A DNA stretch of 64,000 bases, taken from Nostoc sp. S13 (lineage in GTDB: Bacteria; Cyanobacteriota; Cyanobacteriia; Cyanobacteriales; Nostocaceae). The notes under the pieces were generated by a model. It did no database searches. It was not told the origin of the DNA and worked only from the letters and a program-made list of their open reading frames with translations. The first letter of the stretch is position 1. Each line of letters starts with the position of its first letter. Below are positions 1 to 64,000 of this stretch, in pieces. The position numbers and the translations under genes are program-made. Where the stretch lies: positions 62,001 to 126,000 of the forward strand of contig NZ_JAQYWQ010000003.1 of assembly GCF_029379315.1 (NCBI RefSeq). The letters run 5' to 3'.

Positions 1-965
1 CAACCATAGCAATAAGCAGCAGTTTGTATCTCATTAATCAGGTCTAAACTGCCAGCTTCTAACAGTTTGCTAACTGTCAAGGTTTCGCCATTGCGATTTT
101 TCGCAGGCAAATTCATCATTTGGTTAAAGTCACAATCATATACATTGCCCAGATAGTCAATTGAAAGTTCATCACGACACATTAAATATTCAACTGTGCT
201 GGGATTAAAATGCGACTCTAAAAATTGTAAATAACTGGTGTACAGTTTTCTCCGTTCTAAATGCATTTTGGTTCTACCAACTGGTAGGTTGGTAATGGTG
301 AAGAGGTTGTTAAACACAATATTAAAATGTTCTTGTAAGAACATTTTGTAATCTCGTTCTAGGCTGGTCTGTTCGGGAGCTAAAGAAAATTTTTCACCCG
401 TGGGTAACTGGGGATTAAATACCAAGTCCAAAGTTAAATTTGGCTCTTTACCATAGCCGAGTTGGTTCAGCCACTGCAAAGCTTTAACTGAACTATCAAA
501 AACACCAGCACCGCGCATTTTATCAACATTATCTGCTAGGTAGCAAGGTAGGGAAGCCACAACTCTTACCTGGTGTTTAGCAAAGTATTCTGGTAAATCA
601 CTAAATCCATCTTCAAAATAAATGGTCAAATTAGACCGGACAATCACTTGTTTACCAGTTGCTCTTGCTGCTTCTACCAGTGGCTTAAATCCATAATTCA
701 TTTCTGGGGCACCACCAGTCAAATCCACAATTTTAATTTCGGGGAATCTGTGAATTAGCGAAATCAATTGTTCGCAAATTTCAGGAGAAAGTTCTTCTGT
801 ACGTTTTGGCCCAGCTTCAACATGACAGTGTGTACAGGCAAGGTTACAACGCTTACCTAGATTAATTTGTAAAACAGTGATTCCTTTTTTTTTAAAAGGA
901 GAATTGAGTTTGTTTTTAAATGGTATGACTGTTGAATCTAGTGTAACTTTTGATTGAGTTTGCAT
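1..965 (-). CDS. arsS: Arsenosugar biosynthesis radical SAM protein ArsS (3' end outside window)
   Basis: Read on the minus strand from an ATG at 965; the C-terminus runs past the left edge, leaving about 321 codons. Near residue 40 is CNLACTHCHVEAGP, a CxxxCxxC cluster that binds the radical SAM [4Fe-4S], followed by DLTGGAPEMN, the GGAPE-type SAM-binding strand. The family (DUF3641-containing) is of about this length, so only a short tail is missing. ArsS proteins convert methylated arsenic made by ArsM into arsenosugar precursors using SAM-derived radicals. Here it follows an ArsM-type gene and a PiT-type permease on the same strand, with only 47 bases to the permease, which suggests one transcript. 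Function is inferred from motif and context. Confidence 0.85.
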   Translation of the reverse strand, partial: MQTQSKVTLDSTVIPFKNKLNSPFKKKGITVLQINLGKRCNLACTHCHVEAGPKRTEELSPEICEQLISLIHRFPEIKIVDLTGGAPEMNYGFKPLVEAARATGKQVIVRSNLTIYFEDGFSDLPEYFAKHQVRVVASLPCYLADNVDKMRGAGVFDSSVKALQWLNQLGYGKEPNLTLDLVFNPQLPTGEKFSLAPEQTSLERDYKMFLQEHFNIVFNNLFTITNLPVGRTKMHLERRKLYTSYLQFLESHFNPSTVEYLMCRDELSIDYLGNVYDCDFNQMMNLPAKNRNGETLTVSKLLEAGSLDLINEIQTAAYCYG

Positions 966-1012
966 TAATTACTACTCCTTTTACATGGCATAAATATATT
1001 CAATCAATTTTT

Positions 1013-1972
1013 CTAACCTTGCAATAATCTATAGGTTATTGCACTAATAATTGCAGCAGTTGGTAAAGTTAAAATCCACGATAATAGTATCTGATAAAAA
1101 ACACGCATATTGGCTTTTTTGCCAGTCAACCCTACTCCAAAAATAGAACCAACTGAAACGTGAGTTGTGGAAACTGGAAGCCCAAACCGACTAGCTGCAA
1201 TGACTAGAACTCCAGTTACTATATTTGCTGATAAGCCTTGAGTATGATTCATTGAGGTAATTTTTTGACTCATGGTGACAGCAACTTTTTGGGAGTTGAT
1301 TAAACCACCAAGTGCCATTGCGATCGCAATCGTGATCATTCCTCCCTGTATCGAAAAATACTCAATAACTACAATCAGTGAGAAAATCTTGGGAGTATCA
1401 TTTAATCCTCTAGCAAAACTAACAATTCCAGCGCTGATAAAATGGCAAGTATCAATTATTTTCTGATTGACTGATAGATTCCATTTTGAATTGATATAGC
1501 CAGATAAGCTGTAAATTCCTGCTCCCAAGGGAATAGCAATGATTGGACTGAGTAATAGAGGCAAAATAAAGGAAGTTCCCAAAGCTGCAAAATTAATTTT
1601 GAGTCCGATCGCAACTAATCCAGCCCCAACCAGCGCACCTGTTAAACTGTGAGTTGTGGAAATGGGAAACCCCATGAGGGTGGCTATAAGCACTGTTAAA
1701 CCAGCCGCGATCGCTACTGCCAGATGAAACTCTGGAGCGTTAGCGATCGCATCAGGCACTAGTCCTTTTCCAGAGAAGTTTTTAATTAGTGTACTTGCCA
1801 AAAAAGTCGCAGATACTGCACCAGCCAAAGTTGTAATAGTTGCCCATAAAATTGCTGTTTGATAGCTGCTAGTTCGGCTACCAAATAACGTTGCTACCCC
1901 TTTAAAGTTGTCATTTGCACCATTTGAGTATGCTAAAAAAAGCGTGGCGATAAATAGACTAATTAACAACAT
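1013..1972 (-). CDS. PiT-family inorganic phosphate (or arsenate-linked) permease, short form
   Basis: A 319-residue, almost wholly hydrophobic protein with about ten membrane segments. It carries the duplicated PiT signature, once as GANDNFKGVATLFGS near residue 18 and again as RGLNDTPKIFSL near residue 188, plus the paired GFPISTTHSL and GLPVSTTHVS motifs. PiT proteins are cation-coupled phosphate permeases; this one is much shorter than the ~490-residue PitA type and lacks the long central loop. It lies between arsM and arsS on the same strand, so it may move phosphate or an arsenic compound in arsenic detoxification. That role is inference; the transporter family call is firm. Confidence 0.82.
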   Translation of the reverse strand: MLLISLFIATLFLAYSNGANDNFKGVATLFGSRTSSYQTAILWATITTLAGAVSATFLASTLIKNFSGKGLVPDAIANAPEFHLAVAIAAGLTVLIATLMGFPISTTHSLTGALVGAGLVAIGLKINFAALGTSFILPLLLSPIIAIPLGAGIYSLSGYINSKWNLSVNQKIIDTCHFISAGIVSFARGLNDTPKIFSLIVVIEYFSIQGGMITIAIAMALGGLINSQKVAVTMSQKITSMNHTQGLSANIVTGVLVIAASRFGLPVSTTHVSVGSIFGVGLTGKKANMRVFYQILLSWILTLPTAAIISAITYRLLQG

Positions 1973-2133
1973 TTTTGGGTTTATAAATTAACAAATCAGA
2001 ATCCAGAATCCCGAATACAATTAGTGAAATATTGAAATTGTGCATTCATTCGTCAGTACTTTGACAAGCTCAGTAACCATCGCACAGAATTATTCTGAAT
2101 TCTGAACGGTAGTTACTCTACTTGGAAAGACCC

Positions 2134-2195
2134 CTTCTCTACGAGACGCTTCGCGAAGGCGCTAGCCTCTCCCTTTGCGAGAAGACTGCACTACG
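2134..2195. repeat. Dispersed palindromic repeat (TCTCTACGAGACGC family)
   Basis: Palindrome-rich stretch containing TCTACGAGACGCTTCGCGAA. The same CTCGTAGAGAAG core recurs near 25002, 28882, 31761 and 44450. It lies between arsM and the permease; no gene is seen in the 254 bases here. Confidence 0.6.
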
Positions 2196-2226
2196 TCCTC
2201 CTGACACCTGAACTCTTTCTGAAAAA

Positions 2227-3195
2227 TTAACAGCAACCACCACCGCTATAGTGCCAGGTTGAATTGGTAACAATTATTTCTGCTGGCTTGATAGCAGCAA
2301 GTTTAGCAGCAGTCTTATCACACACTGCTGCGGGAATACCTCGCTGAAGTATATGACCTGCTAAATCGTCAAAGAATGGTTCCAAGCCAGCATAAATTGC
2401 TGTTTTACCCGTGAAAAGGCAAGCACCATCTTCTGGAATAGCAACTTTAAAAGAGACAGAATCCAGGCTTTCTAAAAGTAGGTGTTCTTCTAAATTATAA
2501 GTCTGCAAATCTAGGAGACGATAAGGACGACGGGCGCGAATTTCAACTTGACCAAAGCCAGCATTTGTAATCCGTTCAGTATACTCTTGATATGTGAGTG
2601 CGCCTGATAAACACATGGCTCTGAGTCGTTCATCTTGTTGGAGATGTGCTGGAATTTCACTAGTGGCAATTGGATCACTCATCTGTAAGCGTCCGCCTGG
2701 TTTTAATACCCGATAGGCTTCTTTTAAAGCACGGGTTAAATCTTCTGGTTCAAAGATGTTGAAAAGGCAATTTTGCGCCACGATATCGACGCTAGCATCA
2801 GCAACAGGTAAGTTAAAAGCATCGCCTTCGCGGATTTCTACAAACCTGGTGTCAAACCACGGGTTTTCTTGAGCAGCAATTTCCAAATTACGTGCGGCGG
2901 CTTCCCGCATAGCTGCAACTGGTTCAATGGCAATTACAGCACCTTCATGGCGCGAAAAATAAGCGAATTGCAACGCTTCTAAGCCGCCGCCAACACCGAC
3001 ATACAGCACAGTCGGTTGGTTTCCTAGTTCCGTGGGATGAACAGTGGTGCCACAACCATAGTTCATTTCCTGCATTGGCAAAGGAATTTTTAATCCTGGT
3101 AGTTGCAGGGGTGTACTTTGCACACAACAAAGTCCAACTTGGGGGGTTTGGGCAACTTCGCGATAGAATTGCGCTGCTGTTTCTAGATAGGTCAT
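2227..3195 (-). CDS. arsM: ArsM-type arsenite S-adenosylmethionine methyltransferase
   Basis: A 322-residue class I SAM methyltransferase. The glycine-rich motif I is VLYVGVGGGLEALQF (residues ~63-77), followed by an acidic IAIEP end of strand 2 and VLKPGGRLQMSDP. Cysteines typical of arsenite-binding ArsM proteins are seen in GLCCVQ, NYGCGTT and CLSGA, and the protein ends in SGGGCC, a Cys-rich tail seen in the arsenosugar-type ArsM group. It would methylate As(III) stepwise. It heads a minus-strand series arsM, PiT permease, arsS. The start is the ATG at 3195; nothing upstream on that strand extends it. Confidence 0.83.
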   Translation of the reverse strand: MTYLETAAQFYREVAQTPQVGLCCVQSTPLQLPGLKIPLPMQEMNYGCGTTVHPTELGNQPTVLYVGVGGGLEALQFAYFSRHEGAVIAIEPVAAMREAAARNLEIAAQENPWFDTRFVEIREGDAFNLPVADASVDIVAQNCLFNIFEPEDLTRALKEAYRVLKPGGRLQMSDPIATSEIPAHLQQDERLRAMCLSGALTYQEYTERITNAGFGQVEIRARRPYRLLDLQTYNLEEHLLLESLDSVSFKVAIPEDGACLFTGKTAIYAGLEPFFDDLAGHILQRGIPAAVCDKTAAKLAAIKPAEIIVTNSTWHYSGGGCC

Positions 3196-3318
3196 GCCAT
3201 TTGAGATTTTAGATAATCATAAGCTTTGTGGATATTAGTATAATTAAAACTCTGAGTTACATGAGTTTTTGCTGAGATTGCCAAAAACTCCAAATCTTCA
3301 TAAAAAGTAAATATTCCA

Positions 3319-3408
3319 GGACTTACGCCAAAAGGCAGTCAAAGCCTTGACTTACCGTAGGGGCAATTTATGAATTGCCCCTATATCTGGTACTTGATGC
3401 CTAAGTCC
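3319..3408. mobile_element. Small MITE-like repeat with GGACTTA/TAAGTCC ends
   Basis: A ~90-bp element bounded by GGACTTA (3319-3325) and TAAGTCC (3402-3408), with an internal hairpin GGGGCAATTTATGAATTGCCCC. It abuts the point where the winged-helix remnant of the neighbouring response regulator stops. A similar GGACTTACGC start occurs at about 41613. Confidence 0.5.
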
Positions 3409-3899
3409 GATATTTTAGTAAATTAAATTCCTTAGCAGTTAACTAAATTAACCGTTGATCTCAGTACACTTCCCGCGTGCGACGATTTAAACTCCGGTTT
3501 TCAAATACCAAAATATCTGGGCTGTCTGCTTACTTAGTGGCTTCTTCGCAGGTGTGTGCCGACTCTGGCTAATAATTCATCAACGCTAAAGGGTTTAACG
3601 AGGTAATCGTCAGCACCAGCGTCTAAACCTGCAATGCGATCGCTCACTTCATCTTTGACGGTTAACAAGATTATCGGCACTTGATCACCAATACTTCGCA
3701 GGCGGCGGCAAATTTCCAACCCCGATAAACCTGGCAACATCCAGTCTAAAATTACTAAATCTAGATGTAACTCCCGCGCTGCGGTGAGTGCAGTTAATCC
3801 ATCGTAGGCAATACTGACTTGATAACCTTGATAATTCAATTCCAATTCGACAAGTCGTGCCAGTTTGACTTCATCTTCAACCAGTAAGATGTGCGTCAT
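3407..3899 (-). pseudogene. OmpR-type response regulator: intact receiver, broken DNA-binding domain
   Basis: The first 121 codons (3899-3534) encode a complete receiver domain: acidic VEDE, phospho-acceptor Asp in VILDWMLPG, Thr in LLTVKD and Lys in YLVKPF. It stops at a TAA just after HLRRSH. Beyond the stop, in another frame on the same strand, are FENRSLNRRTREVY, then a TGA (3461-3463), DQRLI, a TAG (3443-3445), and LTAKEFNLLKY, which is the start of an OmpR/PhoB winged helix. The remnant ends at the repeat at 3319-3408. So a full-length DNA-binding regulator has been frameshifted, mutated and truncated. The receiver alone could still be made and phosphorylated. No histidine kinase lies next to it. 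Confidence 0.8.
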
Positions 3900-4092
3900 G
3901 ATGATGTTAATGATTTCAGCAGGGTACGGAAAGCAACAATACGGTGTGGAAATACTTTAGCAATGTGCTAGCTACTCAGTAGCCATACATTTAATTAAGT
4001 GTACGTTAGCTTAGTATAAACCTGAGTATAGTAACAACCGTAAATTTGCAATTACCGATCGCGGCTTGATTAAAGAACGATTCAACTGGCTA

Positions 4093-4380
4093 TTAGCAAT
4101 AGGCTGTGACATCTTCACCGCATTCATCGGCAAGATAACATAGCGCTTTAAAACGCAAACCAACCACTTCCTCGTATAGGGGATTTAATTTACACATCGG
4201 AGGAATGTGAAATAGCTTCCGACCAAACAGCGTCAAGTCTCGCTCAAAGGGACACTGAGCAGGAATAGCTTTGCACAGGAAATGAGCCAATTTGCAGTTA
4301 TGAATTTCTATCGTTTCCAACCACTCGCGGACTGGGTGCAGTAGATCATTGTCTAAGCGGGCTTGAATAAAGCTTGTCAT
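4093..4380 (-). CDS. Mo-dependent nitrogenase C-terminal domain small protein
   Basis: A 95-residue protein matching the small cyanobacterial family named after the Mo-nitrogenase C-terminal domain (Mo-nitro_C). Conserved stretches visible are HNCKLAHFLCKAIPAQCPFE, FGRKLFHIPPMCKLNPLYE and ALCYLADECGEDV, with seven cysteines. No catalytic role is established for the family; the name does not mean that it is a nitrogenase subunit. The ATG at 4380 is the only sensible start. It stands alone, with no nif genes within the window. It supports a diazotrophic or diazotroph-related lineage. Confidence 0.75.
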   Translation of the reverse strand: MTSFIQARLDNDLLHPVREWLETIEIHNCKLAHFLCKAIPAQCPFERDLTLFGRKLFHIPPMCKLNPLYEEVVGLRFKALCYLADECGEDVTAYC

Positions 4381-5068
4381 AATTATTCACCTTAATAATT
4401 TCTAACTAGATTGAGTTTGTTGTATTTGAACTTCTATAAATACATACAGTTAGGTTCTATAGTTTTATGCACTGATTGCTCATTCTTTGGTTTTCTACAG
4501 AGATAGAATAAGTCTCTAGGCACATTGTTAACTACACATTCAAGTGCTACAGTTCCCGATAATTTATCAAGCCGAACATATCTTTATGTGCTAAACCGCA
4601 TTTTTGTAGAGTGTGTTACGCCGTAGGCTAACGTACCGACTATAGCGGTTCTCGTTTGGATACAATAGACGGTAGGGGCACAGCAATGCCCATCCGTGTC
4701 AACTTAACGTGAAAGTTAGTCTAGAAGCAGCTTTTAGAGATTATCTCGAAAAGAAGTCTCTGACTCTTAATGCATTCTGAGAGGCTCCGCCTCAAGACTT
4801 GCGGCAGAGCCACCAGCAGCTGCATTTCCAGCCTCTGGCTGGAAACAAGGTTTTAAAGGAGTTTGAGCTTAAGTTGACACCAATGAGCAATGCCCCTACT
4901 AATGGTACGGCAGTTCGCCCAAGTCGAGAGACTCGCCCACGCGACTGCCTCCTGTATTCCATGCAATTGAGAACCGCTATAGTTAACTTGTGTATTAACC
5001 AACTTTTTGGAGGGGCAGCTAAACTTAACTTAAAAAAGCATCAAGCTTTAAGAAAGCTGCGAAAACTG
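4381..5068. other. Intergenic region with dispersed repeats
   Basis: No convincing gene. It contains TATAGCGGTTCTCGTTTGGA (4641-4660), an element whose relatives appear near 10956, and a block at about 4780-4850 rich in GAGGCTCCGCCTC and CAGCCTCTGGCTGG, both short palindromes common as dispersed repeats. Confidence 0.5.
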
Positions 5069-5686
5069 ATGAATCATGACTTTTTCAGTCACAAAAAGCT
5101 ACTTTTTGATCGATGGGCACCAAGTTACGACTGGTTCTTTCCTTCAGTGTTTTATCGAGCCGTTCACAAACGGTTGCTGGAGTACGTCGATTTATCAGAG
5201 CCAGCAAATATACTTGATATCGGCTGTGGTACTGGACGCTTACTTGAGCGCCTTGCCACTCAGTTTCCCGACCTGCGAGCTACCGGATTGGATTTATCTG
5301 CGAATATGCTGCGCGTAGCAAGACAGAGCAACCGCCACCGTCCACGTTTAATTTATATCGAGGGCAAAGCTGAGTCTCTTCCCTTTGCTGAAGGTCAATT
5401 TGATGCCGTTTTCAGCACTATCAGCTTCTTGCACTATTTGGAACCTAAACAGGTGGTTAGTGAGATAGCACGGGTACTTTCTCCCGGTGGACGCTTTTAT
5501 TTAGTTGACATTACTTCTAAAAAAGAGACAGAACCTCAATTATTGCCAGTCTCTCCCCGTGGAATTAGACTCTACAGCCCTAATCAACGTCAACTTCTTG
5601 GCTCCTCTGCTGGGCTATTGTGTTTGAATCACCACTATTTACTAGGGCCTGTTTTACTAACGATTTTTGCTAAACCTCCGATTTAA
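5069..5686 (+). CDS. Class I SAM-dependent methyltransferase
   Basis: A 205-residue methyltransferase of the UbiE/Methyltransf_11 type. Motif I is ILDIGCGTGRLLERL (about residue 47), the acidic strand-2 end is TGLDLSANML, motif post-I/II is FDAVFSTISFLHYL, and motif III is VLSPGGRFYLVD. The substrate cannot be read from sequence. The open frame extends upstream to a TTG at 4799, but those 90 codons cross dispersed repeat DNA and do not look like protein, so the ATG at 5069 (MNHDFFSHKK) is preferred. The start is moderately certain; the ribosome-binding site is weak. Confidence 0.72.
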   Translation: MNHDFFSHKKLLFDRWAPSYDWFFPSVFYRAVHKRLLEYVDLSEPANILDIGCGTGRLLERLATQFPDLRATGLDLSANMLRVARQSNRHRPRLIYIEGKAESLPFAEGQFDAVFSTISFLHYLEPKQVVSEIARVLSPGGRFYLVDITSKKETEPQLLPVSPRGIRLYSPNQRQLLGSSAGLLCLNHHYLLGPVLLTIFAKPPI

Positions 5687-5768
5687 AAATAGAGAATGGG
5701 GAATGGGGGAAACTAAACGATTGGAAACACCTTGTATCCAGCCCTGTTCTGCATATCTTAATTACGAA

Positions 5769-6281
5769 TTACGAATTACTTCGATATTCCATAAACACCA
5801 CAGGAACTTTCAGCAGCCTTTTAGCTAACTGCGAGAATCTAAATTTACCCTTGAGCGTAGACAAACCTATTGTCTTGGGAAATTGTGGTAAGTCTTCAAA
5901 AGATATTGGCACAAAATCAAAGCGACTGTAAAACTGCGCCAGTCGCTCACCTAAACATTCAAGATAAAGTGGTTGTGTTGCTGTATTAATCAAATGCTGG
6001 ATTAGCAAAGTAGCCAAACCGCGACCTCTCCAAGCTGATGCAACGACCAAACTACCAAGTTCTTGTGCCCCTGAGAAATTACGTAGCTGTCCACAAGCTA
6101 CCAGATTGCGTAGGCTTTGCCCGCCGTAGGTATCGCATTCAATTACCCAAAATTGCTGCCAATTTAATTGGGTTGGATCGAGTATCGCTGAAAACACCAG
6201 CAATCGAATCGACCACCGATCCGCAGAGGTGGCTTTGCGAAGGACACACCCAGATGGTAACGATAGATTGTTCTGGTTCAT
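5769..6281 (-). CDS. GNAT-family N-acetyltransferase
   Basis: A 170-residue GNAT protein. The acetyl-CoA pyrophosphate loop is seen in VVASAWRGRGLATLLIQHLI (R/Q-x-x-G-x-G/A as RGRGLA), preceded by the strand ELGSLVV. The substrate is unknown. The ATG at 6281 is preferred over a TTG three bases earlier. It stands alone between a methyltransferase on the opposite strand and a small disordered protein. Confidence 0.7.
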   Translation of the reverse strand: MNQNNLSLPSGCVLRKATSADRWSIRLLVFSAILDPTQLNWQQFWVIECDTYGGQSLRNLVACGQLRNFSGAQELGSLVVASAWRGRGLATLLIQHLINTATQPLYLECLGERLAQFYSRFDFVPISFEDLPQFPKTIGLSTLKGKFRFSQLAKRLLKVPVVFMEYRSNS

Positions 6282-6614
6282 CAATTACACTTTCATAGTT
6301 TGGATCACAATCATCACACCATATTATTCACTCACATCCACTGAGATGATTTGGCATTTCTTCTCAACTATTAATAATGCAACTTCAAAAGCATCTTGGA
6401 CATCAAACCCGTTCCAAGTTCCCCCTTAACCACAGCAAGCCTTCTCAGTTTAACAAATTCTATATTTATGGATTTTTGTCAGCATATATGAGTAGTACTA
6501 AACAATACTTCCGATAGAGGGCCGCATCAGCCATAACTAGATTCTGGATAGATGTACTCACACGCCGAACTTTTTTAAGATAATACTAACAATAGATGAT
6601 TAGGAATGTTAGTC

Positions 6615-6815
6615 ATGGCTGAAGAACAAAAACAAAAATCTGATAATCAAGAAACTACGCCTAGTGCTTCTGGTGGCTACCAAACCCCCATCGAAGAAGG
6701 TATCCGCAAAACTGGCGATGCTGAAAAGAGTGATGCTAAACCCAGTGCTACACCAGAAGCACCAGGAGAAGATGGTATCGCAGGTAGCCCCAATCAGGGA
6801 ACTGAGTCACGTTAA
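6615..6815 (+). CDS. Small acidic, probably disordered protein
   Basis: A 66-residue hydrophilic protein, rich in E, K, S, P and G, with no predicted secondary structure or hydrophobic core. It starts MAEEQKQKSD and ends GSPNQGTESR. AGGA at 6602-6605 sits nine bases before the ATG at 6615 and touches the earlier ATG at 6606, so the later start is chosen. A pair of related short segments, IEEGIRKTGDAEKS and EAPGEDGIAGS, gives a weakly repetitive look. The function is unknown; I would guess a stress- or desiccation-type disordered protein, without support beyond composition. Confidence 0.55.
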   Translation: MAEEQKQKSDNQETTPSASGGYQTPIEEGIRKTGDAEKSDAKPSATPEAPGEDGIAGSPNQGTESR

Positions 6816-6861
6816 TTGGTTTGAACTTTCCTAAGTTCCAATAATCTAATTGGGCTTTTTA
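6815..6861 (+). terminator. Possible terminator after the small acidic protein
   Basis: GAACTT (6823-6828) and AAGTTC (6833-6838) pair around a 4-base loop, and TTGG/CCAA extends the stem past a bulge. A T-run, GGGCTTTTTAT, follows at about 6852. The stem is weak. Confidence 0.35.
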
Positions 6862-7345
6862 TAGTAACCCGGATTTAGTAAAATTTGAGTGGATAGTTGT
6901 GGTTTAGATCACGATTATTCACTTATTTTCGTTGTCGAAGAATCGTTTTTAAAGGATTTGAAACGCTACAAGGAAAAATCGGTTACTCAGTTGATAAATT
7001 AAATTGTATGAATGAAAACTGCCTCGCCTACGGGATTAAAATTTCCGACTCAGATTGGGAAAAGACTCCAGCCAAGGTCAAGTCGCTTTGCTCCAATTAA
7101 AAATTAAAAATTATTAATTAAAAAATTGCAAGATGCTCGAGGACTCGCTAACGCTTCGCTATCAGTGGTTGCTCTATACCCCAAATTAATTAATTAAAAA
7201 TTATTGTTTTTATTAATTTTTAACTTTTAATTTTTAATTAAAAAAAAGTCAAAGAACTGGTAGAGAAAACGAGGCGGCAGATAAAGTAATTTCGTTCAAA
7301 GGCTTGCTGAACAAGAGTCCAAACAGCAGGAGCTATGAGAAAAAA

Positions 7346-8230
7346 TTAATCGCAAATTGCTTCATACCGTAAAGCTCCACTACTGCCACTCGGAAAAAGC
7401 GCATTTTCATATATACCAACTAACTCTTTTCCAAGTCGCTGACAATTTTTGATTGAAACTTCGCTGAGATTACTAGCAACAATTCCACACCCTAACACTC
7501 CTGGATGTTCATCGAAGAGTGGGTCATCTATTGCAGCTAAACTTACGTCACCGCACCAAATTCGTCTTTCTCTCAAACTCAGTTGATATTTTGTCAAAGA
7601 CAACTTTATTTCATTAATTAAAGTGTCTCTGTATTGATAAGAATCATAACCATACCAATACAAGACTTTTAAACCTTGCTGACTCAATTTACTAAATAAG
7701 TCTATCGAATGCAGTCCGTTAGCAGACCGCGTAAATGGACGGAAAGGATCAATATGTACAAATGTAGTTAAAGCGTCTTGTGCTGACAACTTCGCTGCTT
7801 TTTCTGCTAATGTACTAATACCATCTGCGTGAATCACCTCAACAACTTTTGATGCGGCTTCAGTATCCGATGCTTCTTGAATATTCTTCAAGCTTTCATT
7901 ATCTATGTCGCAAAACAAAAACTTAGATTTGTTTTTATGCAGGACTTTTAATGCAATCAACGGTGAACCTGGGTAGGTAGATAATTGTCCCTCTTGTTGG
8001 TAGGTGTTAAGAATATGCTTGTATGCTGACGCTTCAAGCATTGGAGATTGGGCTGTATGGTCTATGAAGTAAAACACTCCATAATCCCTCTGAATAGAAT
8101 GTGTGAGGGTGTACAACGCAGAACCAGCATGAGATTCCCAGTACGAAAACGGCTTTTCAACTCTCAGAATTTCTGCTAATGGCAAATGTTTCCAAATATC
8201 ACCGATTGTTCCGAAGTGTCTATTTGTCAT
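7346..8230 (-). CDS. RlmJ-like (adenine-N6) methyltransferase homologue with altered catalytic motif
   Basis: A 294-residue protein. Its N-terminus (NRHFGTIGDIWKHLPLAEIL) resembles the RlmJ start GNHADVLKH; SHAG matches the RlmJ THAG loop, and YPGSPLIALKVL matches RlmJ YPGSPLIA almost exactly. RlmJ methylates A2030 of 23S rRNA through a D/N-PPY motif; at the matching place this protein has HIDPFRPF, so the second Pro and the aromatic residue of the motif are lost. The C-terminus (RERRIWCGDVS) is unlike RlmJ. It may be a diverged methyltransferase with another target or an inactive form. The ATG at 8230 is preferred to a TTG 12 bases upstream. Confidence 0.6.
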   Translation of the reverse strand: MTNRHFGTIGDIWKHLPLAEILRVEKPFSYWESHAGSALYTLTHSIQRDYGVFYFIDHTAQSPMLEASAYKHILNTYQQEGQLSTYPGSPLIALKVLHKNKSKFLFCDIDNESLKNIQEASDTEAASKVVEVIHADGISTLAEKAAKLSAQDALTTFVHIDPFRPFTRSANGLHSIDLFSKLSQQGLKVLYWYGYDSYQYRDTLINEIKLSLTKYQLSLRERRIWCGDVSLAAIDDPLFDEHPGVLGCGIVASNLSEVSIKNCQRLGKELVGIYENALFPSGSSGALRYEAICD

Positions 8231-8248
8231 ATTGATTAGCAAAAGATT

Positions 8249-8464
8249 TTATCTGTAGTAACATTTGTCAATCCAAAGTCGCATTTCTTCTTCAGAACCA
8301 AAACAAGCAGAGCGTCCTGTGATTGGATCGTAGGCGTGCCAACAAGAAATGTTACCACGCCGGTCTGATTCTGGCCAAACTTGGAGGTCAGAACCACTAA
8401 TCATCCATATAACAAAATGTTGCCAATATTTTCGTAAATTTAACAAAAAATTAAATTTGTTCAT
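8249..8464 (-). CDS. Conserved small protein of unknown function
   Basis: A 71-residue protein starting MNKFNFLLNLRKYWQHF. The second half, LQVWPESDRRGNISCWHAY followed by DPITGRSACFGSEEEM, looks like a compact single-domain fold with several aromatic residues and three cysteines (SCW, ACF, KCY). I do not recognise a named family. The frame stays open further upstream to a TTG at 8602, but the ATG at 8464 is the more natural start. It ends 18 bases before the RlmJ-like start on the same strand, so the two are probably co-transcribed. Confidence 0.55.
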   Translation of the reverse strand: MNKFNFLLNLRKYWQHFVIWMISGSDLQVWPESDRRGNISCWHAYDPITGRSACFGSEEEMRLWIDKCYYR

Positions 8465-8664
8465 AGTGAAAGCACCTGATAAACAGTGAACTATTACTAT
8501 TACTTTTACGTAAGAGTTTTTAACTGAGAAGGTACAGTTTTGGCAGATTTGATCTAGTACAGTTAAGCGCCATTCCAACTGGTATAGTAAAAAAACTCTC
8601 AACTGTACTAGGTAAACTTGGTAAAAATAGTTTATATTGCCAGTATTGATGATTATTTAGTCAT

Positions 8665-8755
8665 TAGACATCTCCGAAAAATAATGTAGAGACGCGAAAT
8701 TTTGCGTCTCTACAAGAGTTGTAGATAATGCATATTTAATTTCTGGAAATGTCTA
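8665..8755. mobile_element. MITE family 1, copy A (91 bp)
   Basis: The ends TAGACATCTCC and GGAAATGTCTA are inverted repeats with one mismatch, flanked by TA on both sides as for TA-target elements. The centre is a near-perfect palindrome TGTAGAGACGCG...CGTCTCTACA. It matches the 91-bp copy at 34981-35071 over its whole length. Its right end contains an ATG (8749) in frame with the following MocR gene. Confidence 0.85.
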
Positions 8756-8772
8756 TTAACAAATGCGCCAAA

Positions 8773-10293
8773 ATGAAAATTTTATTAGAACGACAGTCAC
8801 ACAAACCAATTTATTTGCAGATCCGAAATCGCATCAGTAGTTTGATTAAATCTGGCGCACTCAAAAGTGGCGATCGCCTCCCTTCTATCCGCTCTCTGGC
8901 AGAAAGTTTACAAGTTAACAAACTCACGATTATTGAAGCGTATAATGTTTTAGAAGCAGATGGGATTGTTTCTGCCCGTCAAGGTTCAGGATATTTTGTC
9001 AACAGCATTTCTCTAAAGAGCGCAAACTTAGAATCTACATTTGCTCCATCTCAAAATGTGATAATTACAAAACCAGGTAAGTGTTCTTTTTATGAGATGT
9101 ATACTCCACTGGTGCAAGCTCAAACGCAGCCAGGAATGATTAATTTTGGCTACGGTTATCCTCGTCCACCAAAAGATATCAACCTGATTGCCAGACGAGC
9201 ACTAAGACAAGAAGATACTGATATTTTCTTTCCTCACGAGATGCCTCAAGGACAACTAACTCTGTGCAGACAAATTGCCCAGATGCTAGTACATCAAGGA
9301 TTAGAGGTTTTTCCAGAAGATTTAATTATTACTAATGGCTCTCAGCAAGGGTTGTCATTAGCGATGAATTATTATGTAAAACCTGGTGATTGGGTAATTG
9401 TGGAAGCTCCCACCTATTATGGTGCAATCTCTATCTTAGAAAACTTAGGAACCAAGATTATTGGCATTCCCATGACTGCGGAGGGAATGAATTTAGATTT
9501 ATTAGAGCAATATCTACACAGCCACCGCCCGAAATTAATTTATACGATTAGTACCTTTCACAATCCGACTGGATTGACAACAACACAAACTCATCGTCAA
9601 CAATTGCTAGCGTTAGCGGAAAAATATGAGTGTCCAATTTTGGAAGATAATGCTTATGAAGGAATAAATTTCCAGGCTGTGCCAGCGCCAATTAAAGCTT
9701 TAGATAAAAATAATTTGGTGACTTACTTAAGCACTTTTTCTAAAACTTTAATGCCTGGTTTACGAGTGGGCTATATGGTAGTTACAGGTAAGCATTATCA
9801 AGCAATTATTGAGCGGAAGTTGCTCCATGACTTGCACACATCCAGTATTTCACAAACTATAGTTAGCGAATATCTCGCTTCAGGACATTACCGCCGTCAC
9901 CTCAGCCGACTTTGTACAGATAATCTGCAAAGTCGTAATACCATGCTGCAAGCTTTGGAGCGTTATTTTCCTGAAGAGATCCGGTGGACAGTTCCTACAG
10001 GAGGATTATTTCTCTGGGCGCAGTTACCAAATGATATTCCTATTGGAACAATTCGCAAGGAAGCCTTTGCACAAAATGTCTACCTGGCGTGCGGTTCGGC
10101 ATTTTTCCCCGATAAACAGGGTTATCCGGCGATGCGTCTAACTTTCTGTCTCCAGCAAGAGGAGATTGAGCAAGGTATTTCGATTGTGGGTAAGTTGCTG
10201 AAAAAGTATATTTCCAAAGGATGCGTAGATACAGAGCGGCTTGTCGTTAAACATCGCATATCTAATTATCAACCGCTTGTTCACAGTTCGTAG
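8773..10293 (+). CDS. MocR-type regulator: GntR winged helix fused to PLP aminotransferase domain
   Basis: A 506-residue protein. Residues ~1-75 form a GntR winged helix (PIYLQIRNRISSLI, GDRLPSIRSLAESL, VNKLTIIEAY). Residues ~115-480 form a fold-type I aminotransferase domain, with the PLP-binding Lys in STFSKTLMPGLRVGY and the GSQQGL and FHNPTG motifs. MocR proteins bind PLP and regulate amino-acid or vitamin genes, usually one next door; none is obvious here. The ATG at 8773 is preferred because the earlier ATG at 8749 lies in the terminal repeat of a MITE. The MITE may have replaced the native promoter or may supply one. Confidence 0.85.
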   Translation: MKILLERQSHKPIYLQIRNRISSLIKSGALKSGDRLPSIRSLAESLQVNKLTIIEAYNVLEADGIVSARQGSGYFVNSISLKSANLESTFAPSQNVIITKPGKCSFYEMYTPLVQAQTQPGMINFGYGYPRPPKDINLIARRALRQEDTDIFFPHEMPQGQLTLCRQIAQMLVHQGLEVFPEDLIITNGSQQGLSLAMNYYVKPGDWVIVEAPTYYGAISILENLGTKIIGIPMTAEGMNLDLLEQYLHSHRPKLIYTISTFHNPTGLTTTQTHRQQLLALAEKYECPILEDNAYEGINFQAVPAPIKALDKNNLVTYLSTFSKTLMPGLRVGYMVVTGKHYQAIIERKLLHDLHTSSISQTIVSEYLASGHYRRHLSRLCTDNLQSRNTMLQALERYFPEEIRWTVPTGGLFLWAQLPNDIPIGTIRKEAFAQNVYLACGSAFFPDKQGYPAMRLTFCLQQEEIEQGISIVGKLLKKYISKGCVDTERLVVKHRISNYQPLVHSS

Positions 10294-10654
10294 GTTATAC
10301 CAATTCTGTATGAAGATGCGCTAAACCATATTTAAGTACAAGAAAGAAAAACGAACCGCAAAGGACACAAAGAAAGAAAGAAGTTAAAAGGGTTTAGCGC
10401 AGTCTCACAAAGAAATGGTATTAGCACAACTGTCTTAAACTATTTAGCGCTGAAGGTGATTTATACAATGCACTACGTCTTGGCAATCATAAATTACCAC
10501 TCTATATTTGTTTTTGTAGCAGATCACTATTTCATTCAATGCAGCCATCTCAATTAAAAATACCTCATGTCCGTGGTTGACTTCAGCTAGGCCAGTTGAG
10601 CATTAGGTATTAAATTTACCAATTCTTGTTGTTCTACTAAGAGAATATAAGTAG
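10294..10654. other. Intergenic region, no gene seen
   Basis: Contains short dispersed repeats, such as a stretch with AACGAACCGCAAAGGACACA near 10350, and no reading frame that resembles protein. Confidence 0.4.
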
Positions 10655-10813
10655 TTATTTAAATTTCCAATTATACAAACCAGTAATAATGCGAGTTGCA
10701 CCTTGTGTAGGATCAATCAACGGTAATTTGATAGGCTTTTCGTATTTTAACTGTTCGCGCCCAAGATTCACTATCTTTACCACAGCAAGTTGAGGATTGA
10801 GGACTGGGAAAGG
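10655..10813 (-). pseudogene. Orphan 3' fragment of a coding sequence
   Basis: On the minus strand a frame reads FPVLNPQLAVVKIVNLG, then REQLKYEKPIKLPLIDPTQG and ATRIITGLYNWKFK before a TAA at 10655. The composition and alternating hydrophobic pattern look like real protein, but there is no start codon and an in-frame stop lies just upstream (~10815). I do not recognise the family. It is most likely the C-terminal tail of a lost gene. Confidence 0.45.
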
Positions 10814-11164
10814 ATTATTTTAATCCGAATTCCTAATCTCTGATTCCTAATTCAAACAAAGAATTTTATCCGTGAAAAAAGTAAAATACTACGAGTTTTG
10901 CGTGAGTATAGCCTTCCCCAGGCATCACGTCTGGATACAATGCCTTAGTATTTATAGCGATTTTTGTTTGGATGCAATAGGCAATGCCCAATACTCTTTT
11001 TTCTAAAGTTCATCAAATTTTTAGAAATAAAAAGTTTGAGTGGGGTTCTGAAAGAGCTAAAGTTTTGTTAAGATGCAATTGTTAGCAGTTTCTCAACGAA
11101 ATTCACCTATCGGGGTGTGGAGAAATAAAAAGTACTAGCAGCACAAATTTCAAAAGGTGAAGCA
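10814..11164. other. Leader region of the small membrane protein and TerB
   Basis: No gene. It includes TATAGCGATTTTTGTTTGGA at about 10956, a relative of the repeat at 4641. The last 60 bases before 11165 probably hold the promoter and end with AAGGTGA six bases before the ATG. Confidence 0.4.
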
Positions 11165-11302
11165 ATGACCACCTATATTTTTTTCGATGAAGCCCTACGA
11201 ATGCTTACCAATGCCTACTTGATGTCAGGAGTACTGTTAATAGCAGTTTCTGGTATAGGTTTGGCGGTAATTGAAACAATAGAAAAGGCAGGAGAACCCT
11301 AA
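11165..11302 (+). CDS. 45-residue single-pass membrane miniprotein
   Basis: Begins with ATG at 11165 after a good ribosome-binding site (AAGGTGA). The product starts MTTYIFFDEALRML, has one hydrophobic segment YLMSGVLLIAVSGIGLAVI, and ends ETIEKAGEP. One acidic or amphipathic end precedes a single transmembrane helix. I know no family name. It precedes the TerB-domain gene on the same strand by 177 bases, so the two may be linked. The support is the ribosome-binding site plus a clean membrane segment. Confidence 0.5.
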   Translation: MTTYIFFDEALRMLTNAYLMSGVLLIAVSGIGLAVIETIEKAGEP

Positions 11303-11479
11303 GTTTACAGGTGGCAGTGTAGTTATTGCCAAAAACCATTGGGTGCAAGTGTTCGCCGTGGCAAAATCCTGGGAACACTAAGGCATGAAAGTCTCACAGC
11401 GTTGCAGTCTTACCTGGAAATCCACCAAATGCACAGGTAACTCTACCGCTATTGAGACCCTAAGTAAGGAGTTACTACA

Positions 11480-11926
11480 ATGGGTCTATTCGACGCTGTG
11501 TTGGGCACAGAAAGCCAAACGCAAGCAGCACTCAATCCAGAGGAAGCTTTTGCTGTCATTATCTTGGTGGCAACAGCCTCAGACGGTTATCTTTCAGTTG
11601 AGCAAGCAAATTCTATCATCTCTGTGCTGTCCCGGATGAAACTTTTTAAAAGTTATCCCCATGAAATGATGAACAGGCTGTTTGAAAAAATCTTGGGCAT
11701 TTTCCAGGGTGATGGTTTTAATCCTTTATTTGATGCAGCAAAAGATTCTCTATCTCAAGACTTGCGGGAAGCAGCCTTTGCAGTAGTGACCGATTTAGTC
11801 CTAGCTGAAGGCATTCTACCTGAAGAAGAAAAAAACTTCTTAAATGATTTATATCAAGCATTAGGTGTTTCTAATGAGATAGCAATACAAATTGTGCAAG
11901 TAATCTTGATTAAAAACCGGGGATAG
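11480..11926 (+). CDS. TerB-domain (tellurite-resistance type) protein
   Basis: A 148-residue all-helical protein of the TerB family. Signature features are LNPEEAFAVIILVATASDG near residues 17-36 and VVTDLVLAEGILPEEEKNFL near 103-122, each carrying an acidic A-x-x-D/E-G turn that binds metal in TerB proteins. TerB-like proteins are cytosolic or membrane-associated helical bundles, often linked to metal or stress responses; the cellular role in cyanobacteria is not established. The ATG at 11480 follows AAGGAG at 11466-11471, which supports the start. A strong terminator follows at 11979. Confidence 0.78.
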   Translation: MGLFDAVLGTESQTQAALNPEEAFAVIILVATASDGYLSVEQANSIISVLSRMKLFKSYPHEMMNRLFEKILGIFQGDGFNPLFDAAKDSLSQDLREAAFAVVTDLVLAEGILPEEEKNFLNDLYQALGVSNEIAIQIVQVILIKNRG

Positions 11927-11978
11927 GGCGATAGAAGATATGCCTAATTAAACTATATAAATAGCTTATAAACAAACC

Positions 11979-12014
11979 GTGCCAAAGAAGCCTGACTCCT
12001 TTGGCACTATTTTT
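11979..12014 (+). terminator. Rho-independent terminator after the TerB gene
   Basis: GTGCCAAAG (11979-11987) pairs perfectly with CTTTGGCAC (11999-12007), with an 11-base loop, followed by TATTTTT. The remaining bases to 12317 hold no gene. Confidence 0.8.
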
Positions 12015-12317
12015 GGTGTTATTGTGACAAGGCTGAGATTGCCGACTTTTTCAAGAAGTCGTAAATCTTGTTGTTGAATGCAGTATTGTGTCATAATCCG
12101 ATTTTATCAAACAGAATTCAGGAGCCAGAATTCACTTGGGTATTTTGTGCGACTGGTGGATGAATAAACGGCATTTTTGCACCCCCACCAAATTTTCTTG
12201 TTTTGTGGTCAACAAGAAAGTGGCGGGTCTGAATTCCCCACTGATTGCATTCTGACTCCTGAATTCTGACTTCTGAATTCTTCTTCAAAATTTTGAACTT
12301 TAAATTGTGAATTACTT

Positions 12318-13673
12318 ATGTGTTGTTCTGCCACCCTAACTCAACTGGCTGAAGTTATTTTGGCCCGGACTGTAAACTTATCTGAAACTGCTTTAACACA
12401 AGTAAGTAGCGGTATACAAACAGATAGCCGTACCCTAAAGCCGGGTGAAGTATTTGTCGCTTTGCGAGGCGATAAGTTTGATGGACATGAATTTCTGGCA
12501 ACTGCGATCGCAAAGGGTGCAATAGCTGCAATTGTAGATTTTGAATACGAAAATCCTGGATTTCCGATATTACAGGTAAAAGACACCCTCAAGGCATATC
12601 AACAAATTGGCAGATGGTGGCGCGATCGCTTTAACATTCCTGTAATTGGCATAACAGGTTCTGTGGGCAAAACTACAACCAAAGAATTGATCGCCGCAGT
12701 TTTAGGAACAAAGGGACGAGTTCACAAAACTTATGAAAATTATAATAATGAAATTGGTGTCCCGAAAACTCTCCTAGAACTTGGCGCAGAAGATGACTAC
12801 GCCGTGATTGAAATGGCGATGCGGGGTAGAGGACAAATTGCCGAACTGACGCAAATAGCACGTCCAACAATCGGAGTGATTACCAATGTGGGGACGGCGC
12901 ATATTGAGTTACTGGGTTGCGAAGAAGCGATCGCTGAGGCAAAATGTGAGTTATTAGCCGAAATGTCTGCTGATAGTGTGGCAATTCTCAACCACGACAA
13001 TCCCCTATTAATGGCCACAGCAGCGAAAGTTTGGCATGGAGAAGTTTTGACTTACGGCTTTTCTGGTGGGGATATCCAAGGGCAATTAATTGATAACGAG
13101 ACTGTGGAAGTCGCAGGAATCCAACTACCCTTGCCGCTACCTGGTCGTCACAATGCAACTAATTTCTTAGCAGCTTTAGCGGTGGCAAAGGTGTTGGGAA
13201 TCGATTGGGCAAGCCTGAAAGCAGGTGTGGTGGTGAATATGCCCACAGGGCGATCGCAGCGATTTACCTTACCCAATGACGTGGTAATCTTAGATGAAAC
13301 TTATAATGCAGCACCAGAAGCGATGATCGCAGCGTTGCAATTATTGGCAGACACACCCGGAAAGCGGAAGATTGCCGTATTGGGTGCAATGAAAGAATTG
13401 GGAGAGCGATCGCAGCAGTTGCACCAGCGAGTCGGAGAAACAGTGCGAAAGTTGGATTTAGACGGCTTGTTGGTTTTGGTAGATGGACAAGATGCCGAAG
13501 CCATCGCCATTAGTGCCAAAGGTATTCCATCGGAGTGCTTTGCAACTCATGCTGATTTGGTGTCTAGGTTGAAAACATTTGTGCAAGCAGGCGATCGTTT
13601 ATTGTTCAAAGCCGCCCATTCCGTGGGACTAGATCGGGTAGTCAATCAGTTACGTGCAGAATTTCCCAAATGA
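12318..13673 (+). CDS. murF: UDP-N-acetylmuramoyl-tripeptide--D-alanyl-D-alanine ligase MurF
   Basis: A 451-residue Mur ligase, the usual MurF length. Residues ~25-90 form the N-terminal UDP-binding domain (SSGIQTDSRTLKPGEVFVAL). The ATP-binding P-loop is ITGSVGKTTTKEL at ~112-124, followed by YNNEIGVPKTLL and the AMRGRGQI motif typical of MurF. The C-terminal domain includes DETYNAAPEAM and LGAMKELG. MurF adds D-Ala-D-Ala to the UDP-MurNAc-tripeptide in the cytosol, the last soluble step of peptidoglycan precursor synthesis. Its stop overlaps the start of the next acetyltransferase (ATGA), so the two are translated together. Confidence 0.95.
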   Translation: MCCSATLTQLAEVILARTVNLSETALTQVSSGIQTDSRTLKPGEVFVALRGDKFDGHEFLATAIAKGAIAAIVDFEYENPGFPILQVKDTLKAYQQIGRWWRDRFNIPVIGITGSVGKTTTKELIAAVLGTKGRVHKTYENYNNEIGVPKTLLELGAEDDYAVIEMAMRGRGQIAELTQIARPTIGVITNVGTAHIELLGCEEAIAEAKCELLAEMSADSVAILNHDNPLLMATAAKVWHGEVLTYGFSGGDIQGQLIDNETVEVAGIQLPLPLPGRHNATNFLAALAVAKVLGIDWASLKAGVVVNMPTGRSQRFTLPNDVVILDETYNAAPEAMIAALQLLADTPGKRKIAVLGAMKELGERSQQLHQRVGETVRKLDLDGLLVLVDGQDAEAIAISAKGIPSECFATHADLVSRLKTFVQAGDRLLFKAAHSVGLDRVVNQLRAEFPK

Positions 13674-14215
13674 TACCGCTAGAAACCCAACGTCTCAGAC
13701 TGCGAGACTTTGTAGAATCAGATTGGCAAGCGGTTCATAAATACGCTAGCGATCGTGAAGTTGTGCGTTATTTGACCTTTGGCCCTAATAGTGAAGAAGA
13801 TACTAAAAATTTTTTGCAAAGAGAGATTTCATTGCAAGGCGAAGAACCCCGTCAGCATTTTGCCTTGGCAGTGACTTTAAAACCCCAAAAGCAATTAATT
13901 GGTATCTGTCGCATATCTGTTCAGGATACTGGCAATAAAACAGGCTCTATTGGATACTGTTTTACTAAAGAATTTTGGGGACAAGGATATGCAACTGAAG
14001 CTGTAAAAGCAGTTGGATCATTTGGTTTTCAAAAGTTAGACTTACATCGCATCTTTGCAACTTGTCACGCAGAAAACATTCCCTCAGCAAGAGTTCTGCA
14101 AAAAATTGGAATGCAACAGGAAGGGTATTTGCGAGAACACCATTGGATTAAGGGAGAATGGCGAGACTCTTGGCTATATGCCATCCTTGAACATGAATGG
14201 AGAGGCCTCAAATGA
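13670..14215 (+). CDS. RimJ/RimL-type GNAT acetyltransferase
   Basis: A 181-residue Acetyltransf_3 (RimJ-like) protein. It starts LETQRLRLRDFVESDW, the usual N-terminal strand of this group. The acetyl-CoA loop is GYCFTKEFWGQGYATEAV (GQGYAT), and the C-terminal half has HAENIPSARVLQKIGMQQEG, the standard N-x-x-S-x-x-V-L-x-K-x-G helix. These proteins acetylate protein N-termini, amino acids or antibiotics; the substrate is unknown. Overlap with murF by four bases indicates translational coupling. Confidence 0.82.
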   Translation: MIPLETQRLRLRDFVESDWQAVHKYASDREVVRYLTFGPNSEEDTKNFLQREISLQGEEPRQHFALAVTLKPQKQLIGICRISVQDTGNKTGSIGYCFTKEFWGQGYATEAVKAVGSFGFQKLDLHRIFATCHAENIPSARVLQKIGMQQEGYLREHHWIKGEWRDSWLYAILEHEWRGLK

Positions 14216-14255
14216 TGATTTTCTAAAAATCTTACCAATAGATGGTTGATAGACT

Positions 14256-14585
14256 TCAGTTGGAAAGACTAGGGCTGTTAATGTAGTATCTTTGAAAAAT
14301 AATAGCAGCCAAATTAGTCACTAAACAGGTGATTGCTAGCCACAGCAAGATATAAGTAGGAGCCATCACCACGCCAATCATGAACCAAGTGTATACGTGC
14401 AGTATCATTACAGAAGCGAAAAAGCTGGCAATTCCAGCAGATTGCCACACTTGATGTGATGGGCGACGTAACGCTACCAGGCTCATCGTTAAAATTGTGA
14501 CAAGCAAATTCGCTGGTACGAGAAATGCACAAATACTTATGCAGTTGCCACGAGAGAACTCAACTAAGGTGTTAAAATCGAGCAT
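14256..14585 (-). CDS. Small integral membrane protein, unknown function
   Basis: A 109-residue protein with three hydrophobic segments (about residues 17-38, 50-75 and 77-98). No domain is recognised. It starts with ATG at 14585. It converges on the acetyltransferase gene and is not part of its operon. Confidence 0.45.
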   Translation of the reverse strand: MLDFNTLVEFSRGNCISICAFLVPANLLVTILTMSLVALRRPSHQVWQSAGIASFFASVMILHVYTWFMIGVVMAPTYILLWLAITCLVTNLAAIIFQRYYINSPSLSN

Positions 14586-14785
14586 TAATTTCTTGGGATA
14601 GATGTTAGCTTTTTAAGAATTTAATTTATTTTAAGATAACGAAATCTATATTAATATATGAGTGAGTAATCACTTTGCAAATATAACATAAATTAAACTA
14701 TCTAGTTAGGTTTTGATACTACCAATAGTTAGTTAATTATAAAGATTTTGGATAAGTAGGGTGGAAAACACCCACCCTAGCTGAA

Positions 14786-15187
14786 TTAACCCGGTAAAAT
14801 CACTGTATCGATAACGTGTACCACACCATTATCAGCTTCGATATCTGCTGCTAAAACTGTGGCATTTTTAACTTCAAAACCATCAGAAGAATCAATTTTA
14901 ATCGGTGAACCTTCCACAGAATTAACCGTACCGAGTTGTGCCAAATCAGCTTGTAGCAGCTTTCCTGGAACGACATGATACTTTAAAATCCGCGTTAGCT
15001 GGGGAATATTCTGTAACAGAGTTTGGATAGTTCCTGCTGGTAGCTTGGCAAAAGCATCGTCATTTGGTGCAAAGACAGTGAATGGGCCAGGACTTTTTAA
15101 TGTTTCTACTAAATCAGCAGCTTGTACAGCCGCTACCAGTGTTTTGAAAGACTCAGCCCTAACTGCAATATCAACAATATCAGCCAT
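14786..15187 (-). CDS. Fasciclin-domain protein
   Basis: A 133-residue protein that is a single fasciclin (FAS1) domain. The FAS1 boxes are visible: [14 protein letters not shown] (H1 box), [11 protein letters not shown], and the YH-related end [13 protein letters not shown]. There is no signal peptide, so unlike many FAS1 proteins it appears to be cytosolic, as in several short cyanobacterial homologues. FAS1 domains mediate adhesion or binding; the specific role is unknown. Confidence 0.85.
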
Positions 15188-15708
15188 ATATTTTACCTAA
15201 ATCTCTGCAAAAGATATTAAAGAATAATAAACCTATTTTAAGTTTTATTAAACCAAATAAAACTCATTGCTTTGCAAGTAGTAGATGTTTGATAAACACG
15301 CCTGCGCTACCGGTTTATTGAGGAAACTGAGTTTCTAACTCTTCTTTAGCTCCTGAGCAGCATCAGTAAGTGAATTTTAAGAGTATAAATAATATAAATG
15401 TGTGTTTTTTGCTATTCAAAGCGAATAATCTCCCTAAATGCTTGACTACAGTAAGTTTCGTTCCAAATACAAAAATAATATTTATCCCGATTTAGTGTAA
15501 TTGCTGACACCATTACCAAAATGAGTTACAAATGAGCAGTCATTGACTTCAAAAGTGAACATCTAGTCAAGACAGATGAAAATTATTGGTTAGGAAAAAT
15601 TCTTCTTTTCCAAAGGCAGTAGCAGCCAGGGTTATTCATGTCTAAGCTATTCGTTCATTTTCATATCCGCATTCAACAAACCATAATATCTTTAGGAGAC
15701 ACTAACTC
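15188..15708. other. Intergenic region, no gene seen
   Basis: About 520 bases of AT-rich sequence. Its last 20 bases hold TTTAGGAGAC, the ribosome-binding site for the ferritin-like protein gene. Nothing else is supported. Confidence 0.4.
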
Positions 15709-16350
15709 ATGGATCAAAACCGTTTAAGCAAAAATTCCTCTCGCCGTGAGCTAATAGTGAGTGGGGCACTCGGTGGTATAGCGACTGCGTTAGGTTTACC
15801 GCTGATTGCTGAGAAGGCTGATGCTCGGACAACAACTTCTGGGCGAAACGATATAAAAATTCTGAACAATGCTCTTTATTACGAACATCAGGCAATTTGG
15901 GCTTATAGTGCTGCTGCTGGCAAACTAACTAGTACTGAGGTTGGCAAAGCTGTTTTGGCCCTAGCGCTCCGCAACCAAGCTGATCATAAAAATCATCGAG
16001 ATGCTTTAGCAGCTACGATCGCTAGTTTGGGGGGAACTCCACTAAAAACACAGTCTAGCTATGATCTTTCATCATACATAAAAAACGGTGAGGGAAACTT
16101 GGATAGCGATGTGAATATTGCCAAGCTGGCTTTAGGTTTGGAGACTGATGCTGCGATCGCCTATACCCAAGAAATTGCTAACTTGAAAACTCCAAAATTG
16201 ATTACTGTTGGGGCGAGTATCGGCTCTACTGAGGCTGCCCATGCTGCGGCTATTCGTGCCACTTTCAAAGCCCTCGGAGTGAATCTCGAAATCGTACCAG
16301 CGTCTTTTGTTAGCCTCGAAAATCGTCAAGCCTGGGTACTGAAGGTATAG
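15709..16350 (+). CDS. Ferritin-like domain protein with Tat-type leader
   Basis: A 213-residue protein. The leader has SRRELIVSGALGGIATAL followed by an ADA cleavage-like site, a twin-arginine export signal. The mature part contains a four-helix ferritin-like bundle: LNNALYYEHQAIWAYSAA, ALRNQADHKNHRDALAATI, LGLETDAAIAYTQEIANL and ASIGSTEAAHAAAIRATF carry the E/E-x-x-H-type metal ligands of the two helix pairs. It is probably a periplasmic or thylakoid-lumen protein with a di-iron site or a role in oxidative stress. The substrate is unknown. AGGAG seven bases before the ATG supports the start. Confidence 0.75.
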   Translation: MDQNRLSKNSSRRELIVSGALGGIATALGLPLIAEKADARTTTSGRNDIKILNNALYYEHQAIWAYSAAAGKLTSTEVGKAVLALALRNQADHKNHRDALAATIASLGGTPLKTQSSYDLSSYIKNGEGNLDSDVNIAKLALGLETDAAIAYTQEIANLKTPKLITVGASIGSTEAAHAAAIRATFKALGVNLEIVPASFVSLENRQAWVLKV

Positions 16351-16393
16351 ATAGGGAATGGGGAGATGAGGAAATCTCAATACCCCATGCCGA

Positions 16394-17710
16394 TTAATTA
16401 TGATTAGCTTTCCAGTTTGCTAGATCAGTTAAAGAGCGATCGCGGTAACGTCCGTAACGCTCTTGTTTACTTTTGATTTTCGCACCGAGTTCGGGAAAAA
16501 TCCCAAAGTTGGGCGGCATTGGTTGGAAATGCTTTGGCGAAGCGGAACTAATAAATTCCAATAACGCACCCATCATTGTTGTCGGTGGTAAAACCAAAGG
16601 TTCTTTACCCAAAGCTAATCTTGCTGCATTAATTCCCGCCAAGCAACCACCGGCAGCCGCAGCAGTGTAGCCTTCAGTACCAATCAACTGTCCAGCTGCT
16701 AACAATGTCGGACGCTCTTTAAATTGCAGCGTCGGATGCATTAGTTGGGGAGCATTAATAAAAGTGTTGCGGTGCATCACTCCCAGCCGGACAAACTCTG
16801 CCTTTTCCAAACTTGGAATTAGCTGAAATATTCGCTTTTGCTCACCCCAGCGCAGGTTAGTTTGAAATCCTACCATATTCCACAGTTGACCGGCTTTATC
16901 TTCTTGTCGCAACTGCACCACAGCATAAGGACGTTCCCCGGTGCGAGTATCTGACAATCCCACTGGCTTTAGGGGGCCGTAGCGCATGGTATCTTCTCCC
17001 CTTTGTGCTAGTTCTTCTATGGGTAAACAAGCTTCAAAAAATTTCGCCGTTTCCCGTTCAAAATCTTTAAGTTCTGTTTGTTCAGCTTTACAAAGTTCTT
17101 CTCGAAACTGCAAGTACTGCTCTTTATTCATTGGGCAGTTGAGATAAGCGGCTTCACCTTTGTCATAACGTGATGCCATAAAAGCAACGTCACGGTTAAT
17201 CGATTCTCCCACAATAATCGGACTAGCCGCATCAAAAAAGCTGAGGTATTCCATCCCGGTAAAGCGGCGCAAATCTTCTGCTAAGTCGGGACTAGTTAAA
17301 GGCCCAGTCGCCAAAACCACAATTCCTTCTGGAATCGCAGAGACTTCACCCCGGCGAAATTCAATTAAAGGATGGCTAGCTAAAGTTTGAGTCAAGTCTT
17401 GGCCAAATTGTCCCCTGTCTACAGCTAGCGCCCCACCAGCAGGTACGGCGTGTTCATCAGCTTTCGAGATGACGATAGAAGCCAGTTGGCGTAATTCTTC
17501 GTGCAATAATCCTGCTGCGCGATCGCTTGCCATTGCCCCAAAGGAATTACTACATACTAATTCTGCTAAATCTTCTGTATGATGAGCAGGACTAAATCGC
17601 TTTGGACGCATTTCATGCAGAATTACAGGCACTCCAGCTTGGGCTATTTGCCAAGCTGCTTCTGTCCCAGCTAGTCCACCTCCAATCACTTGTATCGGTT
17701 GTTGTTCCAT
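16394..17710 (-). CDS. trmFO: Folate-dependent tRNA (m5U54) methyltransferase TrmFO
   Basis: A 438-residue flavoprotein. The FAD-binding loop is [16 protein letters not shown] at the N-terminus, followed by [13 protein letters not shown], the TrmFO-specific [10 protein letters not shown] carrying a conserved Cys, and [11 protein letters not shown] carrying the second Cys. The C-terminus holds [20 protein letters not shown]. TrmFO uses methylenetetrahydrofolate and FADH2 to make 5-methyluridine at tRNA position 54. The frame opens 14 codons earlier, but [12 protein letters not shown] at 17710 places the FAD motif at the usual distance from the start. Confidence 0.95.
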
Positions 17711-18061
17711 AGTTAAATTTTTAGTTCCTATATCATAAGTATCGATCAGCATCAGCGCTAGGACACATCAACCAACAAATAAGGCGTTTTAGACATAGCC
17801 AGTAGCGGCAGCATAACGCACCATCAACAGTAGCAATTACAAATTATCTGTGTCAATTCCCTTTTGTTTGAGCTATTCCCGCCAGCAGCCCCACACCGTC
17901 CTGTTCGCGGAGCGTCTCGAAGAGCACTTTAGTTAACATCAAAAGCCCCAACTCTTGGAGACGCTACACGAACGGGGAAGTCAAAAGTCACTGCCCCGTC
18001 GCTTAGGGCATTGGGCATTGATAACTTCTTCCCCATGCCCCATGCCCCATTCCCCATACCC

Positions 18062-18096
18062 AAAAACTCCACCCACAAGGGGATGGAGTTTTTTAT
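18062..18096 (+). terminator. Terminator-like hairpin with T-run
   Basis: AACTCCACCC pairs with GGGATGGAGTT around a short loop, with A-run before and T-run (TTTTTTA) after, so it could act in either direction. It is the only terminator candidate downstream of the repeat block. Confidence 0.55.
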
Positions 18097-18199
18097 TTCT
18101 GGTCACACTCACTTCTTCAAGGAACCGGGTAGCTGCTTAGGTGTTCGTTCATTCAATCTAACTTCAGAGGATGTTTGAAAAGTCATAAAGTATATAAAA

Positions 18200-18230
18200 A
18201 ACCCCCATTCCCTACTAGGGAATGGGGGTT
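18200..18230. repeat. Perfect 14-bp inverted repeat
   Basis: AACCCCCATTCCCT (18200-18213) and its exact complement (18217-18230) are separated by ACT. A-run before, no long T-run after. It is a stable hairpin of unknown role, possibly a terminator read on the minus strand. Confidence 0.6.
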
Positions 18231-18592
18231 AGGTTTGGGAAGCTTTGATGTTACCAAAAATACTTTTCAAACCTCTCAGATCGACTTTATCCAAAATTAA
18301 GAACTTGTTTTCTTTATCCGGCAAAAACCCTGGCTTTTTAGCAAATACTTTTTCCACGTCACAGATTATCGATAAGTTCAAAAAGTAAAACTACTGTCCC
18401 GCAAAGATTACAGCGATAACTTGAGCGTTGCGAAAAAAATGGATAAAGTCGAGATCATGGCTAATCTTAAAGAAGCACAGAATAACTGTATTTTATATAG
18501 AGATGTCGAGAGGTTGTCACGAATTTTTGCAAATTACCCACATTCATAAAAGTCATTAATATCACCTGAAAAACAATTAAATTAGAGTATCT

Positions 18593-19054
18593 CTAAAGGC
18601 TGAAGTCTTTTAAGTAATCAGCAATAAAAATACCATACTTTTTCCTGAGTTCAGTAGAACGAAACTTAAATCCCAAGGTTTTAATTCTACAGTTTGAAAC
18701 GCCACAATAACATTTTGGAATAGCAATAGAAATGTATTCTGTTGTTTCATAATCCCATGTAATTTCACTTCCTTCATTTATATCTATCAAGGCAACAAAA
18801 TCATATGCTCCAAATTCATTATTCCGAATTCCTGTATTTGGATTACAAGAGTGATTAATTAATCGTCCTGGTTCATCTAGTTCTATATGTAAATCAATGT
18901 CTATTTGGAAAGAATGATTAGTTCTTTCTGGTAGGTTTTGGACTCGGTGCCCAATCACTACCTTCTCACCTTCACGGAAATTCCGGTTAGCAAAGACTCC
19001 TCTTCCTTTATCTGTAATCTCTATTTTGACATCACTCAAATTTGTTACTTTCAT
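18593..19054 (-). CDS. SET-domain protein (putative lysine methyltransferase)
   Basis: A 153-residue protein that is a compact SET domain. It has KGRGVFANRNFREGEKV (N-SET strand with the G-x-G), LINHSCNPNTGI (the N-H-S-C-x-P-N SAM-binding motif), GSEITWDYETTEY (the E-x-x-x-x-D-Y catalytic Tyr region), and KCYCGVSNCRI, a post-SET Cys cluster (C-x-C-x4-C). SET enzymes transfer methyl groups from SAM to protein lysines. Bacterial members have few known targets. It stands alone, flanked by long gene-poor DNA. Confidence 0.85.
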   Translation of the reverse strand: MKVTNLSDVKIEITDKGRGVFANRNFREGEKVVIGHRVQNLPERTNHSFQIDIDLHIELDEPGRLINHSCNPNTGIRNNEFGAYDFVALIDINEGSEITWDYETTEYISIAIPKCYCGVSNCRIKTLGFKFRSTELRKKYGIFIADYLKDFSL

Positions 19055-19777
19055 ACTTCATACTCTATTAGTAGGTGGGCGGAAAAATTTCTAACGGGCA
19101 GTTGGGCGTTACCCTTGAGACATGAGCGAATTAACAATTGGGATAACCCGATACAGAAAGCAACTTGGTATCTGCAACAAGTGTGTGAAAATTTGTTCGA
19201 TTTATTGTTAATTACAACTTCAGAATAGAAAACAGTTATATAATTTGTCATTGGTGTTTTGACTGAATATTGTCAAAAAAGTCTTTTAAGTATTCTTGCC
19301 GAAAAAATAACATATTTTATCATTACTTTATACAAAAATAAGCAAATGTTTGGTCAAATTTATAAGTATTTAACGAAAATCACTTCAACAAGTTCAGTGA
19401 CCGCCGTGGGATCGGTGGGCATCGTGCGTGCTCTAACTCCGTGCTTTGTGCGATCGCCCCCATTCTTGAGATTTTTAGAGCAAAGTTGAGTTATTGAGTT
19501 TTCCTCTCAGAAATTTTGTGGTATTAATTTACACAGATAAATTTTTTATTTTAAGATGATCAAGCGTTCCGCTAGGTTGCCGCTCTCCTCACCCTTCAGT
19601 CCTGGGGGAAGCTGAGGCGATCGCACTTCCTTAGCAAATTTTCTTCAGCGTGTTGAAGGTGTATTTAACGAAGTACAAATTGGACAGACAGTGAAGTTAT
19701 TGAGCCGATTGCTCTTTTTAAGGCAGTATTTCAGGTGTAGTAGTCATAGAAATTTTGTCTCAAATCGGATTCTACTA
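19055..19777. other. Gene-poor region, possibly decayed coding DNA
   Basis: No intact gene. A plus-strand frame at about 19117-19228 reads RHERINNWDNPIQKATWYLQ and looks protein-like but has no start or known family. The rest is AT-rich with scattered HIP1-like sites. Confidence 0.35.
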
Positions 19778-20548
19778 TTATGGAAACTTCCGATCGCGCA
19801 CTTCCACAGCATAATCTTGCACAGCTTTGGTAATCGTCTCCCGCAAGTTTGTATAAACCTTGGCGAATGGTGGATGTTTCTCTGTAAGTCCGATGACATC
19901 TGAAGTAACTAAAACCTGTCCATCGCAGTGACGCCCTGCACCGATACCAATTGTCGGAATGCTCAGTTTTTGTGTAATCTGCATTGCTAAATCTGCCGGA
20001 ATATGCTCTAACACTAGAGAGAATACACCAGCTTGTTCGAGAGCGATCGCTTCATTTAAAATTCTTTCTCCCGTTTCCTGGCTCTTTCCCTGTTGTCGCA
20101 AACCAAGTTGATGTATTGATTGCGGTGTCAAACCTACATGACCCATTACCGGAATTCCAACTTGTACTAAACGAGCTATAGTTTCAGCGATCGCTGGATA
20201 GCCACCTTCCAATTTTACCGCTTGAGCGCCTGTTTCCTTCAGTACCCGCCCAGCTGAGTGCATCGCTTGCTGGAGACTTTCTTGATAGGTCAAAAATGGT
20301 AAATCTACAACTACTAATGCGCGTTTAACTCCTCGACGCACGGATTTGGCGTGGTATATCATCTCATCCAAAGTTATCGGCAGTGTTGTTTCATACCCTA
20401 AAACTACTGCCATTGAGTCACCCACGAGGATTAAGTCTACACCAGCTGCGTCGAGGAGTTGAGCGATCGCGTAATCCCAGGCAGTCAACGCCACAATTGA
20501 ACGTCCCTGTTGTTTCCATTGAATTAATTGCTGGGTAGTGATTGCCAT
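19778..20548 (-). CDS. panB: 3-methyl-2-oxobutanoate hydroxymethyltransferase PanB
   Basis: A 256-residue PanB. Recognisable motifs are [31 protein letters not shown] (Mg and substrate binding), [15 protein letters not shown]-type loop, VKLEGG, and [15 protein letters not shown] near the C-terminus. PanB transfers a hydroxymethyl group from methylenetetrahydrofolate to 2-oxoisovalerate, the first step of pantothenate and coenzyme A synthesis. The frame runs 29 codons further upstream, but that part encodes repeated PYSLLP from heptamer repeats, so the ATG at 20548 ([11 protein letters not shown]) is used. Confidence 0.95.
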
Positions 20549-20555
20549 TTTTCTA

Positions 20556-20652
20556 GGTGGGGAGTGGGGAGTAGGGAGTAGGGAGTACGGAATAGGGAGT
20601 AGAGAGTAGGGAATAGGGATAGGGAATTTCACCACTCCCCACTCCCCATTCC
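20556..20652. repeat. Heptanucleotide tandem repeat block (GGGGAGT/AGGGAGT)
   Basis: Imperfect 7-base units GGGAGTA and GGGGAGT repeat through the block and end in CACTCCCC units. Similar blocks lie at 21850-21918, 23998-24075 and 61490-61615. Confidence 0.8.
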
Positions 20653-20653
20653 C

Positions 20654-21733
20654 TCATTTAACGGCGTGACTGAAAGCAATATGGGGTTTTGCACTACCCA
20701 TTTTGGGCATTAACCAAGCTAGACCTTCACTAGTGCCGATCCATAATTTATTGCTAATGTCAGGTACAAGGGCAAGAACCCGACTAGAAGGAAGTCCAGC
20801 AACTTCTGCATCTAACACAGCTCCTGTATTTGGATTTAATCGTAACAAACCATTATTAGTCCCGACCCAAACACTACCATCTTTAGCAAAACGTACTACT
20901 GTCACGTTACGCCCACGCAGGCGAGTCACAGACCGCAACACTGCACCAGTTTTGGGGTTAATAACGAGCAAATTATTTGGCATTCCCGCCCAAATTAATC
21001 CTTCTGGACTAATAGCTAAAGCTTGTACAGTCGTCCCTGGTAGATCGGCTATCCGCTTCATAATCGCAGCACTAGCAGTATTTACCCGCACTAATCCATC
21101 AAGGGTGCCAACCCACAGTTGACCTTCAGCATCTAAAGTCAGGGTATTGGCGCTGACACCAGGCAGATTTTTTAATGTTGTCATAATCAAGCCTTGGTCG
21201 GGACTAATTAGGGCTAAACCACTATCGGTTCCAGTCCACAAATAACCCCGCTTGTCAAGTAACAGAGACAACACCCGTTTAGAAGGCAAAAATAAATTCT
21301 GCGCGGTGATTTCGTTAGTGCGGGGGTCTACTCGCATCAGTCCTTCATAACTTCCCACCCACAGACGTCCTACTTTGTCTTGGGCTAAAGCACCAATGAC
21401 AACACTTGGTAAGCTAACACGAGAAATAATCTTGCCGGTTTTAGGATCAATCCGCGATAGTCCCCGCCAAGAACCTACCCAAAGATTGCCTGTAACATCT
21501 CCTAGTAAGTTACCGACACGATAATCAGTTTTTGGCAAATGTTCTTGCACTCCCCGCTCATCGGGCAAGGGTTCCACTCGCGGGGGCGGTGGGGAAAGTG
21601 GGTAAGCAGGGGTTTTTTGTGCCAATCCCATACTTGGCAAAGCTATCAACCCCAACAAAATAGAAGTAATCAATAAACTAGTACGCTTGCAAAACAATAC
21701 CACGGTGACATTTCCTTTGGAGACAGTACCCAT
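20654..21733 (-). CDS. Secreted seven-bladed beta-propeller protein (Reg_prop-like)
   Basis: A 359-residue protein with an N-terminal signal segment (SLLITSILLGLIALPSMGLA), a Pro-rich linker (PLSPPPPRVEPLP), and then seven repeats of about 41 residues. Each repeat has a variant of L-W-V-G-T-x-x-G-L-x-R-x-x-P: LWVGSWRGLSRIDP, LWVGSYEGLMRVDP, LWTGTDSGLALISP, LWVGTLDGLVRVNT, IWAGMPNNLLVINP, VWVGTNNGLLRLNP and LWIGTSEGLAWLMP. This is the two-component-regulator propeller motif, usually found as sensor regions of hybrid kinases; here it stands alone and exported. It may bind a ligand in the periplasm. It is divergent from rbcL. Confidence 0.75.
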   Translation of the reverse strand: MGTVSKGNVTVVLFCKRTSLLITSILLGLIALPSMGLAQKTPAYPLSPPPPRVEPLPDERGVQEHLPKTDYRVGNLLGDVTGNLWVGSWRGLSRIDPKTGKIISRVSLPSVVIGALAQDKVGRLWVGSYEGLMRVDPRTNEITAQNLFLPSKRVLSLLLDKRGYLWTGTDSGLALISPDQGLIMTTLKNLPGVSANTLTLDAEGQLWVGTLDGLVRVNTASAAIMKRIADLPGTTVQALAISPEGLIWAGMPNNLLVINPKTGAVLRSVTRLRGRNVTVVRFAKDGSVWVGTNNGLLRLNPNTGAVLDAEVAGLPSSRVLALVPDISNKLWIGTSEGLAWLMPKMGSAKPHIAFSHAVK

Positions 21734-21849
21734 AGCCGCTACCCAAACTCTCTTTGGGTTAATTCCAGTGTTCCCCTAGCTGGGATTTTTTAAACGTCAA
21801 TAGGCAATTTTTCTCAAATTTAACGAGTATTAGGCATTGGGGAAAGAAT

Positions 21850-21918
21850 TCTGATCACTCCTAACTCCTAACTAACTCCCTACTCCCCACTCCTCACTCC
21901 CCACTCCCCACTCCCCAA
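21850..21918. repeat. Heptanucleotide repeat block (ACTCCCC)
   Basis: Units ACTCCTA and ACTCCCC repeat in tandem between the propeller gene and the rbc leader. Confidence 0.75.
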
Positions 21919-21930
21919 TAGTGATTGATG

Positions 21931-21960
21931 ACATTTTGTAAAGTTTTTGTTACAAAATGT
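21931..21960. promoter_or_regulatory. Perfect 11-bp palindrome upstream of rbcL
   Basis: ACATTTTGTAA (21931-21941) and TTACAAAATGT (21950-21960) form an exact inverted repeat with an 8-base spacer. It lies in the divergent gap between the propeller gene and rbcL. It could be a binding site for a dimeric regulator or a hairpin. The half-site GTAA-N8-TTAC is like, but not the same as, the GTA-N8-TAC site of NtcA. Confidence 0.5.
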
Positions 21961-22558
21961 TTAAATCTTTATGTGATAACAAAATTAAATAGATAAGTTA
22001 AAAACTTTCAAAGAATAACTTATCAAATTCTTGATATATTGTGAGACAAGCTACAAATTACGTGATGTGCAATTCTTTTTGATTTCGCTCATTACTCTGC
22101 TAAATCTGTGTCAAGTAGATTCTTTTGTGGTATCTTTTCTATCAACAGGGAAGATACAAGGAGTGTAGAGGCGGGAATGTGTGGCAGCCAGCCAAATCCC
22201 CTGAATACGCTGATTTGTGAGGGCATTATCTGAATACTGCCCGCAAAACGCGGAAGTTTTGGTGAAATTGAAAAGGTTTAGTCGGGTGCAAAGAAGAGGT
22301 AAAAAAGAATTTTGATTCGTAGGAAGAGGGAACAGTAGAAGCGCTAGGTCGTGTACCCCTAAAAGGTGAGAACACTGGTGAGGAGGATTACCACAACTAC
22401 CATGTCCGCGGCCAAAACTCTACCCTCTACCAAAAGCAACCCTTAAAAAAATTTTTCCTGATCTTCTTCCCGGTGAAGGGGGGAAAGAGCGGGATGAGAA
22501 AAGTTGCCCAAAACGTGATTTGATAAGTAAAAAGAGTGACTTCTGAGAAGGATAAAAT
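21961..22558 (+). promoter_or_regulatory. Long rbcL upstream and leader region
   Basis: About 600 bases with no gene before rbcL. It holds purine-rich and GC-rich stretches (22280-22400) unlike the AT-rich part before it and ends with AGAAGGATAAAAT before the ATG. Long rbcL leaders are known in Anabaena; promoters cannot be fixed by eye. Confidence 0.45.
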
Positions 22559-23989
22559 ATGTCTTACGCTCAAACTAAGACTCAGAGCAAAACTGGGTAT
22601 AAAGCCGGGGTTCAAGATTACAGACTAACTTATTACACACCGGATTACACACCTAAAGACACAGACATTTTAGCGGCATTCCGCGTTACACCCCAGCCCG
22701 GAGTTCCCCCCGAAGAAGCAGCTGCTGCTGTAGCGGCTGAGTCTTCCACTGGTACTTGGACAACTGTGTGGACAGACTTGCTCACCGACCTAGATCGCTA
22801 CAAAGGTCGTTGCTACGACATCGAACCAGTTCCTGGTGATGACAACCAATTCATCGCCTACATTGCCTATCCTTTGGATTTGTTTGAAGAAGGCTCTGTA
22901 ACAAACATGTTGACCTCCATTGTGGGGAACGTATTTGGTTTCAAAGCCTTGCGGGCACTACGTCTAGAAGACTTACGGATTCCTATAGCTTACCTGAAGA
23001 CCTTCCAAGGACCTCCCCACGGTATTCAAGTTGAGCGTGACAAGTTAAACAAATATGGTCGTCCTTTGTTAGGTTGTACAATTAAGCCCAAATTAGGTCT
23101 TTCCGCTAAAAACTACGGACGCGCTGTATACGAGTGCTTACGTGGTGGTTTGGACTTCACCAAAGACGACGAAAACATCAACTCCGCACCATTCCAACGG
23201 TGGCGCGATCGCTTCTTGTTCGTATCTGAAGCTATTGCCAAAGCTCAAGCTGAAACCGGTGAAATCAAAGGTCACTACCTAAACGTTACCGCCCCCACCT
23301 GTGAAGAAATGCTGAAACGGGCTGAGTTCGCCAAAGAACTCAAACAGCCGATCATCATGCATGACTACCTGACAGCAGGCTTCACCGCCAACACCACATT
23401 GGCTCGTTGGTGCCGTGACAACGGTATTTTGCTGCACATTCACCGAGCTATGCACGCCGTTATCGACCGTCAAAAGAACCACGGTATCCACTTCCGCGTT
23501 TTAGCTAAGGCGCTGCGGATGTCCGGCGGCGACCACATCCACACTGGAACAGTGGTTGGTAAGCTGGAAGGTGAACGCGGTATCACAATGGGCTTCGTTG
23601 ACTTGTTACGTGAAAACTACGTAGAACAAGACAAGTCTCGCGGTATATACTTTACCCAAGACTGGGCTTCTCTACCTGGAGTATTTGCTGTTGCTTCTGG
23701 TGGTATTCACATCTGGCACATGCCTGCACTCGTAGAAATTTTTGGTGATGACTCCGTGCTGCAATTTGGTGGTGGTACTCTCGGTCATCCTTGGGGTAAT
23801 GCTCCTGGTGCTACAGCTAACCGCGTAGCTTTAGAAGCTTGCATCCAAGCTCGTAACGAAGGCCGCAACTTGGCTCGTGAAGGTAACGACATTATTCGCG
23901 AAGCCGCTAAGTGGTCTCCTGAATTAGCCGTTGCTTGCGAACTGTGGAAAGAAATCAAGTTCGAGTTTGAAGCGATGGATACCGTCTGA
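22559..23989 (+). CDS. rbcL: Ribulose bisphosphate carboxylase large chain (form IB)
   Basis: A 476-residue RbcL of normal form I length. It shows [17 protein letters not shown] with the catalytic Lys near 172, [14 protein letters not shown] with the Lys that is carbamylated (~198) and the Asp/Glu Mg ligands, [20 protein letters not shown], and [15 protein letters not shown] near the C-terminus. It catalyses CO2 fixation onto RuBP in the carboxysome. AAGGAT lies seven bases before the ATG. It is the first gene of rbcL-rbcX-rbcS. Confidence 0.99.
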
Positions 23990-23997
23990 TCAAAAGT

Positions 23998-24075
23998 TAG
24001 GAGTTAGAAGTTAGGAGTTAAGAGTTACATTAATTCATAATTCATAACTCTTAATTCATAACTCATAACTGTTGA
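23998..24075. repeat. Heptamer repeat block between rbcL and rbcX
   Basis: AGTTAGG/AGTTAAG units are followed by TTCATAA/CTCATAA units, a tandem 7-base pattern inside the operon. Confidence 0.75.
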
Positions 24076-24090
24076 CGGCTGGGGTCAAGC

Positions 24091-24498
24091 ATGAATCTTA
24101 ACCAAATTGCAAAGGACACAGCCAAGACTGTCCAAAGTTATCTGACTTATCAGGCTCTAAGGACAGTATTGGCACAGCTAGGCGAAACGAATCCTCCATT
24201 AGAACTGTGGCTGCATAACTTTTCATCTGGCAAAATTCAGGATGGTGAATCATACATTGAGCAACTGCTGCGAGAAAAGCCAGATTTGGCTTTGCGAATC
24301 ATGACTGTCAGAGAACACATTGCCGAAGAAATCATGGAATTTTTACCGGAAATGGTTCGCACTGGCATTCAGCAAGCCAACATGGAACAACGTCGCCAGC
24401 ATTTAGAACGCATCACACGAATAGACACATCAAACCCCAGCCTGCAACCAGAACAGCAAGCAAGTTCAGATCCGAATTTAGATAACTTATCCAATTAG
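24091..24498 (+). CDS. rbcX: Rubisco assembly chaperone RbcX
   Basis: A 135-residue RbcX. The core is [20 protein letters not shown] at the N-terminus, typical [33 protein letters not shown] and [21 protein letters not shown] Gln-rich flexible tail follows. RbcX forms an arc-shaped homodimer that binds the C-terminal EIKFEFE tail of RbcL and helps assemble the L8 core; that tail is present in the RbcL encoded here. It sits between rbcL and rbcS, the usual place in filamentous cyanobacteria. Confidence 0.97.
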
Positions 24499-24544
24499 TT
24501 CGGTCAACCTAGTAGTAAAAAATCGCCACCCATTATCAAAAGCT

Positions 24545-24883
24545 ATGCAAACTTTACCAAAAGAGCGTCGTTACGAAACCCTTTCTTATCTACCCCCCCT
24601 GTCTGATGCTCAAATTGCCAAGCAGATCCAGTATATTTTGAGTCAAGGTTACATTCCAGCGATCGAGTTTAACGAAACTTCTGAGCCAACAGAATTATAT
24701 TGGACAATGTGGAAGCTGCCTTTGTTTGGTGCTAAATCCACTCAAGAAGTATTGAGCGAAGTTCAAGGATGCCGTTCTCAATTCAACACCAGCTATATCC
24801 GGGTTGTGGGTTTTGACAACATCAAGCAGTGCCAAATTCTCAGCTTTCTTGTTCACAAACCCAACAAAGCCAACAAATACTAA
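24545..24883 (+). CDS. rbcS: Ribulose bisphosphate carboxylase small chain
   Basis: A 112-residue RbcS. It begins [20 protein letters not shown], followed by the helix [31 protein letters not shown], and [13 protein letters not shown]-type C-terminal strand (written here [17 protein letters not shown]). It caps the L8 core to give L8S8 Rubisco. A strong terminator 30 bases downstream closes the operon. Confidence 0.98.
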
Positions 24884-24916
24884 AGTTAACAAGCTTTAAC
24901 TAATTGGTTTATTTCT

Positions 24917-24951
24917 ATAGGAGAGGTAGAATTATCTGCCTCTCCTATTTA
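24917..24951 (+). terminator. Terminator of the rbcLXS operon
   Basis: ATAGGAGAGG (24917-24926) pairs with CCTCTCCTAT (24939-24948), and the inner AGA/TCT extends the stem to a 4-base loop, followed by TTTA. Confidence 0.8.
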
Positions 24952-24984
24952 CTAGATTTGTTTTGGAACGCAAAGGAACGCATT

Positions 24985-25045
24985 CTCATTGGCGTAGCCT
25001 CTCGTAGAGAAGCGTCTCGCAGAGAAGGAAAACGCAGAGGGACGC
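24985..25045. repeat. Dispersed palindromic repeat (CTCGTAGAGAAG family)
   Basis: GTAGCCTCTCGTAGAGAAGC followed by GTCTCGCAGAGAAGG; shares its core with copies near 2140, 28882, 31761 and 44450. Confidence 0.6.
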
Positions 25046-25080
25046 GGAGTTATTCTCTACGTTTTTTAATAAGGTAATAA

Positions 25081-25707
25081 ATGGAATTGCAGCATCTACC
25101 GGAAGTAAGAATTTGTTTTGTTGGCGATTCTTTTGTTAATGGTGCTGGCGACCCAGAATGTCTTGGTTGGACAGGGAGAATATGCGCTAATGCTAATAAA
25201 AAAGGCTATGATATCACCTACTATAATTTAGGAATTAGGCGAGATACTAGTACTAGTATAGCAAAGCGTTGGTTACAGGAAGTATCACTTCGCTTACCCA
25301 AAGAATATGATGGCAGAGTTATATTTTCCTTTGGATTGAATGACACAACAGTAGAAAATGGTAAAACTCGCGTGGATTTGGCAGATTCAATCAAAAATAC
25401 CTGTGAAATTTTAAGTGAAGCTCAAAAGTTGTACCCTGTGTTGATGGTTGGTTCTGCGCCATATGCAGAACAAGAAAACCCTCAAAGGAGGCAGAGAAAT
25501 ACCGATTTATCTAAACAGTATGCTTTGATTTGTAATGAATTAAATGTACCTTATTTAGATGTTTTTCCGATATTAGAAAAATCAAACATCTGGATAAATG
25601 AGGCAAAAGCTAATGATGGTGTTCATCCTCGAGCAAGCGGTTACACAGAATTTGCCCAAATTGTAGAAAATTGGGAGGCTTGGTTAAATTGGTTTCCTTT
25701 AATTTAA
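25081..25707 (+). CDS. SGNH/GDSL hydrolase
   Basis: A 208-residue SGNH-fold esterase. Block I is ICFVGDSFVNGAGDP with the catalytic Ser (in GDS), block III is FSFGLNDTTVENG with the Asn of the oxyanion hole (GLND), and block V is NDGVHPRASGYTEFA with the Asp and His (DxxH) of the triad. No signal peptide, so a cytosolic esterase or lipase; the substrate is unknown. It lies on the same strand between the rbc operon and the activase gene, but behind a terminator. Confidence 0.85.
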   Translation: MELQHLPEVRICFVGDSFVNGAGDPECLGWTGRICANANKKGYDITYYNLGIRRDTSTSIAKRWLQEVSLRLPKEYDGRVIFSFGLNDTTVENGKTRVDLADSIKNTCEILSEAQKLYPVLMVGSAPYAEQENPQRRQRNTDLSKQYALICNELNVPYLDVFPILEKSNIWINEAKANDGVHPRASGYTEFAQIVENWEAWLNWFPLI

Positions 25708-25768
25708 TCGAGAATTCAAAGTTAGGATGGTGGTAGCACTTTAGTCTTTCTATTCAAAGGTAGGAGTT

Positions 25769-25996
25769 ATGCAACAAATTACTCTCCCTGAAGCATCTCA
25801 AAACTTACCTGAGTTGATTGAAGCAGCACTCAGTGGTGATGAAATTATTATCATCAAAGATAATCAACCTTTAGTAAAGTTAACTCCTGTATCGCCAGTT
25901 AAACGCCGCCGTCAACCTGGAAGCGCCAAGGGTTTAATTACAATATCTGATGACTTTGATGCACCACTCGAAGATTTTAAGGAATATATGGAATGA
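25769..25996 (+). CDS. Phd/YefM-type antitoxin
   Basis: A 75-residue protein. The N-terminus QQITLPEASQNLPELIEAAL and GDEIIIIKDNQPLVKLTPV are typical of Phd/YefM antitoxins, which form a dimeric DNA-binding N-terminal fold; the C-terminal DDFDAPLEDFKEYME would wrap the toxin. The stop overlaps the toxin ATG (ATGA), as in paired toxin-antitoxin genes. AGGAG lies close before the ATG. The partner is broken, so the antitoxin is now orphaned unless it binds another PIN toxin elsewhere. Confidence 0.85.
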   Translation: MQQITLPEASQNLPELIEAALSGDEIIIIKDNQPLVKLTPVSPVKRRRQPGSAKGLITISDDFDAPLEDFKEYME

Positions 25997-26381
25997 TCTT
26001 ACTGTTGGATACACATACTTTAATTTGGTATGTGACGGACAATTCAAGACTTAGTAATCAAGTTCTAGATTTAATCAATGATGAGAATAATGAAATTTTG
26101 CTAAGTATAGCTAGTCTCTGTGAAATAGCTATACTTAGCAAAATTTAGGAAAGCTTCGTTTCAATCAGCCATTTGAGATATTCATCACACAGCAACTCAA
26201 CCTTAACAATTTGAGGTTACTCGATATCAAAATTAGCCACGTTACTATTGTTGCTACACTACCTTTGCATCACCGTGACCCATTCGACCGACTTTTAATT
26301 GCACAGTCGGTAGTTGAAAATATACCTGTATTGAGTGCTGAGAAAATTTTTGATGCATATCCAATTAGGCGTATATGGTAG
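25993..26381 (+). pseudogene. VapC-type PIN-domain toxin, frameshifted
   Basis: The frame starts MILLLDTHTLIWYVTDN, with the first PIN Asp, and continues to ASLCEIAILSKI, where it stops at 26147. The rest is in another frame: LGKLRFNQPFEIF, LNLNNLRLLDIKISHVTIVA and HHRDPFDRLLIAQSV (the D-P-F-D-R PIN motif), ending FDAYPIRRIW at 26381. Together they make a normal ~128-residue PIN RNase. The break lies inside a perfect 21-bp inverted repeat (26093-26146), so the mutation probably arose there. The toxin should be inactive. Sequence loss is otherwise minor, so the event looks recent. Confidence 0.9.
26093..26146. repeat. Perfect 21-bp inverted repeat within the broken vapC
   Basis: Arms at 26093-26113 and 26126-26146 are exactly complementary, with a 12-base spacer GTCTCTGTGAAA. 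The arm begins AAATTTTGCTAAGTATAG. The frameshift of the toxin falls in the right arm. Confidence 0.9.
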
Positions 26382-26472
26382 ATAGCGCTCCTTTTCTACC
26401 AAAAAATAAATAAACACTAATCACAAAAAAAACTTAACATTACTTTAAGCACTGCTAGGCAAAGATAATTTT

Positions 26473-27747
26473 ATGGGTTATTACATCGCTCCCCGCTTTC
26501 TAGACAAACTGGCTGTCCACATCACCAAAAACTTTCTAAAGCTTTCTGGTGTGCGAGTTCCCGTGATTTTGGGTATTCATGGACGCAAAGGAGAAGGCAA
26601 AACATTTCAATGTCAATTAGTCTTCGAGAAAATGGGTATCGAGGTAACTAACATATCTGGCGGCGAATTGGAAAGTCCAGATGCAGGAGATCCAGCGCGG
26701 TTAATTCGGCTGCGCTATCGGGAAACAGCAGAACTGATCAAAGTACGCGGTAAAATGTGTGTTTTGATGATTAACGATTTGGATGCGGGGGCTGGACGCT
26801 TTGATGAAGGTACTCAATATACTGTAAATACGCAGTTGGTGAATGCCACACTGATGAATATTGCTGATAATCCCACAGATGTGCAGTTGCCTGGAAGCTA
26901 TGATTCCACGCCTTTACGTCGTGTGCCGATTATTGTCACAGGTAATGATTTTTCCACCCTCTATGCACCGTTAATTCGGGATGGACGGATGGATAAATTC
27001 TACTGGGAACCGAACCGAGACGATAAGGTGGGAATTGTCAAGGGAATTTTTGAACCCGATGGACTCTCACAGAAGGAAATTGAACAGCTAGTTGATACTT
27101 TTGTCAATCAATCCATTGACTTTTTTAGCGCTTTGCGATCGCGCATTTATGACGAACAAATCCGCAACTACATCCATCAAGTAGGTTTTGAGCGGGTATC
27201 GTTAAGTGTGGTGAACAGCGTTGAAGGGCCACCAGAGTTTAAAAAGCCAGATTTCAGGCTGTCTCACTTAATCGAGTCTGGTAACTTCCTCGTTGGTGAA
27301 CAAAAACGGGTGGAAAATTCCCATTTGGTTGATGATTATAACCGACTCAATCGAGGTAGAAATTCTCAATCTGCACCACCTGCTGCTGTAACACCAATTA
27401 GTCAGCCGTCAAATGGCGCAGCAAGTCAAGAAGCAAAAATTAATGGATTCCAGAAAGAGGAAGTATCAAGCCCACATTTGACCCTAGAGACACAAGCACA
27501 AATTAGGGAATTATTATCTCAAGGTTACAAAATTAGTATTGAACACGTAGATGAGCGCCGTTTCCGCACAGGTTCTTGGCAAAGTTGTGTTCATAGCCAC
27601 ATTGATAGCGAGTCTGATGCCATCTCAAATTTGGAATCAACTCTGACAGAATATAGCGGTGAGTATGTGCGCTTGGTAGGTATTGATCCAAAAGCCAAGC
27701 GGCGGGTGGTGGAGACGATTATTCATCGTCCGCATGGGATAAATTAG
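26473..27747 (+). CDS. rca: Rubisco activase with C-terminal small-subunit-like (SSUL) domain
   Basis: A 424-residue AAA+ protein. The Walker A is GIHGRKGEGKTF (34-45), the Walker B region is MCVLMINDLDAGAGRF (95-110), and the Arg-finger region is IPIIVTGNDF/LIRDGRMDKFYW, as in plant Rca. After a Ser/Pro/Gln linker (~295-335), residues 336-424 (LTLETQAQIRELLSQGYKIS onward) form a Rubisco small-subunit-like domain related to CcmM SSUL modules. The AAA+ ring removes inhibitory sugar phosphates from Rubisco; the SSUL would dock the enzyme on Rubisco or into carboxysomes. It lies 1.6 kb after rbcS, on the same strand. Confidence 0.95.
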   Translation: MGYYIAPRFLDKLAVHITKNFLKLSGVRVPVILGIHGRKGEGKTFQCQLVFEKMGIEVTNISGGELESPDAGDPARLIRLRYRETAELIKVRGKMCVLMINDLDAGAGRFDEGTQYTVNTQLVNATLMNIADNPTDVQLPGSYDSTPLRRVPIIVTGNDFSTLYAPLIRDGRMDKFYWEPNRDDKVGIVKGIFEPDGLSQKEIEQLVDTFVNQSIDFFSALRSRIYDEQIRNYIHQVGFERVSLSVVNSVEGPPEFKKPDFRLSHLIESGNFLVGEQKRVENSHLVDDYNRLNRGRNSQSAPPAAVTPISQPSNGAASQEAKINGFQKEEVSSPHLTLETQAQIRELLSQGYKISIEHVDERRFRTGSWQSCVHSHIDSESDAISNLESTLTEYSGEYVRLVGIDPKAKRRVVETIIHRPHGIN

Positions 27748-27970
27748 GCGTAGATAAATGATAAAGTGCGATCGCTACTCACAAGTTATCTGACATCCCT
27801 CTCCGTGAGTTCGGAGAGGGGCAGGTGAAAGCGTAGCATAACCTTTGTTGAGGTTATGAGACTTAACGATCAATTGCGTTGAGAAAAACTTCTGTGTACA
27901 CTGTAGCAGGCTCAAAGAGGGGCAGACTTGAACTTTAGTTCAAAGCAGGGAGAGGTTTATCAAGCTCACG

Positions 27971-28723
27971 TTAACTACAAGTAACTGCTGAAGCTGAGTT
28001 AACCTTTGTTAAATCGCCAGTGAATATGGCTGTGTATTGATAAGGTGATGAACCAGAGCAAGTCATGGAATTTGTATTAGCACTACGGGGAGTCCACCAT
28101 GAAGTTGCTTGCACAGTCAAATTTGTGCCATTCCATGATAACTTGTTGACAACTAAAGAGTTAGTTTGTCCATCAGTTGGCTTTTTGGCAGATAAAAATG
28201 TGGCATAGTTCACCTCGCCATTAGCTGGATTAATCCGGGCTACAACCGCGACTTTTGGCCCGCCTCCGCTACCATAGGTAGACAACCAACGCCCAGTAGC
28301 AAAGCGGCGGAAATCATTACCAGTCTGACTGCCAGTGGAAGAGTAAACGCCATATAAAACATTCCCCCCATCCCAAAACAATCCATAACCTGTACCATCG
28401 TCATTTGTTGTTTCGTAATCAGTACGACACCATGTTTTCATTCCATTATTGAAACGGATAGTTACAGGGTTTTTGTTATTAGATGATACTTGCTGATAAC
28501 CAATGTAAATGGTTGTATTTCCATTCTTTACTTGAGGGCCATTTTTAGCTTTGATTGTCGCTTCACTATCATTGCAACTGAATGTCACAGCATTACCGAT
28601 AGATGAATTTATGGTTTGGGCAAAAACTGGAGGAATTTTTTGTGTGATTAGTAAATCAGCTACTAATACTACAGATAAAGAGAAATATGCGAAATATTTC
28701 TGCAATTTATTAGAATAAATCAT
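27971..28723 (-). CDS. Secreted protein of unknown function
   Basis: A 250-residue protein with a signal peptide (LQKYFAYFSLSVVLVADLLI, cleavage near VFAQ). The mature part is rich in Ser, Thr, Asn and Gly, with repeated short beta-type strands (NTTIYIGYQQVSS, VVNKLSWNGTNLTV) and at least four Cys that may pair. No named domain is seen. Probably a periplasmic or outer surface beta-rich protein. It stands alone. Confidence 0.6.
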   Translation of the reverse strand: MIYSNKLQKYFAYFSLSVVLVADLLITQKIPPVFAQTINSSIGNAVTFSCNDSEATIKAKNGPQVKNGNTTIYIGYQQVSSNNKNPVTIRFNNGMKTWCRTDYETTNDDGTGYGLFWDGGNVLYGVYSSTGSQTGNDFRRFATGRWLSTYGSGGGPKVAVVARINPANGEVNYATFLSAKKPTDGQTNSLVVNKLSWNGTNLTVQATSWWTPRSANTNSMTCSGSSPYQYTAIFTGDLTKVNSASAVTCS

Positions 28724-29498
28724 GGTAAAATCTGCCGAGAAAGGGTAAGGGAAAACTTCGTAGTACTATAAACTCTTATCAGAATTTAGACAATCAAAAT
28801 TGTTGAAACTTGCAGATTGCAAGATTCTCAATCTAGTCCTATCAATGAATAAAATAAATTGCGTCGGCATTCGGGCAGGGTCTCGTAGAGAAGCCCACCA
28901 AACGTATCGCAGTAGTCAACAACAAATGGTTTTAATGAACAAATAGAGTTTGTTTATTCTTCATGTCCCTTGTTAGAACATCGTTAAAGAGGGTTCCATA
29001 ACACCAATTTACTAATCCTGCAAGAAGCTCTCGCGCAACCCCTCTCCAAAGCCCATAGCAGAGTTTAACTCTCCCTTTTCTGGTAAGAAAAGAGACTGGA
29101 GGGTAAGGTTTTTGATTACTGAATTGATGCTCTAGAGCTACTTTGACTTAGGAAAGCAGTTTTGTGGTTCAGTAAAATTCGTGAATAATTTTAGGCTTTA
29201 AAAAAATAATATATAAATCTGAGTAATTTCTCTTAATTTAGATATTGCACTGGTTTTTCTCCAAAAGGTAAGCCTTTAACAGGCGTTGCATAAATGCGGG
29301 ATGAATTGAGATTTTTGACAAAAGCTAAAGGTAGTTACTTTGCGCCTTTGCGCCTTTGCGTGAGGTAAAAATCATCCCCAGATTCAGCAATGCCCTTTAA
29401 CAATATGTCGATGATTTTACTGAAGAACCATAAATTTTGCTTGATTAGCTGCATTAAGCGGGATAGTTTAGATACTCATCTAACACAAAATTCCGCTT
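28724..29498. other. Gene-poor region with dispersed repeats
   Basis: No gene. It has a CTCGTAGAGAAG-type repeat at about 28882 and GCGCCTTTGCGCCTTTGCG at about 29342. A 20-base stretch before 29499 lacks a clear ribosome-binding site. Confidence 0.4.
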
Positions 29499-30626
29499 AT
29501 GCGCCTGACTTCACTAGATGTTTTTCGCGGCATTACGATCGCTGCGATGATTCTCGTCAATATGGCGGGAGTCGCAGATGATGTATATCCTCCCTTAGCC
29601 CATGCCGATTGGCACGGTTGCACACCAACTGACTTGGTATTCCCCTTCTTTCTCTTCATTGTCGGTGTAGCGATGACTTTCTCGCTGTCAAAGTACACCG
29701 AAAGCAATAAACCAACTTCAGCTATTTACTGGCGCATCTTACGCCGCGCTGCCATTCTCTTTGGGTTGGGATTGCTACTAAATGGCTTTTGGAATCAGGG
29801 TGTTTGGACTTTTGACTTAAGTAGTATTCGCATTATGGGGGTGTTGCAACGCATCAGCCTTACTTATTTGCTAGCTTCCGTAACTGTTCTCAACCTGCCG
29901 CGTAAAGGTCAATGGATACTGGCAGCAGTGCTACTTATCGGCTACTGGCTAACGATGATGTATGTACCAATACCCGATTATGGTGCGGGAGTTCTGACGC
30001 GGGAAGGTAATTTCGGCGCTTATATTGACCGCCTGATTATTCCCAAAGCACATTTATACAAAGGTGATGGTTTCAAATTTATGGGAGATCCAGAGGGACT
30101 TTTCAGTACTATTCCGGCGATAGTAAGTGTTCTCGCTGGCTACTTCACTGGACAATGGATACGCAGCCAAACTATACATTCACGCACAAGTATCGGGTTA
30201 GGATTATTTGGAGTTGGCTGTTTAATTATCGGTTGGGCGTGGGGGTGGACATTCCCCATCAACAAAAAGCTGTGGACAAGTTCCTATGTAGTCTTCACTA
30301 GCGGTTGGGCGCTACTTTTGCTAGCAGCTTGTTATGAACTGATCGAAGTACGGCTGAATCGTCGCTGGAGTAAACCTTTTGAAATTATGGGCTTAAATGC
30401 GATCGCTCTTTTCGTTCCATCTGTTTTGTTGATTAAAATCTTAGTGAAAACCACTATCGGCACAGGCAAAGATGCTAAAAGTACCTACAATTGGATTTAC
30501 CAGAATTTTTTCGGATCTTGGGCGGGGGCGCTGAATGGTTCCCTGTTGTTTGCCATAGTCACCGTGTTATTGTGGTGGGCTGTTGGTGTTCTGATGTATC
30601 GACAACGTTGGTTTCTCAAAGTGTAA
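29499..30626 (+). CDS. Membrane acyltransferase, DUF5009 / HGSNAT-like family
   Basis: A 375-residue integral membrane protein with about ten transmembrane segments. The N-terminus RLTSLDVFRGITIAAMILVN is the hallmark of the heparan-alpha-glucosaminide N-acetyltransferase-like (DUF1624/DUF5009) family, with the conserved Asp and Arg; DWHGCTPTDLVFPFFLFIVG follows, with the conserved His. Family members acetylate sugars across a membrane using acetyl-CoA. The actual substrate here is unknown. It has no partner gene close by. Confidence 0.85.
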   Translation: MRLTSLDVFRGITIAAMILVNMAGVADDVYPPLAHADWHGCTPTDLVFPFFLFIVGVAMTFSLSKYTESNKPTSAIYWRILRRAAILFGLGLLLNGFWNQGVWTFDLSSIRIMGVLQRISLTYLLASVTVLNLPRKGQWILAAVLLIGYWLTMMYVPIPDYGAGVLTREGNFGAYIDRLIIPKAHLYKGDGFKFMGDPEGLFSTIPAIVSVLAGYFTGQWIRSQTIHSRTSIGLGLFGVGCLIIGWAWGWTFPINKKLWTSSYVVFTSGWALLLLAACYELIEVRLNRRWSKPFEIMGLNAIALFVPSVLLIKILVKTTIGTGKDAKSTYNWIYQNFFGSWAGALNGSLLFAIVTVLLWWAVGVLMYRQRWFLKV

Positions 30627-30778
30627 ATTTGCAAGCAGACATCAGAAATTGAAAAAATTTTTGTTGTTATTTATGTTTTAGTGTTGTCGAGGTTACAATA
30701 TACTACATAAGCATTTGCAGATTTATTTTGTCTAATTCACTCAAACTATTAATCCATAGACAAATTGTGAGGTAATGA

Positions 30779-31480
30779 ATGCGTCGCCTTAAATTTTGGG
30801 TGTTTTTGCCAATTGGGTTGATATTTGGCTGCTCAGACCAACTGTTTCAATCTAACCGGTCTGTAGCATACTCTAACCCAGCAGTAGTTCCACAAACTAG
30901 TCCGACTTTATCAAAAGTGAGTTACCTTTCATCGTTAGAACAAGAGGTAATTGTTGAAACAAATAAGGTACGAACAAATCCCCAGTCATATCTCCCGATT
31001 TTAGAAAACTATAGAAAGCGCTTTGAGGGAAACCTAGTCAACATTTCTAATAATACTTATTGGCAAACTCAAGAAGGAGTTAAAGCAGTCGATGAGGCGA
31101 TCACATTTTTAAAATCAGCACGTCCTGTAGCGACGTTGAGTGTATCTAAAGGTATGTCTTTAGGCGCAAAAGACCATGTTAAAGACCAAGGGTCAAAAGG
31201 TGCTACAGGTCATGATGGTAGCGATGGTAGCAACTTCTCCACTCGCATCAACCGTTATGGTAGATGGGAAACAACCGCAGGTGAAAATATCATTTATGGC
31301 TTTAACACTGCTCAAGATATCGTCATGCAATTAATTATTGATGATAGTGTGCCCGATCGCAGTCATAGAAAAAACATTTTTAACGGCGCTTTTAAAGTGT
31401 CTGGTGTTGCTTATGGAACTCACAAAGTATATAGAACAATTTGTGTAATTGAATACGCTGGGGGGTATAGGGAAAAATAA
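30779..31480 (+). CDS. CAP-domain (SCP/PR1-like) lipoprotein, copy 1
   Basis: A 233-residue protein. The N-terminus [16 protein letters not shown] has a lipobox with Cys, indicating a lipid-anchored envelope protein. The CAP domain spans about residues 57-230: [50 protein letters not shown] (GEN(I) signature), and [21 protein letters not shown] domains bind small hydrophobic or peptide ligands. GAGGT five bases before the ATG supports the start. It is very similar in sequence to copy 2 at 31994, and the 30 bases before each start are also alike, so the gene was duplicated with its promoter. Confidence 0.85.
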
Positions 31481-31609
31481 TTGGAGTTGGGGAGTAGCTA
31501 CAAATACTGAAGGTTTTGAATTATTTTACTTAAAATCAGGCAGAATAAATTAAAATTTTTTTTGTGCTTTACGTTCCAGTGTTAACTAGATTACAACAGG
31601 TATTTAGTA

Positions 31610-31831
31610 ATGTTTTTTAACACTCAAGGAACAAAGACAATAACAGCGTTATCTATACTCTTGATGAACTTATTTCTATTCTTCTTAGGGCAATATGCTT
31701 GGGTTAAGGCTAAAACTCTTTGTCAAAGTCAATTTTTTAACGTAGAGGCGTTGGCGCAGCCTCTCGTAGAGAAGCGGCTTCCCGTAAGGTACCGCAAAGG
31801 ACGCAAAGAGAAGGAAGAAATGCTTAACTGA
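31610..31831 (+). CDS. Doubtful short membrane ORF ending in repeat DNA
   Basis: A 73-codon frame with one hydrophobic segment (LLMNLFLFFLGQYAWVKA). Its last ~30 codons are read from a CTCGTAGAGAAG-type dispersed repeat (31749-31790), so the original end is lost or it never was a gene. It lies between the two CAP genes. Confidence 0.25.
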   Translation: MFFNTQGTKTITALSILLMNLFLFFLGQYAWVKAKTLCQSQFFNVEALAQPLVEKRLPVRYRKGRKEKEEMLN

Positions 31832-31993
31832 ACTGTATTGCTTTTTAGGGGACTGATCGAAGTTCTAATGTATGATAAAAAGCCGCTTCTAAAATTATGA
31901 ATAAAGAAGCGTCTATAAACTTTCGTGTGTGTTGAAAATTATTATTTCTTCTAATTCACTAAATTAATCCATAGAAAAATTGTGAGGTAATTA

Positions 31994-32677
31994 ATGCATC
32001 GCATTAGATTTTGGGTATTTTTGCCACTTTCCCTGATATTCGGCTGCTCAAATCAAGTGTTTCAATCTAACCCAGCAGTAGTTCAACCAGCCAGTCCGAC
32101 TTTATTAACAAAGGCGAGTTACCTTTCATCGCTGGAACAACAGGTAATTATTGAAACAAATAAAGTACGAACAAATCCCAAGGCATACCTCCCGATTTTG
32201 GAAAACTATAGAAACCGCTTTCAGGGGAACCGAGTCAAAATTTCTAATAATACGTATTTGCGAACTCAAGAAGGAGTCAACGCAGTCGATGAAGCGATCG
32301 CATTTCTGAAGTCAGCACGTTCTGTGGGAGCGTTGAGTGCATCTAAAGGTATGTCTTTAGGAGCAAAAGACCATGTTAAAGACCAAGGCTCAAAAGGTGC
32401 TACAGGTCATGATGGTAGCGATGGTAGCGATCCCTTTACTCGCATTAACCGTTACGGTAGATGGCAAACAACCGCAGGGGAAAATATCAGTTATGGCCCA
32501 AACACTGCCCAAGATATCGTCATGCAGTTAATTATTGATGATGGTGTGCCCGATCGCGGTCATAGAAAAAACATTTTTAATGGTGCTTTTAAAGTGTCTG
32601 GTGTTGCTTATGGAACTCACAAATTATATAGGACAATTTGTGTAATTGACTACGCTGGGGGGTATAGGGAAAAATAA
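31994..32677 (+). CDS. CAP-domain (SCP/PR1-like) lipoprotein, copy 2
   Basis: A 227-residue paralogue of the CAP protein at 30779. It has the same lipobox ([12 protein letters not shown]) and CAP motifs ([48 protein letters not shown]). It differs by a shorter linker after the lipobox and scattered substitutions. The ribosome-binding site is the same TGTGAGGTAAT as copy 1. A gene family of two, same strand, 514 bases apart. Both products are probably anchored in the inner or outer membrane on the periplasmic side. Confidence 0.85.
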
Positions 32678-32793
32678 TTTGGTGTCTACGTTAAAAAAAA
32701 TTGACTTTCACAAGGAGTTTTAGCCTTAACACCAAGCCTATTGCTTCTTGATTCTGAATTCTGGATTCTTCTTCAACCGAATTCATCGATTTT

Positions 32794-34434
32794 CTAGAAG
32801 TTTAAAACGTCTAATGATTCTTCTATTTCTAAATCTAATATTCTTTCTCGTGTATCTTTGAGTGCTTCTAGCTTACCTTCTTGACGATAGATGTCTGCCG
32901 CTTTTTGAAAATCTTCAATTGCTCCCTGTTTATCTGCTATTTCTAAACGAATATTGCCACGATTGTAATAAGCATCTGCATAATTGTAATTAATCTGTAT
33001 TGCTTGAGTATAATCTTCAATTGCTCCTTCCAAATCTCCTAAATCTGAACGAGCATTACCACGGTTGTAATAAGCATCTACATAATTAGGATTAATCTGT
33101 ATTGATTGAGTATAATCTTCAATTGCTCCTTCCAAATCTCCTAAATCTGAACGAGCATTACCACGTTTTTTATAAGCTATGGCATCTTTAGGATTAATCT
33201 TGATTGCTTGGGGAAATGCCGGTTGAGAGCCTAATAAATAACGAGCAATCCCACGGTTTTTATAAGCATCAGCATAATGGGGATTAATTTTAATAGCCTG
33301 TGTATAATCTTCAATTGCTCCTTGATTATCTCCTATGTGAGAACGAGCTTCAGCCCGGTTTTTATAAGCTACGGCAACATTAGGATTAATTCTGATCGCC
33401 TGGGTATAATCATTAATTGCTTCTTCTAATCGCCCCAGTTGAGACAGAGCTAAACCTCGCTTATTGTAAGATTTAGCATCATGAAGATTCATCTGGATTG
33501 CCTGAGAATAATCTGCGATCGCAGCTTCATAATCTCCTATTTTATAGTAAGCCAAACCTCGTTTATAATATAATAAATCAACACTGCTAGATTTAAATTT
33601 TAAAGCTTGATTATAGTTGGTTATTGCATTTGTATATTCTCCTTTTTCAAAACATTCATCACCCAATTTTACATAAAGTATATTTAAATCTTCGTTACGA
33701 TATTGGTGAAAGTTCTCTAATTCAGGTTGAAAAGAAGATTTTATCAATTGATTAGTAGTTGTCTTAGATGAAATTTCCTGTTTCGGAAGGTATTTATAAA
33801 TTGGTGGTTGTTGCTTATAAGAATTATTCAGAGAAGATTGTAACTGTTCTAAATAGCACCATAAACCACCACCATACAGTAATTGTTCTATCCCAAAGGA
33901 AATTTTACCAGTTTTCAACTTAATCATCCGAGTTGGGAGAAAGCCAGCCAAGAAAAGGTGATACTCAGATTGTGCTTCACTCACATCCTCTTGAATCAAA
34001 ATGCAAACTACAACTGCATTTTTTTCCACCTCTTCAGAACTAATTGACCATCTAACTCTATCAATACTACCGTGACGAGATTTAACCTCAATACCAATAG
34101 ATGGGTCAGAAGTCAAGGTAAAATCTATATTGCCATCGCCGCCAAATCGCTTTTCATAATCGACTTCGGTAATAAAATCAGCTAAACGTTCTTTGACAAC
34201 TTCCTCACCCAATTTCCCTTTGAGATAGCTAATAAAAACATCACGCACTGGCGAAACACGCTTATATTTCTCAGCCATCACCCAGCAAAATTCCCGTAGT
34301 GCCTTTAACCTTTCTCCAGAGATTATAGTTAATTCACTATATTGACCTTCTGTTTCACAATGAAGCAGACAACCAGATGTTAACCTTTTAATAAAATCAG
34401 ACTGTAGCGATCGCAGTAGTGTAATCCAGTCCAT
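32794..34434 (-). CDS. PD-(D/E)XK-like N-terminal domain fused to TPR array
   Basis: A 546-residue protein. Residues ~65-170 look like a restriction-endonuclease fold: Glu77 in LKGKLGEEVVKERL, Asp104 in GGDGNIDFTLTSD, and the pair Glu116-x-Lys118 in IGIEVKSRHG, followed by a strand with NAVVVCILI. Residues ~250-520 are about eight tetratricopeptide repeats (AIEDYTQAIKINP and YNRGNARSDLGDLEGA patterns). One repeat (LLGSQPAFPQAIKINP) lacks four residues, so it is irregular. The TPRs would bind a partner; the nuclease-like domain may cut nucleic acid or be a binding relic. The role is unknown; a defence or regulatory role is only a guess. Confidence 0.7.
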   Translation of the reverse strand: MDWITLLRSLQSDFIKRLTSGCLLHCETEGQYSELTIISGERLKALREFCWVMAEKYKRVSPVRDVFISYLKGKLGEEVVKERLADFITEVDYEKRFGGDGNIDFTLTSDPSIGIEVKSRHGSIDRVRWSISSEEVEKNAVVVCILIQEDVSEAQSEYHLFLAGFLPTRMIKLKTGKISFGIEQLLYGGGLWCYLEQLQSSLNNSYKQQPPIYKYLPKQEISSKTTTNQLIKSSFQPELENFHQYRNEDLNILYVKLGDECFEKGEYTNAITNYNQALKFKSSSVDLLYYKRGLAYYKIGDYEAAIADYSQAIQMNLHDAKSYNKRGLALSQLGRLEEAINDYTQAIRINPNVAVAYKNRAEARSHIGDNQGAIEDYTQAIKINPHYADAYKNRGIARYLLGSQPAFPQAIKINPKDAIAYKKRGNARSDLGDLEGAIEDYTQSIQINPNYVDAYYNRGNARSDLGDLEGAIEDYTQAIQINYNYADAYYNRGNIRLEIADKQGAIEDFQKAADIYRQEGKLEALKDTRERILDLEIEESLDVLNF

Positions 34435-34670
34435 TTATGTTTCTGCGAATCTTTTGATGAGATTATTCTATTAAAATATCCATTCGGCGTAAACCTTTTA
34501 ATTAGCTTGGGTGATATTCCCAAAAATTGTTTACTATTTTGCAATAATTCTTAATTTAATTTAATATATCAAAATTGGCAAAGAATGAGATTGGATTAAA
34601 GGGAGTGTATTAAGATATAGCACCCTGTCTCAGACATCGCAGCTTTTTAGAGTCGAGTATAAGTAGTAAA

Positions 34671-35131
34671 TTATTGATAGATTTGCCGGAGTTCTTCTAG
34701 AGAATTCACAGTTTTGATACTGGTCAGAATAGCCCTTAATCTCTTTACGTTCTGTATTTGGAGAATTTCTGGTAATATATTTAGTCCTTCGCTGCCAAAC
34801 TTTAATTCCAAACCCATTTCAATACCTTCAAAGAGTCCTTCTCTCTTCCCCAATTTAATACCTTGTTGAATACCCCTTCTTTCTACGCTGGTAATATACA
34901 GCATTTTCTTTTCCTCCTCATATTGAGTTACTTCTTGCCAAAAACTGTTCTCTAATTCTTCAGGTAATTTCATCATGCAATAGACATCTCCGAAAAAAAA
35001 TGTAGAGACGCGAAATTTCGCGTCTCTACAAGGGTTCTAGATAACGCATATTTAATTTCACCAGATGTCTAATCGATAAACCGAAACAGGTTGATCATAT
35101 CTTGACGCTAATAACCTTTTTCGTAGAGTCG
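34671..35131 (-). pseudogene. Rpn-family (PD-(D/E)XK) nuclease gene split by a MITE
   Basis: Downstream part, 34976-34671, reads MMKLPEELENSFWQEVTQYE and continues KKMLYITSVERRGIQQGIKL, the C-terminal region of the Rpn recombination-promoting nuclease family. Upstream part, on the far side of the MITE (35131-35072), reads RLYEKGY, a stop, RQDMINLFRFID. In Rpn proteins FRFIDW-MM-LPEEL is continuous, so the 91-bp MITE at 34981-35071 has been inserted exactly here. The upstream half also has a premature TAG and lacks the nuclease domain. The gene is dead. Confidence 0.85.
34981..35071. mobile_element. MITE family 1, copy B (91 bp)
   Basis: The ends TAGACATCTCC and CCAGATGTCTA are inverted repeats. 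The middle is a perfect 30-bp palindrome (TGTAGAGACGCGAAA and its complement). TA lies at both ends. It matches copy A at 8665-8755. It sits inside the Rpn gene. Confidence 0.9.
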
Positions 35132-35170
35132 TTGGGAAGATTTACATTAGTTTTGAAGGTGCGGCTATGC

Positions 35171-35725
35171 CTAATCAGGGTAGCAATAGTGGATTTTTAC
35201 ATCACTTTTCACTTGCCAAGTGGAAGATACACCAGCATGAAATGTAACCAAATCCCCTTTTTTAATATGGACTGGCTCTCCCCAGATAGGATTTACCAAA
35301 ACTTCGCCTTCAAGAAAGTAACAAAGTTTATCTGCATCGTAGACTTGTGCTATGTCTGATACTTCTTTTGTCCAAATAGGATAGTTAAAAATATCTAAAT
35401 CTTTGAGTTCTTCTTCGCTTGGTGTTTGATTAACTTGAATTGCATAGCAGTAATGCTTTTTGATGTCACTTTTTACATCCCAAGTACAAGATAAACTAGC
35501 ACCAAAAGTTACTAAGTCACCTGCGACAATCCTTACTGGCTCACCTGAATCTGGAGTCACGATTACCTCTCCTTCTAGGAAATAGCACATTTCAGCTACT
35601 TCATAAAATGCTGGGAACTTTGATGGCTCTTTCATCCAAATAGGCCATTTATACACATCTAAATTATTAAGTTTTGTTTGAGTAGGTTGATGCTCAACTT
35701 TAATATCCATACCTATTATTCTCAT
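35171..35725 (-). CDS. Double cupin (DUF861-like) protein
   Basis: A 184-residue protein that is a tandem duplication of a ~90-residue cupin. Both halves read LDVYKWPIWMKEPS / LDIFNYPIWTKEVS, MCYFLEGEVIVTP / LCYFLEGEVLVNP, GEPVRIVAGDLVTF / GEPVHIKKGDLVTF, and CTWDVKSDIKKHYCY / STWQVKSDVKIHYCY. Single-domain DUF861 cupins are common; the fused pair is unusual. These cupins lack the usual two-His metal motif, but the Glu and the final His-Tyr may bind something. It starts six bases after the PRTase-like gene, on the same strand, so the two are one operon. AAGGA before the ATG at 35725 supports this start. Confidence 0.8.
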   Translation of the reverse strand: MRIIGMDIKVEHQPTQTKLNNLDVYKWPIWMKEPSKFPAFYEVAEMCYFLEGEVIVTPDSGEPVRIVAGDLVTFGASLSCTWDVKSDIKKHYCYAIQVNQTPSEEELKDLDIFNYPIWTKEVSDIAQVYDADKLCYFLEGEVLVNPIWGEPVHIKKGDLVTFHAGVSSTWQVKSDVKIHYCYPD

Positions 35726-35731
35726 ACACAA

Positions 35732-36304
35732 CTATTCCTTAGTACCATTTGTACTATTGCTTGAAAAGAGCATTTGTTTTACTGGTAATTCATATCTCTC
35801 TTGTTGATCAAATTTTGTATTCTCATCCCAGATATTTGTTTTACACTCCCAGTCGAACTGTAACATCAAGCGTTTTAAAGGAAAATAGACCGGACAAATA
35901 TCAGGCTTAAATATAGAGTCAGTGTTGCAAGCACAGCAAACAAACAAAAGCGATTCACGCTTAAAACCATAATCTAAAAGAATGTTACACACATTCTTAA
36001 AATTGTTACCACTCATACAACCGCTATCTGCAATAATTAGCCTCGAATATCTATCTAATATATCTTGACTAATTTCTAATTTAAATTCACTGACAAGAGG
36101 TATTTTAATCACCTCAATTGGTAAAGGTTTCCCTCTCCTCGACAATTTGTGTGACAAGTGAACTGCTAGTACACCTGAATACTCAGCACTCAATTGTAAT
36201 ATACCTGTATTCTCTGTAACAAAATTTTTCTCTCTAATTTCAGCAATTATCCAATCTATAATTGCTTCTTCCCATTCTTTTGAAATTCTGAGTTGATTTG
36301 ACAT
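35732..36304 (-). CDS. Phosphoribosyltransferase-like protein
   Basis: A 190-residue protein. The central part RYSRLIIADSGCMSGNNF followed by CNILLDYGF resembles a type I PRTase PRPP loop (hydrophobic strand, acidic residue, SG, then helix), and SVLAVHLSHKLSRRGKPLPI-like residues precede it. The usual second acidic residue (D-D or D-E) is replaced by D-S. The C-terminal half has several Cys (VCCACN, ICPVYF, ECKTNIW). It may be a PRTase with altered chemistry or a PRPP-binding regulator. The link to the double cupin is from position only. Confidence 0.5.
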   Translation of the reverse strand: MSNQLRISKEWEEAIIDWIIAEIREKNFVTENTGILQLSAEYSGVLAVHLSHKLSRRGKPLPIEVIKIPLVSEFKLEISQDILDRYSRLIIADSGCMSGNNFKNVCNILLDYGFKRESLLFVCCACNTDSIFKPDICPVYFPLKRLMLQFDWECKTNIWDENTKFDQQERYELPVKQMLFSSNSTNGTKE

Positions 36305-36520
36305 TACTGATATTTATAATATACTTGATTTTTCCGACTATTAAAACCGCGCTAAAGTCAATATCTACTTCAAGATATCTATCTGAAGAGGTATTAGGTT
36401 ATTACTGATATAGTAGTGGAAAAAATAAATAAAAGCAAGCGATTGTCCGTATTATCCCGTAAACAGTTACTGGGGAACGACTTTAAATATCACACCGCAC
36501 TCCTAACTCCTTTTTGACTA

Positions 36521-37618
36521 CTAGCTTTCAAGATAAACTTCCAAACTCGGTACATTTACCCAACTTGCTTTTTTATGAGATTCATGGGATAAATCCATCA
36601 ACAACTGAGAATAAATTCCTTCTCGCAGCGATGGTGTAATTTCCTGATTGCGGTCAATTCCTTGCACCCATTGGTCTACTACGCGGATAAATGCACAAAT
36701 GCGCCCATCCGCATAATTCTTCGGAAAAATTAACCGATTCGGTATTTCTATTTCCGTTAAAGGTTTACCTGGCTGGGAACCCCAAACACGAAAACCATGT
36801 ATATAATCTTTTTGATTTTCACTGCCCAGAATTAATGTACCGCGATCGCCATATACTTCTACCCAATGGGTTCTTGGTGCATGAACAACCGCACTGATAG
36901 AAAGTTTGCAAGGTGTGCCATCCGCTAATTCCAGTGTTAATATACAGTTGTCATCTGTATCTACTGGCTTAGATTCCCCACTAACAGAGTCAACTCGTGT
37001 GGGAATAGCAGTAGTTAAATAGGCGCTTAATCTGCGGACTGGCCCGAATAACCAGTGAATGTAATCGAAGGCGTGGGAACCCAACGACCCCAATGCACCG
37101 CCTCCTTTATCCTTGTCAGAATACCAATTCCAAGGGCGTGAAGTATCAGCACGAGAAGAACCTAACCAATCAATTTTAATTAAGCGCAACTTACCCACAT
37201 AGTCTTCTGACAATAATTCAGCAAATAACTGCCATGCTGGTACAAAACGAAATTCAAAATCTATAGTCGCAATCACGCCTTTTTCTTTAGCTAGCTGATA
37301 AAGTTCTTTAGCTTCAATTGCATTTAAGGTTGTCGGTTTTTCTAGTAATAAATGTTTCCCAGCTTGCAATACGGTTTTTGCCATTTCATAGTGCAAAAAT
37401 GGCGGCGTAGAAATGCTAACTGCTTGCACTGCTGGTAATGCCACAATATCTGTAAGTGAGTCGTAAGCGTGCGGGATATGATGGGATTCTGCTATGGCTT
37501 TGGCTTTATTTATATCTCGGTGATAAACAGCAACTATCTCAGTTTGAGGATGTGCTTGGAATCCAGGGATGTGGACTTTTTGACCAAATCCAGTGCCGGC
37601 GATCGCAATCCCAATCAT
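36521..37618 (-). CDS. Gfo/Idh/MocA-family oxidoreductase
   Basis: A 365-residue NAD(P)-dependent dehydrogenase. The N-terminal Rossmann fold is GIAIAGTGFGQKVHIPGF, the conserved EKP motif is LLEKPTTLNAIEAKEL, and the C-terminal domain has GGGALGSLGSHAFDYIHWLF, with the catalytic-type Gly-x-His pair. The family oxidises or reduces sugars and inositol derivatives; the substrate is unknown. It stands alone after an intergenic stretch. Confidence 0.9.
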   Translation of the reverse strand: MIGIAIAGTGFGQKVHIPGFQAHPQTEIVAVYHRDINKAKAIAESHHIPHAYDSLTDIVALPAVQAVSISTPPFLHYEMAKTVLQAGKHLLLEKPTTLNAIEAKELYQLAKEKGVIATIDFEFRFVPAWQLFAELLSEDYVGKLRLIKIDWLGSSRADTSRPWNWYSDKDKGGGALGSLGSHAFDYIHWLFGPVRRLSAYLTTAIPTRVDSVSGESKPVDTDDNCILTLELADGTPCKLSISAVVHAPRTHWVEVYGDRGTLILGSENQKDYIHGFRVWGSQPGKPLTEIEIPNRLIFPKNYADGRICAFIRVVDQWVQGIDRNQEITPSLREGIYSQLLMDLSHESHKKASWVNVPSLEVYLES

Positions 37619-37860
37619 ATCATTATTTACTCCTATAATTATACAACTTACTATTTGCTTAATATGACTTGTTCATCTTATTTTATAGCATTTAATTTTT
37701 GCTTGATCATGCAATCATGTAAATCTAAAAAAATCTTAGCTCAAAAGGCAACTTTTAAGATTTAATCATGCCAACAGCCCATAGAGGGAGCGATAAAGAT
37801 GTAAAACTTTAGTCTTTCTTGAAAATTGGAAGTGTTAAACAACAGAGGCTTAATCATTTT

Positions 37861-38328
37861 TTATCGGAGAATTCTAATTGTCCAAGGATAACGATAATGC
37901 TCACCATTATAAGCTTTGATTGCGGCAAAAGTCACTACAAATGATTGTACTATTAAAATGAATAATATTAATAACATGAACACAACTAGTAAACTGTCTA
38001 GAGTTATTTCTACTTGATTAACTGAACTATTAGCACTCACTGCCCAACTAAAACTAGTTAATACCACAAATAAGGAGATTGCCATGACAATTAAGGTATA
38101 TAATGTCCAAGTAATTTGAAAATTCAAGGATTCCTTTCCTTGGAAATCAATCCAGGGATATTGTGCTTTTTTAAATCGCCAAATCATCAGTGGAGCCAAT
38201 AGATTTAAAGGTAAATATAAAGGGATGCCAATAAGTACCAAAAAACACAATAACATCCATCCTAATAAAGCCGAAAAATGACACAACATTCCCCAGATAC
38301 GCATTTGTTGTTTAGGTTTTTCTCTCAT
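37861..38328 (-). CDS. DUF4870 membrane protein
   Basis: A 155-residue protein with three to four transmembrane helices. The sequence RIWGMLCHFSALLGWMLL, LNLLAPLMIWRFKKAQYPWI and DFQGKESLNFQITWTLYTLI is the DUF4870 pattern, shared by small membrane proteins of unknown function across many bacteria. Start ATG at 38328. Confidence 0.85.
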   Translation of the reverse strand: MREKPKQQMRIWGMLCHFSALLGWMLLCFLVLIGIPLYLPLNLLAPLMIWRFKKAQYPWIDFQGKESLNFQITWTLYTLIVMAISLFVVLTSFSWAVSANSSVNQVEITLDSLLVVFMLLILFILIVQSFVVTFAAIKAYNGEHYRYPWTIRILR

Positions 38329-38524
38329 TGCTTTTTATATGTAAGTGGATTTAACAAATAATTCTTCACTGTAATTATCTATAAAAAAGCCAAACAAGAG
38401 CTTAAATCTGAGTATTTCTCGCTCATAATTTTCGCGGATTGGTTCTATTTCCCAGACTATGCCTTTTCCTGGGTCTAAAGCAACTTCTATGTCGTAAGCT
38501 TAATAAGACTAACGGATTTTCAAT

Positions 38525-40036
38525 ATGCTAGTTCAAATAACTGTAGTTGCGATCGCAGTAATCTTAGTGGGTATGGAAAATCGGCAGGCGCTTGCAGACT
38601 TGCAATCTTCTACTCAGGATAGCCCTAGTGGTATTGTGACACCGGAAGCTACGATCCCGATAGAGGGAGAGTATGCCAAATATGGTGATTATGTACGAGC
38701 GACTTCAGTAGATACCCAGGCGATGGAATTTTCTCAGAAAGTTGTAAAAGATATCCAGATTCGTTTTATTAATCAAAAAGGTGAATTGCACGATGATAAA
38801 GGTCAGCCGATCAAAGGACGTACTCAGAAAGATTTTATCATGGGTCTGCTGAGACTCAAACCTGGTCAGGTATTTCGTGAAGATTTACTTGAAGCAGACT
38901 TGCAACGATTGAGGAGATTAGAGTCATTTAATCAAGTCAATGTTTACCGAGAAGAAGATACCTCCAACATTAATATCATCTATGAAATCACAGAGCGTAG
39001 CTTCCCTTCTCTAATCTTAGGAGGCGGTAATAACGATGATGTTGGGCTATACGGTCGGGTGGGTTATAAAGATGCAAATATCAGTGGTCTTAACGATAAA
39101 TTAGATACAATTGTGCAGATAAGCACTAAAGATGTCCAGTTTAATGGTCAATTCACTAGCCCTTATCGTCGTGAAGAACCAAACCGCTTAGGCTATAGCA
39201 TTAGAGCTTTTCGTCGTCGAGATATATCGGGAACCTTCAACGAAGATATCAGATTAGCTAACGGCGACAAAGTGCGTGAGGGAAGATTTGGCGGTTCTGT
39301 GGCAGTTTTAGGAGCTTTTGATGACTGGGATACATCAGTGGCACTCAACTATACCAGAATTAGCCTACGCGATCACGAATATAACGTTGCCCAGGTCGAT
39401 AGCTTAGGGAGTCCTCTATCTGTGAGCGGTACTGGCATTGATGACCTATTTACAGTATCATTTGCTGTATCCAGAGATCAACGCGATCGCAAAGACAATC
39501 CGACTCAAGGATCAATCCTCACCCTCAGCACAGAACAAGCGATTCCCATTGGACTAGGCAATATTTCCAGCAACCGCCTACGCGGAGATTATATTCAGTA
39601 TTTACCAGTCAGTTGGATAGGTAAAGGTAAACCAACCAATAATCCCGAAATGTTGGCGATTAATTTACAAATTGGTACGACTATTGGAGATTTTCCCCCA
39701 GCTGATGCCTTTAATATTGGTGGGCTAGATTCTGTCAGAGGTTACGGTTATGGAAAAGTTGCCAGTGGTCGGAGTTATGGTTTAGCTTCGGTGGAATATC
39801 GTTTCCCAATTTTCCAGTCAATAGGAGGAGTTTTCTTTACTGACTTCGCCTCAGATTTCGGATCTAGCGACACCGTGCTAGGAGAACCAGGAGTGCTGCG
39901 AGACAAACCTGGAAGTGGCTTTGGTTACGGCTTAGGATTACGAGTCAACTCATCCTTTGGGCTGATTCGAGGCGACTTAGGAATTAGCGACCAAGGAGAA
40001 GTTAGATTTGAAGTTACCACAGGTCAGCGATTTTAA
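38525..40036 (+). CDS. Omp85/BamA-type outer-membrane protein with one POTRA
   Basis: A 503-residue protein. The N-terminal ITVVAIAVILVGMENRQALA is a signal peptide. Residues ~70-155 form one POTRA-like domain (LKPGQVFREDLLEADLQRLR, LESFNQVNVYREED). The rest is a beta-barrel of the bacterial surface antigen (Omp85) family, with the loop-6 motif GGLDSVRGYGYG and a C-terminal VTTGQRF ending in Phe, a BAM recognition signal. It is shorter than the main cyanobacterial Omp85 (three POTRAs), so it may be an accessory assembly or translocation factor. Confidence 0.88.
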   Translation: MLVQITVVAIAVILVGMENRQALADLQSSTQDSPSGIVTPEATIPIEGEYAKYGDYVRATSVDTQAMEFSQKVVKDIQIRFINQKGELHDDKGQPIKGRTQKDFIMGLLRLKPGQVFREDLLEADLQRLRRLESFNQVNVYREEDTSNINIIYEITERSFPSLILGGGNNDDVGLYGRVGYKDANISGLNDKLDTIVQISTKDVQFNGQFTSPYRREEPNRLGYSIRAFRRRDISGTFNEDIRLANGDKVREGRFGGSVAVLGAFDDWDTSVALNYTRISLRDHEYNVAQVDSLGSPLSVSGTGIDDLFTVSFAVSRDQRDRKDNPTQGSILTLSTEQAIPIGLGNISSNRLRGDYIQYLPVSWIGKGKPTNNPEMLAINLQIGTTIGDFPPADAFNIGGLDSVRGYGYGKVASGRSYGLASVEYRFPIFQSIGGVFFTDFASDFGSSDTVLGEPGVLRDKPGSGFGYGLGLRVNSSFGLIRGDLGISDQGEVRFEVTTGQRF

Positions 40037-40129
40037 TCCCAACTGTAGTTTTTACTCTGCGTTCCTACCCTGCGGGAAGGCGAAGCGCCTATGCGTTAAC
40101 CTCTGCGTTCCTTTACGTTTAAATCTTCT

Positions 40130-40212
40130 CATCGTCTACATAACCAGTCGCAAAATCATCGCCTTTCGCTCCCAATTTCGATCTAGAAGTGAAACCGATT
40201 GAATTAGATAAT
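40130..40212 (+). repeat. Partial copy (A) of the oxygenase gene 3' region
   Basis: Matches 48199-48296 of the 2-oxoglutarate oxygenase gene, with a few substitutions and a 16-base deletion between two TTTCG repeats. Ends at GAATTAGATAAT. It is not translated in a useful frame. Confidence 0.85.
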
Positions 40213-40252
40213 TTTGCACTATCTGCTAACTTTTCAAACATTCAGAAGTGAC

Positions 40253-41587
40253 ATGAATAGAAAAATTTTCAAAAAAATTAAATTTGTTATTTTTCCCACT
40301 GTCTTGGCTTTGACAACGATAGGAATTAACTCTGCATATGCAGTGCTAATTGGCAATCCTATTAAACTATCAGAAGGGACAAGTTCATACGCTTCTGAAC
40401 CATCCTTAGCATACAACAGTGTTGATCAAGAGTACATAGCTGTATGGAAAAATGTAACAATGGGCTTCCAAACTTTGACATCACAGAGGTTCACGACTAC
40501 AGGTTCTTTAATTGAGGGAAACATCAACTTATTTCCTCGAAAGTTAAGTGTTATTTTTGGGCCAGTTATTGCTTATAACAGTACTGATAATCAATACTTA
40601 GTGAGTTTTGGAGTTCAAGGAAACCCAATTTTTCCTTATAATAGCTCTGTTGGTCAACTAATAACAGCAGATAGCGAGTTGATTGGAGACAATTTTTTAA
40701 TCAGTAGTGCAGCGCAAGAAATTAGTCTACTTTATAATCCTCAAGTTAACAAATATTTGCAGACAGCTAGAGCCTTCGACCCAGATAGCATCTATCCATC
40801 TAACATAATCTTGGGGCAGCGAATTAAATCGGATGGAACCTTAATTAATTCTAACATTCGTCTTGATACTTCTAATGAAAGCGGCCCCAATGGGCAGGTT
40901 GCATTGGATAGTGTTCACAACCGATATTTAGCAACCTGGCGGGATCAAGGAAGTTCTTTCGGGAGCAACTATACGTTACAAGGTCGTTTTATTAATGCAG
41001 ACAGTGGACTGATAAGCAAACAATTTGAAATTGTACCGCCGCCAGATTTTAAATCAGGTACAACGCCTCTAATACCCATCAGAACAAGTTTTGACCCTAT
41101 TAGTCAAAAATTCCTTGTTGTTTATGGACTTGCGAATGATACACAAATCCGTGGTCACTTTCTTGATGAGAATGGAAGACCAATTGGCAGTGATATTATT
41201 TTAGATAGAAATTTCACTTACGATAACTTTTCTGTTACTTTTAATAAAACATTACAAGTTTATTTAGTTGCATGGACAAGCGACTCTGGCTTAATTGGGC
41301 AGTTTATAGGTACATCAGGCAATATAATCGGCGATCGCTTCACTATTGCTTCAGGAATTAAGTCGTCAGTTATTGCTAATATTGCTAATAATGATTTAGG
41401 AGAATTTGTCATCGCTTGGCAAACACAAGGTACGCAAGCAGGTATCTTTGCTCAACGTATTAATACATCTTCTTCCTCCATTCCTGAACCGTCTACTATC
41501 TTTGGTATAGGTGTAATCCTTGCTGCTCTACCAATGCTGAAAAAGGAGTATGCTACGAGAAACAAGAAGGCTTTGGAAAAAGTTTGA
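40253..41587 (+). CDS. PEP-CTERM sorting-signal protein
   Basis: A 444-residue secreted protein. The N-terminal MNRKIFKKIKFVIFPTVLAL ... INSAYA is a signal peptide. The middle is a repeat-rich beta structure with units like SEPSLAYNSVDQEYIAVW and GPVIAYNSTDNQYLVSF, likely a propeller. The C-terminus has SIPEPSTIFGIGVILAALP followed by a basic tail, the PEP-CTERM sorting signal for exosortase. The ATG at 40253 is preferred to a start 13 codons earlier, because it begins the signal peptide directly. The function is unknown; it is probably an exported matrix or surface component. Confidence 0.8.
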   Translation: MNRKIFKKIKFVIFPTVLALTTIGINSAYAVLIGNPIKLSEGTSSYASEPSLAYNSVDQEYIAVWKNVTMGFQTLTSQRFTTTGSLIEGNINLFPRKLSVIFGPVIAYNSTDNQYLVSFGVQGNPIFPYNSSVGQLITADSELIGDNFLISSAAQEISLLYNPQVNKYLQTARAFDPDSIYPSNIILGQRIKSDGTLINSNIRLDTSNESGPNGQVALDSVHNRYLATWRDQGSSFGSNYTLQGRFINADSGLISKQFEIVPPPDFKSGTTPLIPIRTSFDPISQKFLVVYGLANDTQIRGHFLDENGRPIGSDIILDRNFTYDNFSVTFNKTLQVYLVAWTSDSGLIGQFIGTSGNIIGDRFTIASGIKSSVIANIANNDLGEFVIAWQTQGTQAGIFAQRINTSSSSIPEPSTIFGIGVILAALPMLKKEYATRNKKALEKV

Positions 41588-41774
41588 TTTCTGAGGTTTT
41601 TTGTCCAGAATAGGACTTACGCAAAATATCTCTGAAACTCTGATTTCTACCGTTAGCGCAGCGTCTCCCCTTGGGAGAAGTTCAGAGACGCTCGCGGACT
41701 CGCTACCGCTACGCTAACGGCGGAAGCCGCCGCTCTGACTTGTCTTTGTATACTCTGCGCCTCTGCGGTTCGTT
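41588..41774. other. Dispersed-repeat region after the PEP-CTERM gene
   Basis: Holds AGGACTTACGC (~41613), a block with GCAGCGTCTCC/GGAGAAG and GGCGGAAGCCGCCGC palindromes. No gene. Confidence 0.5.
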
Positions 41775-41843
41775 ATTTCGATGTATAAGTGAAGCCGATT
41801 GAATTAGATAATATAGTAGCGAATGATCATATAGGCGATCGCT
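41775..41843 (+). repeat. Partial copy (B) of the oxygenase gene, ending at a HIP1 site
   Basis: 69 bases match 48256-48324 of the oxygenase gene, with one difference. The match ends at GCGATCGCT (HIP1 at 41835-41842), where IS5 transposase sequence begins. Confidence 0.9.
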
Positions 41844-42206
41844 CGATATTGTTTGAGTTGGGCAAAAAAATTCTCACTTCCGTTGTCGTGCTTTGTATAA
41901 ATCTTTGTCATATTCACGTTGGAGAATGCGATTGTGTTTGGGCGGAATTACCACCGTTTTGCTATGCTGTTCAAGTCGTTCAATTACGCGCTCATCAGCA
42001 TCGTATCCTTTGTCTGCAATCAGTGTATCGGCTGCAAGGTCTTCGAGTAACACCTCGGCTCCATCAAGATCACATGCTCGTCCTTGAGTCAAATGAAAGC
42101 CAGTTAGATTACCCAAGGCATCGACCAAGGCGTGAATTTTCGTACTTAGTCCACCTTTACCGCGACCGATGGCTTCTCTCTTAGCATGATACCTATTTGA
42201 TGACAC
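41835..42206 (-). pseudogene. IS5-family transposase remnant
   Basis: A minus-strand frame at 42206-41874 reads AIGRGKGGLSTKIHALVDAL, LTGFHLTQGRACDLDGAE, TLIADKGYDADERVIE (the Asp of the DDE triad) and VVIPPKHNRILQREYDKDLY. It then shifts frame; the next part reads ENFFAQLKQYRAIA, with the DDE Glu, and ends at the HIP1 octamer at 41835-41842. The N-terminal third, including the first Asp, is missing. It is inactive. Confidence 0.85.
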
Positions 42207-42298
42207 GCCTTAGTCACAAGGCAGAAATTGCCGCGATCGCACAAATATCCTGTATCAGGCGATCGCAGCAATTATTAAGTCTCCCAAGATTAGCTAAA

Positions 42299-44062
42299 TT
42301 ACGATTCTTCAAACAGGCGATCGCCTTTATGCAACCGATCTGCAATTTGATAGGTTTGCCCTTGCGATCGCATTGTGGGTGCGTGTGCTGCTAAATAACG
42401 AGCAGCAGCAACTAGTACATGGATACCAGCAGGAGTTTCACCCAACAGCGAGTATTGTCTAAAAGCTGCTTCTATTTCCTGAATCACATGAAACTCCCGA
42501 TTTTCTCGCAGCATCAACTTACCCAACATTGCCATCAGTCGCTCAACAGAGCCGCCACTATACAAATAATCAGCCACTAACTGACCTGTCTGATTTACTT
42601 GTTGTTGGCGATTTAATAAATCCGGTAGTTGGTTGAGCAATTCTTCAGGATTTTGAGCAGAGTCTTTTGGTTCTGGGAGTCTTGCTGGTGGCACATTCAA
42701 AAAACGATTCAGATATACACTCATAGCAGCATCAAACACACCTCGTAGTAATTCAAGCGTTGGCACTCGTCGTAATCCTTGATGCACCGCATTGGCAAAA
42801 GTGAACGGATGGTGCGCTGAATTCCAGTCGCCAAAATCGTTGTTAGTGTGGAAACGGGCTACCCGAAGTGCTGCTGTGTACGTAACTACACCTGCCAATT
42901 GTTCTTCAGTACAACCAGCTTCCAGAGCAGTCAAAAGAGAGTTGATAATTTTCTGTGGGTCTTCCCCTAACAAAATCGGCACCAATTCCTCCTCACCTGA
43001 CCAAGTTCCTTGTCGAGGTTGTCCTGCTGCCAAAACCATAGGTAACTGCTCAAAGGCAGATTTCAGAATTCCAGCTAAATCTAGAGGGTAACACCAGGAA
43101 TTGGATTCTTCCATGCGGGAAGCAGTTGCTAAACCAGAAACTAGACTTGCCAAAACTGACTCTGCCCCTTGCCAATCAACGGCATCCAGGGCTTCCAGTG
43201 CCTTGTTAATGAAGTCGAGTACATGACCGCTATCAATGTAACAGTGGTCTGTAGCTGATGTGAACAGCATGTCTGCAAGTTGCTCAGAATTAGCTCCCGC
43301 CCGAATTGCAGATACCAAACATCTCTCTGCTGCTTCACTATCACGCACCTCAATAAACTGGCAAAACCAGCTTTTGAGGGTACTGAGGTCAACAGTAGAA
43401 TTGGGCAATGGATGAACTACGAAGTGGGGCGGCGCTCCAGTGCTATCACTAGCGACTGCTGAAAGTCCTTGAAAAAGGGCGCGGGGTTTGTCTTCTGCAT
43501 CTAGATAAGGCAGCAAATTCATCATGCAAGTATGGATAGTTAAGCCTGTACTCCAGCCTGCTTTGTTGTAACGTGTGCCAAATTCCAGTCCCACCTGAAA
43601 TGGTTCGGTAAAATCTACCCCCATGTCTAATAATGCGATCGCTGATTTGGCAATAACTAACGAAATATTCTGTTCTAAACCATCCTGAAGACGTTGGCTG
43701 TGGTGGGCATAGAGGTTAACTGGGGGATCTAAATTTACCCAAACTTCCCCATCGCGGATTTCCACACCAAAGGAGGGAACATCATCTGCCCAAGAGTCAA
43801 ATGTTCCGCCACTAGCGAGATCGAAACGGGCATAGTGCCAAGGGCAAGTCACAATGCCATTTTTGCAAGTGCTTCCGTGGAGGGGAAAGCCCATATGAGG
43901 ACAACGGTTGTCAATTGCATAGACTTTATTGTGTGAGTAAAACAGAGCAATGGTATGTTTTTCGCTGCGAACCAACAAACTACCTGCTGCTTGAACATCT
44001 ACAAATTTAGCAACACGGATGTATTTGTCTGTATGGATTAGGGCTGTAAATTTTTCAATCAT
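42299..44062 (-). CDS. Rieske [2Fe-2S] domain protein with long C-terminal domain
   Basis: A 587-residue protein. Residues ~5-110 are a Rieske domain with NRCPHMGFPLHGSTC and TCPWHYARFD (C-x-H ... C-x-x-H), which binds a [2Fe-2S] cluster. The remaining ~470 residues are helical, with no named domain I can place; they contain repeats such as LRVARFHTNNDFGDWNSAHH. The domain layout is unlike ring-hydroxylating oxygenases, which have a START-like C-terminus. The ATG at 44062 (MIEKFTALIH) is preferred to a TTG 81 codons upstream. Function unknown; redox role likely. Confidence 0.75.
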   Translation of the reverse strand: MIEKFTALIHTDKYIRVAKFVDVQAAGSLLVRSEKHTIALFYSHNKVYAIDNRCPHMGFPLHGSTCKNGIVTCPWHYARFDLASGGTFDSWADDVPSFGVEIRDGEVWVNLDPPVNLYAHHSQRLQDGLEQNISLVIAKSAIALLDMGVDFTEPFQVGLEFGTRYNKAGWSTGLTIHTCMMNLLPYLDAEDKPRALFQGLSAVASDSTGAPPHFVVHPLPNSTVDLSTLKSWFCQFIEVRDSEAAERCLVSAIRAGANSEQLADMLFTSATDHCYIDSGHVLDFINKALEALDAVDWQGAESVLASLVSGLATASRMEESNSWCYPLDLAGILKSAFEQLPMVLAAGQPRQGTWSGEEELVPILLGEDPQKIINSLLTALEAGCTEEQLAGVVTYTAALRVARFHTNNDFGDWNSAHHPFTFANAVHQGLRRVPTLELLRGVFDAAMSVYLNRFLNVPPARLPEPKDSAQNPEELLNQLPDLLNRQQQVNQTGQLVADYLYSGGSVERLMAMLGKLMLRENREFHVIQEIEAAFRQYSLLGETPAGIHVLVAAARYLAAHAPTMRSQGQTYQIADRLHKGDRLFEES

Positions 44063-44920
44063 TTCAGTTTTCCACAAAAGTGATGTAAAAACTCCTACTC
44101 GCACTCTGGCGAACTTTCTAACGGTTTGGACAATGATGCAATTGTAATTTTTGTTAACTGGTAGGGCATTTACGAAAAAGGTGATTGGTGACGACAATGT
44201 AACAAGGCATAACACCACTGCATTAAGACAATTGGCAAAATCGTTACTTAGGACTAGAACCAGTGCGAATTCTATAAGCCTCAGTGCATTAAGGGAGCAA
44301 CGCAATTTTGTGAGATCGGGTTTGAATTCTCAGTTACATAGGCAGATTCTCAATAAAAATAGCTATCTCGCTGCGATGCCTGCGGCAGTCACTGAGCTTG
44401 CCGTACCACTCACTTCCCTACGGGACGGAAGCAAGCTACGCGCAGCGTCTCGTAGAGAAGTACGGGCGTAGCTGCGGCACTATTAAACAGGTGGTTTATA
44501 CCCCTAATTTTTAGCACCTCACAAAATCGCGTTGCTCATGTGCATTAACTACAAGCACATAATCAAGGCTTGAGGCGATCATTGAATGAAATAGTCATTT
44601 CTTTTCGGCAAAGTTTAGATTTTCCAGCCTCCTAGTTCGGCGTTTCGAGTTCTGAGCATCAAGTTCCAAGATAAAAGCTCGGCGTTTCGAGTTCTAAGCT
44701 TGAACCATGAGGCTCAAAGGTGGAATGATGAAGTTGAAAAGGCGATGTCTACGATGGTCACTGAGCTTTGTCGAAGTGCGGGCTACGCCTACGCACCATT
44801 TCCCCCAATCCCCAGATGAGTCATCAAGTCCCCCACTCCTGAGAGGACAAGAGTTTTAGTTTGTTTTACTTTGATTTACATAGATTGTTTTTCTTGTGCT
44901 GACTTACTTAATAAAAGGCT
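44063..44920. other. Gene-poor region with dispersed repeats
   Basis: No gene. A CTCGTAGAGAAG repeat is at about 44445-44465, and CGGCGTTTCGAGTTCT occurs twice (44638-44653, 44681-44696). Confidence 0.45.
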
Positions 44921-45071
44921 ATTTATAAAGTAAATATTAAGTAGGGTGTGTTACGGCTATGCAAGGATTTGGGAGTTCGAGAGAGTGAGAAGTAGCCGTA
45001 ACGCACCATGTTTCTCGGTGCGTTAAGCGTTGCTATAACGCACCCGACAATTTAAGGTTTACTTTATAAAT
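44921..45071. mobile_element. MITE family 2, copy A (151 bp)
   Basis: Terminal inverted repeats ATTTATAAAGTAAA (44921-44934) and TTTACTTTATAAAT (45058-45071). Internal hairpins include GTTACGGCTA/TAGCCGTAAC and GGTGCGTTA/TAACGCACC. The 151 bases are identical to those at 63157-63307. Confidence 0.9.
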
Positions 45072-45261
45072 TATCTCTAACTAAAAAAAATAGGAGAAGC
45101 ATGAAAAGTTTTATCCTCTTCACAGCCCGTGATTTTCAGTCAAGGGTTGCTTACTGATTTAGATCCAAATTATTGCCAAACTTTTATCCTATACCTTGCT
45201 TTTAATAAACATACTGATAGTAAGTAATTCATGATTATTTGTCAAATTCATAGAATAAATA

Positions 45262-46191
45262 ATGTCTATGCATGAAATAAATTTGCAGCAATTGGATCTT
45301 AATCTTTTACTGGTGTTATATGCCTTGCTGCAAGAGCGTAACGTCACGAATGCTGGAGAAAAAATTGGTTTGAGTCAATCAGCTACCAGTAACGCACTTG
45401 GGCGATTACGCCAAGTGTTCAACGATCCATTACTTGTGCGGTCTAAGAAAGGCATGGTTCTTACACCACGTGCTCAAGAGCTACTCGAACCACTACAGAA
45501 AATTTTGTTAAATATTGAGCAGTTAATTCAACCAAGCAGTTTTGAACCTAAAACAGCACAAGGTACAATCCAGCTAGCTGCATCAGATTACGCAACCGTT
45601 TTGATTCTTCCAAAGGTTTTGAAGCAAATTTCTCAACAGGCTCCTCAACTGAATTTGGAATGCCATCATTGGCGTTCTGACACATTAGATTTACTGAGAA
45701 ATGGAGTTATTGATCTAGGCTTAGGAGTTCCTAATCTACCAAAAACTTCGGAGTTTAGGTTCCAAAAGTTATTTGTAGAAGATTATGTATCTGTAGTTCG
45801 GGCTGACCATCCCATTACTCAAATGGATCTTACAATTGAATCTTATGTTGCTTGGCCACATGCCTTCATTACGCCTATAAACGCAATACCGGGTTCGACT
45901 AAAACCCTTGTGGATACTGTGTTAGAAGGCTTAGGCGTGAAGCGTCGAGTGATGTTGAAGTTACCACATTTTCTCTCGGCTCCTCTAATAGTCGCTCAGA
46001 CTGATCTCATTGTTACGTTGCCTAGTCGAATTGCAATGCTCTTTGCTGAATATACAAACCTTGCTATCCTTAAACCACCGATTGAACTTGGTAACTACAA
46101 TTTTCTACAGATTTGGCATGAACGTTGCGATCACGATCCGCTACACATTTGGCTACGTGAGCTAATAGCGTCCCAAACTCAGCACCTCTGA
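45262..46191 (+). CDS. LysR-family transcriptional regulator
   Basis: A 309-residue LysR protein. The N-terminal winged helix-turn-helix is LDLNLLLVLYALLQERNVTN, followed by AGEKIGLSQSATSNALGRLR and DPLLVRSKKGMVLTPRA. The C-terminal half is a periplasmic-binding-like effector domain (GTIQLAASDYATVLILP). LysR proteins usually control a neighbouring divergent or following gene; here GST, an oxygenase and an O-methyltransferase follow on the same strand, so it may control those. The effector is unknown. Confidence 0.92.
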   Translation: MSMHEINLQQLDLNLLLVLYALLQERNVTNAGEKIGLSQSATSNALGRLRQVFNDPLLVRSKKGMVLTPRAQELLEPLQKILLNIEQLIQPSSFEPKTAQGTIQLAASDYATVLILPKVLKQISQQAPQLNLECHHWRSDTLDLLRNGVIDLGLGVPNLPKTSEFRFQKLFVEDYVSVVRADHPITQMDLTIESYVAWPHAFITPINAIPGSTKTLVDTVLEGLGVKRRVMLKLPHFLSAPLIVAQTDLIVTLPSRIAMLFAEYTNLAILKPPIELGNYNFLQIWHERCDHDPLHIWLRELIASQTQHL

Positions 46192-46426
46192 AACAAAGAG
46201 AAAAAGCGTCGTTCCAGGCACTTAAAAATTTCTAAACGTACAAAAAACCTGAACGGGCACAGTGACCCCCTTTAGGAAAAAATGAATACCATAAATTGCC
46301 TCAAGAGAGATTTGTGTAGACCGTGGCTTTTTAATGCCAGTTTTGACGCTGATATCTAGAGTTGCTGTTCTTGCCGGACAGAACACACACCCAAAGCAGA
46401 AAATTGGACCGAAAGGAGAAATCACC

Positions 46427-47092
46427 ATGACCCTGACAATGACACCCACCATTACCGCCTTTGAACGGTCGCCTGATGGCGGCAAGGGACTGGCGCGTGA
46501 CATGCGCGTTCGCTGGGCGCTCGAAGAAGTGGGCCAACCTTACAACGTTCGTCTTGTTTCGTTCAGTGAGATGAAGCAACCCGCGCACCGTGCGCTTCAT
46601 CCTTTCGGGCAAATTCCAACCTATGAGGAGTGTGATCTCGTTCTGTTCGAGTCGGGGGCGATAGTGTTCCATATCGCGGAGCGCCATACAGGGCTGTTGC
46701 CAGACGATGTGAATAGTCGAGCGCGAGCGATCGCATGGATGTTTGCCGCACTTAACACGATGGAGCCGCCAATCGTTGATCGGGAAATCGCCACGTACTT
46801 AGAGCGTGATGAGGCCTGGTACGAGCAGCGCCTGCGTGTCGTCGAAGGTCGCATCCGTAACCGGCTCTTAGAACTTTCCAGTCACCTTGGAGATGCCGAG
46901 TGGCTCGATGGCGCATTCAGCGCAGGCGACCTGATGATGGTGGAAGTGCTGCTCAGGTTGAAAGACTCGGGTATACTCGAGGATTATCCGAATCTCTCTA
47001 CCTATGTCGCCCGTGGCGAAGCGCGGCCCGCCTTCAAGCGTGCTTTCGCCGCTCAATTAGCGGTTTTCACTGGCAAGCAACCGACTGGCTGA
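46427..47092 (+). CDS. Glutathione S-transferase family protein, probably acquired
   Basis: A 221-residue protein with a thioredoxin-like N-terminal half (VRWALEEVGQPYNVRLVSF, NPFGQIPTYEEC-type cis-Pro loop seen as LHPFGQIPTYEE, LFESGAIVFHIAE) and a helical C-terminal half (EWLDGAFSAGDLMMVEVLLR with the GST N-capping SxxD). GSTs conjugate glutathione or act as peroxidases or isomerases; the substrate is unknown. AAAGGAG lies 9 bases before the ATG. The codons are rich in GCG, CGC and CTC and the gene is visibly GC-richer than its neighbours, which suggests transfer, perhaps from a proteobacterium. Confidence 0.85.
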   Translation: MTLTMTPTITAFERSPDGGKGLARDMRVRWALEEVGQPYNVRLVSFSEMKQPAHRALHPFGQIPTYEECDLVLFESGAIVFHIAERHTGLLPDDVNSRARAIAWMFAALNTMEPPIVDREIATYLERDEAWYEQRLRVVEGRIRNRLLELSSHLGDAEWLDGAFSAGDLMMVEVLLRLKDSGILEDYPNLSTYVARGEARPAFKRAFAAQLAVFTGKQPTG

Positions 47093-47187
47093 CTAGCGCA
47101 AAAGATAGATATAACACTATTACCCATAGTGTTACATCGGAAGCTAACTATGCGCCTCGCCCAGTGATTTGGTACTTCCCTTGAATT

Positions 47188-47400
47188 TTGGCTGACCGCT
47201 TTTTTTCACCATTTAGTCTAAACTCCAGTCATCTAACGCTAGGAGTGTTTACTAAAAATAGGTTTCAATACTCACAGGCTTTAGAAGAAGTGCGACAGTT
47301 AGATTTAGATTATTATATCGTCGACAAAGTAAATCTATTGAAGATTACTGATGTGAAGAGACAAATAGTCTGGAGCCAAGAATATATATTACCAATCTGA
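47188..47400 (+). CDS. Doubtful short frame before the oxygenase gene
   Basis: A 70-codon frame from a TTG. The last part, QLDLDYYIVDKVNLLKITDV, looks protein-like, and it stops two bases before the oxygenase ATG. No family, no good ribosome-binding site. It may be the tail of a lost gene. Confidence 0.25.
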   Translation: MADRFFSPFSLNSSHLTLGVFTKNRFQYSQALEEVRQLDLDYYIVDKVNLLKITDVKRQIVWSQEYILPI

Positions 47401-47402
47401 AC

Positions 47403-48425
47403 ATGAAAAACTTGCAAGTTATAGAAAAAGCATTTTCATCCGTCCCGATTATTGATATTCAGGCACTAGTTTCTGGAAAAGGCGATTACTATTCGGTCGC
47501 CTCTCAAATCAAACAAGCATGTCGAGAATCAGGGTTTTTCTATATTATCGGACATGGCGTGGACGAAAATTTGCAGCAACGACTCGAAGAACTCAGCCGC
47601 CAGTTTTTCGCCCAGGATTTGGAAACTAAACTTAAAATCCGCATGGCTTTGGCAGGTATTGCATGGCGAGGTTATTTCCCTATTGGTGGCGAACTGACAT
47701 CCGATAAACCCGATTTGAAAGAAGGTATTTACTTTGGCGCTCAACTGGGAGAAGAACACCCACTAGTACAAGCTGGTACTCCTATGCATGGTTCCAACCT
47801 CTTCCCCGCCAGCATCCCCCAATTTGGCGAAACAGTGCTTGAATATATGGAGGCGATGACAAACTTGGGACGCACTCTGATGATTGGTATAGCCCTAAGT
47901 TTGGGATTGGAAGAATCCTACTTTGCTGACCGTTATACCTCAGATCCTTTAGTGCTGTTTCGCATCTTCAACTATCCTCCTAATTTATCACCGTCAGATG
48001 GTGAACCGATATGGGGCGTTGGTGAACATACTGATTATGGCGTTCTGACCATTCTCAAGCAGGACGACTCAGGCGGATTAGAAGTTAAATCCAAGTCAGG
48101 TTGGGTTGCTGCACCTCCCGTTCCCGGTTCCTTTGTGTGCAACATTGGCGATATGTTAGAGAAGATGACGGCAGGTTTGTATCGTTCTACACCTCATCGT
48201 GTACAGAACCAGTCCCAAAATCATCGCCTTTCGTTCCCCTTCTTTTTCGCTCCCAATTTCGATGTAGAAGTGAAGCCGATTGAATTAGATAATATAGTAG
48301 CGAATGATCATATAGGCGATCGCTGGGATCAAGCTAACGTTCATGATTTTCGCGGAACCTATGGTGATTATGTGTTGAGTAAGGTGTCTAAAGTTTTTCC
48401 CGAATTGCGGCGATCGGTATTATAG
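47403..48425 (+). CDS. Isopenicillin N synthase-like 2-oxoglutarate/Fe(II) oxygenase
   Basis: A 340-residue non-haem iron oxygenase. The N-terminal DIOX_N part has VPIIDIQALVSG and GFFYIIGHGVDENLQ. The jelly-roll core has GVGEHTDYGVLTILKQDD, giving His and Asp iron ligands, then TPHRVQNQS with the distal His, and RLSFPFFF with the Arg-x-Ser that binds 2-oxoglutarate. The family includes IPNS, ethylene-forming and gibberellin-type oxygenases; substrate unknown. Its 3' part occurs again as two fragments at 40130 and 41775, so it has been copied or moved in this region. Confidence 0.88.
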   Translation: MKNLQVIEKAFSSVPIIDIQALVSGKGDYYSVASQIKQACRESGFFYIIGHGVDENLQQRLEELSRQFFAQDLETKLKIRMALAGIAWRGYFPIGGELTSDKPDLKEGIYFGAQLGEEHPLVQAGTPMHGSNLFPASIPQFGETVLEYMEAMTNLGRTLMIGIALSLGLEESYFADRYTSDPLVLFRIFNYPPNLSPSDGEPIWGVGEHTDYGVLTILKQDDSGGLEVKSKSGWVAAPPVPGSFVCNIGDMLEKMTAGLYRSTPHRVQNQSQNHRLSFPFFFAPNFDVEVKPIELDNIVANDHIGDRWDQANVHDFRGTYGDYVLSKVSKVFPELRRSVL

Positions 48426-48676
48426 GGTTTGAAGCCTTTTCTTCTTTATGAGTCCCCTTCTGGTTAGGTTCCTGGATGTCAAATGCGCCCAAGGGTAGGT
48501 GTACAAATTCCCCAGCCGAAAAAAGTGTTTCTATCTCAACCCTAGCAAGCATTTCACCCCACTAATCACCCAATTCTCATCCGCGCAATCTTTGAAATGC
48601 TTACAAAAAGTGGGTTTCAGCCTTGAAGCTTTCCCGACACTCTTCCTAAACGAATTCTGTAATGCTATAACTGCTC
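48426..48676. other. Intergenic stretch before the CRISPR-type repeat
   Basis: No gene and no second repeat copy at the usual ~70-base spacing before 48677. Confidence 0.4.
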
Positions 48677-48713
48677 ATTGCAATTCATCAAAATCCCTAT
48701 TAGGGATTAAAAC
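48677..48713 (+). CRISPR. Solitary 37-nt CRISPR-type repeat (orphan)
   Basis: The 37 bases start ATTGCAATTCATC and contain AATCCCTATTAGGGATT before AAAAC. This matches the pattern of Nostocales 37-nt repeats that have ATTGCAAT at the start and ATCCCTATTAGGGATTGAAAC at the end, with one G-to-A change near the end. No second repeat and no cas gene is in the window. Confidence 0.65.
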
Positions 48714-48944
48714 AGAACATAGTTAAAGCCTGATATAAAAACTTAGATTTATTCTTCAATCCAAAATTCAAAATTCAAAATCTAAAATTGAATGACTCCT
48801 ACTGCTTCTCAACAGATAGCTTGCTTGTTAAGCTGATCCGTGGTTTGATTTAAATACGGCATCTCTATCAACTTAACGTAGTTTGTTGACGACTCAATTA
48901 CCACAAATTAACTTGTCAGCCACAAAGTAAATATAAAACTTTCC
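48714..48944. other. Intergenic region before the dehydrogenase gene
   Basis: AT-rich, no gene, no further CRISPR repeat. Confidence 0.4.
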
Positions 48945-49832
48945 ATGCCTATCCAAACTATTGGTATTTTAAGTCCAGGTGATATGGGACAGGCGATCGC
49001 AGCTGTTCTGAATCAAAATGGATTGAAAACTATTGCAGCTCTAGACGATCGCAGTGAACGAACTCGCCAATTAGCAGCCGCAGCCAACATCCAAGATGTG
49101 GGTTCCCTCAGACAACTGGTAATTGAATCTGATGTAATCTTATCAGTTCTAGTCTCCGCAGCAGCCACCGAAGCAGCAAAGGAAGTAGCTGAGGCGATCA
49201 GCAATGTTGGTAAACCCATTCTCTACGTTGACTGTAATGCGATCGCACCCCAAAAAGTCATAAATATCAGCCAACTTATCGAATCAGTTGGGGGAACATT
49301 CGTAGATGCATCAATTATTGGCCCACCACCGCGAGTTCCCAATCGCACCCGCATTTATACTTCGGGAAAACAGGCCAATCAACTCCAACAACTGCGAGAT
49401 CATGGCTTAGATGTGCGGCTGATTGGTGATGAAATTGGTCAGGCTTCCGGGTTGAAAATGTGCTACGCAGCTCTGACAAAAGGACTGACAGCAATCGGCA
49501 CAGAATTGCTAATAGCAGCCCATCGTTTAGGGTTGGATCAGGAACTATGGGATGAAGTGTCTAGTAGCCAAAAGGAACTTGCTAGCATCTTAACCCGTTC
49601 CATTCCATCGATGACACCGAAAGCGCATCGTTGGATAGGAGAAATGGAAGAGATTGCAGAAACCTTTAAAGAGTTAGGTCTGACTGAGCGCATTTTTTAC
49701 GGAGCAGCCGATGTTTACCGCTTGGTGAAAGAAACCTCCTTAGGTAAGGAAACACCAGAAGAGTCTAATCGCGATCGTCCACTGAACGAAATCATTACAA
49801 TCCTCTCCAACCAAGCAAGCTCCGACACCTAA
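48945..49832 (+). CDS. NAD(P)-dependent dehydrogenase with DUF1932 domain
   Basis: A 295-residue protein. The Rossmann fold is IGILSPGDMGQAIAAVLNQN (residues 5-24), of the 6-phosphogluconate/hydroxyisobutyrate dehydrogenase type, with FVDASIIGPPPR in the place of the catalytic signature. The C-terminal DUF1932 helical domain includes GLKMCYAALTKGLTAIGTEL with the conserved Lys. The family reduces or oxidises small hydroxy acids or is part of biosynthetic clusters. It lies on the same strand as the oxygenase and O-methyltransferase. Confidence 0.85.
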   Translation: MPIQTIGILSPGDMGQAIAAVLNQNGLKTIAALDDRSERTRQLAAAANIQDVGSLRQLVIESDVILSVLVSAAATEAAKEVAEAISNVGKPILYVDCNAIAPQKVINISQLIESVGGTFVDASIIGPPPRVPNRTRIYTSGKQANQLQQLRDHGLDVRLIGDEIGQASGLKMCYAALTKGLTAIGTELLIAAHRLGLDQELWDEVSSSQKELASILTRSIPSMTPKAHRWIGEMEEIAETFKELGLTERIFYGAADVYRLVKETSLGKETPEESNRDRPLNEIITILSNQASSDT

Positions 49833-50156
49833 TCTTGAGTATTTTATAGCGGTTCTGAGCTGCATCAAGTAGATCATATCCAAACCCCTCTCCTTATTAA
49901 GGAGAGGGGAGATAAAGCAATACGCTTAGGTTAAGCATTTGTTTCTTCTCTCGGTGTCGCGCCAGTTGCTACAAGTCGGGGAACCCGCCCAACGCACTGG
50001 CTTCTCTGCGCCTCTGTGGTTCGTTAAAAAAATTGACTTTGACAAAGGATTTTAGCCTTAACACCAAGCGTATTGGGAGATAAAGCGGGGTGAGGTTAGC
50101 TCTATGTCCCTAGATTAGGAAACACTATAGATAGATGGGGAAAAAAGCGGGAATCT
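49833..50156. other. Intergenic region, repeats only
   Basis: Has TATAGCGGTTCTGAGC (~49848), CCCCTCTCCTTATTAAGGAGAGGGG palindrome halves (~49885) and TCTGCGCCTCTGTGGTTCGT, all of dispersed type. No gene. Confidence 0.45.
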
Positions 50157-50828
50157 ATGACTCAAGAGCAATGGACTGCGGTTGACCGTTACTTTACCGA
50201 TCTGCTTGTGCCGCCCGACCCCGCGCTGGATGCGGCGCTCCAGACCAGCGCTGCCGCCGGACTGCCACCACACAACGTTTCGCCAAATCAGGGCAAGCTG
50301 CTGCTGCTGTTGGCGCAAATCCAAGGGGCGCGAACCATCCTGGAGATTGGCACGCTGGGCGGCTACAGTACTATCTGGCTGGCGCGGGCGCTACCCAGCG
50401 ACGGGCGTCTGATCACGCTGGAGGCTGACCCAAAGCACGCCGAAGTCGCCCGTGCCAACATCGCCCACGCGGGTCTGTCCGACATTGTTGACCTCCGCTT
50501 CGGACAGGCACTCTCGACGCTGCCACAGATTGCCGCCGAGGGTAACAGCCCATTTGACCTGATCTTCATTGACGCTGACAAGCCAAACAATCCGCATTAC
50601 TTGGCGTGGGCGCTCAAGCTTTCTCGTCGCGGCAGCCTGATCATCGCCGATAATGTCGTGCGTAACGGAGCGGTGATTGATCCAAGCAGCAGCGATCCTA
50701 GCGTCCAGGGAGTGCGCCGCTTCAACGAATTGCTTGCCTCTGAGCCGCGTGTCAGCGCCACCGCAATCCAGACCGTGGGCAGCAAAGGGTACGACGGCTT
50801 TGCGATCGCGATCGTCACCACTGACTAA
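50157..50828 (+). CDS. Class I SAM-dependent O-methyltransferase (family 3)
   Basis: A 223-residue O-methyltransferase of the caffeoyl-CoA/catechol type. Motifs are ILEIGTLGGYSTIWLARALP (motif I), RLITLEADPKHAEVARANI, FDLIFIDADKPNNPHYLAWA (metal-binding Asp) and LIIADNVVRNGAVIDP (second Asp-Asn pair). The enzyme methylates phenols or similar, needing a divalent metal. Codons are clearly GC-rich (GCG, CTG, GGC) compared with neighbours, as for the GST gene, so it was probably acquired. Confidence 0.88.
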   Translation: MTQEQWTAVDRYFTDLLVPPDPALDAALQTSAAAGLPPHNVSPNQGKLLLLLAQIQGARTILEIGTLGGYSTIWLARALPSDGRLITLEADPKHAEVARANIAHAGLSDIVDLRFGQALSTLPQIAAEGNSPFDLIFIDADKPNNPHYLAWALKLSRRGSLIIADNVVRNGAVIDPSSSDPSVQGVRRFNELLASEPRVSATAIQTVGSKGYDGFAIAIVTTD

Positions 50829-50908
50829 TAGGGCATTGAGCCAAGAGCAATCAGGGACATCCCTCTCTTTACTAAGGCTACAGTGTACAGACAAGTGTCT
50901 TGACCTGC

Positions 50909-50981
50909 AATGCCATTGCATCGACAATGCCATTGCATCGACTGACAGTGCCATTGCATCGACTGACAATGCTTTGCATGA
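50909..50981. repeat. Tandem repeat, ~21-base unit
   Basis: TGCCATTGCATCGAC occurs three times, each followed by TGAC or by the next unit (spacing 17-21 bases), ending AATGCTTTGCATGAG. Units are nearly identical. Confidence 0.8.
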
Positions 50982-51057
50982 GAATCAGAAGCCTTATCAA
51001 GCTAAGTTTTTAGGACTTGTGTGTACACCGTAGCTTTACTAAGGAGAGGAATTCCGG

Positions 51058-51666
51058 TCAACCAATCGGGCGATTACCAGGATTGACTGCATGAATATAT
51101 TCACTACCCGATCGCGGTCTTCCTCGTTTGTAATAAGCTTCTTCTGGTTTACCCCATCCTAGCTGCAAAATCATTTCCAAAAAGCTAGAATTTTCCCATT
51201 TACACAAACTTGCCCATTCTGTTCTTTGAACAATTCTCTCTAGATCAGATGTGACAATTTGTTGGTATTGTTTACTATTATTGAAACTCAAGTATAAATC
51301 CATCCCCATAGATACTTCATACCAAAATTCTACGATGGAATTTTTAGCAGCTTTTAATATCTCTAAGTCACTGATGAGGGCTATTAACTCGGTGTCTACT
51401 TCGGGATAGTTCAAGTTTTTACCTTTGACTGTCACTTCGCGCCAGATAATACCTGAAATTCGATTTTCCCTTTGATAATCATGAATTGCAGTTTTGAAAT
51501 CTTGATACGCAGTGAACTGTTGCAGCCCATCAGTTCTAAGAAACTGGTCAATTAGAGGATTGCCAGAGACTTTTATTTCTAATTTTAGGCGTTTTCCATT
51601 GAGGCAGGCTTGACGTTCAGCTGCCAAAATTTGAATTAGCTCCTGGGTTGTGTAAACCTTTGACAT
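51058..51666 (-). CDS. Conserved protein of unknown function
   Basis: A 202-residue protein starting MSKVYTTQELIQILAAERQA. The middle has a region NSIVEFWYEVSMGMDLYLSF and a C-terminal basic part (PEEAYYKRGRPRSGSEYIHA). No membrane segment or signal. I do not recognise a named family. It stands alone; there is a TTGGTCA heptamer repeat just upstream. Confidence 0.55.
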   Translation of the reverse strand: MSKVYTTQELIQILAAERQACLNGKRLKLEIKVSGNPLIDQFLRTDGLQQFTAYQDFKTAIHDYQRENRISGIIWREVTVKGKNLNYPEVDTELIALISDLEILKAAKNSIVEFWYEVSMGMDLYLSFNNSKQYQQIVTSDLERIVQRTEWASLCKWENSSFLEMILQLGWGKPEEAYYKRGRPRSGSEYIHAVNPGNRPIG

Positions 51667-51687
51667 CAGAATACACTCTAGTTAGTC

Positions 51688-51728
51688 ATTGGTCATTGGT
51701 CATTGGTTATTGGTCATTAGTCATTTGT
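51688..51728. repeat. Heptamer tandem repeat (TTGGTCA)
   Basis: GTCATTG units repeat five times with small changes in front of the preceding minus-strand gene. Confidence 0.8.
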
Positions 51729-51863
51729 TACAGACTATAGACTATGGATTAACTTTTTAATCTGTTAACACTGATATTTAAATATTATCCTTTGGCATCG
51801 GCAGAAATGTAGTAACAGATAGCACTAAAAATTAGGGCAGACCAATTTGGTCTACCCCATAAG

Positions 51864-52451
51864 TTACCTAGCTAACTCACTACTGAACTCATTGAAGGCT
51901 CGCCGCTTTAGCTGTGCTGTTTCCGTGCGTGGTAACAAATCAAAGATTTTGCGAAATTCATCGTCTATCTCTTCAAAAGCTACTTGACCCTTCTTATTCA
52001 AAACTACCTCACCGGATTTATTAAACACCACGACTTGAGGAACACCCCCAGAATAGTAATATCCTGGTTCTGTAGGGTTGTAGCTCTGTTTAGGCGGGAT
52101 AGTATCTACATTAATCGGCATAATCTCTGCTACCCGACCATAGAATTCCTGTACCCGTGAAATCGAAATGGCGTATCTTTTAGAATCGCTGCTGTCATCG
52201 AGATAAAAAGCCAAAAATACGGGTTTATGTTGCGCTAAAGTCTGTGCCAGTGTCTGTCTGGGAGGAACCAATGAACCATTGCCAGCATAAACGACAAAGA
52301 TGTTGCCATCATATAAATCATTATTAAGACCAGCATATGCAGGTTGCATACTGAGAATGAACAGACTTGCAAGCAACAACAGGCATTTGGACAACCACCT
52401 TCGCCAGCCAGTAATTTGTTTATGTAAAAAAAGAAACTTTATGCTATTCAT
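51864..52451 (-). CDS. Thylakoid photosystem I accumulation factor-type thioredoxin-like protein
   Basis: A 195-residue protein. The N-terminal CLLLLASLFILSMQPAYA is a signal peptide. The mature part has NNDLYDGNIFVVYAGNGSLV, PPRQTLAQTLAQHKPVFLAF and YYSGGVPQVVVFNKSGE, the last being a thioredoxin-fold cis-Pro loop, but no CxxC. This matches the cyanobacterial and plastid family associated with photosystem I accumulation; the exact function in this organism is inferred. The ATG at 52451 is preferred to the TTG just before. Confidence 0.75.
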   Translation of the reverse strand: MNSIKFLFLHKQITGWRRWLSKCLLLLASLFILSMQPAYAGLNNDLYDGNIFVVYAGNGSLVPPRQTLAQTLAQHKPVFLAFYLDDSSDSKRYAISISRVQEFYGRVAEIMPINVDTIPPKQSYNPTEPGYYYSGGVPQVVVFNKSGEVVLNKKGQVAFEEIDDEFRKIFDLLPRTETAQLKRRAFNEFSSELAR

Positions 52452-53101
52452 CAAAAGGAACCTTGCAAGCTACTACTTGTCGTGAGTTTGTGCTGAATTC
52501 GGCAAACTGGGCTGGATATGTAATTACACCCGCGCACTATTTTTTAAGATAACGCCTACTGAGATTATCTATCGGAAGTGGAAGTGGCGGATGAAAGGGG
52601 AGTTAACGCTTTTTCATCACTCTCATGAGATAATAATAGAGTTAAATGTCGCAAACCCTTTGCTGATGTAGGTTTTAGGTAAGAGAGCCTGCTGAAACTA
52701 TAAAATTTGTTGACGATTAATATGAATGCTACAAAAGGCTATTTCTAAAAGTGATATCAATTCTTTAATTTACTTAAACCTTGGCTTAGGGTCTTTCCAA
52801 TTTCACATTTCTCGTCAATTAAAGGGTTTAAGACTTTGACATTCTGAAGCGTTCTAGGCAGTCGGGAATCTCCAAAGCGTTTGCTATAGCGGTCATACTA
52901 TTCGGCTGGAGCTAGTGACTTCAGGCAACTGGGAGTTAAAAGCCGTAAAAACTATAAATAAATTTAATAAATACTCAGGTTTTTATAGCGATAGATCCTC
53001 AATATTTGCCCTCTGATGTCAATTTTATGGAAAAATTACTGTAGTGTTAGATATATTAGGACTTTTTAGACCATCTTACAGTAAATTACACAAATCTTGG
53101 T
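52452..53101. other. Gene-poor region
   Basis: About 650 AT-rich bases with no gene; CTATAGCGGTCATAC (~52884) is a dispersed-repeat relative. Confidence 0.4.
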
Positions 53102-55096
53102 TTAATGCCTACCTAATATAGTCAAAATAGCCTCTATTAGTAGCTCTGGTTCAATTGGTTTGGAAATATGGCGTTGAAATCCGGCGGCTAGTGCTTGTTG
53201 TTGATCAATTTCTCCAGCATAAGCAGTAAGGGCGATCGCTGGAATTTCTCCGCCTTGGTCAGGCGACTGCTTTCTAATTTGACGAATTAGTGTGTAGCCA
53301 TCCATATCAGGCATACCAATATCACTAATTAGCAAATCAAATTTTGCTTGCTTTAAACTGCTCAGAGCTTGACTAGCTGAGTCCGCTTCAGTCACTTGCG
53401 CCCCATACTGTTCTAGCAGGAAGGCGATAAACTCCCGCGAATCTCTGTCATCATCTACAAGCAACGCTTGCAATTTATTTAGATTGAAGTCTGAGGGATT
53501 ATCAAACTCAGTATCATCTTGATTCTGTTTTACCGCAGCGATAAATGGAAGCTTGACTGTAAATGTTGCTCCTAGCCCTTCTCCAGGACTCGTCGCCTGA
53601 ACGGTTCCTCCGTGCAGCTCAACCAAATGACGCACGATCGCTAACCCCAACCCCAACCCCCCAAATCTTCGGGTCGTTGTCCCATCGGCTTGGCGGAAGT
53701 AGTCAAAGACGTAGGGCAGAAAGTCACCAGAGATGCCCTTGCCAGTGTCGCTGACAATGATTTGAGCATATTCCAAAGGATGAGTATCTACTTCATTCAT
53801 CCCTTCACCTTCATCGTTGATCCTTTTTAACTGCACCTTTACTCGACCACCGTGTGGGGTAAATTTAATCGCATTAGAAAGTAAATTCCAAACAACCTGT
53901 TGCAGGCGACCGGAATCACCCAACACTTGGGCAATGTTCGATTCAAATATTGATTCAATTTGAATAGATTTAGCTTCAGCCGCAAGCCGCACGGTTTCAA
54001 GGGCAGCTTTGATGGTGAATGTTAAACCAATTGGCAGTGTATTCAAACTCAACTTGCCTTGGAGAATACGCGAGACATCGAGCAGATCCTCGATTAGTTG
54101 TGCTTGGAGTTTGGCATTGCGTTCGATCGTTTCGAGCGCATACTGAGTTTTGGCTGCGTCCTGCTGAGTCCTTTGTAGAATTCTTGCCCAACCCAAAATT
54201 GGATTCAGGGGCGATCGCAATTCATGAGACAGCACTGCTAGAAACTCATCTTTGATTCGGTTGGCTTGCTGTGCTTGTTCAGTTTTTTCTTGCAAGGAAA
54301 TCATCAGCTGATTGAGGCGATCGTTCTGATCTTGCAGTAAGGTTTCTGCTTGTTTGCGCTCCGTAATATTTGACAGGATGAAAACCGCGCCTGTGAGAGT
54401 CCCCTGCTGATCAAATACCGGGTCGATAGTTTTGGCAAACCACTGTCCTTTGAACTGAAATTCGAGAATTTGCCGTTGATGAGTTTCTTTAGCACGGTGA
54501 AAACATGTGCCGTCGCCCATTCCCAATTCTGCGTCCATCAACTCATGGTGAGGACAACCTAAAATTTCCTGGGAGGGCTTGCAAAAAATCTGCATTATCG
54601 CTCGATTACAGCGCAGAATTATACCTTCTCGGTCTACTAGACATACGCCGTCGTTGATCGAGTCAAAGGTCGTTTGCCACTCTCGTGCTGAGGAGAGAGC
54701 AGCTTCCTCCGCCTGCCGAATTCGCAGCAGCGATCGCACCGTGGCAAGCAGTTCAATGGGTTCAACTGGTTGTGCTAGATAGGCATCGGCACCACTGTCT
54801 AAGCCTTCTGCTTTATCCTGGCTTTGGACAAAACTTGCAGAAAGGTGTAGCACGGGAATAAAAACCGTTTCGGGGTTTGCCTTAATTTGACGACAGACTT
54901 CAAAGCCGGTGATATCTGGTAGTTGGACATCCAAAATCACTAGAGCAGGCTGGTGCTCGACAACTGCCTCTAATCCTGTTGCTCCACTTGCTGCCTCGAC
55001 GACTGTAAAGCCGGCATTTTGCAAAATACGGGACACAATGTAACGGTTGGTTTCATTATCATCAACATGCAGAATCGTCACCTGTGACTCAGACAT
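53102..55096 (-). CDS. Hybrid histidine kinase: REC-PAS-HisKA-HATPase-REC
   Basis: A 664-residue cytosolic protein. Residues ~6-125 are a receiver (LHVDDNE, LVILDVQLPDITG); ~140-250 a PAS domain (REWQTTFDSINDGVCLVDRE ... ITERKQAE); ~284-350 a HisKA domain with the phospho-His in AVLSHELRSPLNPILGWA; ~385-520 the HATPase (NLLSNAIKFTPHGG, DTGKGI, GGLGLGLAIVRHLVELHGG); ~545-664 a second receiver (LLVDDDRD, LLISDIGMPDMDG, QRHISKPIEPE). In the first receiver the usual Lys before Pro is Gln (AYLAQPVEP), so phosphorylation signalling there may be altered. Overlaps the upstream kinase gene by eight bases. Confidence 0.92.
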   Translation of the reverse strand: MSESQVTILHVDDNETNRYIVSRILQNAGFTVVEAASGATGLEAVVEHQPALVILDVQLPDITGFEVCRQIKANPETVFIPVLHLSASFVQSQDKAEGLDSGADAYLAQPVEPIELLATVRSLLRIRQAEEAALSSAREWQTTFDSINDGVCLVDREGIILRCNRAIMQIFCKPSQEILGCPHHELMDAELGMGDGTCFHRAKETHQRQILEFQFKGQWFAKTIDPVFDQQGTLTGAVFILSNITERKQAETLLQDQNDRLNQLMISLQEKTEQAQQANRIKDEFLAVLSHELRSPLNPILGWARILQRTQQDAAKTQYALETIERNAKLQAQLIEDLLDVSRILQGKLSLNTLPIGLTFTIKAALETVRLAAEAKSIQIESIFESNIAQVLGDSGRLQQVVWNLLSNAIKFTPHGGRVKVQLKRINDEGEGMNEVDTHPLEYAQIIVSDTGKGISGDFLPYVFDYFRQADGTTTRRFGGLGLGLAIVRHLVELHGGTVQATSPGEGLGATFTVKLPFIAAVKQNQDDTEFDNPSDFNLNKLQALLVDDDRDSREFIAFLLEQYGAQVTEADSASQALSSLKQAKFDLLISDIGMPDMDGYTLIRQIRKQSPDQGGEIPAIALTAYAGEIDQQQALAAGFQRHISKPIEPELLIEAILTILGRH

Positions 55097-57239
55097 TGCT
55101 TTTCTCCCAAGCACCCAGAACTAGTCCGGCTTTGACGAGCGCTTCTTGGAGTTGGGCAATTGCCGCCGTTTGAGAGCCTGTTTCTTTAGAAAGAATGGCG
55201 ATGCTTTGTTCAGCTAAACGCTTGTGCACTTCTGCATCCAGTTGGACAGATGAGTGGATGATCACAGGAATCGACTGAGTGACGGAATTGTTTTTAAGCT
55301 GCTTGAGTACATCAAACCCGCTGATCTCTGGCATCTCCAAGTCAAGCACGATCACGCTTGGCTGCTGGCGTTGTGCCAAATTTAATCCTTCTTGCCCGTT
55401 CGCGGCTTCTAAAATACTCAACGGTGTATTTGCCAATAGTTTTTTTATAAGATACCGATAAGCGGGGTCATCGTCAATTAATAAAATTTTTTGAGGTCTA
55501 TTCTGATTAATTAGCGCATTGAGTTTATTCAACAGCGGCAATCTGTCCACAGGCTTAATTAGAAAGCCGTTAGCTCCTAGCGCCAGTGCTTGCTTCTGGT
55601 TATCAATGATGGTAATAATCAGTACAGGGATGGTGCGAGTTGTTTCATCTCCTTTGATTTCTCGCAAGAACGTCCAGCCGTTTTCTCCTTCTAGCATAAT
55701 ATCTAGCATAATCGCCGCCGGTCGAAGTTGTTGTAAGGCAAGCCTTGCCTGGGCTAAGGTGCGGGTCGCAATTAATTGATAGGTTGACTCCTGAAGGTGC
55801 TTTTCGTAAATAAATAGTGTTTCTGGATGATCTTCAACCACCAGAATGGGCAGGCGAGTTGGCTCAAGTGATGTGATGGGTTGCAGTAGGGTGGGAAATT
55901 CAGTCGCATGTGGGTAGGCGATCGGAATTGATACCGTAAAGGTGGAGCCTTGACCCAGATCACTTGTAAGGGAAACGCTGCCGCCCAGTAGCTCTGCCAG
56001 CTTGCGCGATAACGGCAGTCCTAACCCGGTTCCCTTCACCTGCTTTTGCAAAGGGGACTCAATTTGCACAAAATCCTCAAAAATGCGCTCTTGATCGGCT
56101 GGAGCAATGCCGATGCCCGTATCTGATACGGAGAATATTACAGTATAACCTATTTGTATCGCACTAACGCGTACCTCTCCCTGCTCCGTAAATTTAAGCG
56201 CATTCGAGACAAAGTTTCTCAAAATTTGAGCGACTTTGCCCTCATCGGTATAGAGCGGAGGTATGGTATCGGGTTCCTCCACAATCAGAGCGACAGAGGA
56301 GCCTTGAACCAATAATGGGCGCAGCATTCCTCGCAGCGTGGCAAACAAGTCGCTGACTTCAAAGGAACTAGGACGCACTTCAATTTTGCCAGCTTCCACC
56401 TTTGCCAAATCCAGCAGGTCATTGACTAACTCTGATAATCCGCTCGCCGCCTTTTGGATAAATGTCACCTGCTTTTCTTGCTCGGTAGTCAAATCGCCAT
56501 CCATCCGGGCCAGCAAGATCCGAGAGAGCGACAAAATCGAGTTCAGGGGGGTGCGAAACTCATGGCTCATGTTCGAGAGAAAACGGGTTTTTAGCTCGTT
56601 TACCTGTTGCAAAGAACTTGCCTTCTCATCCAGTTCTGCATAGAGGGCAATTACACCGCGATTGGTATCTTCTAGTTCCCGGTTTAGATGGGTAAGTTCT
56701 TCCTCGCGCTTCCGTAGCTCTGCCATTGCCCGCAGTAACTCCTGGTTTTGTCGCTGGATTTCTTCATAGGGATTCTGGGGCGATCGCCCGATCACGGTTT
56801 CTCGAATCTGCTGCAATTGCGAATCGGTGAAAATAGGTGTGCGCTTCGACAACCTTTTGCTCATCACCACCGTTGTTCCCTGTCCCGGCAGCGATTCAAT
56901 CTCAAAGAAATCCATCAGTCTGCGGGTGCCCACGATGCCCAGCCCCATTCCTGTGCTAGAGGTGTAGCGTCCTGCCAAAACGTCTACCAGATTAGGAATG
57001 CCCCCACCCCAATCTTGAATCCGAATCAGAAACGCCTGAGGCTCTCTTTGCACACAAAATTCAACCCTTCCGCCTTTGGCATACTGAAACGCGTTGCGGG
57101 CAATTTCTGAAACTGCCGTTGCCAATCGTGCCTGATCTTGAGTATCCAAGCCCAACTGCTCGGCGATCTCGCGAGTTCGTTGCCGAGCTTGCACAACATC
57201 CTGTTCATAGTGGATTTCGATCGTGAAAACGATTGTCAT
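55089..57239 (-). CDS. Hybrid kinase: RsbT-like ATPase-HisKA-HATPase-REC-REC
   Basis: A 716-residue protein. Residues ~1-135 are a serine-kinase-type ATPase like RsbT/RsbW (LATAVSEIARNAFQYAKGGR, GMGLGIVGTRRLMDFFEI). A coiled-coil at ~170-220 leads to a HisKA (FLSNMSHEFRTPLNSILS) and a HATPase (NFVSNALKFTEQGEVRVS, DTGIGIA, GTGLGLPLSRKLAELLGG). Two receivers follow (LVVEDHPE ... AIMLDIMLEGENG; LLIDDDPA ... VIVLDLEMPEISG). The fusion of a partner-switching ATPase with a two-component kinase directly links the two signalling styles. It overlaps the phosphatase gene by four bases (ATGA). Confidence 0.92.
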   Translation of the reverse strand: MTIVFTIEIHYEQDVVQARQRTREIAEQLGLDTQDQARLATAVSEIARNAFQYAKGGRVEFCVQREPQAFLIRIQDWGGGIPNLVDVLAGRYTSSTGMGLGIVGTRRLMDFFEIESLPGQGTTVVMSKRLSKRTPIFTDSQLQQIRETVIGRSPQNPYEEIQRQNQELLRAMAELRKREEELTHLNRELEDTNRGVIALYAELDEKASSLQQVNELKTRFLSNMSHEFRTPLNSILSLSRILLARMDGDLTTEQEKQVTFIQKAASGLSELVNDLLDLAKVEAGKIEVRPSSFEVSDLFATLRGMLRPLLVQGSSVALIVEEPDTIPPLYTDEGKVAQILRNFVSNALKFTEQGEVRVSAIQIGYTVIFSVSDTGIGIAPADQERIFEDFVQIESPLQKQVKGTGLGLPLSRKLAELLGGSVSLTSDLGQGSTFTVSIPIAYPHATEFPTLLQPITSLEPTRLPILVVEDHPETLFIYEKHLQESTYQLIATRTLAQARLALQQLRPAAIMLDIMLEGENGWTFLREIKGDETTRTIPVLIITIIDNQKQALALGANGFLIKPVDRLPLLNKLNALINQNRPQKILLIDDDPAYRYLIKKLLANTPLSILEAANGQEGLNLAQRQQPSVIVLDLEMPEISGFDVLKQLKNNSVTQSIPVIIHSSVQLDAEVHKRLAEQSIAILSKETGSQTAAIAQLQEALVKAGLVLGAWEKSNV

Positions 57240-58243
57240 CTGCCCATTCCTTTAACCACTAACACCGTTACATCGTCCCGTTCTCGGTTAAAGTCCCGGT
57301 ATAGGACACCTGCAATCAAACTAGGATGTTTTTGACTCAAGCCTGGATAGCGATCAAGCTGCCACTTAGTGCCTAATCCGTCAGAATGCATAATTAAAAG
57401 TCCGTTGGAATACCAAGGGTAGCTAAACTCTTGAATTTTGCGGATTTCATGCCCGACCGTGCCGTTATGAGACAGCAGATTGTGGTGTTCAGTAAACGAG
57501 AAAATGCTGGCAGCGATATTGCCAATTCCGGCAAAGCAGACAGACTGTTGTTCAAAGTCTATTTCGGCAATGGCGAGTACTGCTCCTCGTGTACTTCGCA
57601 AGGCTGTGTGGGCAGCTTCCAGGATTGCACCAGGAGAACGATGATGATTGTCTTGAAAGATTCTCAGGGCTTGTGAAGCAGCACTGGCAGCCGCAGGTCC
57701 ATGTCCTAAGCCATCGGCTACTAGCAACAGGCTACGGCGACCATCGACAACACAAGCCCAGGCATCTCCTGAAACGTCTTCTCCTCGTTTGGGCAAACAG
57801 ATCGCCCCAATTTCTAAGGTCTTTTCAGGCGGATGGGGTGTTGAGTCTGACCAGAGGTGGGCGAGGAGCGCTGTCCCTTGGTTGGGAATGGAGTAAATTT
57901 CAAATAAACCAGAGAGGCGACGAATTGCGCCCATTCCATTGCCTGACGTTCCAGCTGTGGAAAAGCCATCTTGCAAACACTGATCTACATCGACCATGCC
58001 CGATCCTTTATCAAGCGACAAAACTTCAATGCCGACTGCTAAATGCTGGTTGAGCGTCCGCAGCAGCACCACTCCGCCATGAGCGTGCTGCACTAGATTG
58101 TTAGCAATCTCTGTTACCACAATGCCAACCTTGCCCCGTTCCGTTTCCTGAAAGCCGAGCCGAGTTGCCAAAGCCATCGCTACCCGTCGAGCTTCCCCGG
58201 TCTGGCTGGATTCAGTGATTGTGATAGCGACAGATTCTCTCAT
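57236..58243 (-). CDS. RsbT-like ATPase fused to SpoIIE/PP2C-type phosphatase
   Basis: A 335-residue protein. Residues ~5-135 are a GHKL ATPase (KVGIVVTEIANNLVQHAHGG, GNGMGAIRRLSGLFEI). Residues ~150-335 are a PP2C-type phosphatase like RsbX/SpoIIE (RGEDVSGDAWACVVDGRRS, LVADGLGHGPAAASAASQ, FAGIGNIAAS, IMHSDGLGTKW, RDDVTVLVV), carrying the metal-binding Asp residues. It could dephosphorylate RsbS or RsbR and so reset the stressosome. The ATG at 58243 is one base after the RsbT stop. Confidence 0.9.
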   Translation of the reverse strand: MRESVAITITESSQTGEARRVAMALATRLGFQETERGKVGIVVTEIANNLVQHAHGGVVLLRTLNQHLAVGIEVLSLDKGSGMVDVDQCLQDGFSTAGTSGNGMGAIRRLSGLFEIYSIPNQGTALLAHLWSDSTPHPPEKTLEIGAICLPKRGEDVSGDAWACVVDGRRSLLLVADGLGHGPAAASAASQALRIFQDNHHRSPGAILEAAHTALRSTRGAVLAIAEIDFEQQSVCFAGIGNIAASIFSFTEHHNLLSHNGTVGHEIRKIQEFSYPWYSNGLLIMHSDGLGTKWQLDRYPGLSQKHPSLIAGVLYRDFNRERDDVTVLVVKGMGR

Positions 58244-58244
58244 T

Positions 58245-58649
58245 TTATTTCCATCGTACAATTTTTACCCGTGTCCCTTCTCCCACCGCAGATTGAATTT
58301 CAAACTCGTTGGCAAGTCGTTTGGCACCGCCCAGCCCCATACCCAATCCACCCCCAGTAGTAAACCCATCCTTCAGCGCCAACTCAATATTAGAAATTCC
58401 CGGGCCATGATCTTCAAAGGTCAGCCTGAGTCCTCGTCGTCCCCCTTCCTGAAGCGTTTCTAGCTTTACTGTGCCGCCTCCTCCATAGTCTAGGGTATTG
58501 CGGGCTAACTCACTGGCGGCAGTCACAATTTTAGTTTGGTCTACTAAACCAAAGCCAATCTCCACAGCAAACTGGCGCACGGTCTGCCGAACTAAGACTA
58601 CATCTGTAGAAGATTCAATGTCCATCGTTTCAGTCTTCTGGATCGTCAT
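58245..58649 (-). CDS. rsbT: RsbT-type serine/threonine kinase (anti-sigma regulatory factor)
   Basis: A 134-residue GHKL ATPase. The N box is KIVTAASELARNTLDYGGGG, followed by FEDHGPGI and GGGLGMGLGGAKRLANEF. RsbT binds the RsbR-RsbS stressosome and phosphorylates it; on release it switches on the downstream partner. GGAG six bases before the ATG at 58649 decides this start, which makes the gene overlap rsbS by 20 bases. Confidence 0.9.
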   Translation of the reverse strand: MTIQKTETMDIESSTDVVLVRQTVRQFAVEIGFGLVDQTKIVTAASELARNTLDYGGGGTVKLETLQEGGRRGLRLTFEDHGPGISNIELALKDGFTTGGGLGMGLGGAKRLANEFEIQSAVGEGTRVKIVRWK

Positions 58650-59043
58650 CTGCTCTCCATTTGGTGGCAGTGATTTGATCTGTGGTTTTATCGAGTGATG
58701 ATCGCAACAGTGCCATGCCCTTTTCGACATTTAGGGCAGTGCGAATGCCCGTCAGCGATAGCCCCAATTCCACTAAGGTGATTGCGACAGCAGGCTGCAT
58801 TCCAACGACAACTGTTTGTGCATCCAGCACCCTTGACATTCTGGCAATGTTGCTTAAAATTCTCCCAATGAAGGAATCAACAATCTCTAATGCAGAAATA
58901 TCGATTAGGACACCGTGAGCATGAGTTTGAGTGATGCGGTTGGTCAGGTCATCCTGTAGCGTCATGGCGAGGCGATCGTGCATGTCTACTTGGATTGTCA
59001 CAAGCAGTAAATCGCCCATTTTGAGTATGGGAATGCGTTCCAT
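58630..59043 (-). CDS. rsbS: RsbS-type STAS-domain antagonist
   Basis: A 137-residue STAS protein that matches RsbS throughout: ERIPILKMGDLLLVTIQVDM, HDRLAMTLQDDLTNRI, and GVLIDISALEIVDSFIGRIL, in which the conserved Ser (in IVDSFIGR) is the RsbT phosphorylation site. It would form the core of the stressosome with RsbR and hold RsbT. The tail ADDDPED is acidic. The ATG at 59043 is used; a GTG 15 bases earlier is also possible. Confidence 0.92.
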   Translation of the reverse strand: MERIPILKMGDLLLVTIQVDMHDRLAMTLQDDLTNRITQTHAHGVLIDISALEIVDSFIGRILSNIARMSRVLDAQTVVVGMQPAVAITLVELGLSLTGIRTALNVEKGMALLRSSLDKTTDQITATKWRADDDPED

Positions 59044-59058
59044 TGGTCTTCTATCCAC

Positions 59059-59910
59059 CTATTTGGGTTGAGAGCGGGTGATGCTCACTCCCATCCGTTT
59101 TAGCGCCGTGAGAAAGGCATCGGCTAACGTTGCCTTTGTTGTGACATTAGCCAAATCAATGCCGAGGTAGACGATTGTTTGGGCAATTTGAGGACGAATG
59201 CCACTGATCATACAATCGGCTCCCATGAGACGGGCAGCAGTAACGGTCTTGAGCAGATGTTGAGCAGTGAGGGTATCGACGGTGGGAACCCCAGTAATGT
59301 CAATGATCGCAACTTCTGACTCGGTTTCGACAATCTTCTGCAATAACGATTCCATCACTATTTGAGTGCGGGCACTATCCAGAGTGCCGATAATCGGCAA
59401 TGCCAAAATTCCCTCCCAGAGTTTAACTACTGGGGTAGACAGCTCCATCAACTCTTCCTGCTGTCGCAAAATCACCTCTTCCCGTGTCTTCTGATATACT
59501 TCCATGATCAGCAATCCCATCTGATCGAGTAAGTTGGTGACTAGCCAGATTTCTTCACCCAACTCAATCGGGTCTTTCAATTGTTGACGCATCCGGTTAA
59601 AGAGGGGTTGCTTGAACGAAAAAATGAATGTAGCCGTTTCAGTGGGTGTGAAGCCTTTTTGCGATCGCGATCGAGAAATGCTACTCAGCATTTCCCGCAT
59701 CTCCTCCCATGTCACTCCCTCAATATTGGTTAAGTTGCCTTGCTGAACGGCGATCCGAAACAAGCTAAGGAATTCCCGGCACTCCTCCTTGATCTCAGCT
59801 TCTTTAATCAAGCCTCTGCGAAGATTAATAGTGGCTAGCTCCTGAATCCACTCCGATAGCATATCTGCCTCGAAAGTTTCCAGGATGTCTGGTATCTTAC
59901 TTTCGCTCAT
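59059..59910 (-). CDS. rsbR: RsbR-type stressosome sensor (RsbRD_N + STAS)
   Basis: A 283-residue protein. The N-terminal ~150 residues are helical and resemble the RsbRD N-terminal sensor (ETFEADMLSEWIQELATIN, REFLSLFRIAV, GFTPTETATFIFSFKQPLF). After a linker helix, the STAS domain has PVVKLWEGILALPIIGTLDS and IIDITGVPTVDTLTAQHLLK, with the phospho-acceptor Thr (VPTVDT). It is the first gene of the operon RsbR-RsbS-RsbT-phosphatase-two kinases. An earlier ATG at 59937 is possible. Confidence 0.88.
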   Translation of the reverse strand: MSESKIPDILETFEADMLSEWIQELATINLRRGLIKEAEIKEECREFLSLFRIAVQQGNLTNIEGVTWEEMREMLSSISRSRSQKGFTPTETATFIFSFKQPLFNRMRQQLKDPIELGEEIWLVTNLLDQMGLLIMEVYQKTREEVILRQQEELMELSTPVVKLWEGILALPIIGTLDSARTQIVMESLLQKIVETESEVAIIDITGVPTVDTLTAQHLLKTVTAARLMGADCMISGIRPQIAQTIVYLGIDLANVTTKATLADAFLTALKRMGVSITRSQPK

Positions 59911-60148
59911 CGTTCCTGTAAGGGCAACCCCTTTCATTGGTTCAAAATCAGTGTATGACGATTTAGCCTAACCTGAAAGCTGAAGTTGGAGAGCGATTTT
60001 TTCGGGGGCGCGGCGACATGGAATAGTTTATTAAGCTCCCTAACAATGTTGAGACTGGCTTTTTAAGCTAGGATTCGCTAAACTCACAAGATTAAATTTG
60101 CAACTTCAAGACTTCAATTAGCAACCGCCAGAAGACTAAGGTAGAGAT

Positions 60149-61486
60149 GTGGGAAACAAAATACAATTCATAGATAGGCTACGATTGGGTTTCGCGGTGT
60201 CAGTGGCAAAAAGTGTGACGTTTATAGTGCAATTTTTGCGTCTGGGTGCTGCTAGTGTATTACCAGGCTCGATCGCTCGTCGCATTGAACCCCGACTTTT
60301 ACAATTATTGAGTCAGCAAGTTAAAAACGGAGTGATTTTAATTGCTGGTACTAACGGCAAAACCACTACAGCACTGCTTTTATGCACGATATTAGAACGC
60401 AAGGGTTATCGCATCGCTCATAATTCTACAGGTGCAAATCTGGAAAATGGCTTGATCAGTGCGTTGTTGGAAAGCACCAACTTACTAGGTACACTAGATG
60501 TTGATTACGCGATTTTGGAAGTTGATGAAAATATTGTACCAAGAGTATTAACGCCACTCCAGCCGCGAATTATTCTCTGTTTAAACTTATTTCGCGACCA
60601 ACTCGATAGGTACGGCGAAGTAGACACAATTAGTAAGCGTTGGACAAAAGTTATTTCTACCCTACCAGTAGAAACGGTGGTAATTCCCAATGCTGATGAC
60701 CCAACTTTATCTAACCTCGGTCAGCAGTTACCCCAACGGGTGTTATTCTTTGGCTTGAATGAACCAGAACATTATTTAGAAGCTATTCCTCACGCTGTTG
60801 ATTCTATCTATTGTCCCAGATGTGGACATTCCTTAGATTACAAGGGTGTTTATTTGTCTCATTTGGGAGATTTTACTTGTCCCAAGTGTGGTTTTACTAA
60901 AAGTAAACCGACTCTCGAAAGTAGTGAATGGTCGCAGATTTTGGTTGGTTTGTACAACAAATATAATACTTTAGCTGCTGCTACTGCGGCTATTGAGTTG
61001 GGAGTTGATGAACTAACAATCAGAGATACTATTAATAATTTCCAAGCGGCATTTGGTCGTGCTGAAGATTTAGTAATTAACGGTAAACGGGTGCGGATAT
61101 TATTATCAAAAAATCCTGTGGGAACCAATGAAACCATTCGTGTAGTTACTCAAAGCACAGATAAAACCACACTGCTGGTATTGAACGATCGCACACCCGA
61201 TGGTACTGATGTATCCTGGATTTGGGACGTGGATACGGAAAAATTAGTCGAACGCGGAGGGACTTTAGTAGTGAGTGGCGATCGCGTCTACGATTTGGCT
61301 CTACGTCTACGTTACAGTGAAAAGTCCCCTGAGAGTACGTTAAATTTAATTGTGGAAGAAGATTTGCGACAGGCGATCGCTACTGCATTAGAGCATACAC
61401 CAGACAATGAAACTTTGCACATTCTGCCTACCTATTCAGCCATGTTAGAAGTGCGAGAAGTTCTCACTGGGCGGAAAATTCTTTAA
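60149..61486 (+). CDS. murT: Lipid II isoglutaminyl synthase ligase subunit MurT
   Basis: A 445-residue Mur ligase-type protein. The P-loop is LIAGTNGKTTTALLL (residues ~64-78). A Zn-ribbon CPRCGHSLDYKG ... TCPKCGFTK is inserted in the middle domain, as in MurT. The C-terminal DUF1727 has LNDRTPDGTDVSWIWDVD. MurT activates the D-Glu carboxylate of lipid II and uses NH3 from GatD. A GTG at 60149 is the start; an overlapping ATG two bases earlier is out of frame. GatD lies downstream, separated by a DinB-like gene. Confidence 0.93.
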   Translation: MGNKIQFIDRLRLGFAVSVAKSVTFIVQFLRLGAASVLPGSIARRIEPRLLQLLSQQVKNGVILIAGTNGKTTTALLLCTILERKGYRIAHNSTGANLENGLISALLESTNLLGTLDVDYAILEVDENIVPRVLTPLQPRIILCLNLFRDQLDRYGEVDTISKRWTKVISTLPVETVVIPNADDPTLSNLGQQLPQRVLFFGLNEPEHYLEAIPHAVDSIYCPRCGHSLDYKGVYLSHLGDFTCPKCGFTKSKPTLESSEWSQILVGLYNKYNTLAAATAAIELGVDELTIRDTINNFQAAFGRAEDLVINGKRVRILLSKNPVGTNETIRVVTQSTDKTTLLVLNDRTPDGTDVSWIWDVDTEKLVERGGTLVVSGDRVYDLALRLRYSEKSPESTLNLIVEEDLRQAIATALEHTPDNETLHILPTYSAMLEVREVLTGRKIL

Positions 61487-61489
61487 ATT

Positions 61490-61615
61490 AGGGAGTGTGG
61501 AGTGGGGAGTGGGGAGTTTAGAGTTAGGAATTGGAAAAAATTCGTGCCCAATGCCCAATGCCCAATGCCCCATGCCCAATGCCCAATGCCCAATGCCCAA
61601 TGCCCAAAGACATAG
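61490..61615. repeat. Heptanucleotide repeat block (CCAATGC)
   Basis: CCAATGC units and GGGGAGT units repeat in tandem; about ten units of CCCAATG or CCCCATG. Confidence 0.85.
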
Positions 61616-61637
61616 ATAAATCACTTAAATTTGCGAT

Positions 61638-62129
61638 ATGCTCATTCAACACTTCCAGATGCTCTCACGCTACAATTCTTTGGCAAATCGTCGGTTGTAT
61701 GACGTTTGTTCACTAGTTTCAGATGTAGAACTCAAGCAGACTCGACCAGCATTTTTCAAAAGTATTTATGGGACACTGAATCATATTATGATCGGCGACC
61801 GCATTTGGATGGGGCGCTTTACAGGTGAAGAGATGTCATCTCAAGGACTTGATGGTATCCTCTATGATGAATTTGAGGAATTGTGTGCAGCCCGTGTTTT
61901 AGAAGATGAGAGGATCACAGCATTTATTGAGGAGCTAGATGATGACTTCTTGAAGGGAATAATTACTTATAAAAATAATCAAGGTAAAATTTATCGCGAT
62001 TCCGTGAATCTATTGCTAGCACATTTTTTCAACCATCAGACACATCACCGAGGACAAATTCACGATATGCTAACCCAAACGGAAATTGCTCCTCCAAGTC
62101 TGGATATGCACAGAGTTATTTCACCATAA
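61638..62129 (+). CDS. DinB-family four-helix protein
   Basis: A 163-residue DinB-type protein. It starts MLIQHFQMLSRYNSLANRRL, with GTLNHIMIGDRIWMGRF (first metal His) and HFFNHQTHHRGQIHDML (the H-x3-H pair), the three His metal site of DinB/YfiT proteins. Members bind divalent metals, with thiol-dependent or unknown activities. It lies between MurT and GatD on the same strand, possibly in the same transcript. Confidence 0.85.
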   Translation: MLIQHFQMLSRYNSLANRRLYDVCSLVSDVELKQTRPAFFKSIYGTLNHIMIGDRIWMGRFTGEEMSSQGLDGILYDEFEELCAARVLEDERITAFIEELDDDFLKGIITYKNNQGKIYRDSVNLLLAHFFNHQTHHRGQIHDMLTQTEIAPPSLDMHRVISP

Positions 62130-62167
62130 GTTGATAAAAACTATTAGTTATTAATCAAAATTTATTT

Positions 62168-62986
62168 ATGAGTTCTCAAAATTTGGAATTAACAATTGGT
62201 TGGTTGTACCCGACGCTGATGAGTACCTATGGCGATCGCGGTAATGTAATTACTATAGAACGTCGCGCTCAGTGGCGGGGATACGATGTTAAAGTGTTAC
62301 CCCTAGATCAAAATGCCACAGCCGCAGATATTAAAACTGTAGATGTAATCGTGGGTGGTGGCGCACAAGACCGTCAGCAAGAAATTGTCATGCGTGATTT
62401 GCAAGGTGCAAAAGCCGACGCCATGCGCGAGAAAATTGAAAATGGAACACCGGGAGTTTTTACCTGTGGTTCACCCCAATTACTGGGACACTATTATGAA
62501 CCAGGTTTGGGACAACGGATTGATGGTTTGGGAATACTCGATTTAGTTTCCGTTCATCCTGGTGAAAATACTAAGCGCTGTATTGGTAACTTGGTAATTG
62601 AAGTGACAGCTTCACGTCTGGCACGAGATTTACAAGAGATGACGGGTAGTACACCATATTTGGTAGGCTTTGAAAATCACGGCGGACGCACTAAACTGGG
62701 GAAAGTGGAAGCTTTGGGGCGAGTGGTATATGGTTTGGGAAATAATGGTGAAGATGGTACAGAGGGAGCATTTTATCAGAATGCGATCGCTACTTATTCT
62801 CACGGGCCATTGTTACCGAAAAATCCTTTTGTCGCCGATTGGTTAATTCAAACAGCATTGCGGCTAAAGTATCAGCAGGAAATTACGTTGCAACCTTTGG
62901 ATGATAATCTCGCTGTCCAAGCACGAGAAGCGATGTTTAAGCGGTTGAAAGTGAGTTTACCAAGTGCTGCTGCGGCGAAAGTTTAA
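62168..62986 (+). CDS. gatD: Lipid II isoglutaminyl synthase glutaminase subunit GatD
   Basis: A 272-residue class I glutamine amidotransferase (CobB/CobQ-like). The nucleophilic Cys is in GVFTCGSPQLLGHYYE, the His in TYSHGPLLPKNPFVAD, preceded by LVGFENHGGRT, as in GatD. It would supply NH3 to MurT for amidating lipid II D-Glu to D-isoGln. The pair with MurT supports the function. Confidence 0.93.
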   Translation: MSSQNLELTIGWLYPTLMSTYGDRGNVITIERRAQWRGYDVKVLPLDQNATAADIKTVDVIVGGGAQDRQQEIVMRDLQGAKADAMREKIENGTPGVFTCGSPQLLGHYYEPGLGQRIDGLGILDLVSVHPGENTKRCIGNLVIEVTASRLARDLQEMTGSTPYLVGFENHGGRTKLGKVEALGRVVYGLGNNGEDGTEGAFYQNAIATYSHGPLLPKNPFVADWLIQTALRLKYQQEITLQPLDDNLAVQAREAMFKRLKVSLPSAAAAKV

Positions 62987-63156
62987 CCTAAGTTCCCTGA
63001 TTAAGCCTCTCCCCGTGCTATCCATTAGTCACATCTTTACTTAAGATTTATACAAAATACTTAAAATAATACTGAAAGTATTGATGGGTATAGTTTTAAG
63101 AGAAGAATGTAGCTTGGGGTAGTGATAGAGAATGCAAGAATGCACAGTTAGCGGCT
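62987..63156. other. Intergenic region before MITE 2B
   Basis: No gene or terminator that I can support. Confidence 0.3.
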
Positions 63157-63307
63157 ATTTATAAAGTAAATATTAAGTAGGGTGTGTTACGGCTATGCAA
63201 GGATTTGGGAGTTCGAGAGAGTGAGAAGTAGCCGTAACGCACCATGTTTCTCGGTGCGTTAAGCGTTGCTATAACGCACCCGACAATTTAAGGTTTACTT
63301 TATAAAT
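63157..63307. mobile_element. MITE family 2, copy B (151 bp)
   Basis: The ends are ATTTATAAAGTAAA and TTTACTTTATAAAT; the sequence is identical to copy A (44921-45071), and the four bases GGCT before each copy also match. Confidence 0.9.
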
Positions 63308-63347
63308 CATCTCTTAACAATTCGGTTCACAATTTTCGATCTACAAG

Positions 63348-63539
63348 TACCATTACATCACCGAAGAGCGTTCGCAGCTAAAACCTGTGAAATTACAAGT
63401 AATTCTGGCACTTGAAGAAAACCCACCTTCTTCAGTAAAACCAATTAGTTGGTTGTTAATTACTAGCCTAAAAATTAATGGGTTTGAAGATGCTACACGT
63501 TACGTGAAATAGTATACCTACCGTTGGTTATTCGTCAAG
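63348..63539 (+). pseudogene. IS4-family (Tn5-like) transposase fragment
   Basis: A plus-strand frame reads EERSQLKPVKLQVILALEEN, PPSSVKPISWLLITSLKING and FEDATRYVK, a TAG (63510-63512), then YTYRWLFVK. This matches the IS4 pattern WLLLT...FEDA...VKWYTYRWLIE, in which the TAG replaces the W codon. No start, no other catalytic residues. It is a short remnant. Confidence 0.75.
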
Positions 63540-63606
63540 CCTCCGCAGTCAATCCATTAAACGCCATCAACTTACTAGCACTAGCTGAATCAGGTTTCTG
63601 ACTCAT
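63535..63606 (-). pseudogene. 23-codon fragment with a repeated peptide motif
   Basis: From an ATG at 63606 it reads MSQKPDSASASKLMAFNG LTAEA and then stops. The motif MAFNGLTAEA is repeated at 63977-64000 in a second, longer frame. Both lie on the minus strand on either side of the 20-bp array. Confidence 0.4.
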
Positions 63607-63770
63607 AAATTAACTTTCTGATTTGTAAATTAACTTTCTGATTCGCAAATTAACTTTCTGATTCGCAAATTAACTTTCTGACTCGCAAATCAACTTTCTG
63701 ACTCGTAAATCAAATTTAGAACTCGTAAATTAAGTTTCTGACTCGTAAATCAAATTTAGAACTCGTAAAC
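63591..63770. repeat. Nine tandem copies of a 20-bp unit
   Basis: The period is exactly 20 bases from 63591 to 63770. The unit is typified by TAACTTTCTGATTCGCAAAT with substitutions; two units (63711, 63751) share the variant CAAATTTAGAACTCGTAAAY. As 20 is not a multiple of three, this is not a coding repeat. Confidence 0.92.
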
Positions 63771-63936
63771 CTGTTACTCTCAAAAAATTCCAGTAAATCT
63801 ACCCACATTTATCCTGTAGCTAATCCTAACGCTCTCAAAGTTCTCTTAAATAAAAAACGCAAATATACGCATTGCAACGCAATTTTTCAGCGTTTGTATA
63901 CGTATAAATGCGATAATAGTAAAAACTATTCCAGAC

Positions 63937-64000
63937 TTAATGCACTAAGGCGATCGCACGTTTTGTCAACGCTTCAGCAGTCAATCCATTAAATGCCATC
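63937..64000 (-). CDS. Possible 3' end of a gene that runs off the right edge
   Basis: From the right edge a minus-strand frame reads MAFNGLTAEALTKRAIALVH and stops at 63937. The first ten residues repeat those at 63545-63568. The family is unknown; only 21 codons are visible. Confidence 0.35.
   Translation of the reverse strand, partial: MAFNGLTAEALTKRAIALVH

What the first reader, a model, noticed from the sequence alone, without database searches (positions are those of the whole stretch)
53102..59910. Stressosome operon wired to two multi-domain hybrid kinases
Six minus-strand genes overlap or abut: RsbR, RsbS, RsbT, an ATPase-phosphatase fusion, then a kinase with an RsbT-like ATPase fused to HisKA/HATPase and two receivers, then REC-PAS-kinase-REC. 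Cyanobacteria are not known to use the sigma-B factor that RsbRST controls in Bacillus. Three separate RsbT-like ATPase domains in one operon (58245, 57236, 55089) imply several partners for the STAS proteins. The output is probably a phosphorelay through the fused kinase. RsbRST with two-component partners has been noted in bacteria, but the fusion of an RsbT-like ATPase to a histidine kinase with two receivers is what deserves study.
Basis: partly seen in the sequence, partly recalled or inferred. Interest (0 to 1): 0.75.

Follow-up and report, generated by a model that had tools for sequence, protein, structure and literature searches.

The report
Stressosome with kinase carrying RsbT-like domain
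A stress-sensing gene set in this cyanobacterium includes a histidine kinase that carries its own copy of the stressosome's switch domain; the same gene order recurs widely in bacteria and suggests how stressosomes without sigma-B could pass their signal to a phosphorelay.

Summary
Six minus-strand genes overlap or abut: RsbR, RsbS, RsbT, X (RsbT-like ATPase + RsbX-type phosphatase), K1 (RsbT-like ATPase + coiled coil + HisKA/HATPase + two receivers) and K2 (REC-PAS-HisKA-HATPase-REC). It is not unique: the fusion occurs in 13 of 386 genomes of the cyanobacterial phylum, and 85 of 98 loci inspected have contiguous R-S-T-X-K1, in records titled as 11 phyla, including Deinococcus radiodurans, whose operon is mentioned in print. 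RSTX modules with two-component genes are published. What I did not find in print is a swap: of nine kinases beside RsbRST modules without the fusion, eight carry RsbU_N, the RsbT-docking domain, before the kinase core. Window-type kinases have an RsbT-like ATPase there, and the window's genome has no RsbU_N match. The residue matching SpoIIAB Arg20, a partner contact, is invariant in all three ATPases (279 of 279); the other two known contacts are changed or missing. Most likely K1 docks on the RsbR/RsbS core and stress frees or rearranges it to start a phosphorelay. Docking, direction and output are inferred; no structure could be predicted. Verdict: new variant of a known kind.

The parts
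59059..59937 (-). RsbR: RsbRD_N sensor domain (about 59590-59892) + STAS (about 59116-59424); start may be 59910
   Evidence: PF14361 92 bits, PF01740 55 bits; matches stressosome RsbR 7o0i, 9o3o; Thr222 and Ser245 conserved in 88/89 and 89/89
58630..59058 (-). RsbS: single STAS; phospho-site Ser62 (codon 58873-58875)
   Evidence: PF01740; E 8e-32 to RsbS 6jhk; Ser in 90/91
58245..58649 (-). RsbT switch kinase (ORF opens at 58730; 58649 is the likely start)
   Evidence: HATPase_c/HATPase_c_2; junctions; Glu, Asn, DxGxG 90/90
57236..58261 (-). X: RsbT-like ATPase (57872-58207) fused to RsbX-type PP2C (57251-57742); likely start 58243
   Evidence: PF13581, PF07228; best PDB matches 3zt9 and RsbX 3w40; Asp residues 94/94
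55089..57239 (-). K1: RsbT-like ATPase (56856-57200), conserved coiled coil (about 56595-56835), HisKA (56388-56591), HATPase (55920-56246), REC1 (about 55509-55844), REC2 (55176-55487)
   Evidence: Pfam; HisKA His 94/94; ATPase residues
53102..55114 (-). K2: REC-PAS-HisKA-HATPase-REC hybrid kinase, likely start 55096
   Evidence: Pfam; acceptor Asp and His present

Best explanation
It is a six-gene stressosome-to-phosphorelay cassette. RsbR and RsbS form the STAS core, with RsbRD_N as sensor. RsbT phosphorylates the core under stress, and X, tethered by its own RsbT-like domain, dephosphorylates and resets it. K1 is the output enzyme and carries in cis the domain that elsewhere is the free messenger RsbT: it docks directly on the STAS core, so it needs no RsbU_N to meet released RsbT. 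Phosphorylation of RsbS/RsbR frees or rearranges K1; the change passes down the conserved coiled coil to HisKA, and phosphate moves to the K1 receivers, K2 and then a receiver protein not encoded beside the operon. Shown: genes, domains, order, conservation, the domain swap. Inferred: docking on STAS, release, direction of control, final output.
For: Contiguous R-S-T-X-K1 in 85 of 98 loci; 9 are cut by contig ends, 3 deviate, 1 was missed by my linker model. Fusion in 13/386; matches to K1's ATPase + linker at E 1e-40 in 61/195 and 3/199 genomes of two other taxa. Of nine kinases beside RST modules without the fusion, 8 carry RsbU_N above gathering; all 55 K1 N-termini scanned (window + 54 of 80 loci) match HATPase_c_2, and RsbU_N is not among the 25 families shown of 41; no RsbU_N match in the window's genome, 93% complete. 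The SpoIIAB Arg20 equivalent is invariant in T 90/90, X 93/93, K1 96/96 and was not in the scan pattern; Arg20 is a SpoIIAA contact (passages of PMC4166321 and PMC10345196). The STAS parts are the most conserved: median identity R_STAS 0.78, S 0.71, T 0.58, K1 kinase core 0.54, K1 ATPase 0.51, R sensor 0.35 over 35 loci. T, X-ATPase and K1-ATPase separate with the fewest possible label changes, in weakly resolved trees.
Against: No binding or structural evidence: structure prediction never completed. By sequence the best solved match of K1's N-terminus is the histidine kinase DivL (26 bits), ahead of SpoIIAB (22 bits). Of the three SpoIIAB contacts R20, T49, E104 only R20 is kept: T49 is Arg in K1 and RsbT, and E104 falls in a gap. 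K1's ATPase keeps kinase residues, so it may be a kinase rather than a dock. Glu45, Arg48 and Asn49 of K1 lie inside the scan pattern TA[VI]SE[IL]ARN for the 80 genome-contig loci; they are independent evidence only in the 18 rows. In 11 of 86 loci with enough downstream sequence no receiver follows K1's kinase core within 700 bases, so the relay is not uniform.
Confidence: 0.48

Rival explanations
1. K1's N-terminal domain is chiefly a Ser/Thr kinase: a second switch kinase that phosphorylates RsbR, RsbS or another STAS protein, so the histidine kinase feeds back on the stressosome instead of reading it.
For: Catalytic Glu and Mg-binding Asn kept (18/18 in rows not picked by the scan pattern); two sites on RsbR and one on RsbS are conserved.
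Against: RsbT already fills this role in the operon; the domain sits where kinases otherwise carry a docking domain.
Confidence: 0.18
2. K1's RsbT-like domain pairs with RsbT itself (GHKL switch kinases dimerise), so released RsbT still carries the message and K1 senses free RsbT.
For: SpoIIAB, the best solved match of RsbT, is dimeric (figure legend of PMC10345196); K1 and T share residues.
Against: The partner-contact Arg is kept in K1 as in T, which suggests STAS contact; no direct test.
Confidence: 0.16
3. The operon feeds a sigma factor through partner-switching proteins elsewhere in the genome. This could also be the continuation of the best explanation.
For: REC-PP2C + STAS and/or HATPase sets lie on contigs C124 and C92; in Solirubrobacter loci a REC-PAS-SpoIIE protein takes the K2 slot; on contig C163 a STAS gene lies about 8 kb from the second-best SigBFG match, 166 bits (not examined).
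Against: No RsbU_N, no SigBFG match over cut-off; no sigma gene recognised by eye in the ORFs of L196-L198.
Confidence: 0.13

Closest known systems
Deinococcus radiodurans R1 plasmid MP1 operon DR_RS15570-15595 (kinases by position DR_B0028/DR_B0029)
   Same: Same order R-S-T-X-K1-K2, K1 with RsbT-like ATPase; the two kinases are noted in print as thought to be co-regulated with an antisigma-regulation operon, DR_B0028 higher after vacuum exposure (PMC6501615, passages)
   Different: K1 has one receiver, K2 lacks PAS and the second receiver; the fusion is not mentioned in the passages seen
Vibrio vulnificus rsbRSTX + VvD1/VvD2 stressosome
   Same: RSTX followed by two-component genes, no sigma-B (PMC9237108)
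   Different: Globin-coupled RsbR, single-domain RsbX, D1 without RsbU_N and no positive RsbT-D1 interaction (PMC9237108, section 10); c-di-GMP output proposed
RST modules whose kinase has RsbU_N (L052, L053, L054, L177, L178, L180, L181, L182 here)
   Same: Kinase gene directly after RST(X)
   Different: RsbU_N before the kinase core in place of the RsbT-like ATPase; no ATPase found on X in L177 and L178, the other X are 193-211 aa or, in L052, not found
Bacillus subtilis rsbRSTUVW-sigB-rsbX
   Same: RsbR, RsbS, RsbT, RsbX homologues with matching phospho-sites
   Different: Output through RsbU, RsbV, RsbW and sigma-B

Membership tests
Stressosome RST module | RsbR with N-terminal sensor + STAS, RsbS single STAS, RsbT GHKL kinase in one operon | tested here: met
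Stressosome RST module | Conserved phospho-acceptors on RsbS (Ser) and RsbR (Thr) | tested here: met
   aligned with solved RsbS/RsbR; the second RsbR site is Ser
Stressosome RST module | Assembly into a large pseudo-icosahedral complex | not testable with these tools
   needs purification and electron microscopy
RSTX module | RsbX-type PP2C encoded next to RsbT | tested here: met
   here fused to an ATPase
RsbU_N-linked (RsbT-activated) output | RsbU_N domain on the output protein | tested here: not met
Sigma-B pathway | SigB-class sigma factor under RsbW/RsbV | tested here: not met
   (one model, no match over cut-off); partner-switch sets elsewhere, no link shown
Hybrid histidine kinase | HisKA His, HATPase N/G boxes, receiver Asp | tested here: met

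The most novel reading that the evidence does not exclude
Two coupling designs exist for stressosomes without sigma-B: free RsbT reaching RsbU_N on a histidine kinase, and a design in which the messenger is built into the kinase (and a second one into the phosphatase), so kinase, reset phosphatase and RsbT share or compete for one STAS surface. The second design is spread over many phyla and joins partner switching and phosphorelay in one polypeptide.
Probability: 0.42. Interest if true: 0.72.

Novelty: new variant of a known kind. Interest (0 to 1): 0.52.

Why it matters
How stressosomes signal in bacteria without sigma-B is open: the V. vulnificus study reports no positive RsbT-D1 interaction and no RsbU_N in most downstream proteins (PMC9237108). 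A kinase with an RsbT-like domain in cis is a direct candidate for the missing link, testable by binding and autophosphorylation assays, and the gene order is widespread enough to be general. It would also explain why the STAS parts are the most conserved of the cassette: three different ATPases would bind them.

Tried and rejected
Rejected: a fusion special to this genome; a degenerate fused ATPase; a sigma-B operon. Not done: co-evolution of K1 with STAS (about 90 loci are too few). Failed: fold prediction. The first ATPase tree read one own-genome outgroup (L141) on the wrong strand; one search repeats it corrected. The first check of K1's kinase core cut 41 of 96 rows short; one search repeats it. 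The motif search for RsbT's DxGxG hit the wrong place; one search gives the counts. Transfer between phyla looks possible in the K1 tree, but two near-identical rows of different phyla (L083, L092) point to mis-binned contigs, so I claim none. Exclusion of RsbU_N and the fusion within genomes is not shown: in the family of G389 8 and 61 of 195 genomes have them, 1 (G505) both, where chance would give 2 to 3. In the cyanobacterial phylum 27 of 386 genomes have an RsbU_N match at E 1e-3, 8 over cut-off: 5 clear and 3 marginal partial hits, one of these (G382) in a fusion genome.

Full report
What is there. One search lists six minus-strand ORFs at 53102-59937; one search gives their Pfam domains: RsbR (RsbRD_N + STAS), RsbS (STAS), RsbT (HATPase_c/HATPase_c_2), X (HATPase_c_2 + SpoIIE), K1 (HATPase_c_2, HisKA, HATPase_c, two receivers), K2 (REC, PAS, HisKA, HATPase_c, REC). 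Junctions overlap or abut, so one operon is likely. RsbS and RsbR match solved stressosome proteins; X's phosphatase best matches 3zt9 and RsbX 3w40. A divergent gene begins at 60149 and about 650 bases lie between K2 and the next long ORF. I recognised no DNA-binding response regulator or HPt gene beside the operon (ORF list, by eye).

How common. With K1's first 212 residues, 77 of 386 genomes of the cyanobacterial phylum gave a match at E 1e-3, but 13, the window's included, have the fusion (E 1e-39 or better, open frame of 526 aa or more); in the window's genus 3 of 6 genomes shown. The 12 others were fetched and all keep R-S-T-X-K1. K2 follows on the same strand in six (L039-L044); five of family f6 (L045-L049) have K1 without receivers and no K2 beside it, though L043 of the same family has both; in L050 a hybrid kinase lies on the opposite strand. 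Of 72,556 plasmid records 106 matched at E 1e-5; six were opened. Of the 98 loci together (12 + 6 + 80), 85 have contiguous R-S-T-X-K1; 9 are cut by a contig end; in L074 no R-S-T was found upstream; in L134 it lies on the other strand; L086 is broken up; L058 (Phaeobacter, HisKA_2 kinase) was missed by my linker model but has the same order by annotation and Pfam. Many are metagenome bins; phyla with one locus are weak, and the Nitrospirota locus is nearly identical to one titled Nitrosospira. Further samples at E 1e-40: 61 of 195 genomes of the family of G389 (the Janthinobacterium locus L094), open frames 451-789 aa, and 3 of 199 of the phylum of G388 (Granulicella, L131). These were not opened.

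Working residues. RsbS Ser 90/91, RsbR Thr 88/89 and Ser 89/89, phosphatase Asp residues 94/94; RsbT Glu, Asn and DxGxG 90/90; X ATPase the same 93/93; K1 ATPase Glu 96/96, Asn 95/96, DxGxG Asp 94/96; K1 HisKA His 94/94 (4 loci without the kinase part dropped). The scan pattern covers K1 Thr41-Asn49, so Glu45, Arg48 and Asn49 were selected for in those 80 loci; the 18 rows were not picked by it and keep all three. K1's second ATPase has Asn, not Glu, four residues before its N-box Asn (93/94), so of K1's two ATPases only the N-terminal one has the switch-kinase Glu. The Arg at K1 19, RsbT 21 and X 25 is invariant in 96, 90 and 93 sequences and aligns with SpoIIAB Arg20 (my reading). Passages of PMC4166321 call SpoIIAB R20, T49 and E104 essential for SpoIIAA binding; passages of PMC10345196 name Glu46 as catalytic base and Asn50 as Mg ligand. 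Against the reading: T49 corresponds to Arg in RsbT and K1, E104 and Arg105 fall in a gap, and the best solved match of K1's N-terminus is DivL, a histidine kinase (26 bits), before SpoIIAB (22 bits), although Pfam prefers HATPase_c_2 over HATPase_c there (55 against 46 bits).

The swap. As a control I sought RsbS in 274 genomes of the class of G389: 8 matched. G389 itself has the fusion; the seven others were fetched: five show a kinase after X, two contigs end before one. With four contigs of the cyanobacterial phylum brought in (L051-L054), nine kinases were scanned: eight have RsbU_N above gathering; L051 has a weak match (16.4 bits) and its kinase lies upstream of R. In L052 no X was found and its long frame starts well before RsbU_N. 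All 55 K1 N-termini scanned match HATPase_c_2; RsbU_N is not among the 25 of 41 families shown (the other 16, each in at most one member, were not displayed). In L053, L180 and L179 a second small ATPase gene stands after RsbT; X's ATPase groups with these (SH-aLRT 88; X alone 97), and the window genome's four other partner-switch-type ATPases stand far off. The trees rest on 142 columns and are weakly resolved. So X looks like a fusion of a free second ATPase with RsbX, and K1 like a kinase with an RsbT-like domain where its counterparts have RsbU_N. Which came first is not shown.

Constraint. Over 35 loci chosen by hand for spread (of 97), median pairwise identity is R_STAS 0.78, S 0.71, T 0.58, K1 kinase core 0.54, K1 ATPase 0.51, X phosphatase 0.44, X ATPase 0.42, R sensor 0.35. 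In control loci S is 0.37 (10 loci), R_STAS 0.50 and T 0.47 (9 each), but these are of mixed types and the cassette loci were ranked by K1 similarity, so only the ranking inside the cassette is safe.

Output. What follows K1 varies: of 86 loci with at least 3.5 kb downstream, 20 read REC then REC-HisKA-REC, 15 have the window's pattern, 11 have no receiver after the kinase core, 12 have one receiver and nothing more; L120, L121 (near copies) and L123 have REC-PAS-SpoIIE in the K2 slot. The window's genome holds three REC-PP2C proteins on contigs C124 and C92 beside STAS and/or HATPase genes (domains partly by eye). A relay into such a phosphatase is possible but untested. No RsbU_N and no SigBFG match over cut-off; a STAS gene about 8 kb from the second-best SigBFG match on C163 was not examined.

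Literature. PMC9237108 (section 10 read, and passages): RSTX modules in Cyanobacteria and others, eleven downstream types including HisKA/REC relays, some with RsbU_N, no positive RsbT-D1 interaction. PMC10014275, PMC10436020, PMC4976288, PMC7522486, PMC8256260: passages only. PMC6501615 (passages) mentions the D. radiodurans kinases and cites Makarova 2001, which is not held; mapping them to K1 and K2 is by position. No description of the RsbT-kinase fusion appeared in the listings of searches or in the passages opened; Pane-Farre 2005 and 2017 were not read and may hold it.

Noticed in passing
L196 2530-6995, L197 2422-3885, L198 120-3115 (window's genome, other contigs): Three REC-PP2C phosphatases, each beside a STAS and/or HATPase gene; L196 also has a hybrid kinase with an apparent HPt end. 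Possible outputs of the relay (domains by eye).
   Followed up: partly
L120 and L121 8674-10080, L123 8395-10101: In Solirubrobacter a REC-PAS-SpoIIE protein takes the place of K2 (Pfam for L120 only).
   Followed up: partly
L045-L049: Five loci of family f6 have longer gaps between the genes, K1 without receivers, no adjacent K2, and downstream a gene that looks like an MBOAT membrane protein (label from recall).
   Followed up: no
L136 5141-5964: Two RsbT-like genes in tandem before X in the SZAS-4 bin.
   Followed up: no
L057 3347-4218: RsbR annotated as two genes on a Paraburkholderia plasmid; decay or sequencing error. Described only.
   Followed up: no
window 60149-62986: Divergent genes that look like murT/gatD (recalled labels), possibly sharing the roughly 210-base region upstream of rsbR.
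   Followed up: no
G000 contig C163 (L004, L160): A STAS gene about 8 kb from a sigma gene with 166 bits to SigBFG; not examined.
   Followed up: no
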